From a virus, in IMG/VR virus record IMGVR_UViG_3300033571_005378, positions 1-43,234 of that record: a stretch of 43,234 nt of DNA, one strand, 5' to 3'. The first letter of the stretch is position 1; every line of letters begins with the position of its first letter. The translations under genes were made by a program, and so were the position numbers. The notes beneath the pieces were generated by a model. That model did not search any database. It saw only the letters and a program-made list of their open reading frames with translations, and was not told the DNA's origin. Shown here in pieces: positions 1 to 43,234 of the stretch.

Positions 1-102
1 GAAGCCGAGGACATCGACAGCAGGCTCCGCTATGTATCAGTGCAACCGGGAAGGGACGAATGGGCGGCTCTGAAGGCTGCGTTGTGCGGACGAACTGAAT
101 AG
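1..102 (+). CDS. 3' part of a small hypothetical protein split by the window ends
   Basis: The frame is open from base 1 and ends in TAG at 100-102, giving 33 residues with no start codon. It is in phase with the truncated frame at 43103-43234; joined across the ends the two make a 77-residue protein. The N-terminal half has the ATPGPW motif of a common family of small phage proteins of unknown function. The C-terminal part here (DEWAALKAALCG near its end) looks helical. Joining assumes that the window is a circularly permuted whole genome, which is inferred rather than shown. Confidence 0.6.
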   Translation, partial: EAEDIDSRLRYVSVQPGRDEWAALKAALCGRTE

Positions 103-155
103 CCAGCGGCGCTATTCAAAGTTCGCCGCCAACTTTTGATAGAGGGGACAAAAAC

Positions 156-389
156 GTGAACATTGAGGAAGCTAAGATTTACGAAACCGCCGTTGGTAAG
201 CGGCCAGAGTTTGCTGCTCTGGCGCAAGCGGTTAGCAAATCGCTACATGACTTGTGCAAGTTTTCCGACACAAACGAAGCGTACGAACATGGCGAGCATG
301 TCCGAATGTTATTTTTGCAATGGATGACCATGGGGGTCAGCGTGGCCTTCGATTGCGGCAAGAAGGCTGCGTCTTCTGAGAATAGCTAA
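156..389 (+). CDS. Hypothetical protein, 77 aa
   Basis: Small early protein of unknown function. It uses a GTG start at 156 with a purine-rich ribosome site (AGAGGGGAC) a few bases upstream. It looks soluble, mainly helical and slightly acidic, with no recognisable motif. It lies in the rightward early block behind the small gene that closes the window ends, and is followed by about 180 bases without a clear gene. A longer frame on the other strand (179-361) is judged a shadow because no other minus-strand gene occurs here. Confidence 0.6.
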   Translation: MNIEEAKIYETAVGKRPEFAALAQAVSKSLHDLCKFSDTNEAYEHGEHVRMLFLQWMTMGVSVAFDCGKKAASSENS

Positions 390-571
390 ACTTTCGGTTC
401 GATCTTTTTGATGGAAGTTGGGCCACTTTCGATCAAAAATGGCCGAGTTAATTAAATGGTCAACTAATATTGCGGTGCGTTAGTCGGCGACTGGGCCTCA
501 ACCCCGCCTGCCAGCGGAAGATTGTGCTCTTTCTGGTTGACCGTGCCACGCTGCCCCGTATGCAGGGGGCC

Positions 572-772
572 ATGAACGAATCACCCAGAACCAAGGCCGC
601 GATGGAAGGCCAGACCAAGTACGAAGGGAAGCCCTGCAAGGTTTGTGGCGGCACCTTACGTTGGATCATCAACTGCACGTGCGTCTCTTGCTCAAATGCT
701 CGCACGGCGGAAGGCGTTCGGAAACGTCGGCAGTTGCTGCGGGACCTGATGAAGGGTGGCCGTAGCGCCTGA
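572..772 (+). CDS. Small zinc-ribbon protein, 66 aa
   Basis: A 66-residue protein with five cysteines (C22, C25, C35, C37, C40) in a CxxC...CxCxxC arrangement typical of small metal-binding phage proteins, followed by a basic helix. The start is placed at ATG 572, not at the open frame's earlier possible start near 470, because GGGGG directly precedes it and the family-like part begins here. The specific function is unknown; nucleic-acid binding is inferred from the zinc ribbon and basic tail. Its stop lies 11 bases before the GTG of the DUF1376 gene, so the two are probably co-transcribed and functionally linked to replication. Confidence 0.6.
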   Translation: MNESPRTKAAMEGQTKYEGKPCKVCGGTLRWIINCTCVSCSNARTAEGVRKRRQLLRDLMKGGRSA

Positions 773-782
773 GGCAGCCACC

Positions 783-1550
783 GTGAAATACTACCCATTC
801 CACGTTGGCGACTACGCCGCGCACACCCGTCACTTAACGCCGCTGGAGGATTTGGCTTACCGCAGGATGCTAGACTGGTACTACTTACAGGAACGTCCGT
901 TGAACGAATGTCCAACGGTCGTTGCACGACAGGTTGGGCTGCCGTCGAACGAGGCCGAGGTGAAGGCCGTTCTGGGCGAGTTCTTTGTGCTCGTCGAGGG
1001 TCGTGGCTGGACCAACAAGCGCGTCGAGGACACCCTCCAGCAGTACCGGGACAAGTCCGCCAAGGCAGCCAAGGCTGGCCTAGCCTCCGCAGCGCGTCGC
1101 CAGAGCGTTCCGCCAACGGACGTTCAACAGCCGTCCAACGAACGTTCAACGGACGTTGAACAAACGTCCAACCAACCAAAACCAAAACCAAAACCAGAGA
1201 AGAGAGAATACACCGCCCGCTCCCTGTCGGAGGCGCAACGCCCCGACTCGGTGCCCGAGGCCCTCTGGATTAACTTCGTGCAGTTGCGCCGCGCCAAGCG
1301 GGCACCCCTGACCTCCGGCGCATTGCGCCTGATCGAGGGGGAGGCCCAGAAGGCTGGCTGGGAACTGAAAGATGCCGTGTCGGAGTGTGTCCTACGCGGC
1401 TGGGTGGGATTCAAGGCTGAGTGGGTGGCCAAGAAGACCTCCGTCTACCAGAAGCCTGTCACCCACATGCCCAACATGCCCTTGGGAAGCTTGGCGTGTG
1501 CCTGCACCGAGTGCGTGGCGTACCGAACGAAAAGAGGGGGATCGTCGTGA
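783..1550 (+). CDS. DUF1376 protein, putative replication protein
   Basis: The N-terminal domain (residues about 1-100), opening YYPFHVGDY and followed by LEDLAYRRMLDWYY, is the DUF1376 signature found in phage and prophage replication modules, usually beside helicase loaders. The middle (about 105-140) is a polar linker ending in lysine-proline repeats. The C-terminal part contains a second helical domain (residues about 150-225). GTG 783 was chosen because the family starts at this KYYPF segment and GAGGCAG precedes it. The DNA of the linker holds iteron-like repeats, an arrangement like lambda O with ori inside the gene. No ATPase motif is visible, so initiation or helicase recruitment is inferred. 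It overlaps the next gene by GTGA. Confidence 0.75.
   Translation: MKYYPFHVGDYAAHTRHLTPLEDLAYRRMLDWYYLQERPLNECPTVVARQVGLPSNEAEVKAVLGEFFVLVEGRGWTNKRVEDTLQQYRDKSAKAAKAGLASAARRQSVPPTDVQQPSNERSTDVEQTSNQPKPKPKPEKREYTARSLSEAQRPDSVPEALWINFVQLRRAKRAPLTSGALRLIEGEAQKAGWELKDAVSECVLRGWVGFKAEWVAKKTSVYQKPVTHMPNMPLGSLACACTECVAYRTKRGGSS
894..918 (+). repeat. Inverted outlying copies of the iteron
   Basis: CGTCCGTTGAACG at 894-906 is the exact reverse complement of 1143-1155 in the downstream cluster, and GTCCAACGG at 910-918 matches the CGTCCAAC units there. Both lie inside the N-terminal coding part of the DUF1376 gene. The match is visible in the sequence; a role in origin looping or initiator binding is inferred. 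Confidence 0.55.
1115..1205 (+). repeat. Iteron cluster plus A-rich tract, candidate replication origin
   Basis: Within the linker of the DUF1376 gene, AACGGACGTT(C/G)AACA occurs at 1115-1129 and 1148-1162, CGTCCAAC at 1132-1139 and 1165-1172, and ACGTTCAAC at 1120-1128 and 1142-1150. The cluster is followed directly by repeated CCAAAA units (about 1173-1196) and a purine-rich run. Iterons followed by an A-rich strand inside the initiator gene is the lambda-ori layout. The protein repeats only loosely at the same place, so DNA-level selection is plausible but unproven. Confidence 0.5.
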
Positions 1551-1870
1551 AGAAAGAGCAGCTTGAAGAAATCCTGAAGGACTTTCGCGGAGAGACGGAT
1601 AAGAATATTAGCTGGGCCGGACTGCGGCAGCTTAGTCACCGGGTGCTGATGCACTTTGACCGGATGCAGAACCTGCTTGATGCCGCCGAGGAAGTTTTGC
1701 GCTGCGGCGTCAGCGATAGGTACTTTGATGGACGCCCTGAAGGCAACGCTCCCTCCCATCGCCACATGAAGCCGGGCATTTGGGACAGTTCCGGCGAGGT
1801 CTGCGGCTGGTGCAACGCATGGAACATCATGCGCAAGCAAGTGCGCGATTTGGTGGAGAGGGAACGATGA
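1547..1870 (+). CDS. Hypothetical protein, 107 aa
   Basis: Protein of unknown function beginning MKKEQLEEILKDF, helical in its first half and with a C-terminal segment containing GWCNAWN and three scattered cysteines. The GTG start at 1547 overlaps the stop of the DUF1376 gene (GTGA) and has AAGAGGGGG just upstream, typical of translational coupling. No family is recognised. Position suggests an accessory role in early metabolism or replication, but nothing in the protein shows this. Confidence 0.6.
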   Translation: MKKEQLEEILKDFRGETDKNISWAGLRQLSHRVLMHFDRMQNLLDAAEEVLRCGVSDRYFDGRPEGNAPSHRHMKPGIWDSSGEVCGWCNAWNIMRKQVRDLVERER

Positions 1871-1977
1871 ACAAGCAAAACATCAACTGGGGACGCCTGA
1901 CCGTGTGGGCGCTCGCCGTGTGGTTCTGCATGGTTTGGTGGATCGGGTTCTGCGTGATGGTTAGCTGGCTTTTCTAG
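1867..1977 (+). CDS. Single-span membrane microprotein, 36 aa
   Basis: A 36-residue protein whose start overlaps the preceding stop (ATGA at 1867-1870). After a short polar N-terminus, almost all the rest (residues about 12-36) is hydrophobic and tryptophan-rich, so it is probably one inner-membrane helix. It is the last gene of the rightward early block. Possible roles such as superinfection exclusion or a lysis accessory are guesses; only the membrane character is visible. Confidence 0.5.
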   Translation: MNKQNINWGRLTVWALAVWFCMVWWIGFCVMVSWLF

Positions 1978-1987
1978 AGGCTGGCGG

Positions 1988-2010
1988 GGTGGGGGGGCTA
2001 CTACCCCACC
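1988..2010. terminator. G/C-rich hairpin between convergent operons
   Basis: GGTGGGG (1988-1994) pairs with CCCCACC (2004-2010) around a 9-base loop, 11 bases after the last rightward stop and upstream of the lysozyme stop on the other strand. There is no U-tract on either side, so it is at most a pause or weak bidirectional terminator. Confidence 0.35.
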
Positions 2011-2051
2011 GCCCCCACCGAGATCGCCCGCCATTCCCGAACGTGGCGCGC

Positions 2052-2498
2052 TCAGTCCTCAAGCAGCCTGACTACCTTGTCCCAGTACTTCTCGGTTGCC
2101 TGCTTGAGGTGGCCCTTGGGGCCGCCGTTGTGGACCCGGGCCAGCTTTTCATAGTCGCCATCGATGAGCGCCCGGCGTGCATAACGGTGCCAGTATGCGA
2201 TCATTATGCGCTCGGCGTACCAGCGCGCACGACAACCTTCGTACTCGCCCTTGAGGTCCGGCACCCACTCGACGGCGTCGGACCAGTAGGCGATCCAGAT
2301 TTGGTATGCGCCGATGGCGTTGCCGCCGTCTCCAGTGGCCTCGTCGTTGCCGCCCGACTCGACCTGTCGAATCGCGTCGAGCAACGGGCGCAGTTCCTTG
2401 CGGTACGCATCGATTTGCTCGATGGTGGGGCGCTGCGCGGTGGCGAGGTAGGCCAGAGTCAAAGCGGACAGGATGGCGGCGATCAGATATTGGAACAT
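2052..2498 (-). CDS. Membrane-anchored i-type-like lysozyme (endolysin)
   Basis: Probable peptidoglycan hydrolase of 148 residues. Residues 4-21 are a weakly hydrophobic Ala/Leu helix, as in signal-anchor or SAR endolysins. The domain then shows QVESGGN (Glu47), GDGGNAIGAYQIW (Asp57), YWSDA and HNGGPKG (123-129), the order seen in invertebrate i-type (destabilase-like) lysozymes and in phage proteins often labelled SLT-like transglycosylases. Glu47 and Asp57 are the likely catalytic pair, by analogy. Only one cysteine (C89) is present, unlike animal members. A GGAGGG site sits 5 bases before ATG 2498. It is the last gene of the leftward block, far from the holin candidates near 38.5 kb. Confidence 0.7.
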   Translation of the reverse strand: MFQYLIAAILSALTLAYLATAQRPTIEQIDAYRKELRPLLDAIRQVESGGNDEATGDGGNAIGAYQIWIAYWSDAVEWVPDLKGEYEGCRARWYAERIMIAYWHRYARRALIDGDYEKLARVHNGGPKGHLKQATEKYWDKVVRLLED

Positions 2499-2725
2499 GC
2501 GCCCTCCAATCGTGCCTGCCAGCGGCGTTCCGCTTCGGCTTCGGCTTGTTCGTAGGTCCAGTGAAAGCTAGCCGTAGTGCAGCCCTTGAACACTTCGGCG
2601 CGGCAGGAGTAGTACCAGAACACCCAGCGCCCCCCTTCCGTTTCGTTGCGTAGTTCGCCGACTTCGATTGTTTTGCGGGTATTACCGCGCACAATCCAAG
2701 TCGGGCTAATTATCGAGTTGTCCAT
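2483..2725 (-). CDS. Hypothetical protein, 80 aa
   Basis: Small protein of unknown function with an aromatic central part (GGRWVFWYYSC) and a charged C-terminal helix rich in Ala/Glu. It has a GGAGA ribosome site before ATG 2725 and overlaps the start of the lysozyme gene by 16 bases, so the two are translated from one message. No transmembrane helix is obvious. The link to lysis is positional only. Confidence 0.6.
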   Translation of the reverse strand: MDNSIISPTWIVRGNTRKTIEVGELRNETEGGRWVFWYYSCRAEVFKGCTTASFHWTYEQAEAEAERRWQARLEGACSNI

Positions 2726-2727
2726 GA

Positions 2728-2970
2728 TTATTTATCTCCCGTGTTAATCTTAAGTACCCAAGTTAATCTTGCTGGATCGAAAGTTATGGAACCGTCCGCT
2801 CCGCAAGTTGGAGGCGGCAAGTATCCGAAGTAGAGCGGCAGGGTTATCGGCACTATCGGACTCAGGCTTGAGATAAACCTGCACAAGTCCTCGAAGCAGT
2901 CGAACTTGTGCGCCGTCTCCTTGTGGATTGCCCAGTACGGGCGGTCACTGTCGAGTTGGGCGGAGGTCAT
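2728..2970 (-). CDS. Hypothetical protein, 80 aa
   Basis: Small protein of unknown function beginning MTSAQLDSDRPYW. The ATG at 2970 overlaps the stop of the upstream gene by four bases, which decides this start over longer possibilities in the same frame. It has a proline-rich middle and one hydrophobic stretch (ISSLSPIVPITLPLYFGYL), long enough to touch a membrane but interrupted by prolines. No family was recognised. Confidence 0.55.
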   Translation of the reverse strand: MTSAQLDSDRPYWAIHKETAHKFDCFEDLCRFISSLSPIVPITLPLYFGYLPPPTCGADGSITFDPARLTWVLKINTGDK

Positions 2971-3809
2971 GCCTCCACCCCCGCTTCTGCCGGAGTCAGC
3001 ACGACCTTGGTCGGGCGCTTGTAGAACCCAAACGCAACGTCCCTGTCGCTGCGCTGCACGATTGCGTCGAAGGCCAGCGTGTCGCCACGCACCGCCCTGT
3101 ACGCGCCGTCCGGCAGCGTGCCCCACAATCGGTACGCGCCTGCGTCGGTCGTAACGTCGAGCAGAACCTTGGTCTCGACTCTGCCGTAGCCGTTCCGGTC
3201 GGTGCGCATGCTGACGATGGTGCCAGTGACGCGCGTGCGACCTTCGGTGATGGGCACCGGGACTTTTGGAACGTCAAGCTGAACAAGCAGGCGCTGGGCA
3301 AACTGCACCTGCTTTTCGCTGAGCGTGCCCCAGAGGTGCAGCGTATTGGCCAGCGACTGCACGAACTGATTCTGTCCATGCTTCGCGGCAAACGGGCTCC
3401 ACCATGGGTTGGCGGCGAGCCACTCGCGCTTCTGCGCGTCCACCTCGACGCGCCGCTGATTCTCCCACACTTGCTTGCGCTCTACGCGCTGGGCCTCGCG
3501 CTGCTTGGCTCGGAACTCGCCAAGGTGCTGCTTGCTTTGCTTGAGGAGGTGCGCGTCGCCAGTCTTGCGCACGCACTCGCAGCCAACAACGAACTCCCTG
3601 CCGTCACTGCTCTCGATGATGTACACGTGCACAATCGGCGTCGAGCAGTACTCGCACGCGGTAACTGGCTGGCCGGGACTGCCGTACGTGACGAGCACGC
3701 CGTTCTCGACGCGCTTGATCGGGCCGCGACGGCACTCGTATGCGAGGACCCGGAACGGTGCGATGCCAAGGCCAGCTTTCTGGAACGGATGAATCGGGGT
3801 AGTAGTCAT
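2967..3809 (-). CDS. Conserved phage protein with zinc-ribbon-like cysteines, 280 aa
   Basis: Residues 52-79 contain CEYC...CEC (C52, C55, C77, C79) around a beta-rich segment ending DGREFVVGCEC, a probable metal-binding knuckle seen in unnamed phage and plasmid proteins. Residues about 85-135 form a basic, helical stretch. The last hundred residues look beta-rich (VTGTIVSMRTDRNGYG and following), compatible with an OB-like fold. Nucleic-acid binding is a reasonable inference, but no activity is shown. AGGAGA precedes ATG 3809 at good spacing, and the stop overlaps the next gene. A frame on the plus strand (2928-3836) is regarded as its shadow. Confidence 0.65.
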   Translation of the reverse strand: MTTTPIHPFQKAGLGIAPFRVLAYECRRGPIKRVENGVLVTYGSPGQPVTACEYCSTPIVHVYIIESSDGREFVVGCECVRKTGDAHLLKQSKQHLGEFRAKQREAQRVERKQVWENQRRVEVDAQKREWLAANPWWSPFAAKHGQNQFVQSLANTLHLWGTLSEKQVQFAQRLLVQLDVPKVPVPITEGRTRVTGTIVSMRTDRNGYGRVETKVLLDVTTDAGAYRLWGTLPDGAYRAVRGDTLAFDAIVQRSDRDVAFGFYKRPTKVVLTPAEAGVEA

Positions 3810-3825
3810 GCTTTTCTCCTAATGT

Positions 3826-4047
3826 TTACTCGTTAACTTCAAGATACCAACGCCGCGTGATCCCGCGCCCACTCGGGCGCATCCTGAGACCAAGCGCGGC
3901 ACACTCGACCGCCAACTCCGCTAGGTTGGGCCAGAAGATTCGTTCGGTCGATCCAAGTCCGCACGGCGCACTGCCGAACAGAATCATGTAGGCGTTATTG
4001 ATGACGCTCCACTGAGCGTAGAGTTTGATTTCGTTCATGGTATTCAT
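3826..4047 (-). CDS. Hypothetical protein, 73 aa
   Basis: Small protein of unknown function with a beta-alpha-beta look: an N-terminal strand-like segment, a helix (NLAELAVECAALGL) and a basic C-terminus ending RRWYLEVNE. Two in-frame ATGs (4047 and 4038) are possible, and neither has a clear ribosome site, so the start is uncertain by three residues. It sits in the middle of the leftward operon with short gaps on both sides. Confidence 0.5.
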   Translation of the reverse strand: MNTMNEIKLYAQWSVINNAYMILFGSAPCGLGSTERIFWPNLAELAVECAALGLRMRPSGRGITRRWYLEVNE

Positions 4048-4056
4048 GGGTTAGGG

Positions 4057-4455
4057 TCAGCAGTGCGACCAGCGCAGGCCGTTGGCCCACATCCATCCGG
4101 TGCTGTTCACGACAATCTCCGCAGCCGCTTCAACGCCGTGTCCATCCGTATCGACGAACGTGTCCCAGCGGTACGGATTAAACTGAACGCGGTTATGCAG
4201 AACATGCGAGCCGTCGAAGCGTTGAATGGTGCCTTCGACGAATGCAACGACGCGCTTGCGCTTGGTTGCGCGGATGCGCTCGACTCCGGTGCGCGACACG
4301 ATGAAACGCGCTTGCACCAGATCAATGTGATCGACATGCCCGATGACTCGGCGCGTGACCTTGTCCTGCACACTCAGCTTGTTGTTGCGGAGGTTGCGGT
4401 AGACGCGCACGCGAGCGCCTTCGCAGTGATTGAAAGGTTTGATGGTAGCGGTCAT
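4057..4455 (-). CDS. Hypothetical protein, 132 aa
   Basis: Conserved-looking protein of unknown function, rich in Arg, Val and His, with many short strand-like segments (such as ARVRVYRNL and RFIVSRTGVERI). Its composition is basic, which would suit nucleic-acid contact, but no known motif is visible. The ATG at 4455 overlaps the upstream stop by four bases (ATGA), showing translational coupling inside the leftward operon. Confidence 0.6.
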   Translation of the reverse strand: MTATIKPFNHCEGARVRVYRNLRNNKLSVQDKVTRRVIGHVDHIDLVQARFIVSRTGVERIRATKRKRVVAFVEGTIQRFDGSHVLHNRVQFNPYRWDTFVDTDGHGVEAAAEIVVNSTGWMWANGLRWSHC

Positions 4456-4739
4456 TGTTGTTCCTTGAGTTCGTTGTAGGTTCCAATCAGAAGTCGAAGC
4501 GATAGCGCCTTGCCAATAAGCTTGGCGGCAATCAGCCGTTCCTCATGCGAGGTTTCCGGCCTATCGGTGATGCGCGACTTGCGCATGTTGCTGAGTAATA
4601 TCACGCACTCCATGTCGGTCTCGGCGCGCCACTTGTGCGTCATGCCTTGATCGTCGGCCATGCGCCGGACAAACTCCTCCATGCGCATGTCGAGGTGATA
4701 ATCCCAGAACGGCAACTCGTAGATGGGATCAGTGGTCAC
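4452..4739 (-). CDS. Hypothetical protein, 95 aa
   Basis: Acidic, helical protein of unknown function, with the N-terminal segment YELPFWDYHLDMRMEEFVRR and a C-terminal amphipathic helix. It uses a GTG start at 4739 that overlaps the stop of the hammerhead-led gene upstream (GTGA), so its translation probably depends on that gene. No family was recognised. Confidence 0.55.
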   Translation of the reverse strand: MTTDPIYELPFWDYHLDMRMEEFVRRMADDQGMTHKWRAETDMECVILLSNMRKSRITDRPETSHEERLIAAKLIGKALSLRLLIGTYNELKEQQ

Positions 4740-5083
4740 AGGGACTGCTCCTTCAGCGCGTCCTCGCTGCCGTGAAGCTGGAAGGCCAGAAACCCAATCG
4801 CATGGTTGCCTACGTCGTAACCGCAGCCCTCGAACCGAAGGCCCTCTGGGTTGAGGCGGGTACGCGATCCCCAGTCACCGCGCTGGACTTTTGCGCCGAA
4901 GATAAGTACCGCTGCCGAACTGGTGATTTCGTGCAGCTTGTTATCGCAGCAGGCAAACAGACGCACGCGGCGCGAGGTATCGCTGCGCTTGGTGATCAGA
5001 GTGTAGACCGTCGCGCCGGGCTGCTCGCCCAGAATGTTGAGCAAACGCGATTTGTGATGATTGAGCGTGTCGTTGATGTTCAT
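4736..5083 (-). CDS. Hypothetical protein preceded by a hammerhead ribozyme, 115 aa
   Basis: Protein of unknown function starting MNINDTLNHHKSRLL. It has a helical N-terminus, then a beta-rich part (ATVYTLITKR, RRVRLFACCDNK) and a C-terminal helix. The start at ATG 5083 is chosen because it lies seven bases downstream of the hammerhead fold at 5091-5147; longer readings of the frame would run through that structured RNA. There is no Shine-Dalgarno sequence before it. Expression may therefore depend on RNA cleavage or on sequences within the ribozyme, which is inference. Confidence 0.6.
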   Translation of the reverse strand: MNINDTLNHHKSRLLNILGEQPGATVYTLITKRSDTSRRVRLFACCDNKLHEITSSAAVLIFGAKVQRGDWGSRTRLNPEGLRFEGCGYDVGNHAIGFLAFQLHGSEDALKEQSL

Positions 5084-5090
5084 GCTAGTT

Positions 5091-5147
5091 CTCGGTTTCG
5101 GCCTTGGCTGGGCCTCATCAGTGCGCAGCACCACTGCGCATACCGAG
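5091..5147 (-). ncRNA. Type III hammerhead ribozyme (copy 1)
   Basis: Read on the minus strand, every element of a type III hammerhead is present. Stem III is CUCGG (5147-5143) with CCGAG (5095-5091). The cleavage triplet is GUA, with cleavage expected between 5141 and 5140. Stem I is UGCGCA / UGCGCA with loop GUGGUGC. The invariant core is CUGAUGA (5121-5115). Stem II is GGCC / GGCC with loop CAGCCAA, and the second core strand is GAAA (5099-5096). UGG in loop I could pair with CCA in loop II, a possible tertiary contact. It sits between two genes of the leftward operon, seven bases before a start codon. Catalysis is inferred from the match to the known consensus. Confidence 0.9.
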
Positions 5148-5162
5148 CGCCCCGAAGGGCGC
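5147..5162 (-). other. UUCG-capped hairpin after a stop codon
   Basis: On the minus strand GCGCCC-UUCG-GGGCGC forms a 6-bp stem with the very stable C(UUCG)G loop, four bases after the stop of the gene ending at 5167 and touching the first base of the hammerhead. There is no U-tract. It may insulate the ribozyme, stabilise the 3' end of the upstream cleavage product, or cause pausing. Confidence 0.6.
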
Positions 5163-5166
5163 GGAG

Positions 5167-5415
5167 TTAGTTGTCGGGAATGTTGATGCCGTGCTGGGCG
5201 GCAAGCTGCCTGCCAGACTCGCTGAACATTACCCAGTGGCAAAGGCGGTTCTCCTCGTCCTGCTGCGTGGACAGTAGGCCCTTCGTTTTAAGGTCGCTAA
5301 GGTTGCCGCACTGCCTTTTGCTGCCTTCGAACAGCGGGACTCCATTCCAATCCATCGAGTCGCGGGCCAGAGTCAGGAACAAGGCTAGAGAGGCGTGTGT
5401 CAGTTCGGTTGTCAT
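5167..5415 (-). CDS. Hypothetical protein, possible winged-helix, 82 aa
   Basis: The first 70 residues have a helix-helix-wing pattern: ALFLTLARDSMDW, then GNLSDLKTKGLLSTQQD, then a strand pair ending WVMFSESGRQLAA. This resembles small winged-helix proteins used by phages to read ligand or DNA, but the resemblance is by pattern only. Start ATG 5415 has only a weak purine-rich upstream region (GAAAGAA). It is flanked on both sides by GCGCCC-N4-GGGCGC hairpins, an arrangement not seen around the other genes of the block. Confidence 0.55.
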   Translation of the reverse strand: MTTELTHASLALFLTLARDSMDWNGVPLFEGSKRQCGNLSDLKTKGLLSTQQDEENRLCHWVMFSESGRQLAAQHGINIPDN

Positions 5416-5431
5416 CGTTGTTTTTCTTTCT

Positions 5432-5447
5432 GCGCCCCAAAGGGCGC
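5432..5447 (-). other. Second GCGCCC/GGGCGC hairpin after a stop codon
   Basis: The same stem as at 5147-5162, with loop UUUG on the minus strand, placed four bases after the stop of the gene ending at 5452. The repeated position directly after a stop suggests a function such as mRNA 3'-end stabilisation or processing. There is no U-tract for intrinsic termination. Confidence 0.55.
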
Positions 5448-5451
5448 GGCG

Positions 5452-5739
5452 TTATCGTGCGTCGCTGGGCCTCCAGAGGTAGTCCAGCTTGCCGTAGTAA
5501 CTCAGGCAGCCGTCGCCATCGACGCCGGGCAGGCCACGCTCATCGAGCGCCTGCCATGCAACCAGCACGCAGTCTGGCGCAAACTTGCGAGCGCCCTGCT
5601 GCTGGCAGTTGCGCTTGGCTTCAAGGATTGTCGGTCCGCGTCCCCAGCGACCACACGCCGTGATCACGACGTAGGTGCCGCCTTCGCGGCCATGGAACTG
5701 AGAGAGGAAGCACGCTTTGGTTTTCTTCGTTGCGGTCAT
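5452..5739 (-). CDS. Hypothetical protein, 95 aa
   Basis: Protein of unknown function with a basic N-terminus (MTATKKTKACF), a strand pair (TYVVITACGRWGRG), a helix containing AKRNCQQQGARKF and a glycine-rich C-terminal part. Four cysteines are scattered, not in a zinc pattern. There is no evident ribosome site before ATG 5739, only an AT-rich leader, so the start is moderately certain. It lies inside the leftward operon. Confidence 0.5.
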   Translation of the reverse strand: MTATKKTKACFLSQFHGREGGTYVVITACGRWGRGPTILEAKRNCQQQGARKFAPDCVLVAWQALDERGLPGVDGDGCLSYYGKLDYLWRPSDAR

Positions 5740-5770
5740 GGAAATTTAGGGGGTAGTTAGTTTTGGTTTT

Positions 5771-5920
5771 CTACGTTTTGTCTTTGGCCACGAAATCGGT
5801 TCCGCACTGGCCGCACTGCAAGAACAGCAGCTTGCCGATGTTGCCGTACTTGGCATGGTCGTAGTGGCCGCATGCTGGGCAGTAGATATCGGGAATGGTG
5901 ATTTGGTTATCGTCGGTCAT
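5771..5920 (-). CDS. Zinc-ribbon microprotein, 49 aa
   Basis: A 49-residue protein with two knuckles, CPAC (C14, C17) and CGQC (C36, C39), a classic rubredoxin-like or ribbon metal site. The start at ATG 5920 is supported by GGAGGGT eight bases upstream; the longer open frame has no support. The specific role is unknown. The stop of the upstream 46-residue gene lies just before its start, so they are coupled. Confidence 0.6.
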   Translation of the reverse strand: MTDDNQITIPDIYCPACGHYDHAKYGNIGKLLFLQCGQCGTDFVAKDKT

Positions 5921-5921
5921 T

Positions 5922-6062
5922 TTAGAACCCTCCGGTAAGTTGGATAACAAAGCCGCCGTCCTTATCGTCGCTGGCCTCGAAGGTGAGGCCCTCCTGTACG
6001 AACTTGGCGATAAGGGCTGCGAATACGTCAATCGACGCGACGGTGATGGTTTGCTGGCTCAT
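5922..6062 (-). CDS. Small hypothetical protein, 46 aa
   Basis: A 46-residue frame starting at ATG 6062 and ending at TAA 5922-5924, beginning MSQQTITVASIDVF and ending LTGGF, with one amphipathic helix and flanking strands. It exactly fills the gap between its neighbours, stopping two bases before the start of the zinc-ribbon gene, and has AGAAG upstream. Function is unknown. Filling a tight operon slot supports it as a real gene despite its size. Confidence 0.55.
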   Translation of the reverse strand: MSQQTITVASIDVFAALIAKFVQEGLTFEASDDKDGGFVIQLTGGF

Positions 6063-6064
6063 GG

Positions 6065-6337
6065 TTACTTCTTCTGGTTATCAAGGATCTGCTTGACGGT
6101 CTCGTTGAGTTGCTGCTGCTGGAGGAAAACGTCGATGGCGTCTTCGATATCGTTGCCTGAGATGTAGTTGCGGCTGCCAAGCTTGCACTCAAGGTTATCG
6201 TTCAAGGCGCAGGCTAGATCGCGAGCCATTTCCGCGACTTGCCAACGCTCGGGCTTGATGTTGGTGCCGCTGTACGCGGCGAGCAGGACACTGAAGAGGC
6301 GGTGGGAGGTGACGGTCGTGATGGAGTAGTAGTGCAT
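6065..6337 (-). CDS. Hypothetical protein, 90 aa
   Basis: Mostly helical protein of unknown function with the central segment WQVAEMARDLACALNDNL and a glutamine-rich C-terminal helix (FLQQQQLNETVKQIL). Its stop lies two bases before the start of the 46-residue gene. No motif is recognised. It is the second gene of the leftward operon after the hammerhead-led first gene. Confidence 0.55.
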   Translation of the reverse strand: MHYYSITTVTSHRLFSVLLAAYSGTNIKPERWQVAEMARDLACALNDNLECKLGSRNYISGNDIEDAIDVFLQQQQLNETVKQILDNQKK

Positions 6338-6357
6338 GTTGTTGCTTTCGTTATGGA

Positions 6358-6624
6358 TCAGAGTTTGTTGGTAATGCGTTCGACAAGTTGCTGGGCCTTG
6401 GTGATTCGGTCGGCTTTGGCCTTAGTCACCGTGGAGCGGATAAACGCGCCATCCCACTCGACATACTCGCGGATGGTGATGACGTTGCCGTCGATGTTGA
6501 TGGTGAACTTCCTGCTCTTGTGCTCGCAGCGGTAAGCGCGGCGGCTAGGGTCGCGACCGTTAAGCACGGCGCTGGTGAAGGTGAGCGGCTCAGGGGTAAA
6601 CACTGGAAGGTTCATGGTTATCAT
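6358..6624 (-). CDS. First gene of the leftward operon, hypothetical, 88 aa
   Basis: Protein of unknown function starting MITMNLPVF, with a basic middle (SRRAYRCEHKSRKFTINIDGN is the boundary region) and a beta-rich core followed by a C-terminal helix. Two ATGs are possible (6624 and 6615). The first is preferred because its distance from the upstream hammerhead (six bases) matches that at 5083. No Shine-Dalgarno is visible before either. It is transcribed from the promoter at 6878-6905 behind a leader of roughly 240 bases that contains the second hammerhead. Confidence 0.55.
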   Translation of the reverse strand: MITMNLPVFTPEPLTFTSAVLNGRDPSRRAYRCEHKSRKFTINIDGNVITIREYVEWDGAFIRSTVTKAKADRITKAQQLVERITNKL

Positions 6625-6630
6625 CGGGTA

Positions 6631-6687
6631 GTGGTTTCGGCCTTGTCCGAGGCCATCGTCAGTGGTGCGCTCTACGCACCAGACCAC
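6631..6687 (-). ncRNA. Type III hammerhead ribozyme-like RNA (copy 2)
   Basis: On the minus strand: stem III GUGG (6687-6684) with CCAC (6634-6631), cleavage triplet GUC with the cut expected between 6682 and 6681, stem I UGGUGCG / CGCACCA with loop UAGAG, core CUGACGA (6662-6656), stem II GGCC / GGCC with loop UCGGACAA, and core GAAA (6638-6635). One difference from the consensus is an extra U (6655) between the core and stem II, which may reduce or not affect activity. It lies in the leader of the operon, six bases before the first start codon. Confidence 0.75.
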
Positions 6688-6877
6688 ATTCGGGAGTTTG
6701 CGGACTCGCGTCCGTTCCCCACTACCTGCGCCCTTTGCTTCGGGTCGTTGGCCTGACTGTCGGGTTGGTCGGTCGGGCGCTACTGTCGATTGCGCCCTGC
6801 GGTCCGGCAGGCAGGTTCAGGTCGTTCGCACTGTCAAAGATCGGTGTCGTTCGCGGCGTTCCGCGCTCGATGCCCCT

Positions 6878-6905
6878 ATTATACACACCATCGGCAGTGA
6901 GCCAA
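6878..6905 (-). promoter_or_regulatory. Leftward early promoter
   Basis: On the minus strand TTGGCT (6905-6900) and a perfect TATAAT (6883-6878) are 16 bases apart, a good sigma-70 promoter. Transcription would start near 6871 and run through the hammerhead at 6631-6687 into the leftward operon. Confidence 0.65.
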
Positions 6906-6936
6906 CAACAACTTGGGTTGTGGTCGGCGAGCCGTC

Positions 6937-6948
6937 GCAAGTCGTTGC
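6937..6948. promoter_or_regulatory. Palindromic operator GCAA-N4-TTGC
   Basis: GCAAGTCGTTGC is identical to the operator at 41510-41521 in the other divergent control region. Its dyad symmetry suits a dimeric HTH repressor, most simply the Cro-like protein at 41568. It is about 30 bases upstream of the leftward -35 box, so it might act on an unseen rightward promoter. Confidence 0.5.
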
Positions 6949-7055
6949 AGTTGCAGCACTTGCAGCCGAAAATTTTTTTCGAGTTTCCTGTTCTTGGCCT
7001 TCGGCGAGGGGGCCAACTTCTTGCACCGCATCAGAATCCCGCTACACCGTACTGC

Positions 7056-7286
7056 ATGCAGCACCCCATCGAGGTCACGCTCGACAAGTTCGTCTCCAAG
7101 GTCCGCGCAAGGCTGGTCGAGGGCGCACGCATCTACGGCGACGCCAGCCTTGACCTGCCAGTGGATAACCTGCTTAACGAGATCGAGCAGGAGTTGGAAG
7201 ACGTATGCGGCTGGTCGGTGCTGTTGTGGGCGAAGCTCGAACGGCTGCGCGAGCGGCTGCGTGATAACGACGAGGACGGTGCCTAG
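7056..7286 (+). CDS. Hypothetical protein, 76 aa
   Basis: Acidic helical protein of unknown function starting MQHPIEVTLDKFVSKV. The ATG at 7056 is chosen because the upstream extension of the frame runs through the control region without family-like sequence. It is the first gene of the rightward late block and its stop overlaps the next GTG start (TAGTG). The strongly charged C-terminal helix suggests a coiled or oligomeric protein, but no role is visible. Confidence 0.6.
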   Translation: MQHPIEVTLDKFVSKVRARLVEGARIYGDASLDLPVDNLLNEIEQELEDVCGWSVLLWAKLERLRERLRDNDEDGA

Positions 7287-7522
7287 TGCGCGTTAGAGGC
7301 AAGCGGTTATCTCAGATGGTCAAGGGTCGCACGAACGTGGACCTTGCGCCATGCAACCTCGAAGGCGCTGCCGTAGCCGCTGAGTTATTGGCCCTGCGCG
7401 AGTTGCTGGGGGAAATCCTCGCTCTCTACTTCGACGAGGACGCCGAGCGCGAGGACTTCGACCGCCTTATGCATCGGGTGCTTCGCGCTTGCGCCGATGC
7501 CATAGACGAGGACCAAGAATGA
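7286..7522 (+). CDS. Hypothetical protein, 78 aa
   Basis: Small protein of unknown function with a basic N-terminus and a long acidic helical C-terminus (ALRELLGEILALYF then DEDAEREDFDRLM). The GTG start at 7286 overlaps the previous stop by one base; an internal ATG at 7316 is an alternative but has no better ribosome site. It is coupled to the next gene by ATGA. Confidence 0.55.
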   Translation: MRVRGKRLSQMVKGRTNVDLAPCNLEGAAVAAELLALRELLGEILALYFDEDAEREDFDRLMHRVLRACADAIDEDQE

Positions 7523-8019
7523 CCATTCTGACGAATGCAGAAGTCGAGGACCTGAAGCTATTGATCGCGGACGCCGCGACGATGGAAGGCTTCAAAATTA
7601 GCGACTGGGGCACTTGGGGCTACGACGAAGAGGGAACAGTAGCCATTAACAATATCTGGAACATGGTGGACACCTATGAGGATTCGTATAACGAACTCCT
7701 CGACGTTAGCGCCGACCTGATAGCTGCGAACGCTACTATCGCATCGCAGGCGGCAACTATCGCTAGCCTGAATGCTAGCATCGTTGCAAAAGACGCAACT
7801 ATTGCTGATTTAACTTCGCAGGTATCTACTCAGGACGCAACGATAACTACCCTCGAAACTGAAAAGCTCGACCTCGTTCGCGAGCTTTATATCGCGGAAA
7901 ATGGGGACCCCAGAATCCAGCCGCTGAAACCTGCTAGGCCATCTGGTTATCCTCGTCGCGTTAACGAGGAACGAGTTCAGGCGATTGCTTATCCCATTTT
8001 CGGTCCACTGGAAACCTAA
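7519..8019 (+). CDS. Hypothetical coiled-coil protein, 166 aa
   Basis: The first 70 residues are acidic and aromatic (SDWGTWGYDEEGTV). Residues about 74-117 consist of short alanine-threonine-isoleucine repeats such as NATIASQAATIASLNASI, predicting a parallel coiled coil or beta-helical stalk. The C-terminus is proline-rich. Such proteins occur near the packaging genes of podoviruses but no function is recognised. The start overlaps the preceding stop (ATGA at 7519-7522). Confidence 0.6.
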   Translation: MTILTNAEVEDLKLLIADAATMEGFKISDWGTWGYDEEGTVAINNIWNMVDTYEDSYNELLDVSADLIAANATIASQAATIASLNASIVAKDATIADLTSQVSTQDATITTLETEKLDLVRELYIAENGDPRIQPLKPARPSGYPRRVNEERVQAIAYPIFGPLET

Positions 8020-8021
8020 CT

Positions 8022-8189
8022 ATGCCCAGTAAATCCGCAGCGCAGGCAAAGTTAATGGCCGCAGCAGCGCACAACCCGGCCTTCGCCAAGAAGGTTGGTA
8101 TCGCGCAATCGGTTGCAAAAGAATTCAACGCCGCAGATGCAAAGCGCAAAACGCCTTGGGCTGCGATGCTTAAGAAGAAGAAGCGTTGA
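8022..8189 (+). CDS. Small basic phage protein, 55 aa
   Basis: A 55-residue protein beginning MPSKSAAQAKLMAAAAH and ending KKKKR, of the small basic family frequently found near terminase genes and in prophages, where members share the MPSKS...Q..LM opening. The biochemical role is unknown; the high lysine content suggests nucleic-acid contact. It starts two bases after the previous stop, and its TGA overlaps the TTG start of the next gene. Confidence 0.7.
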   Translation: MPSKSAAQAKLMAAAAHNPAFAKKVGIAQSVAKEFNAADAKRKTPWAAMLKKKKR

Positions 8190-8458
8190 AACGCACGCGC
8201 CTTGTTCCCGTTAACGAATACGGGCACAGGATCAACGAGGGACACCATAACTCGCGGGTCCCGCAGGTTATCGTCAACAGAATCAGAGAACTGCGCGAGG
8301 ACGAGGGCTGGAGTTATGGTGCCATCGCTCGCGAGTTAGGTCTCAAGAGAAGCTATGTCCAAAAGGTCGCGAATTACCAGCTACGCGCACAAGTCGCTCA
8401 CGACTGGCGAAGAGTCCCAGTTGCCAACGATAACGAGGCCAGTGGGCAGGCCACCTGA
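8186..8458 (+). CDS. HTH DNA-binding protein, 90 aa
   Basis: Contains a clear helix-turn-helix in residues about 35-62: RELREDEGWSYGAIARELG followed by LKRSYVQKVANY, the pattern of sigma-factor region 4 and recombinase-type HTHs. It uses a TTG start overlapping the previous stop (TTGA). Placed immediately before the terminase, it may regulate late genes or take part in packaging-site recognition; either is inference. Its C-terminal tail overlaps the small terminase gene, and the extent of that overlap depends on the start chosen there. Confidence 0.65.
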   Translation: MKRTRLVPVNEYGHRINEGHHNSRVPQVIVNRIRELREDEGWSYGAIARELGLKRSYVQKVANYQLRAQVAHDWRRVPVANDNEASGQAT

Positions 8459-8894
8459 ACCTGTGCCTCAGGTCTACGCCGACGAGGTTATCGAGTGGAT
8501 AACTGACGGAAGAACTCTGCGGGATTATTGCAGACAACCCAACAAGCCTTCGTGGGGAGCGGTTTACGAATGGGTGAGGAAGGATAAAGAATTCGCCGAA
8601 CGCTTCGCACGCGCGCGCGACGCAGGTGCTGATGCGATTGCCGAGGATACTATCGCGATGATCGACGAGGAGCCGGAGCGTACCGAGGACGGTTCGAGGA
8701 TAGATCCGGCTTATGTGCAGTGGCGGCGCATTCAGGTCGAGCAGCGGCTCAAGTTATTGGCTAAGTGGAACCCGAAGAAGTATGGCGACCGCGTCGGCGT
8801 GGATCATGCTGGCGGAGTGCAGTTGCAGGTTATCACCGGGGTGCCGACCGTAGAGCAGCAGCACATAACGATGGACGAGCCTGCTGATGGTTGA
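8442..8894 (+). CDS. terS: Terminase small subunit
   Basis: DNA-recognition subunit of the packaging motor. The family pattern begins VGRPPEPVPQVYADEVIEWI, followed by the HTH segment TLRDYCRQPNKPSWGAVYEWV and helical oligomerisation segments (FAERFARARDAGADAIAED). GTG 8442, with GAGG upstream, matches the usual family start and gives only a 17-base overlap with the HTH gene. ATG 8355 in the same frame, with AGAGAAG upstream, would add 29 residues and is a real alternative. The stop overlaps the large subunit start by eight bases, as is usual for this pair. Confidence 0.85.
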   Translation: MGRPPEPVPQVYADEVIEWITDGRTLRDYCRQPNKPSWGAVYEWVRKDKEFAERFARARDAGADAIAEDTIAMIDEEPERTEDGSRIDPAYVQWRRIQVEQRLKLLAKWNPKKYGDRVGVDHAGGVQLQVITGVPTVEQQHITMDEPADG

Positions 8895-10206
8895 CACTAT
8901 CCGGCTGGGTTATGAGCCGCGCGACTGGCAGCGTCAGGTCCACCTTAACCGCACGCGCTTCCGTGTGCTGGCTCTGCATCGCCGAGCGGGCAAGACCGAG
9001 CTAGCCTTGATGGAGTTAATCAACGCCGCGCTGCAAACGAAGCAGCCGCTGGCCTTGTTCGCGTACATCGCGCCTTATCTCAAGCAGGCGAAGCTGCTGG
9101 CTTGGGCTAGGTTAAAGGCCCGGCTCGAAGGGCTGCGCCGCGTTAGCGCCTGCGACGTTAACGAGGGCGACCTCGCCATAACCTTCACGCATAACGGGGC
9201 GACCATCAAGGTGCTGGGCGCGGATAACCCCGACGCGCTACGCGGTGCCCGACTTGACGGCGTCGTTATCGACGAGGTCGCGCAGGTTAGGCCAGAGGTC
9301 TGGCAGGATATCGTCCAGCCTATGTTGTCCGACCGCCGAGGCTGGGCGCTCTTTATCGGGACACCGAGCGGCGTCAACCTATTCAGCGAACTGTTCTATA
9401 AGGCTCAGGCGACGCCCGAGTGGCATAGTGCGCGCTATACCGTCTACGACACGCAGGCTATCGATAAGGACGAGGTGGAGCGCCTGCGCCGCGATACCCC
9501 AGAAGCGTCGTTCGCTCGCGAGTACCTATGCGACTTCTCGGCGGCGGGCAGCGACCAGCTTGTGAGCCTGCTGGACGCCGAAACAGCGGCTCGTCGCGAG
9601 TACCTACCCCAAGACCTCGACCGTGCGCCGAAGGTGCTAGGCGTCGATCCTGCGCGGTTTGGCGATGACCGCAGCGTGATAGCCCAACGCTGGGGGCTGC
9701 AAGCTTATCCGTTCCGCGTCTATCAGGGCATCGATAACATGGACCTAGCGTCGAGGGTCGCCAACGTTATCGAGGACTGGGAGCCTGACGCGGTCTTTAT
9801 CGATAGCGGGGCTGGAGCCGGGGTTATCGACCGCCTGCGCATGCTGCGCTACGACGTTATCGAGGTGCCGTTCGGGGGTAAGGCGGTGCAGCCCAACCTA
9901 TATGCGAACCGTCGCGCTGAAATGTGGTGGGAGATGGCGCAGTGGATACGCAACGGCGGCGCTATCCCGAACGACGTAGACCTGAAGCAGGAGTTGGCCA
10001 CGCCGATCTACTGGTACGACACCTCAGGCCGTCGAGTGCTGGAGGCGAAAGAGGATATCAAGAAACGCCTGCAAGGCGGCAAGTCCCCCGACATGGCCGA
10101 TGCGTTGGCGTTAACGTTCGCTGCCCCTATCCGCAGGCGCGACCCGTTGGACGAGGCAGGCAGGCAGAAGCGCATCAAGGACTACGATCCGTATGCCCTG
10201 AAGTGA
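8887..10206 (+). CDS. terL: Terminase large subunit
   Basis: ATPase and nuclease that drives DNA into the prohead and cuts the concatemer. The ATPase part has Walker A HRRAGKTE (31-38) and Walker B VVIDE with D129-E130. The RNase H-like nuclease part shows D254 in GVDPARFGDD, D306 in VFIDSGAGAG and D402/D405 in SPDMADAL. At 439 residues it is complete for the family. It follows the small subunit with an overlap. The DNA of this gene is notably rich in GTTATC and GTTAAC codon junctions compared with the portal gene downstream. The packaging mode (headful or not) cannot be read from the sequence. Confidence 0.95.
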   Translation: MVDTIRLGYEPRDWQRQVHLNRTRFRVLALHRRAGKTELALMELINAALQTKQPLALFAYIAPYLKQAKLLAWARLKARLEGLRRVSACDVNEGDLAITFTHNGATIKVLGADNPDALRGARLDGVVIDEVAQVRPEVWQDIVQPMLSDRRGWALFIGTPSGVNLFSELFYKAQATPEWHSARYTVYDTQAIDKDEVERLRRDTPEASFAREYLCDFSAAGSDQLVSLLDAETAARREYLPQDLDRAPKVLGVDPARFGDDRSVIAQRWGLQAYPFRVYQGIDNMDLASRVANVIEDWEPDAVFIDSGAGAGVIDRLRMLRYDVIEVPFGGKAVQPNLYANRRAEMWWEMAQWIRNGGAIPNDVDLKQELATPIYWYDTSGRRVLEAKEDIKKRLQGGKSPDMADALALTFAAPIRRRDPLDEAGRQKRIKDYDPYALK

Positions 10207-10245
10207 GTGTACCCGTTGCCCATGGATACAGCATAAGTTAACCCA

Positions 10246-10698
10246 ATGGCCATTATCAGAGAAGCCACCGAAACCGATGTGCATCAGTTGGTGCAGGTCG
10301 GCTCGCACTTCTTCTCGGAGATGGGATATAGCCGCACCGTGCCGTTCGACGAGCTTAGCTGCGCCACGGGTATCCATCGGCTAATGGACGCAGGCGCGAT
10401 GATCTTCGTGGCCGATGTCGATGGCGAGGTAGTGGGCACCATTATCGGTCTTATGTCCTCGCTATGGTGCCAGCCGCACGTGCCGACCGCCGTCGAGATG
10501 GCTTGGTGGGTTATGCCAAAGTATCGCGGCCCTATCGGTATTCGGCTCCTGCGTAAGTTCGAGGAGTGGGGCAAGGCGCAGGGGGCCAAGTTCTTGGTTA
10601 TGTCGGATATCGCGTTGGACGGTAAGTCCGGCGTTGCCGACATGTTGGGCCGGATGAACTACCAAACCGTGGAACGCACGCACATGAAGGTGATCTGA
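10246..10698 (+). CDS. GNAT-family acetyltransferase-like protein
   Basis: A 150-residue protein with the GNAT layout: an N-terminal helix pair (REATETDVHQLVQVGSHF), the central strands IFVADVDGEVVGTIIGLM, then VEMAWWVMPKYRGPIGIRLLRKF, where the acetyl-CoA loop R/G-x-x-G/A is represented by RGPIG, and a C-terminal YQTVERTHMKVI strand. GNAT proteins between terminase and portal are common in T7-like podoviruses, where their substrate is unknown. There is no good Shine-Dalgarno before ATG 10246. Confidence 0.85.
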   Translation: MAIIREATETDVHQLVQVGSHFFSEMGYSRTVPFDELSCATGIHRLMDAGAMIFVADVDGEVVGTIIGLMSSLWCQPHVPTAVEMAWWVMPKYRGPIGIRLLRKFEEWGKAQGAKFLVMSDIALDGKSGVADMLGRMNYQTVERTHMKVI

Positions 10699-11048
10699 TG
10701 CCAGTCTTTTCTTCAACCGCTGCGGCTCTTGGCGCTCTGGCCGTGCTTGGTGCAGGGCAGGCCGGGTATTCGATCTACTCCGGCGAGAAGGGCCGCAAGG
10801 CTCAGCAGAAGGCGATGCGCAATCAGGAGCAGGCGCAGAAGCAGGCCGAGGCGCGGGCGCTTAGCCAGCAGCGTTCGAGCGAGCAGGCGATGGCGATGGC
10901 CAACCGCAAGAAGCCGGACGTTAACGCGATTATGGAAGCTGCGCAGCAGGGCGCTGGCCAAGGGTCAGCAAGCACGATGCTAACGGGCGCTCAGGGCGTT
11001 AGGCCCGAGGACCTGACTTTGGGCCGCACGACCATGTTGGGCATGTGA
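10698..11048 (+). CDS. Putative virion-associated protein upstream of portal, 116 aa
   Basis: The N-terminus is a small-residue hydrophobic helix (LGALAVLGAGQAGYSIYSG), followed by a long Gln/Ala/Lys-rich helix and a C-terminal motif ending TMLTGAQGVRPEDLTLGRTT, which is shared by small proteins encoded next to podoviral portals. Function is unknown; the conserved C-terminal peptide suggests docking to a virion component. It overlaps the preceding gene by one base and ends two bases before the portal gene. Confidence 0.65.
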   Translation: MPVFSSTAAALGALAVLGAGQAGYSIYSGEKGRKAQQKAMRNQEQAQKQAEARALSQQRSSEQAMAMANRKKPDVNAIMEAAQQGAGQGSASTMLTGAQGVRPEDLTLGRTTMLGM

Positions 11049-11049
11049 C

Positions 11050-12774
11050 ATGAACCAGTACACGCTCGGAGAATCGCACCCTAAGTCGCCGCGCCGGGAC
11101 AAGCTCCTCACTCGTTGGGGATCGCTGAAGTCTGAGCGTGCGACTTGGTGGGCGCACTGGCAGGAGATCACGCAGTATCTTCTGCCCCGCAACGGGCGGT
11201 ACTTTGTGCAGGACCGCAACCGTGGCGACCGCCGCCACAACGCGATCTACGACAACACGGGGACGAGGGCGCTGAAGGTCCTTGGCTCGGGCATGATGGC
11301 GGGTGCCACCAGCCCTGCGAGGCCGTGGTTCCGCCTTAGCACTGCCGACCCGGAGTTGAACAAGTTCCACACGGTCAGGCTTTGGCTTGACGATGTGACC
11401 AAGCGCATGCTGATGGTGTTCAGCCGCAGCAACACCTATCGCACGTTGCACGGGATGTATGAGGAGTTGGGTGCGTTCGGCACGACGAGCAGCATCCTGT
11501 TGCCGGACTACGACCGGGTGATCCACCACTACCCCGTGACCGTTGGCGAGTTTGCTATCTCGACGGATTATCGAGGCCGGGTGGACACGTTCTACCGCGA
11601 GTTCGAGAAGACCGTCGCCGAGCTTGTGCAGGAGTTCGGCTACGAGAACTGTAGCAAGAACGTCCAGAACCTGTTCGACCGTGGCAGCCTTGATCAGTGG
11701 ATCACGGTCATCCACGCCATCGAGCCTCGCGAGGTGCGCGAGCGTGACGTTCGCAAGAGGGACGCGGTCAACATGCCGTGGAAGTCTTGCTACTTCGAGA
11801 TCGGCGCGGAGGAGAACAAGTTCCTGCGCGAGTCGGGCTTCCAGCACTTCCCGGTGCTCGTCCCGAGGTGGGCCGTTGGCGGCGGCGACATCTACGGCAA
11901 CTCGCCCGGCATGGAGGCGCTCGGCGACATCAAGCAGTTGCAGCATGAGCAGCTTCGCAAGGCGCAGGGCATCGACTACCAGACGAAGCCGCCGTTGCAG
12001 GTCCCGACCTCGATGAAGAACCGGGATGTCGAGACCTTGCCGGGTGGCATCTCCTATGTGGATTCGTCGAGCCCGCAGGGCGGCATCCGCACCGCGTTCG
12101 AGGTGAACCTCAACCTCAACCACCTGTTGCAGGACATTCAGGACGTTCGCGAGCGCATTCGCAGTGCGTTCCACGCGGACCTGTTCCTGATGTTGGCTAA
12201 TGCTGTTGACACGCGCATGACGGCCACGGAGGTGGCGATGCGGTCCGAGGAGAAGCTGGTGCAGCTTGGCCCGGTGCTGGAGCGCGTGCACAACGAGATG
12301 CTCGATCCGATGATCGAGACCACGTTCCTGCGCATGTTGGAATCTGGCGCAGTGCCGCCGCCGCCGCCCGAGTTGCAGGGCATGGAGATCAACGTCGAGT
12401 TCGTCTCGATGTTGGCGCAGGCGCAGAAGGCTATTGGCACCAACTCGGTGGACAGGCTGGTGAGCAACCTTGGTGTTGTTGCCCAGATGAAGCCGGATGT
12501 GCTGGACAAGTTCGATGCTGACGAGTGGGTTGACGCCTACAGCGACATGCTGGGCGTGGACCCGAACCTCATCGTTGCCAGCGAGAACGTGGCGTTGCTG
12601 CGCGAGCAGAGGAATGCCGCGCTTGCCGCGAAGGAGCAGGCAGCGATGGCTCAGCAGCAGGCCGCAACGGTCCGCGATCTTTCTCAGTCGCCTACGGGTG
12701 GCCAGCCCAATGCGCTGACTGATGTGATGAACATGTTCTCTGGCTACAACTCACCTACGGCTACTGAGGTCTGA
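11050..12774 (+). CDS. Portal protein (head-to-tail connector)
   Basis: Dodecameric ring through which DNA enters and leaves the head. The 574-residue length and the opening LTRWGSLKSERATWWAHW, then YLLPRNGRYF, and later ALKVLGSGMMAGATSPARPW identify the head-tail connector family of T7-like and BPP-1-like podoviruses. The C-terminal third is helical with a Gln/Ala-rich tail (AAKEQAAMAQQQAATV), the usual barrel region. It begins one base after the preceding stop. The GTTATC-rich codon-junction style of the upstream packaging genes stops here. Confidence 0.93.
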   Translation: MNQYTLGESHPKSPRRDKLLTRWGSLKSERATWWAHWQEITQYLLPRNGRYFVQDRNRGDRRHNAIYDNTGTRALKVLGSGMMAGATSPARPWFRLSTADPELNKFHTVRLWLDDVTKRMLMVFSRSNTYRTLHGMYEELGAFGTTSSILLPDYDRVIHHYPVTVGEFAISTDYRGRVDTFYREFEKTVAELVQEFGYENCSKNVQNLFDRGSLDQWITVIHAIEPREVRERDVRKRDAVNMPWKSCYFEIGAEENKFLRESGFQHFPVLVPRWAVGGGDIYGNSPGMEALGDIKQLQHEQLRKAQGIDYQTKPPLQVPTSMKNRDVETLPGGISYVDSSSPQGGIRTAFEVNLNLNHLLQDIQDVRERIRSAFHADLFLMLANAVDTRMTATEVAMRSEEKLVQLGPVLERVHNEMLDPMIETTFLRMLESGAVPPPPPELQGMEINVEFVSMLAQAQKAIGTNSVDRLVSNLGVVAQMKPDVLDKFDADEWVDAYSDMLGVDPNLIVASENVALLREQRNAALAAKEQAAMAQQQAATVRDLSQSPTGGQPNALTDVMNMFSGYNSPTATEV

Positions 12775-12775
12775 T

Positions 12776-13141
12776 ATGGCTATCGCGTCTACTACTGTTT
12801 CGATTGGTGTGGACAACGCCAATCTCACCGTTTGGTATGGCTTGACCGAGGTCGGCGACAACGCAGTCGGCGAGCCTGTTCCGTGGACCAACCGTGCAGA
12901 CCGTTCGGTGCAGGCCGTTGTCTCCCCTGACGCTGGTAGCTTCGGTGGCGGCGCAGTGACCATTGAAGGTTCGCACGACGGAGTGAACTACGCGACGCTT
13001 ACGGACCTTCAGGGCAACGCGCTTGTCCTGAACAACAATCGCATTGAGATGATCCCCGAGTTGACGCGCTACCTGCGTCCTCGCGTGACCTCTGGCACTG
13101 GGGTCAAGCTTGACGTTTACCTGCTGATGAAGGAAGTCTGA
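12776..13141 (+). CDS. Putative small virion protein, 121 aa
   Basis: Beta-rich protein with the segments TTVSIGVDNANLTVWYGL and AVTIEGSHDGVNYATLTDLQ, typical of immunoglobulin-like or jelly-roll phage decoration proteins, and no charged helices. Function is not known; its place among structural genes suggests a virion component. It starts immediately after the portal stop and is followed by the coiled-coil gene with one base between. Confidence 0.6.
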   Translation: MAIASTTVSIGVDNANLTVWYGLTEVGDNAVGEPVPWTNRADRSVQAVVSPDAGSFGGGAVTIEGSHDGVNYATLTDLQGNALVLNNNRIEMIPELTRYLRPRVTSGTGVKLDVYLLMKEV

Positions 13142-13142
13142 G

Positions 13143-13622
13143 ATGAGCTACATCGAAACCGCGTTGCAGATCCGCACCCTGTCCCGTCAGTTCGAGTCCC
13201 TCAAGGAAGCGGCTGATGCTCTTGAGGCGATTGGTCAGATTGACCAGCACAAGGCCGAGCTTGAAGCCAAGGTCGCAAAGGCCAAGGCCGAGCTTGAGGA
13301 GGCCAAGAAGCAGACCGAAGAGGCCAAGGAGCGCGCTCTCAAGATGGCTGAGGTAGCCACGGAGGAGGCCGAGAACGTTGTTGCGCACGCCGAGGAACAG
13401 GCCGCGCGCATCATCGACGAGGCCAAGAAGCAGGCAACCGCAGATATTCAGGCGGCGCTTGAGGAGGTTAACGAGGCCCAGAAGATGCAGGAGTCCATCG
13501 GCGTGGTCTCCGAGGACCTCAAGATTCAGAAGCAGGAACTGGAAACGGAACTTGCCGACCTGCTTGGTCAGATTTCGGAAGCCAAGGCGTGGCTGGCCAA
13601 GCTGGCAAGCAAGGCCGAATGA
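13143..13622 (+). CDS. Long coiled-coil protein, 159 aa
   Basis: Residues about 35-150 are an almost unbroken Glu/Lys/Ala-rich heptad pattern (KAELEAKVAKAKAELEEAKK and so on), predicting a long dimeric or trimeric coiled coil. It could be a scaffold-like assembly factor or a tail-associated stalk. A separate protein at 16804 is the better scaffold candidate because it sits just before the capsid gene. The gene is followed by an ATGA overlap with the next one. Confidence 0.65.
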   Translation: MSYIETALQIRTLSRQFESLKEAADALEAIGQIDQHKAELEAKVAKAKAELEEAKKQTEEAKERALKMAEVATEEAENVVAHAEEQAARIIDEAKKQATADIQAALEEVNEAQKMQESIGVVSEDLKIQKQELETELADLLGQISEAKAWLAKLASKAE

Positions 13623-14215
13623 TCGAGCGGGCAACCATCAAGGACCAAGTGCTAGCCGTCCTCAAGAGTGCGGACGGCTCGGAGGGACTCTTGTCGCAAG
13701 TCATCAACACGCGCATCGTGGCCGTTCTCGAAAACAAGGACACGGGCAGGAAGATCACGCACATCACGCGCAACATCGTCACCGACGCGGGCGATCTGTT
13801 TTACGCGCAGCGTGCAGTTGGTGCGGCCACAACGAACTTCACGGATGGCTCCAACGTCTTTGATGGCATCATCGAGATGTACAACGGCGCGAGCGCGTCG
13901 CCCGCAAAGGGAAACACGCGCGCCAACCTCGTTGGCCTTGTGAGTGGTAGTGCGAAGGCGCTTACGGCTGGCTACCCGAAGATCAACGACAGTGACGTTG
14001 ACAACACGGGAGCCGGAGTGGATGTCGTGACCTACGCCGTCAGCTACTCGAAGGTGGAAGCCAACGCATCCAACATCGCGGACATCATCATCACGAACCC
14101 CTCGCCGGGCGCGAGCGAGCCACTGATGATGCACGCCGAGTTTGGCACCCCGTTCACCAAGACCTCGAACGACACCCTCAAGGTGTTCGTGAACCACACC
14201 CTCAACGGAATCTGA
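13619..14215 (+). CDS. Hypothetical structural protein, 198 aa
   Basis: Beta-rich protein of unknown function. After a helical N-terminus (MIERATIKDQVLAVL) it has segments such as NTRIVAVLENKDTGRKIT and FGTPFTKTSNDTLKVFVNHTL, the latter resembling the C-terminal strand of tail or head accessory proteins. ATG 13619 overlaps the preceding stop (ATGA), which decides this start over later ones. Its position between portal and capsid genes suggests a virion protein, but the exact place in the particle is unknown. Confidence 0.6.
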   Translation: MIERATIKDQVLAVLKSADGSEGLLSQVINTRIVAVLENKDTGRKITHITRNIVTDAGDLFYAQRAVGAATTNFTDGSNVFDGIIEMYNGASASPAKGNTRANLVGLVSGSAKALTAGYPKINDSDVDNTGAGVDVVTYAVSYSKVEANASNIADIIITNPSPGASEPLMMHAEFGTPFTKTSNDTLKVFVNHTLNGI

Positions 14216-14216
14216 A

Positions 14217-14624
14217 ATGGCCGACAACGTTAGTTACACTCCGGGGTCTGGAATCAACATTGCTGCCGACGATGTCAGTGGCGTGATGTACCAGCGCGTC
14301 AAGCTTTCTGTTGGCTCTGATGGTCTAGCCGCCGACGCAAGCGCAACGAACCCGCTGCCCGTCGCTGGTTACGGCGAGTTGATCGAGGCGATTGAAGCGA
14401 TGCGCATGGCAATCCAGTCGATGGCGAAGGTGACGAACTGGTTGACCTACAACACAGCGATGCAGTTGCGTGTAACAACGGACGGCAACAGCAGCATGGG
14501 CACAGTTGCGACACTTAATCAGTTGCTTCGCATGGGTGCCATGAACTTTGACGTTGGGCAAGCCTACAAAGACTTTTCGGTTCTTACCGCAGACAGCCTC
14601 CGCAGAAACATCACGGTGACCTGA
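14217..14624 (+). CDS. Hypothetical structural protein, 135 aa
   Basis: Begins with a beta-rich segment (SYTPGSGINIAADDVSG then YQRVKLSVGSDG) followed by a central amphipathic helix (ELIEAIEAMRMAIQSMAKV) and a polar C-terminus. The opening resembles small virion proteins found in many podoviruses with no known role. It is tightly packed with neighbours on both sides (one base between genes), so it is part of the same structural operon. Confidence 0.55.
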   Translation: MADNVSYTPGSGINIAADDVSGVMYQRVKLSVGSDGLAADASATNPLPVAGYGELIEAIEAMRMAIQSMAKVTNWLTYNTAMQLRVTTDGNSSMGTVATLNQLLRMGAMNFDVGQAYKDFSVLTADSLRRNITVT

Positions 14625-14625
14625 A

Positions 14626-16059
14626 ATGGCAACTACGAACGGCAACAGGAAGATCCTCGACCTCAAGCGGTGGGAGTTTTTGGCAACCGCGCCCGTGACG
14701 CAGGATACGTCGATGTTCATTGCATCGTCGCGTCATTATCGCCAGCAGCAAATGTACTTCGCTGGCAACTCAGCCATTTGGCTTTATCAGCCAGACGAAG
14801 ATGGTTGGATTAATATCCCGAACTCCGGTCTTGGAACGCTAACTGGCGGCGCGTGCGGGACTGCCATTTCGTGGTCTACTGGATCAACTCTTGGTGTGGC
14901 GTTCCTTACCGCTACCGCAGGAACGACCAGCACCATCACGACCAATCAAACGCTGGCGCGTGATCTGCGCGGGTACTCGATCCACATCCTTGAAGGCCCA
15001 AATGCTGGGGCAACGTTGCCCATTGTGCGAAACACAACCGGGGCCAACGCCGTCATCACGGTGGATACGCAGGCAAGCGCATTTACCAACGCAACCAAGT
15101 ATCGACTGATTACTCCGCGTTGGTTTGTTCAATCGGGAGGTACGCAGGGTTCAACGTGGCGCTTCTACGACTTCGCCACCAACACTTGGTCTGCCAACCT
15201 CAGCATTACCAACCTTGCCGCCAGCATTGGCACTGACGCAAGAGTTATTGCCACTCCAAGTTGGATTGACACCGACTACGTCAAGTTCCATGAGTTCTTG
15301 GCCACGGGCACTGGCGGCTCTGCTGTTGAGGATTCGACTGCCAACTGGGCCACTGACCAGTGGAAGAACTTCCAAGTCCGCATCGTAAGCGGCACCGGGG
15401 CTGGCCAGATCCGCACCGTTGCAAGCAACACGGCAACTTTGCTCACGTTGACGGCTGCGTGGACTACACCTCCCGACATCGACAGCACCATCTCCATCGA
15501 GGGCAACGATGACTTTATTTACCTCATGGGCAACCTTGCTGTCACCCTGTACCGATACAGCATCAGCACCAACACTTGGACTGTTTTAACTCCAGTTGCT
15601 GCCCGGGCAGCCGCACCATCAAGTGCTTTGTCGGGTCATTGGGTTTGGGATTGCTCTGACTCCGCGTGGAGCAACACAAATGCCATCATCAACGGTCGCC
15701 GCATCTACAGCTTTCGTGCTGGCGGCGTTGGCACGCTTGACTACTACGACATTGCCGCAAACACATGGGTCAGCGGTGTTGTGTATGGCCCGGCTAACGA
15801 GACCTTCACCACGGGCACTCGCTACGCCTACAACGGCAACTTCCTGTACATCCAAAAGGACGCAACCCACAGGTTCTACAAGTACAACTTCGTAACCAGT
15901 GAGTTGATGCCGTTTGCTCAGTTGCAGTACCCGTCCGGTGGCGCACGCATTGGCGACTGCATGTTCGATGTGATCTACAAGGACGGCGCAACCAAGATCA
16001 CCTACATCTACAACCTCATCAACAACAGCACGATCATGGCAAGGATCATGGTGATCTGA
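14626..16059 (+). CDS. Kelch-like beta-propeller virion protein, candidate receptor-binding protein
   Basis: A 477-residue protein with at least three Kelch-type blade signatures: FYDFATNTWSANL, YRYSISTNTWTVLTPV and YYDIAANTWVSG. Between blades are two related inserts (ILEGPNAGATLPIV and IVSGTGAGQIRTVA), each followed by a threonine-rich strand. The propeller assignment is from these repeats. Propellers often bind glycans or proteins, and no conventional tail fibre is found elsewhere in the window, so a host-recognition role is possible. Its location between portal and capsid genes is unusual for a fibre. It is not a known galactose oxidase: no catalytic residues can be assigned. Confidence 0.55.
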   Translation: MATTNGNRKILDLKRWEFLATAPVTQDTSMFIASSRHYRQQQMYFAGNSAIWLYQPDEDGWINIPNSGLGTLTGGACGTAISWSTGSTLGVAFLTATAGTTSTITTNQTLARDLRGYSIHILEGPNAGATLPIVRNTTGANAVITVDTQASAFTNATKYRLITPRWFVQSGGTQGSTWRFYDFATNTWSANLSITNLAASIGTDARVIATPSWIDTDYVKFHEFLATGTGGSAVEDSTANWATDQWKNFQVRIVSGTGAGQIRTVASNTATLLTLTAAWTTPPDIDSTISIEGNDDFIYLMGNLAVTLYRYSISTNTWTVLTPVAARAAAPSSALSGHWVWDCSDSAWSNTNAIINGRRIYSFRAGGVGTLDYYDIAANTWVSGVVYGPANETFTTGTRYAYNGNFLYIQKDATHRFYKYNFVTSELMPFAQLQYPSGGARIGDCMFDVIYKDGATKITYIYNLINNSTIMARIMVI

Positions 16060-16062
16060 GCC

Positions 16063-16443
16063 ATGCTGCTTTCGCTCTTCTACGGTGAGGGCGCACAGAA
16101 ACAGAACGTCCTAGAGGTCGAACAGCTCGTCGAGTCGCGCATTGTCGCTCGACAGTTGTCGCGTTCTGTTGCGGATACCGCAACGGTTGTTGAATCTCTG
16201 GTTCGTAAGCCATACCTCGTTCCGAGCGCGGAAGAGGTCGAGACGATTTCTACGTCGATTGCCACGGCTTGGACTCTGGTCAAGGTGGTCAACGAGGGGC
16301 TTGTCCAGCCGGGCTGGTTCCCCGACCCGAGCAACGTAAAGGGTGGCGTCGGCTACGGCATTAAGTACGGCAACGACACCCCGTACCCTCTTATTGGAGC
16401 CGCCGACCTTGGCGTAGCCGTTGCGTATATTCGACGGCGCTGA
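16063..16443 (+). CDS. Hypothetical protein, 126 aa
   Basis: Protein of unknown function that starts MLLSLFYGEG and carries a helical stretch (VEQLVESRIVARQLSRSV) and a glycine-rich tail (KGGVGYGIKYGND). The N-terminal hydrophobic segment is too short for a signal peptide. It is followed by an intrinsic terminator, so it closes the first structural sub-operon with the propeller protein upstream; the two may be partners. Confidence 0.5.
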   Translation: MLLSLFYGEGAQKQNVLEVEQLVESRIVARQLSRSVADTATVVESLVRKPYLVPSAEEVETISTSIATAWTLVKVVNEGLVQPGWFPDPSNVKGGVGYGIKYGNDTPYPLIGAADLGVAVAYIRRR

Positions 16444-16464
16444 CTTGCTGCGTTTCTATCTGTA

Positions 16465-16497
16465 CCCGTAGCCGCCTTGTTATTGGCTAGGGTTTTT
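16465..16497 (+). terminator. Intrinsic terminator directly before a start codon
   Basis: CCC-G-TAGCC (16465-16473, with one bulged G) pairs with GGCTA-GGG (16485-16492) around an 11-base loop, followed by TTTTT (16493-16497). The next gene starts with GTG at 16500, and its best Shine-Dalgarno, AGGG (16489-16492), is the 3' arm of the hairpin. Confidence 0.7.
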
Positions 16498-16499
16498 GC

Positions 16500-16841
16500 G
16501 TGAGCAACTATGACCCCATCGATATCAGGGGGCAGGAACGTGCGCAGGCCGAGAAGGTTATGCGAGAGCGCCTGTCCCGTGAGACCGAAGAAGGTGACTT
16601 CAAGTGGCTCATGGGCAACAAGCGGGGCCGACGCATTGTGTGGCGGCTTCTGGATCAATCCGGCGTTTTCCGCCTGAGCTTCAATCCCAATGCAATGCAA
16701 ATGGCATTTGCAGAGGGCAATCGAAACTACGGGCTTCAACTGCTAGCGATGATCCACGCGCTGTGTCCAGAACTGTATCCGACTCTTGTGAAAGAGAACG
16801 CGAATGACCGCACTGACAGCGCCCGAAACGACTCCAACTGA
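16500..16841 (+). CDS. Bbp19-like phage protein
   Basis: A 113-residue protein whose core, LSRETEEGDFKWLMGNKRGR and the following RIVWRLLDQSGVFR, matches the Bbp19 family of BPP-1-like phages, encoded just upstream of the scaffold. The role in the virion or assembly is not established. It starts at GTG 16500, using AGGG from the terminator stem as probable ribosome site. It overlaps the next gene by 38 bases, so the polar C-terminal tail may be dispensable. Confidence 0.75.
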   Translation: MSNYDPIDIRGQERAQAEKVMRERLSRETEEGDFKWLMGNKRGRRIVWRLLDQSGVFRLSFNPNAMQMAFAEGNRNYGLQLLAMIHALCPELYPTLVKENANDRTDSARNDSN

Positions 16842-17442
16842 AGGCCAAGCAGTTGCACCACAGGCTCCCGCCGCGCCCGCACAGGCCGCGTCGGCACCTG
16901 AGCAGAAGGCTCCCCAGAACGCGCCGCAGCCCGTAGCTGCGGAACAGAAGCCCGTTTCCGACAAGCCGCAAGGCGCTCCGGAGAAGTATGAGTTCAAGAC
17001 TCACGAAGGCTTCGAGTTCGATTCCCAAGTACTGGAAGTATTTGGCAACGTCGCGAAGGAACTGAATCTCACTCAGGATTCAGCCCAGAAGGTTCTCGAC
17101 ACGATGGCTCCCAAGCTTCAGGAGCGTCAGAACCAGCAGCTTCAGACCATCCGCAACGAGTGGGTCCAGAACACTCGCGCTGATGCTGAGTTTGGGGGAG
17201 AGAAGCTTGATGCCAACCTAAGCGTCGCCCGCAAGGCGCTTGATGCTTTTGGCACCAAGGAACTCCGCAGTCTGCTGAACGATTCCGGCCTTGGCGATCA
17301 CCCGGAGGTCATCCGGTTCATGTATCGCGCCGGAAAGGCGATTAGTGAGGATCGTTTCGTGGCAGGGTCTCAGGGCGGCAAGGTTGCTGCACCTCAGACA
17401 TTCAATGACCTTGCCAATGTTCTGTACTCTAAGAAGGCTTGA
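16804..17442 (+). CDS. Putative capsid assembly scaffold
   Basis: A 212-residue protein directly upstream of the capsid gene. The first 55 residues are low-complexity Ala/Pro/Gln (VAPQAPAAPAQAASAPEQ), then a helical, glutamine-rich part (LQERQNQQLQTIRNEW) and a C-terminal globular region. Scaffolds of podoviruses are helical, Gln/Glu-rich and placed exactly here, and the corresponding BPP-1 gene lies in the same place. No protease motif is visible. The overlap with the Bbp19-like gene suggests coupled translation. Confidence 0.7.
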   Translation: MTALTAPETTPTEGQAVAPQAPAAPAQAASAPEQKAPQNAPQPVAAEQKPVSDKPQGAPEKYEFKTHEGFEFDSQVLEVFGNVAKELNLTQDSAQKVLDTMAPKLQERQNQQLQTIRNEWVQNTRADAEFGGEKLDANLSVARKALDAFGTKELRSLLNDSGLGDHPEVIRFMYRAGKAISEDRFVAGSQGGKVAAPQTFNDLANVLYSKKA

Positions 17443-17448
17443 TGACTC

Positions 17449-18492
17449 ATGGCTACGTTGACCGCAACTAATCTTACCCTTGCTGATTGGGCTAAGCGCA
17501 CCGATCCAGACGGCAAGGTTCCCGTCGTTGCTGAGCTGCTTTCGCAGACCAACGAGATTCTGACCGACTGCGTGTTTAAGGAGGGTAACCTGCCCACTGG
17601 CGAGCGCGTCGTTATCCGCACTGGTCTGCCGACCGTTTACTGGCGCTCGTTGAATCAGGGTATCCCGTCCAGCAAGAGCACGACCGCTCAGGTGGACGAG
17701 GCGTGCTCGATTCTTGAGGCCCGCTCGGAGGTCGATAAGGATCTCGCGATGTTGAATGGCAACACCGCGCAGTTCCGCCTGTCCGAAGACACGGCGTTCC
17801 TTGAGGCGATGAACCAGCGCATGGCCACGACCCTTTTCTATGGCAACCCCTCGGTTGATCCGAAGGAGTTCCTTGGTCTGGCTCCCCGCTATTCGTCTAG
17901 CTCTGCCGCAAATGGTCAGAACATTCTGTCCGCTGGCGGTTCTTCTTCGGGTTCGATGACCTCGGTCTACCTCGTTGTCTGGGGTGATCAGACGGTTTAT
18001 TGCCCGTTCCCGAAGGGCAGCAAGGCGGGTCTCATGCATGAAGACCTTGGCGAGCAGACGGTTTACACCGAAGGCTCTACCGCTGGTTCGGCTTCGAGCA
18101 CGAACCGCATGCAGGCACTGGTGACCCGCTACCAGTGGAAGAATGGTCTGGTGGTCAAGGACTGGAGGTATGTGGTTCGCATCCCCAACATTCTTCCCTC
18201 CGACCTTGGTACCAGCACTGGTACGCAGGCTGACAACGTAAACACTCAGCTTGTCAAACTGATGGCTCGCGCCATGTATCGCCCGCCGAATCTCAAGATG
18301 GGCCGCCCTGTGTTCTACATGAATCGAACGGTGCATAGCTACCTGTCGATTCAGGCCATGAACAAGGCGCAGAACGTTCTCGCAGTCAATCAGGGTCTGA
18401 GCCAGTTCGGCACCGCCACTTCGTGGCTGTCGTTCCTCGGCATCCCGATTCGTTGCGTTGACTCGATCCTCAACACCGAAGCCACGGTCTGA
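17449..18492 (+). CDS. Major capsid protein
   Basis: A 347-residue shell protein of HK97-like fold, of the Bbp17 type. Visible family features are the opening ATNLTLADWAKRTDPDGK, the segment GERVVIRTGLPTVYWRSLN, and the C-terminal region with IPIRCVDSILNTEATV. The order scaffold - capsid - cement proteins is that of BPP-1. The start ATG 17449 is seven bases after the scaffold stop. No frameshift or truncation is seen. It would form the icosahedral head together with the two cement paralogues. Confidence 0.9.
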   Translation: MATLTATNLTLADWAKRTDPDGKVPVVAELLSQTNEILTDCVFKEGNLPTGERVVIRTGLPTVYWRSLNQGIPSSKSTTAQVDEACSILEARSEVDKDLAMLNGNTAQFRLSEDTAFLEAMNQRMATTLFYGNPSVDPKEFLGLAPRYSSSSAANGQNILSAGGSSSGSMTSVYLVVWGDQTVYCPFPKGSKAGLMHEDLGEQTVYTEGSTAGSASSTNRMQALVTRYQWKNGLVVKDWRYVVRIPNILPSDLGTSTGTQADNVNTQLVKLMARAMYRPPNLKMGRPVFYMNRTVHSYLSIQAMNKAQNVLAVNQGLSQFGTATSWLSFLGIPIRCVDSILNTEATV

Positions 18493-18510
18493 TAAAAGGA
18501 GAAATCAACA

Positions 18511-19026
18511 ATGTATACTGACGCAAGTCTTAGTCTTACTAGCACCGCAGATCGTGCGGCTGGCGGTCAGGCAATTACCGGAGCGGCAGAAATTATTTCT
18601 TCCGACGTAATTGACCTTGGTGCCATCAGGGACATGGGTGAGGGTGAAGACATTTATGTCTACACTCGCGTAACTGGCACCTTTGCTGGCGGAACCAACC
18701 TTCAGGTTCGAGCAGTCATCGCTTCTGATGTTGGCCTTAGCGCCAACGTTCAGCTTGTTGGCTTCTCGGATGTGATCCCACTTGTTTCGCTGATCGCACC
18801 TACGGGCCAGAAGATGGGTTACGTTTGCGCTATTCGCATCAACCCGCTTCTTGCGGGCATCGTTAACGCAGCCGCTGCCGTGCAGGGAAATCTCGGTCAG
18901 TTGTATTTTGGCCTTCGGTATGTTCCGACTGGCACTTTTACAACTGGTGGCCGAGTGATCTCCGATGTTGTGATCGGCGTTCAGGATGGCAAGAAGAGCT
19001 ATCCGACTGGCATTACCGTTGGATAA
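18511..19026 (+). CDS. Capsid cement protein, Bbp16-like (paralogue A)
   Basis: A 171-residue, beta-rich protein that probably sits on the outside of the capsid and staples subunits, as Bbp16 does in BPP-1. The N-terminal signature IISSDVIDLGAIRDMGEGE is very similar to IISTDKVDLSMARDLGDGE in the next gene, so the two are duplicates. AAGGAG lies at good distance from ATG 18511, predicting high expression. It directly follows the major capsid gene. Confidence 0.8.
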   Translation: MYTDASLSLTSTADRAAGGQAITGAAEIISSDVIDLGAIRDMGEGEDIYVYTRVTGTFAGGTNLQVRAVIASDVGLSANVQLVGFSDVIPLVSLIAPTGQKMGYVCAIRINPLLAGIVNAAAAVQGNLGQLYFGLRYVPTGTFTTGGRVISDVVIGVQDGKKSYPTGITVG

Positions 19027-19043
19027 AGCCAAAGGAGGCTTTG

Positions 19044-19541
19044 ATGATCGCTGATCAACTACTTCTGTTTTCAAACGGGCAAACCGTTACTGGAACTGAT
19101 ACCAACATCATTTCCACGGACAAGGTTGATCTGTCGATGGCGCGTGACTTGGGGGACGGCGAAACGCTGTCCCTCCTTGTCACGGTCACGACAGCCTTCT
19201 CTGGCGCTGGAACTGTTCGCTTTGGACTGGCCGTCAGCCCGAATGCGGACATGTCCAGCAGTTCAACCGTTGTGCAGAGCGGACTCTATGCCTCTGCGCA
19301 GCTTGTCGCTCACACGGCAGCGGTTGGGGCTGGCACGCCAGCAACCAAGATCGTCGTTCCGTTGCCGGGCCTGATTACCGCCATCAGTGGCACCATTGGT
19401 GCGACTGGCGCTAGGTATCTGTCCGGCTACTACACGATTGTTGGTGCCATCTCTGCTGGTGCGATTCGTGCCGAACTCGTCAAGGATATCCAGATGCTGG
19501 ACGGCAGAACGTACTACTCCAAGAGCTTTACCATCGTCTGA
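19044..19541 (+). CDS. Capsid cement protein, Bbp16-like (paralogue B)
   Basis: Second member of the tandem cement pair, 165 residues, with the shared IISTDKVDLSMARDLGDGE block. Its opening, MIADQLLLFSNGQTVTGTD, is closer to the single Bbp16 of BPP-1 than that of paralogue A. AAAGGAGG precedes ATG 19044 by five bases; a TTG three bases earlier is an unlikely alternative. The two proteins may occupy non-equivalent sites on the shell, or one may have a new role. Confidence 0.8.
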   Translation: MIADQLLLFSNGQTVTGTDTNIISTDKVDLSMARDLGDGETLSLLVTVTTAFSGAGTVRFGLAVSPNADMSSSSTVVQSGLYASAQLVAHTAAVGAGTPATKIVVPLPGLITAISGTIGATGARYLSGYYTIVGAISAGAIRAELVKDIQMLDGRTYYSKSFTIV

Positions 19542-19544
19542 GCC

Positions 19545-19766
19545 ATGCCTAGATATCGAGCTTTGTGTCCTGTTTTCATCGATAACGCTTATCGTGATGA
19601 AGGTGCGATCTTCGAGTATTTGGGACCGCCCTGCCTCAACATTGAGTGCCTTGATGAACCGCAGGAAACTGCTGGTCAAAAGCCTTCCGCTGTACCCGAA
19701 GTAGCGCCGAAGAGGCGTGTACTTACTCGGGTTCGGCGGCAGGCACAGACCCCAAGCGAAGCCTGA
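19545..19766 (+). CDS. Hypothetical protein, 73 aa
   Basis: Small protein starting MPRYRALCPVFIDNAYRDEG, with a strand-rich N-terminal half and a basic, Ala/Pro-rich C-terminal tail. The N-terminal pattern (opening strand then a GAIFEYLGPP segment) is typical of short unnamed proteins encoded after phage cement genes. It is followed by the intrinsic terminator at 19798, so it ends the head sub-operon. Function is unknown. Confidence 0.6.
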   Translation: MPRYRALCPVFIDNAYRDEGAIFEYLGPPCLNIECLDEPQETAGQKPSAVPEVAPKRRVLTRVRRQAQTPSEA

Positions 19767-19797
19767 TTCAATTGCATTGCTAACGTTCTTTAGATGA

Positions 19798-19823
19798 GGG
19801 GTCGCCTAGTGCGGCCCCTTTTT
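19798..19823 (+). terminator. Intrinsic terminator between head and tail genes
   Basis: GGGGTCGC (19798-19805) pairs with GCGGCCCC (19811-19818), eight pairs including one T-G, around loop CTAGT, followed by TTTTT (19819-19823). The esterase-tail fusion gene begins 16 bases later. It probably lowers tail-gene expression relative to capsid genes. Confidence 0.8.
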
Positions 19824-19839
19824 GCATTCAGGATCAAAC

Positions 19840-22176
19840 ATGGCCGTCAAGAAAGTTCTCATCTCGCTCGGGCAAAGCAACTCGGACCCAATCGGTGACG
19901 ATGCTTCGTGGCTTCTGCTGCATCCAAACGCCGACCTGATGGCCGTCCCGAAGATGTCAATCACCCAAGGCGACCTCTTCACGGTGCCGGGGGACTTCTA
20001 CGGGTACTCCAAGGTCAACATTCGCGGCCTCGCCATGCCGAGCGTCAAGTACTTGACGTTCTACAACCCGGCATCGAGCGGCTACATGTACTACCCGGGC
20101 ACTGGCGCAGTTGGCTCAGGTGGCACGAGCACCATGGCGCTTTACATCACGGCGTCAGCCGACAACTCGCTTAATGACGTAGTCATCAAGCGTGGACTGA
20201 CCAACACGCTTCATAAGATCACGGCCAACACGGCCAACACGATCACGGTCGATCCTCCGTTTTCTCCGGCATCTATCGCGGACGAGTCGATCTTTTTCAA
20301 CATGGTCAACAAGACCACCGCCACAGTAGAAGGCGGAAACACGCGACTTTACTTTGGCATCCGCTGGAGAGATTTCCGTACAAACCCATCATCGGGCACA
20401 TTGCTGAACGTCATCGTTCGGTGCACATATTCAACGCACGCAGGAAATATCGGTGTAGCCAAAAGAATCATTTCGGTTGGCACTGACGCCACCGACCATC
20501 AAGTCGTTGTTGAAGGAACCTACCAGCAGGCACCGCATGTTGGGGATGTGTTCGAGTTTGAATACTCCTTGGAACACATTTGCGATTCGCCGCAAGTTGT
20601 TGGCACTTCGTTCAACGGAGTGCAGACGGGCAACTGGTACAAGACCAACACTCCGACTGGGCGCTTTGACAAGTGGGGCTACTTCTTTCCTTGGACCAAG
20701 CTTGAAGGAAGGATTTACAGCACGCTGACCGCTCCGGCCAACAAGACGAACCCGTTCCCACCGGGGTTTAATTACCCGAACTCCTACAGCGTTCCTTACT
20801 ACTGGAACCTTTTGCGGATTGAAGCAAGTCCGATTGGCCACAACTCGGCTTACCATGTCGGTCTCGCAATGCGCCTTAAGCAGGCCCTCGGCGAGGAAAT
20901 CTACGTTTGCAATCTCGGCGTCGGAAGCACTTGCTTGGCTCAAAACGAGCAGGGCTTCACTTTTGGTGCCATCGGACTCAATCCATCGCGCGCCGCATGG
21001 TTTGACACGACGGCCCACAGCAACTGGTCGCCCGGAGCCTCCAAGAGTCTGTACACGCGCTTCCTCGACATCCTCGATACCGCTGTTGCCGCAGCCGCGT
21101 CGGAAGGCAACACGCTTGAAGTTGTAGGCGTGTTCATGTCGCAGGGCGAAAGCGATACAGCAAACGCAGTTTGGGCGAATGCTTACGAAGACAACCTGCG
21201 CGCGTTTAAGAGCCTTGTGCGCCAAGCCATCAAGGACCGTGGCATGTACAGCGGTCTTGCCGAAACAATTCCGTGGATTCAAGGCAAGATCACGACGGAG
21301 CCGTGGGCCACAAACAGCACCGCAGAAAGTGCTGAGCTTGTTCGCAACGCGGTGCAGAAGCTTGCTTACGAAGACCCCTACATGGGCACCTTCGAAACCA
21401 ACGAGTTCTACAAGCTTCCCGGAGATGCGGCCCACTTCAGCGGCGCTGGTCTGACGCAGTGGGAAACGGCGGCGTTCAACGTGTGGGAGAAGGTCTCGCG
21501 CGTGGGCACGACGGCGGTGGACATCTGCAACTTGGCGCTTTCGCACATCGGCGAAGGCGGGAAGATCACCAGCATCGACCCAACCGATGGGTCTGTGCAG
21601 AGCAGCTACTGCGCCACGTTCTATCCGATTGCTCGCGACAGTCTGCTTGAGATGCAGCAGTGGAACTTTGCGATGCGCCGCGAAGTTCTCGTTGCTGCTC
21701 CGAACACCTCCACGGAGTACGACTTCGCCTACTTCATGCCGGAGAACGCGGCCAAGATCGTGGCGGTGCTGCCGCCCGATTCTTCGGACGATTACAGCAC
21801 GCAGTTCTCGCCGCCGAACTCCCAGTACTACACGGCTCCGGTGGTGGCTGCTGGCATGTACAACCCGCAGCCGTACACCATCGAAACCAACGATGATGGC
21901 GAGCAAATCATCTACACGGATCAGCCCGAAGCGAAGGTGCGATTTGTTTACCGGGTAACGGACCCGCGAACGTTCTCGCAGACGTTTGTCGTGGCGCTGT
22001 CGTGGCATCTGGCCAGCATGCTGGCTGGTCCAATCATCAAGGGCGATCAGGGATCCGCTGAAGCCAAGCGTTGCCAGCAGATGATGATGGCGTACCTCGG
22101 CAAGGCCGAAACCCTTGACGCGACTCAGCGCAACGTCAAGCCGGAACAGATTACTCCTTGGATGTCGGGACGGTGA
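19840..22176 (+). CDS. Acetylesterase / tail tubular protein A fusion
   Basis: One uninterrupted 778-residue frame with two parts. Residues 1-554 form a sialate O-acetylesterase-like SGNH hydrolase: GQSN with Ser13, QGESD at 435-439, and DAAH with Asp529 and His532, i.e. a complete candidate triad. About 100 residues after Ser13 are a beta-rich insert not usual in the family. Residues 555-778, beginning VGTTAVDICNLALSHIGEGG, are T7 gp11-like tail tubular protein A, the ring between portal and nozzle. The esterase probably removes acetyl groups from host surface glycan while attached to the tail. CAGGA lies before ATG 19840. A GTG at 21502 could start the gp11 part alone. Confidence 0.88.
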   Translation: MAVKKVLISLGQSNSDPIGDDASWLLLHPNADLMAVPKMSITQGDLFTVPGDFYGYSKVNIRGLAMPSVKYLTFYNPASSGYMYYPGTGAVGSGGTSTMALYITASADNSLNDVVIKRGLTNTLHKITANTANTITVDPPFSPASIADESIFFNMVNKTTATVEGGNTRLYFGIRWRDFRTNPSSGTLLNVIVRCTYSTHAGNIGVAKRIISVGTDATDHQVVVEGTYQQAPHVGDVFEFEYSLEHICDSPQVVGTSFNGVQTGNWYKTNTPTGRFDKWGYFFPWTKLEGRIYSTLTAPANKTNPFPPGFNYPNSYSVPYYWNLLRIEASPIGHNSAYHVGLAMRLKQALGEEIYVCNLGVGSTCLAQNEQGFTFGAIGLNPSRAAWFDTTAHSNWSPGASKSLYTRFLDILDTAVAAAASEGNTLEVVGVFMSQGESDTANAVWANAYEDNLRAFKSLVRQAIKDRGMYSGLAETIPWIQGKITTEPWATNSTAESAELVRNAVQKLAYEDPYMGTFETNEFYKLPGDAAHFSGAGLTQWETAAFNVWEKVSRVGTTAVDICNLALSHIGEGGKITSIDPTDGSVQSSYCATFYPIARDSLLEMQQWNFAMRREVLVAAPNTSTEYDFAYFMPENAAKIVAVLPPDSSDDYSTQFSPPNSQYYTAPVVAAGMYNPQPYTIETNDDGEQIIYTDQPEAKVRFVYRVTDPRTFSQTFVVALSWHLASMLAGPIIKGDQGSAEAKRCQQMMMAYLGKAETLDATQRNVKPEQITPWMSGR

Positions 22177-22179
22177 CCT

Positions 22180-25100
22180 ATGCCTAGCACGCGCATTTAC
22201 ACTCGGTCGTTTGGTGGCGGCGAGATCAGTCCCGAGATGTTCGGGAGGATCGACGATTCCAAGTACCAGACGGGCGCGGCGCTCCTGCGGAACTTCATCA
22301 CGAAGCCGCAGGGTCCTGCGTACAACCGACCGGGCACCTTGTTCGTGCGGGCAACTGGGAACAGCGCGAAGAAGTCGCGACTGATTCCGTTTGTGTTCTC
22401 CACAACTCAGTCGGTTGTGATCGAACTTGGCATCAATGCGTCCAACGTTTCGTTCTTCCGGTTCTACACCAACGGCGCGGTGCTAACCGCTCCGTCCGCA
22501 ACCGCGTACAAGCCGAAAAGCACATCCGTCACCTTCACGGCACCCAGCACGGTCAACTGGTCTGGCCACACTTTTGTCGCTGGCGATCCAGTGTTTTTTA
22601 CTGGGGCCAATCTGCCTCCTGAGCTTGTTGCCAACCGCGTCTACTACGTTTCGACGCCACTTACCAACACGTTTAAAATCGCGGCAACTTCTGGTGGACC
22701 GGAACTTACGTTCACTACCGCTGCGTCTTCCAGTACCGGGTCCTACGCATACCGCCAAGGCGAACTCGTTTTGTTTTCGAGCCGCGTCTACTATTACCGC
22801 AACACGCAGGGCGAGTCGTACGATGCCCCAGTAACTGGCCCCGCAACAAGCAGCCCCTTTTGGTGGTTGCAGCCCATCACCGGGGAATACGAGATTCCCA
22901 CTCATCGGTCTGATGGTGTGCCCTACGCTGAAGCCGACATCTTCAGCATTCACTACGCGCAATCCAACGATGTGCTGACGCTAGTTCATCCGAACTACCA
23001 GCCGATGGAGTTGCGCAGGTATGGCGCAACCGATTGGCGCATGATTCCACTGACGTTTCAAGGGACGGTTGCGACTCCGACCAACGTATCGGTGACGGCC
23101 AACCTTGGCGGCGCAATCGAAATTGACTTCATTCGCAAGTACGAAGGCAACGCCGCTGGTGGAGTTGACAAGGCGCTGTTCACGTTTGACAGCGATCACG
23201 GCTATGCCAACAACGATCAGGTTTACATCAGCAACTGCAAATGGAACTTCGTCAACGACAAGTTCTTCCTGATTCAAGATAACGATGGCGATGGTGGAGC
23301 CGATGCCACCAGAGAGGTCACGCTTAAGACCTACGACGGAGGCAAGGACGTTAACTTCAACACGGAAGGATCAACGTTCGGCGAATGGCTTTGCACTTCT
23401 GACGATACGGCAAACACCATTACTACCTCGAATCCCAACAACCTCGCCGTTGGTTGCCCCGTCATCTTCAACCAAGTCGGACTCAACGGGGTTCCATCGG
23501 GCGTCACGGCTGGAACGACCTACTACGTCAAGGCTCTAAGTCCTGCCAACGCAACCACGTTTCAAATCACTACGGATCCAAACGGCACTGGGGCCTTTGT
23601 AAACATCGGCACCGCATCTGGCTTCATTATTCGCATTGGTCGAACTGGCAAGATGCAGTTCAGCAACCCGACGATCAATACGGTCAACAAGTACAAGGTG
23701 TCGGCAATTGGTCCGGGTCTCGACGAAAGCCTTGCTTCTGCGGAGGTAAGCGTCACCAACAACTTGTATGTCACTGGTGCGTACAACACTATTAGTTGGG
23801 ATCGGATGGAGGGGGCCGTTCGCTACAACGTCTACAAGGAGCAGAGCGGTCTGTTCGGGTACATCGGCCAAGTCGAGCAACCAGCCAACGGGCCTGTCAC
23901 CTTCAAGGATGACAACATCGCTCCCGACCTTGGACAGACGCCGCCGCTGTTCAGTTCGGATCTTCAGACCTCGACCAACTTCCCAGCCGCTGTTTGCTAC
24001 TACGAGCAGCGCCGCTGCTTTGGCGGGACCATTACCAAACCGCAGGCCGTGTGGATGACCGCGTCGGGGACCGAGTCGGATCTTGGTTACCACCTTCCCG
24101 CGCAGGATACCGATAGAATCTTCTTTCAAGTTGCCGCGCGCGAATCCAACACCATCAGGCACATGGTTCCGTTGCAGCAGCTTGTCCTGCTGACCAACAG
24201 CGCCGAATGGCGCGTGACCTCGGTCAACGGTGATGCGTTGACGCCGTTCACCATCTCGGTGCGTCCGCAGTCATTCATCGGTGCCAACAACGCGCAGCCC
24301 CAGATAATCAACAACACCATGGTCTACGTCGCGTCTCGCGGTGGCCATGTCCGTGAGATGGGGTACAACTGGCAGGCTAACGGCTACATCACGGGCGACC
24401 TGAGCATGCGCGCTGCGCATTTGTTCGACGATTACGACATCGTCGATATGACCTACAGCAAGGCTCCGCGCCCGATTCTGTGGTTCATTTCCACCAGCGG
24501 GAAACTGCTTGGCATGACCTACGTCCCCGAAGAGCAGGTTGGTGCGTGGCACCAGCACGACACGCTGGGCACGTTCGAGTCGTGCGCATCCGTTCCTGAG
24601 GGAGACGAAGACTTTTTGTACGTCATCGTGAATCGCGGGACACAGGCCAGTCCGCTGCGCTACGTCGAGCGCATGCAGTCTCGCGAGTACGCGACGCTTG
24701 CCGACGCATGGTTCATGGACAGCGCGTTGCAGACCACTGTCGGCGCAGGTCCGGTGACCTCGGTTGGTGGCCTCGACCATCTCAACGGCAATACGGTAAG
24801 CGTGCTGGTCAACGGCCAGATCCAGCCTTCCAAGGTGGTGAGCGGCGGATCCATCACGCTGACCACGCCAGCTACTACTGGGCAGAAGATCCTTGTCGGC
24901 CTTCCCATCACGGCAGAACTGAAGACTCTTCCGGTGACGCTTCAGATGGAGGGGTTTGGTCAGTATCGCGTGAAGAACGTCAGCAAGGCGTTCCTGCGCG
25001 TGCTCCGCTCAGGCGACTTCTACATGGGGCCATCGGCAGACAAGCTGGTGAAGTCCAATCCGTACAACACAAGCGCGACCATGGTTAGCGAAAACGTGGA

Positions 25101-25215
25101 TGTTCTTTTGACGCCAACGTGGGATTGGGACGGCACGGTGCTCGTTCGTCAGACTGATCCCCTGCCGCTGGAAATCACCAGCTTGACCACGGAAACCGTT
25201 ATCGGAGGTGGGTGA
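22180..25215 (+). CDS. Tail tubular protein B (nozzle)
   Basis: A 1,011-residue protein of the T7 gp12 family, the lower, hollow part of the short tail. Family landmarks include the opening YTRSFGGGEISPEMFGR, then the segment GPAYNRPGTLFV, and the later RRCFGGTITKPQAVWMTASG and HMVPLQQLVLLTNSAEW. It is longer than T7 gp12, with extra beta-rich inserts around residues 100-210 and 370-490 that may carry surface-exposed domains. It begins three bases after the fusion gene and overlaps the next gene by one base. Confidence 0.92.
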   Translation: MPSTRIYTRSFGGGEISPEMFGRIDDSKYQTGAALLRNFITKPQGPAYNRPGTLFVRATGNSAKKSRLIPFVFSTTQSVVIELGINASNVSFFRFYTNGAVLTAPSATAYKPKSTSVTFTAPSTVNWSGHTFVAGDPVFFTGANLPPELVANRVYYVSTPLTNTFKIAATSGGPELTFTTAASSSTGSYAYRQGELVLFSSRVYYYRNTQGESYDAPVTGPATSSPFWWLQPITGEYEIPTHRSDGVPYAEADIFSIHYAQSNDVLTLVHPNYQPMELRRYGATDWRMIPLTFQGTVATPTNVSVTANLGGAIEIDFIRKYEGNAAGGVDKALFTFDSDHGYANNDQVYISNCKWNFVNDKFFLIQDNDGDGGADATREVTLKTYDGGKDVNFNTEGSTFGEWLCTSDDTANTITTSNPNNLAVGCPVIFNQVGLNGVPSGVTAGTTYYVKALSPANATTFQITTDPNGTGAFVNIGTASGFIIRIGRTGKMQFSNPTINTVNKYKVSAIGPGLDESLASAEVSVTNNLYVTGAYNTISWDRMEGAVRYNVYKEQSGLFGYIGQVEQPANGPVTFKDDNIAPDLGQTPPLFSSDLQTSTNFPAAVCYYEQRRCFGGTITKPQAVWMTASGTESDLGYHLPAQDTDRIFFQVAARESNTIRHMVPLQQLVLLTNSAEWRVTSVNGDALTPFTISVRPQSFIGANNAQPQIINNTMVYVASRGGHVREMGYNWQANGYITGDLSMRAAHLFDDYDIVDMTYSKAPRPILWFISTSGKLLGMTYVPEEQVGAWHQHDTLGTFESCASVPEGDEDFLYVIVNRGTQASPLRYVERMQSREYATLADAWFMDSALQTTVGAGPVTSVGGLDHLNGNTVSVLVNGQIQPSKVVSGGSITLTTPATTGQKILVGLPITAELKTLPVTLQMEGFGQYRVKNVSKAFLRVLRSGDFYMGPSADKLVKSNPYNTSATMVSENVDVLLTPTWDWDGTVLVRQTDPLPLEITSLTTETVIGGG

Positions 25216-25889
25216 TGAACGAGGATGACTTTTCGCTGTTTCAGGCATCCAAGTTTGGTTTCGACCCAACTGGTGGGGCTGCTGCTCCGGGTGCCGGGAA
25301 TCCGGCACCGGACAAGTTCAACTACGCGGCGTTGGGTTTGCTCCTTGGTGCGACCAGCGCCTTGCAAGGAGCCATCGGCAGCTTTTACGCCGCAAAGAGC
25401 GAGCGTTACAAGCTCAAGTCGCAGCAGTTGTCGCTGGAGTTCCAGCAATCGATGTCCGCCATCAACGCTCGCAACGCCGAGTATCAGGCGCAGTCGATCT
25501 TGGAATCCGGGCAGCAGCAGATCAGCCAATACAAGATGCGCGCGGGCGCGCAGAAGGCTGCGGCTGAAGCTTCGCTGGGCGCGCGCGGCGTGCAGGCGGG
25601 CGTAGGCAGCGCCGCCGAGACGATGGCGACCGCCGATCTCGTCAAGGAGATGGATGCAATCACGATCAACGCGAACTCCGTGCGTCAGGCGGAAGCCGCG
25701 CGCATGCAGCGCGTGAACATCCAGAACGAGGGCATGATGGCTGGCGTTAGCGCGCAGAACTTGGCGTCTACCCGAAGGACCATCCGCCCGTATGTGGGCG
25801 CAGCGACAAGCCTGCTTGGTTCTGCTGGAAGCATCGCCAGCAGTTATGCAGTTGCACAGAATCGCGGCTACTACCCGAGTGACATTTAA
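25215..25889 (+). CDS. Internal virion protein (gp14-like)
   Basis: A 224-residue protein. After a polar N-terminus there is a small-residue hydrophobic segment (AALGLLLGATSALQGAIGSFY), then long helices rich in Gln/Ala with GAQKAAAEASLGARGVQAGVG, and a second weakly hydrophobic stretch near the end. This layout is that of T7 gp14-type ejection proteins, which enter the outer membrane during DNA delivery. GGAGGT precedes ATG 25215 by five bases, favouring it over the adjacent GTG. The order TTPB - gp14 - gp15 - giant protein matches other podoviruses. Confidence 0.75.
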   Translation: MNEDDFSLFQASKFGFDPTGGAAAPGAGNPAPDKFNYAALGLLLGATSALQGAIGSFYAAKSERYKLKSQQLSLEFQQSMSAINARNAEYQAQSILESGQQQISQYKMRAGAQKAAAEASLGARGVQAGVGSAAETMATADLVKEMDAITINANSVRQAEAARMQRVNIQNEGMMAGVSAQNLASTRRTIRPYVGAATSLLGSAGSIASSYAVAQNRGYYPSDI

Positions 25890-25891
25890 CC

Positions 25892-27739
25892 ATGGTTCAA
25901 GTTCCTAGATTTACCTCTGTTGATCTTCAGCCGATTCAGATGCCTGCGGTCCAAGCGCCGCGCACGATCCCGATGGAGGATCAGACCCCCCGAGAGATTT
26001 CTCAGATGGGGGCGGCAACTGGCGAGCTGGCGCAGGCCGCGTTCCGCATGAATGCGTTGCAGATGCGGCAGCAGAACCAGCTTGACGATGCTGCGGCCAA
26101 GGAGCTGGACAACCTCTTCGCCGATTCCATTCGCAAGATTGTTTACGACCCGAAAGAAGGGTACGAGGCAAAGCTTGGGCGTGGGGCCATCGAGTCGCGG
26201 GACAAGGTGTTCAAGGACATCGAAGAGGCCCGCAAGAAGCTGGAAGAACGCGCCCAGAACCCAGTTCAGCGTCGATTGGTTCGGGATGCGTTTACGCGAA
26301 GGACCATGGCTGCAACCATGGCCGTTGATCAGCATTATGCAAAGCAGTCTGAGATTTATGCAATTGGCTCTGCCGAAGCACGAATCCAAAGCTCGTTCGA
26401 GGACTACCGTCGCAACATCTCGAAGCGCAACTTCGCCGCCGCCACGGGCAACTGGAAGACCGGGATGGACGAGGTCAACGCCATCGCCGACCTGCGTGGC
26501 GTCAGCGATGACGTTCGCAAGCAGATGCTGGCTTCGGCGTCAGATACCGCTCACGCAAAGATGTTCGACGATCTCGCGCGCGGCGATAGGCATGACGATG
26601 CCGTCCAGTACTACGACTTCGTGAAGGGCCGCGAGGGCGAAGTGTCGCCGGATACGTTGGCCCGCATGGGCGAGGCGGTTACCACCATCAACGAAACCAA
26701 GATGGTCAAGAGCCTGCTTGAAAGCCCAGAGATGTTCAACGCATCGCGAGACGAACAGTTGAACAAGGTTCACGGCTGGCTTTCGTCGGGCAAGATCAAC
26801 GAACGTCAAGCCGTCATTATGGGTGATGCCGTTAACCGCATGAGCGAAAACCAGCGGCAGCAACGCGCCCAACTCTCAGCCATGGCGCTACAGGATGCTT
26901 TGTCGCAAATGCAGGCCAAAAGCGGCCAGCTTTCGGACATTAATCCACTGACTCAGAACCAACTTCGCAGCACGGGCATGGATCAGGTGTTGTTGAATTA
27001 TGATCGCGCTAAGAAAGACTGGGATACAAACAGCCTTGTGCTTTCCAAATTGGAAAACAACCCAGAGCAGCTAACTAATTTAAGCCCGGAAGAGATTTTC
27101 GTCCGTTATCGCGGATCGCTTAACAGCCGCGATTTTAATTATGTGATGGCTTTGCGGGCGAGGATGACTGGAGATTTATCGCTTGAGCAGCGCAGCCTAA
27201 TTACTTGGCGCGAAGAGCTTAACTCTAAGCTTGACGAAATGAGGCTTACCGAGCCTAGTGAAAGGCGCTGGTATATCGAAGAATTAGATAGGCAGGTTCA
27301 GCGCATTGAAGGCGGCGTCCTTAAAAATTCCCGCCAGCTAACTAACGAGGAAATTAAAAAAGTTGTTAACGACATGTTTGTTCAGAAATCGAGTTCTGTT
27401 GAGGTTTTGAAGCAGGGAGAAGGAACTTACGAAAAGCTTCGTCGTGGCGAAGACGATCTTGGGGCTTTTGTGAAAAACCCAGAGACCGGAAAGATGCAGT
27501 GGATTCCTCTTTCTTCAATTCCACCCAGCAAACTTGAAGATATTAAGCGATACATTGATCAAAACAATTTCTCTAGCCCGTTGCGTGGCGGCAGCTACAT
27601 GCGTCAAGATGAACAAACTTGGGTAGAGACGTACATTCAGACAGAACTTGATAATGGCAGGTTTAGTTGGCAAAAGCCTACACCTCCTCGTCGCGAGAGC
27701 AGAACGTTTAGGGGCTGGCCTACCTACAATCGCTATTAA
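25892..27739 (+). CDS. Internal virion protein (gp15-like)
   Basis: A 615-residue, largely helical protein without transmembrane segments, beginning MVQVPRFTSVDLQPIQ. Residues about 40-330 are regular long helices, similar in style to T7 gp15, which forms the periplasmic part of the ejection tunnel. Family membership is inferred from size, helicity and gene order; sequence identity to T7 gp15 cannot be judged by eye. The last 250 codons (from about 27000) are clearly richer in A/T than the first part, suggesting a different origin for the C-terminal half. Confidence 0.65.
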   Translation: MVQVPRFTSVDLQPIQMPAVQAPRTIPMEDQTPREISQMGAATGELAQAAFRMNALQMRQQNQLDDAAAKELDNLFADSIRKIVYDPKEGYEAKLGRGAIESRDKVFKDIEEARKKLEERAQNPVQRRLVRDAFTRRTMAATMAVDQHYAKQSEIYAIGSAEARIQSSFEDYRRNISKRNFAAATGNWKTGMDEVNAIADLRGVSDDVRKQMLASASDTAHAKMFDDLARGDRHDDAVQYYDFVKGREGEVSPDTLARMGEAVTTINETKMVKSLLESPEMFNASRDEQLNKVHGWLSSGKINERQAVIMGDAVNRMSENQRQQRAQLSAMALQDALSQMQAKSGQLSDINPLTQNQLRSTGMDQVLLNYDRAKKDWDTNSLVLSKLENNPEQLTNLSPEEIFVRYRGSLNSRDFNYVMALRARMTGDLSLEQRSLITWREELNSKLDEMRLTEPSERRWYIEELDRQVQRIEGGVLKNSRQLTNEEIKKVVNDMFVQKSSSVEVLKQGEGTYEKLRRGEDDLGAFVKNPETGKMQWIPLSSIPPSKLEDIKRYIDQNNFSSPLRGGSYMRQDEQTWVETYIQTELDNGRFSWQKPTPPRRESRTFRGWPTYNRY

Positions 27740-27755
27740 CAATATAAGGAATCAC

Positions 27756-38408
<10,653 letters not shown>

Positions 38409-38459
38409 CCGTACCCATAACGGGCATAAGTACTTAGTAAACTGTGGTTCTCCTTCGTC

Positions 38460-38720
38460 ATGGACGCCGTCCAGATAATCATCAACATCCTTTTGGGTGT
38501 TATCAGCACCGCTTTGGGTTGGGCGCTCAAGGTGGTCTGGGATTCTCTGACGGCGCTCCACAAGGCTGACCGAGACTTGGCCAACAAGGTCGCTGCAATC
38601 GAGGTTCTCGTCGCGGGCGAATACGTTACCCGCGATGAGTTCCGTAGCGTCGTGGAGGCGCTGCACGCCAAATTGGATCGGGTCTTAGAGGCGCTTAACA
38701 AGAAAATGGACCGCCGATGA
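38460..38720 (+). CDS. Small membrane-anchored coiled-coil protein, holin candidate
   Basis: An 86-residue protein with one N-terminal transmembrane helix (IIINILLGVISTALGWALKVVW) followed by a charged helical region ending DRVLEALNKKMDRR. Phage proteins with this one-span-plus-coil layout are found in lysis cassettes as holins or holin partners. There is no clear Shine-Dalgarno before ATG 38460. It overlaps the next membrane-protein gene by four bases, so the two probably act together. The role in lysis is inferred. Confidence 0.6.
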   Translation: MDAVQIIINILLGVISTALGWALKVVWDSLTALHKADRDLANKVAAIEVLVAGEYVTRDEFRSVVEALHAKLDRVLEALNKKMDRR

Positions 38721-39070
38721 GTACGCTGAAGTCGGATATTCGCATTGCCGCCGTAGTTTCGGTGGCGCTTTTTGCCGCGTGTCATGCTTTGGCTACGGAT
38801 CCCGGCAGCATTGCTAGCGGAGCCGCCGAGGCGATTGCAAATGCGCCGCAGAGCAACGAGCCCGTGACCGTTGGCGGTGTGGACGTAATCGAGGTGTTGA
38901 TTTTGGCGCTGGCCGCGCTAGGCTTGGGTCCCGTTGCAAGGATCTTAGGGTTACTGAAGCCTGTTCTTCGGCCAGTCCTGAAAGTCCTGCTGGGTAGTCG
39001 TGCAGACGCACCATCTGCACCTCAGCCCAGTCCCTCCCTCCCCCCTTCCCCACCCAGCGGGACTTCCTGA
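38717..39070 (+). CDS. Small two-span membrane protein, holin candidate
   Basis: A 117-residue protein with a hydrophobic N-terminal segment ending in a plausible signal-peptidase site (AAVVSVALFAACHALATD), a second hydrophobic helix (VIEVLILALAALGLGPVA), a basic amphipathic part and a Pro/Ser-rich tail. It could be a pinholin-type or two-span holin, or a secreted lysis accessory; the sequence does not decide. It is the last gene of the late block, before the strong terminator. The lysozyme it would serve is 36 kb away on the other strand (about 6 kb across the ends if circular). Confidence 0.55.
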   Translation: MSTLKSDIRIAAVVSVALFAACHALATDPGSIASGAAEAIANAPQSNEPVTVGGVDVIEVLILALAALGLGPVARILGLLKPVLRPVLKVLLGSRADAPSAPQPSPSLPPSPPSGTS

Positions 39071-39153
39071 CCCCGCAGGGCTACCGAACACCGGGTTTGC
39101 GTTGAGTCATGCCAGCGCGAACCTGAACAAGCTGAGCGAGAGACCTTGTGACC

Positions 39154-39193
39154 GGACCCCACTGGTTGGGTAGCCAGTGGGGTCCTTTTTTTT
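39154..39193 (+). terminator. Strong intrinsic terminator of the late operon
   Basis: GGACCCCACTGG (39154-39165) pairs perfectly with CCAGTGGGGTCC (39174-39185), loop TTGGGTAG, followed by eight T (39186-39193). It ends the rightward late transcript just before the convergent AlpA-like gene. There is no U-tract in the leftward direction, so it is one-way. Confidence 0.95.
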
Positions 39194-39416
39194 AGGTCAA
39201 CAATCCCTTGTCGAGGGATTCGTGTTCGTACCGGACGATTTCGTCAAGCTTGTAGCGCACCAGCGCGTTGTCTGATTCGCCTAGCTTGACCCACTTGGGT
39301 CCACGGCCTTCTCGCCGCCACCTGCGGAGCGATTCGAGTGAAACGCTCCACCGATGCGCGAGATCACTCGCCGTCAGATACAGTGGCTCCGGCCTCGTTT
39401 TGGCTGGCTGCCTCAT
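39192..39416 (-). CDS. AlpA/excisionase-like HTH protein, 74 aa
   Basis: Small DNA-binding protein with a MerR-type winged HTH: YLTASDLAHRWSVSLESLRR, then WRREGRGPKWVKLG and a strand with YKLDEIVRYE. This is the pattern of AlpA regulators and phage excisionases. ATG 39416 is chosen because AGGAGA lies seven bases upstream; it overlaps the end of recT by 53 bases. With no integrase visible, a transcriptional role is more likely than excision. Its stop lies inside the U-tract of the late terminator. Confidence 0.7.
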   Translation of the reverse strand: MRQPAKTRPEPLYLTASDLAHRWSVSLESLRRWRREGRGPKWVKLGESDNALVRYKLDEIVRYEHESLDKGLLT

Positions 39417-40239
39417 TGGTGGTCTCCTGAGTGGTTTCGGGTTTGGTATCGGAAATGGAGGCACGCAGGCGGCTCAACGAGCCTTCGGTTGCCGTCACGG
39501 TAGCCTCGACCGTTGGGCGCTGCTGCTGGACGAAGCCGGAAGCCTCGTTGTCGCTGGCGATGATGCTGTCGATGTCTGCGCTGGATGGCAGGCGCTTGGC
39601 CAGACGCTTGATGACGGTCTTGATGGCCATCTGGTCCCACCAGTCGCGCCACGGGCCGTTGTCCTTGGCTCGCGAGACGTTCCGCACCTTCTCGACTTCG
39701 TCAATTGACATCACTTCGCGCCACACCGATCCGTCTCTGGTCTTTGCGATTGCGTAGACGGCAACGGGTGCGCCACGGTTGGGACCGAGGTGCGGCTTGT
39801 GCGTGATGCTTTCGTGGTCTCCGAGTTCGTACTCGAACTTGTCGTTCTCGTACGCAACGTGCGCCGAAATCGACGCAAGCTCGCCCGAGTTGCGGAGCTT
39901 TTTCAACAAACCGCCCAACATCGGCATGTATTGCACGACTGCGGTCCAACCGCCGTCTCTGTCTTTCTTTCTGAAAATGACGGGGGCAGCTTCGCGCCCG
40001 TCGAGCAGGAGCCCGTCTTGGGCGGCTTTCATGCAGGCTGCGAGCAGGCTGCGGCGGTCGCACTGGACAAGTTCGGGGTTCATCTGGACCGTCGTGAGCA
40101 CGGTGCGGAGGAACCTTTCTGCCGGGATTTGCGGCGGCAGCGCGGCGGCAAACTCAGGCTGCATCCTTTGCAGCGTGACGCGGACATTTTCGATGGGGGA
40201 AAGCTCACGGGGAGCTACGGTTGCTGGCGTATCGGTCAT
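39364..40239 (-). CDS. recT: RecT-family single-strand annealing protein
   Basis: A 291-residue annealing protein that pairs single strands made by the partner exonuclease. Family features: NVRVTLQRMQPEFAAALPP at the N-terminus, CDRRSLLAACMKAAQDGLLL, then the AVVQYMPMLGGLLKKLRNSG block and WRDWWDQMAIKTVIKRLAKR. The C-terminus is acidic and Gln/Thr-rich. AGGAGG before ATG 40239 decides the start over an upstream extension. It lies next to the YqaJ exonuclease, the usual recombination pair, and would support recombination-based replication. Confidence 0.93.
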   Translation of the reverse strand: MTDTPATVAPRELSPIENVRVTLQRMQPEFAAALPPQIPAERFLRTVLTTVQMNPELVQCDRRSLLAACMKAAQDGLLLDGREAAPVIFRKKDRDGGWTAVVQYMPMLGGLLKKLRNSGELASISAHVAYENDKFEYELGDHESITHKPHLGPNRGAPVAVYAIAKTRDGSVWREVMSIDEVEKVRNVSRAKDNGPWRDWWDQMAIKTVIKRLAKRLPSSADIDSIIASDNEASGFVQQQRPTVEATVTATEGSLSRLRASISDTKPETTQETTNEAASQNEAGATVSDGE

Positions 40240-40250
40240 GGTGCCCTCCT

Positions 40251-41201
40251 TTAGCGGGCCTTGGGAGTGAAACGAAACTGGCGGAACCCGGCGCGACCAC
40301 CGATGTGCAGACCCACCATGTCGGCGGTGATTAACTTGCCCGGATTGGGCTTGGTGTTGCCGCACGACAGGGTGCCGTACTTGCTAACCACTTTGCTGGC
40401 AGGACCAATCTCCATCAGAATTTCGGCCTTGAGCGCATCGATTTGGCCATCGATGATGGTTGCGTGCTGTTGCAGGCTCATGTACTGCTCCAGCTTGGTT
40501 TCCAAACCGGGCGGTGCGGCTAGCACTAGATTGTCGTGCGAGGTCGCACGCAGGGATTTGATGATGAATTCTGCATCCTTGGCAAAGTCGGCCTTGGGCG
40601 GCTGATCGGCGTCGATAGAGGACCAGAAGGCTGCGACTTCGGATCGAATGCGTTGAGCAACATCTGGCTCGCGCTTGCGAATCAAGGTCTTGAGCGTGTT
40701 GCCGCCAACTAGCGCCACGATTGCGCCCCAGTTCAGGTCCGCGACTTCGAGTTGATGCTGAAGCTGAAGTTCGATGTGCTCGGGCGCTTCGATGTCTCCC
40801 GTTGCATGCTCGACCCAGTGCTTGGCAAAGGTGCCGCCGTCTACGTTCTTGACTTCAAGGAGTCCAACGCCACGGTTCGGGCACTGCACTTGGAAGTCGA
40901 ACGAGGACCCGATGCGCAGACTTGGGATCCGGGTGTACGACTTGCGAGGTTCGGCTTTCCAGCCGTTTTCTTCTGCTGCTCCGAGGGCAATTGCCGACTC
41001 CAGCCGAGACCCCCACTTCATGCGTTCGTTAGGCGGAAGCTTGACCACCTCGTTGTTCTTCTTGCGGTGCCACAGCTCAAGCTTGCCGAGGTAAGGCGAC
41101 AGGCCGAACAGCACCGAGATTTCGGTGGAAGTAATGTCGTGAGCACGCAGCGCCAGCCACTGGTCTTCGCTGGTGACTTCGATGGTTTCGCGGTCGATCA
41201 C
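40251..41201 (-). CDS. YqaJ-type phage exonuclease
   Basis: A 316-residue PD-(D/E)xK exonuclease of the lambda Red-alpha/YqaJ group that chews one strand from double-strand ends to load RecT. Visible active-site pieces: GSRLE with E68, SFDF with D102, LLEVKN with E116 and K118, and the following ELQLQHQLEV helix (about 144-153). The N-terminus ALRAHDITSTEISVLFGLSP is the family's opening motif. The GTG start at 41201 overlaps the upstream gene's stop (GTGA). The recT gene follows 11 bases downstream. Confidence 0.92.
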   Translation of the reverse strand: MIDRETIEVTSEDQWLALRAHDITSTEISVLFGLSPYLGKLELWHRKKNNEVVKLPPNERMKWGSRLESAIALGAAEENGWKAEPRKSYTRIPSLRIGSSFDFQVQCPNRGVGLLEVKNVDGGTFAKHWVEHATGDIEAPEHIELQLQHQLEVADLNWGAIVALVGGNTLKTLIRKREPDVAQRIRSEVAAFWSSIDADQPPKADFAKDAEFIIKSLRATSHDNLVLAAPPGLETKLEQYMSLQQHATIIDGQIDALKAEILMEIGPASKVVSKYGTLSCGNTKPNPGKLITADMVGLHIGGRAGFRQFRFTPKAR

Positions 41202-41413
41202 AGTTCTTCCCTCCCGCTGCGAACGATCTGGAGGGAGTTGAGCTGCTCGCTCAGGTCGGAACCGTTAGGAAACAAAGTAAAAGTGATTCGGGTCCCGGGT
41301 TGCGGGTAATCGCTGTAGATGGTCATGGTTTGCGCGTAGAAAGAGTTGCCTGCCGTGATTGCCACGGGTTCGTTGACCAAGATTTTGGCCACTCTGTGAA
41401 TTGTGATGTTCAT
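41198..41413 (-). CDS. Hypothetical protein, 71 aa, first gene of recombination operon
   Basis: Beta-rich small protein of unknown function (segments NITIHRVAKILVNEPVAITA and TRITFTLFPNG). ATG 41413 is preferred over GTG 41437 because the predicted transcription start near 41447 leaves no room for a ribosome site before the latter. It is translationally coupled to the exonuclease gene. It might be a partner or inhibitor linked to the exonuclease by position only. Confidence 0.5.
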   Translation of the reverse strand: MNITIHRVAKILVNEPVAITAGNSFYAQTMTIYSDYPQPGTRITFTLFPNGSDLSEQLNSLQIVRSGREEL

Positions 41414-41453
41414 TTTTTGTCGGTAAAGTTCGGTCACTGCGACCGAGGCGGGA

Positions 41454-41481
41454 ATCCTAGCGTGCGTTCAGGTCGGGTCAA
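41454..41481 (-). promoter_or_regulatory. Leftward promoter of the recombination operon
   Basis: On the minus strand TTGACC (41481-41476) and TAGGAT (41459-41454) are 16 bases apart. The -35 box differs from consensus in one base. The operators at 41510-41546 lie just upstream. Confidence 0.55.
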
Positions 41482-41509
41482 GCGCGGGAAAGTAAATTCT
41501 AGTGCGTGC

Positions 41510-41546
41510 GCAAGTCGTTGCGCCGAATGCATTTGCAATCGCTTGC
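41510..41546. promoter_or_regulatory. Pair of palindromic operators before the Cro-like gene
   Basis: GCAAGTCGTTGC (41510-41521) and GCAATCGCTTGC (41535-41546) both fit GCAA-N4-TTGC, spaced 25 bases centre to centre, between the leftward promoter and the Cro-like start codon. The first is identical to the site at 6937-6948. Autoregulation by the Cro-like protein is the simplest reading. Confidence 0.55.
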
Positions 41547-41567
41547 CCTTTGTGCAACAGTGACTCC

Positions 41568-41801
41568 ATGACCTATTTCCCCCCTGCGGAACTGGCGATT
41601 CGCCTGTTCGGTGGCGTCGTGGCCCTTGCCCGCGCAGTTGGGCGCAACCCAAGCTCGGTCAGTCGCTGGCAGAAGACGGGTCAGATACCTACGGGCTGCC
41701 TGAAGCTGGTGCTCGACGCCGCGCAGCGGGAGGGCATCGAACTGTCGAGCGAAGAGCTGGTGCGGGGTGCCGAGGTGGAGCTGGTGGAGTCGGACAGGTG
41801 A
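41568..41801 (+). CDS. Cro/YdaS-like HTH regulator, 77 aa
   Basis: Small repressor-type protein. Residues about 8-40 are a classic HTH: LAIRLFGGVVALARAVGRNPSSVSRWQKTG, followed here in shorter pieces by IPTGCLKLVLDAA, as in Cro and YdaS antitoxin-like phage regulators. ATG 41568 is used because upstream codons of the frame overlap the operators. Paired GCAA-N4-TTGC sites directly upstream suggest autoregulation. No CI-type partner repressor was found, so a lysogeny switch is not demonstrated. The stop overlaps the GTG of the resolvase gene. Confidence 0.75.
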   Translation: MTYFPPAELAIRLFGGVVALARAVGRNPSSVSRWQKTGQIPTGCLKLVLDAAQREGIELSSEELVRGAEVELVESDR

Positions 41802-42172
41802 AGCTGTACTTGCCGTGGCCGCCGTCCGCCTTGTCGCCGAACGCGCGCGTGCACTGGGCCGTACTTTCCCGGCACAAGAACAAACTACGTCAGGCGGCGA
41901 AGGTTGAGACAACGCTCCAAAAACGAGGGCAGACTCTCGATGTGGACGCCGAGCTGCACATGACACTGATCTTCGTCCGACCCAACAAGCGTTCTTACGA
42001 CCGCGACAACCTCGTCGCTCGCGCGAAAGCCGCTATTGATGGGATGTGCGATGCCCTCAGCATCGATGACCGGATCATAACGAAAGTGACAGCAGCGGTT
42101 GCTGTAGAGACGGACCGGGACAATCCCGGCATTCATGTTTTGCTCGAAAGTTGCCATGAGAAAACTTTTTGA
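41798..42172 (+). CDS. rusA: RusA-type Holliday junction resolvase
   Basis: A 124-residue endonuclease that cuts four-way junctions. Family pieces: LPWPPSALSPNARVHW at the N-terminus, then YDRDNLVARAKAAIDGMCDA with D68, D70 and K77, and SIDDR with D90/D91, which together supply the acidic active site. It uses GTG 41798 overlapping the Cro-like stop (GTGA). It fits with RecT and the exonuclease in resolving recombination intermediates or branched replicating DNA before packaging. Confidence 0.9.
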   Translation: MKLYLPWPPSALSPNARVHWAVLSRHKNKLRQAAKVETTLQKRGQTLDVDAELHMTLIFVRPNKRSYDRDNLVARAKAAIDGMCDALSIDDRIITKVTAAVAVETDRDNPGIHVLLESCHEKTF

Positions 42173-42506
42173 TGTGACTGTTAAGACTGGCGAGTACACC
42201 ACCAAGGACGGCGCAGTGAAGGGCCGCTACCAGACGGTCGGCAGCGTAGTGGAAACCAAGGATGGTCGGCAGGTAATTCTGCTGTCCCGTTGGTTCAACC
42301 CGGCTGGCGTACCGGACGCCCGTAACGGCGAGACGATTCTGCTCGGCATGTACGAGCCTCGCGAACCTCGCGAAGGCGGCTACAACGGACAGAGGTCTGA
42401 GCCACCCGTTCCTCCTCCTGCGTCTCCCGAGTTGCAGGAGAAGATGCGCGAAGCCATGAAGCGTGCGACTAGCGCCAAGCGCGTGGACGATAACATCCCA
42501 TTCTGA
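42156..42506 (+). CDS. Small SSB-like protein, 116 aa
   Basis: Begins MRKLFDVTVKTGEY with a beta-rich N-terminal half (YQTVGSVVETKDGRQVILL), a Pro-rich middle and an acidic C-terminal end DDNIPF. That end is the tip of bacterial single-strand binding proteins used to recruit partners. The OB-fold itself is not obvious, so this may be a non-OB protein that mimics the SSB tip. ATG 42156 overlaps the end of rusA by 17 bases. Its neighbours are recombination genes. Its stop is inside the hairpin region at 42505. Confidence 0.6.
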   Translation: MRKLFDVTVKTGEYTTKDGAVKGRYQTVGSVVETKDGRQVILLSRWFNPAGVPDARNGETILLGMYEPREPREGGYNGQRSEPPVPPPASPELQEKMREAMKRATSAKRVDDNIPF

Positions 42507-42586
42507 CCCGTGTGGGTCTACCCGGCTCCTTGTGAGGCTCTGCACCTCTTGATTTGGACCAGATCCTTGGGGCCGGGCTTTTTCTT
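42505..42586 (+). terminator. Branched RNA structure with U-tract, terminator or leader element
   Basis: A small hairpin GACCC-GTGT-GGGTC (42505-42518) is followed by an outer stem CCCGGCTCC (42521-42529) with GGGGCCGGG (42569-42577). This encloses two hairpins: GAGG/CCTC (42534-42548) and GATTTG/CAGATC (42551-42565). Then come TTTTTCTT (42579-42586) and, with no spacer, the next ATG. The fold looks like a three-way junction on a terminator tail. Confidence 0.55.
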
Positions 42587-43084
42587 ATGACTCCGACCGA
42601 ATACCACTACGTTCCGCTCTCATGGGAGGAAGTTTTGCGCGCCAGTATGCTCGGCGTGGCTCGAAACATCGACGCTGCCAAGGATCGCCGAAAGGCAGGC
42701 TGGGGCCGGGCCTCCGAGTGCTGGGGTAGCCACATTCAGGGCGCGCTAGCCGAGCTGGCGTTCGCCAAGTTTCTCAACGTGTACTGGGAGGGGCACAACA
42801 ACGAGTTCACGCGGCGTCCCGATGTTATGGGATGCGAGGTTCGTTGGAGCGGGATTCAAAAGCTGAAGAAGAAGCCGAACGACAAGCCCAACCAGAAGTT
42901 CGTGTTGGTGAGCGGCGAGATCGAGCTTGGCGAGTCACAAAGTCTGCCGCACATGGTTATCCACGGTTGGCTGTTCGGCCATGAGTTTGAGACGTTGGGA
43001 GTACTAGCCGATCTTGGCAATCGACATCGTCCCGCTTGGTTTGTCGATGCCGACAAGCTGCACCCCATGTCCGAGTTGCAATAG
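42587..43084 (+). CDS. Conserved phage hypothetical protein, 165 aa
   Basis: Belongs to a group of unnamed phage proteins near recombination genes; the family-like core is ASECWGSHIQGALAELAFAK followed by FLNVYWEG, then a strand-rich half with GCEVRWSG and MVIHGWLFGHEF. Conserved acidic residues in AELAFAK and PDVMG could form a nuclease-like site, but this is speculative. ATG 42587 follows the U-tract of the hairpin element without a normal ribosome site. An in-frame TTG at 42554 lies inside the structure and is less likely. Confidence 0.6.
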   Translation: MTPTEYHYVPLSWEEVLRASMLGVARNIDAAKDRRKAGWGRASECWGSHIQGALAELAFAKFLNVYWEGHNNEFTRRPDVMGCEVRWSGIQKLKKKPNDKPNQKFVLVSGEIELGESQSLPHMVIHGWLFGHEFETLGVLADLGNRHRPAWFVDADKLHPMSELQ

Positions 43085-43102
43085 GAATAGGAATAGGAAG
43101 CC

Positions 43103-43234
43103 ATGATTGACATCGACATTCTGGAGATGCTGGAAAAGGCCGCAACACCGGGGCCGTGGGTGTCAGTTTTGCGCTCGCTTTGCACTATCAAAGATTGCAG
43201 GGCAGATGCCTATGGAATCGTCAAGCCAACCGAA
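43103..43234 (+). CDS. 5' part of a small ATPGPW-motif protein, cut by the window end
   Basis: Starts at ATG 43103 behind three tandem ATAGGA hexamers (43081-43098), the last of which forms the AGGA ribosome site. The 44 visible residues begin MIDIDILEMLEKAATPGPW, a motif found at the N-terminus of many small phage proteins of unknown function. The frame is open to the last base and continues in phase into bases 1-102, which would give a 77-residue protein. Confidence 0.6.
   Translation, partial: MIDIDILEMLEKAATPGPWVSVLRSLCTIKDCRADAYGIVKPTE

Follow-up and report, generated by a model that had tools for sequence, protein, structure and literature searches.

Two predicted type III hammerhead ribozymes, HHR1 and HHR2, probably serve as mRNA punctuation in the leftward operon of a podovirus-like phage, represented here by a 43,234-nt stretch of DNA (the window). 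Computation establishes the identity and position of these hammerheads, the hairpins upstream of them, the layout of the operon and the recurrence of the arrangement in other phages.

HHR1 and its flanking genes

HHR1 occupies 5091..5147 on the minus strand and was recognized by a descriptor, by its fold and by covariance models. Read from 5147 to 5091, it is CUCGGUA|UGCGCAG-UGGUG-CUGCGCA-CUGAUGA-GGCC-CAGCCAA-GGCC-GAAA-CCGAG, or CUCGGUA|UGCGCAGUGGUGCUGCGCACUGAUGAGGCCCAGCCAAGGCCGAAACCGAG without the element breaks, the bar marking the predicted cut between 5141 and 5140. The first-pass annotation had claimed CUGAUGA, stem II, GAAA, stem I, stem III and GUA in the correct order on this strand, a complete invariant core and cleavage at 5141/5140; each element is present, no core base is absent from CUGAUGA, GAAA or the GUA triplet, and the site predicted here is the same. 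Stem III is open and 5 bp long (5147-5143 with 5095-5091), stem I is closed with 7-8 bp, stem II is closed with 4 bp, and UGGU of loop I can form four pairs, one of them a wobble, with GCCA of loop II. Minimum-energy folding of the stretch gives the hammerhead, together with a hairpin directly upstream.

Against the Rfam family RF00008, HHR1 scored 41.1 bits (E = 1.1e-5 over the whole window), the top result of 4227 Rfam families. It resembles this family in having the same core, an open third stem beside two closed ones and a GUH triplet, and perhaps in loop I-loop II complementarity, but falls below the curated gathering score of 48.5 bits, at which threshold the window has no Rfam match. 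This score is a curation cutoff rather than a biochemical feature, and the hammerheads of ten other phage loci also miss it. A phage covariance model built on 61 hammerheads from other viral contigs, with no window sequence in its training set, and applied unfiltered to the entire window, gave 53.0 bits (E = 2.2e-13). The earlier suggestion that a covariance search be used as a check thus found both models in favour by E value, and only the gathering score against. Together, these data support, at the level of sequence, the assignment of HHR1 as a canonical type III hammerhead flanked by two phage genes of its own strand.

The placement between protein genes agrees with what had been described before. 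The upstream gene (5167..5415, minus strand, 82 aa) has its stop at 5167 and homologues of unknown function in phages phiXF1 and QdP_Psa3, and the downstream gene (4736..5083, minus strand, 115 aa, no family match) begins with the ATG at 5083-5081. The 7-nt spacer between stem III and this ATG and the missing Shine-Dalgarno (SD) sequence, both part of the earlier description, were found again, with nothing better than GAG before the start, itself within HHR1 stem III. No promoter-like site was found near HHR1 by a consensus scan. Protein searches of viral contigs with both flanking genes returned an identical contig only; the HHR1 sequence itself was found only in this phage and one identical contig, without a divergent orthologue, and a search for relatives of the locus at the DNA level brought up one short phage match only. 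Between the upstream gene and the ribozyme stands hairpin 1 (5147..5162, minus strand), GCGCCC-UUCG-GGGCGC, with a 6-bp GC-rich stem and a UUCG loop followed by UCGGUAUG; it adjoins stem III, with C5147 common to both.

HHR2 and the leftward operon

The phage covariance model also identified a second predicted type III hammerhead, HHR2 (6631..6687, minus strand), with 35.1 bits and E = 4.3e-8 over the whole window, the next-best site having E = 0.6. Its sequence is GUGGUC|UGGUGCG-UAGAG-CGCACCA-CUGACGA-U-GGCCU-CGGACA-AGGCC-GAAA-CCAC, with the core CUGACGA/GAAA, the triplet GUC and a predicted cut between 6682 and 6681. The C at position 7 is permitted by the hammerhead consensus. HHR2 was missed by our first descriptor because an exact CUGAUGA core joined directly to stem II was required, and it differs from RF00008 in carrying an extra U between A9 and stem II. 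Seven other survey loci among the matches listed also have a single inserted base here. The CChMVd(+) viroid hammerhead likewise has an extra base between A9 and G10.1, where a U raises trans-cleavage 3-4-fold over the natural A (PMC3705267), although that ribozyme acts in viroid replication, not on phage mRNA.

An orthologue of HHR2 was sought in 15 records, of which one is an identical copy of the window phage contig and 14 are TerL relatives, and was found in contig L251 (287-343, minus), whose TerL is 71% identical. It lies on the same strand and 2.25 kb upstream of TerL, as compared with 2.2 kb for HHR2. Between the two sequences, 4 of the 7 stem I pairs have changed on both sides while 16 of 16 pairs are kept, as is the extra U after A9. 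Slid registers left 31-50% of cells paired, and 38 of 500 shuffles equalled the observed pairing, a weak control that compares two sequences only. Most of the TerL relatives searched have no hammerhead, and none was found in phages phiXF1, MW202640 and MW202722; because of this absence from most relatives, the element would appear to be dispensable over evolution.

HHR2 also has its hairpin: hairpin 2 (6692..6719, minus strand; core CGGAC-GCGA-GUCCG at 6701-6714) ends 4 nt short of stem III; upstream of the L251 orthologue there is a larger hairpin, ending 8 nt before its stem III. In the minimum-energy fold of HHR2, stem III is displaced by a competing 8-bp helix. This helix, GGUAGUGG/CCACUACC, pairs approximately 6725-6732 with 6627-6634 on the minus strand and was not seen in L251.

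HHR2 and HHR1 belong to one leftward operon, HHR2 being in its leader. A promoter-like TTGGCT-16-TATAAT (6878..6905, minus strand), a consensus match, precedes the HHR2 cut by about 200 nt, and the first gene of the operon (6358..6624, minus strand) starts 6 nt, or alternatively 15 nt, after HHR2 stem III. The RNA between the two predicted cuts (5141..6681, minus strand) would be 1541 nt long and carries about five small ORFs (6358-6624, 6065-6337, 5771-5923, 5452-5739 and 5167-5415). The first-pass annotation was therefore correct on HHR1 and incomplete elsewhere, lacking HHR2, the hairpin at 5147-5162 and a recurrent phage module.

The leader also holds a boxA-like motif, GATCTTTGACA (6832..6842, minus strand), seen in the L251 leader as well, near 594 (minus). 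The boxA-like TCTTTGACA occurs upstream of hammerheads in L028, L141, L097 and L429, in some of them 10-20 nt before stem III; within 60 nt upstream it is enriched but rare (3 of the 94 hammerheads listed versus 0.05% at random). A tie to Nus-type antitermination would be a guess, and the motif was dropped from the explanation, being rare and with its long form not found in six genomes. Elsewhere in the window, the structural region contains a 3586-codon open frame (27648-38408, plus strand), a similar giant gene being annotated as a crystallin beta/gamma motif protein in the relatives MW202640 and MW202722, and 2052-2498 (minus strand) encodes a Destabilase-like protein (Pfam PF05497) that is possibly the lysozyme of the phage.

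Hairpins and start codons beside phage hammerheads

Three exact-pattern scans of viral contigs yielded at least 94 non-redundant hammerheads passing a strict descriptor (every core base; at least 4 bp in stem I and at least 3 bp in each of stems II and III). The patterns cover GUA and GUC triplets, G10.1-C11.1 and two stem III variants; since they sample only part of sequence space, the survey gives no abundance. Covariation among the survey sequences was left out as evidence because they had been selected for pairing. The flank statistics, on the other hand, are not built in, since selection fixed the core and two to three stem bases and not the flanks; for these statistics, clade structure was corrected by a similarity filter only.

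Of the 157 distinct hammerheads listed, 80% are followed, no more than 40 nt after stem III, by an ATG that opens a frame of 45 codons or more; the figure is 17-19% at random positions and 8% on the antisense strand. Similarly, 40 of 94 hammerheads listed (43%) have a perfect hairpin of 6 bp or more whose end falls between -4 and +3 of stem III, against 42 of 527 other intergenic gene starts (8%) and 6.4% of random positions (Fisher p = 2e-15); the remaining 57% of those listed have no perfect 6-bp hairpin at stem III. As the hairpin rule had been fixed after viewing examples, both tests were repeated on model-only hammerheads with the interval shifted by one base. In this set, 62.5% had a start codon within 40 nt (p = 5e-12) and 19 of 59 had the hairpin versus 7.3% at random (p = 2e-8), a partial replication in that the loci are among those gathered earlier and some of the weaker matches are type I hammerheads. 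At 67 of 89 survey loci among the matches listed, hammerhead and upstream gene share a strand. Contigs with several strict hammerheads carry them on one common strand, 0.3-2.3 kb apart (median 867 nt). In 29% of survey hammerheads among the matches listed, loops I and II could form three or more consecutive Watson-Crick pairs, versus 14% with loops shuffled.

Several individual loci deserve mention. A nearly identical hairpin core, GTGTCTTCAAAGACAC, precedes different hammerheads in L137, L149, L150, L180, L185, L194 and L230, loci with AT-rich leaders and no SD; its recurrence perhaps reflects one phage lineage or a spreading module. The match in L006 near 339 (minus) was set aside from the type III set, since type I is the better reading of it; by eye, this site and one in L428 (Rhizobium phage TRX32-1) near 801 are probable type I hammerheads lying between phage genes. 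Locus L429 is Rhizobium phage RHEph01, in which a type III-like hammerhead (E = 1.5e-12) that carries no annotation lies at JX483873.1:660-714 (plus), before gp003 and overlapping the doubtful antisense ORF gp002. Being a named and isolated phage, RHEph01 offers a practical test system for the hammerhead.

Probable message punctuation, alternatives and precedents

From this arrangement we infer cleavage in cells, stabilization of the RNA and an effect on translation. Transcription would start at the predicted promoter near 6880, HHR2 would remove about 200 nt of leader, and the HHR1 cut would separate the fifth and sixth genes. Each cut would leave an upstream RNA ending in a tight hairpin and a few bases with a 2',3'-cyclic phosphate, guarded from 3' exonucleases; for HHR1 this 3' end would be hairpin-CUCGGUA with the cyclic phosphate. 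The downstream mRNA would begin at stem I, that is with a blunt 5'-terminal hairpin bearing a 5'-OH, and would be guarded from 5'-end-dependent decay. In bacteria, mRNA decay by 3' exonucleases is slowed where the message ends in a hairpin, and RNase E enters less easily at a 5' hairpin or a 5'-OH, and it is for these reasons that mRNA punctuation is favoured, although a 5'-OH can speed decay in some bacteria, as seen with the glmS ribozyme and RNase J. Cutting may also free the 3' strand of stem III, CCGAG, and open the bases before the start codon, such that CCGAGAACUAGC before the AUG would turn single stranded after the HHR1 cut. The cleaved HHR1 3' product is predicted to fold with its 5' hairpin blunt and its start region open. 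Exposure for translation could be an added effect where the start codon is close to stem III.

Such exposure could instead be the main function, with HHR1 acting as a conditional switch, not as constitutive punctuation, in which cutting exposes or hides the bases before a start codon without SD. The sole SD-like bases, GAG, do lie within stem III and would be single stranded once cut, and 12 of the 80 start codons listed are within 8 nt of stem III, 3 of these 12 having a 4-base SD. However, most start codons among the matches listed are 10-30 nt downstream, outside the ribozyme, a 4-base SD is commoner at hammerhead-linked than at control starts (54% versus 25%, among the matches listed), and the short loops carry no ligand-binding or expansion domain, so that we regard a switch as unlikely. 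It is considerably less likely still that hairpin 1 is an ordinary terminator with the ribozyme as an incidental neighbour: its GC-rich 6-bp stem and UUCG loop come directly after a stop codon and resemble the stem of a terminator, but it has no U-tract, a terminator scan made no call, the 7 nt after survey hairpins contain 28% T among the matches listed, and the 3' end of the hairpin tracks the position of stem III across unrelated contigs.

The two same-strand hammerheads bracket a five-gene block, a paired layout that recurs on other contigs, and the predicted 5'-OH and 2',3'-cyclic phosphate ends would suit RtcB-like joining of the excised 1541-nt RNA into a circular multi-gene mRNA. Against this highly improbable outcome, the hairpin at the 3' end appears built for a linear end, and Perreault et al. 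(PMC3088659) looked among tandem phage hammerheads for products that were circular or spliced and found none. It is equally improbable that HHR1 is an inactive chance or decayed hammerhead, even though consensus matches arise randomly in large data and 4 of 18 consensus hammerheads were inactive in the tests of Perreault et al. (PMC3088659), since the strict descriptor gave 1 match in 1500 window-sized order-3 Markov windows searched on both strands, yet the window has a full-consensus HHR1 and a conserved HHR2, and stretches with the same DNA pattern passed the descriptor in 55 of 118 viral but 4 of 118 bacterial-genome cases among the matches listed.

Punctuation by hammerheads would not be without precedent. 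Since 2011, hammerheads have been described from phages and prophages (PMC3088659), and all types, tandem ones framing genes and the idea of mRNA processing are to be found in the published accounts (PMC3088659, PMC7761336). In haloviruses HF1 and HF2, the HHphage hammerhead lies 13 nt upstream of a helicase start, with an mRNA 5' end mapped at most 3 nt from the cut (PMC3088659). HHR1 and HHR2 similarly lie just before a phage gene start, at 7 and 6 nt, and HHR2 too precedes the first gene of an operon, whereas HHphage has a variant core and an archaeal host, and an abutting hairpin is not noted in the part available (PMC3088659). The prophage tandem hammerheads (Perreault et al. 2011) likewise frame single genes or gene blocks, several together, whereas here the setting is a podovirus-like contig and the start-codon and hairpin rules were measured across contigs. 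Bacterial hammerheads and twisters also occur near Mu-like phage genes, as cited in PMC10085705, the reason for the hammerhead association being described there as still unknown.

HHR1 alone adds another member to the known phage hammerheads; what we rate as new in the module is that a hairpin abuts the ribozyme, that two copies are paired and that the core carries an additional base. No description of the abutting-hairpin rule or of a measured start-codon rule was found in a literature made up of open-access papers with few subscription papers or supplementary alignments. In the engineered RiboJ insulator, a type III hammerhead just upstream of the ribosome-binding site gives a defined 5' end. 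Its hairpin is downstream of the ribozyme, whereas the arrangement described here is natural with the hairpin upstream; if our reading is right, the phage module would be a natural counterpart of this insulator.

Whether many phages share a tripartite module, consisting of a protective 3'-end hairpin, a type III hammerhead and the start of the next gene, we consider evenly balanced. If they do, it would replace terminator-plus-promoter pairs and split polycistronic transcripts into separately stabilized messages, and annotation pipelines would miss it because the Rfam cutoff rejects such hammerheads. The rule of hairpin, hammerhead and start on one strand, repeated along an operon, yields the testable claim that the ribozyme defines adjacent message ends. 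From a broader point of view, phages would, if this is right, routinely use catalytic RNA in gene expression, a use that current annotation overlooks.
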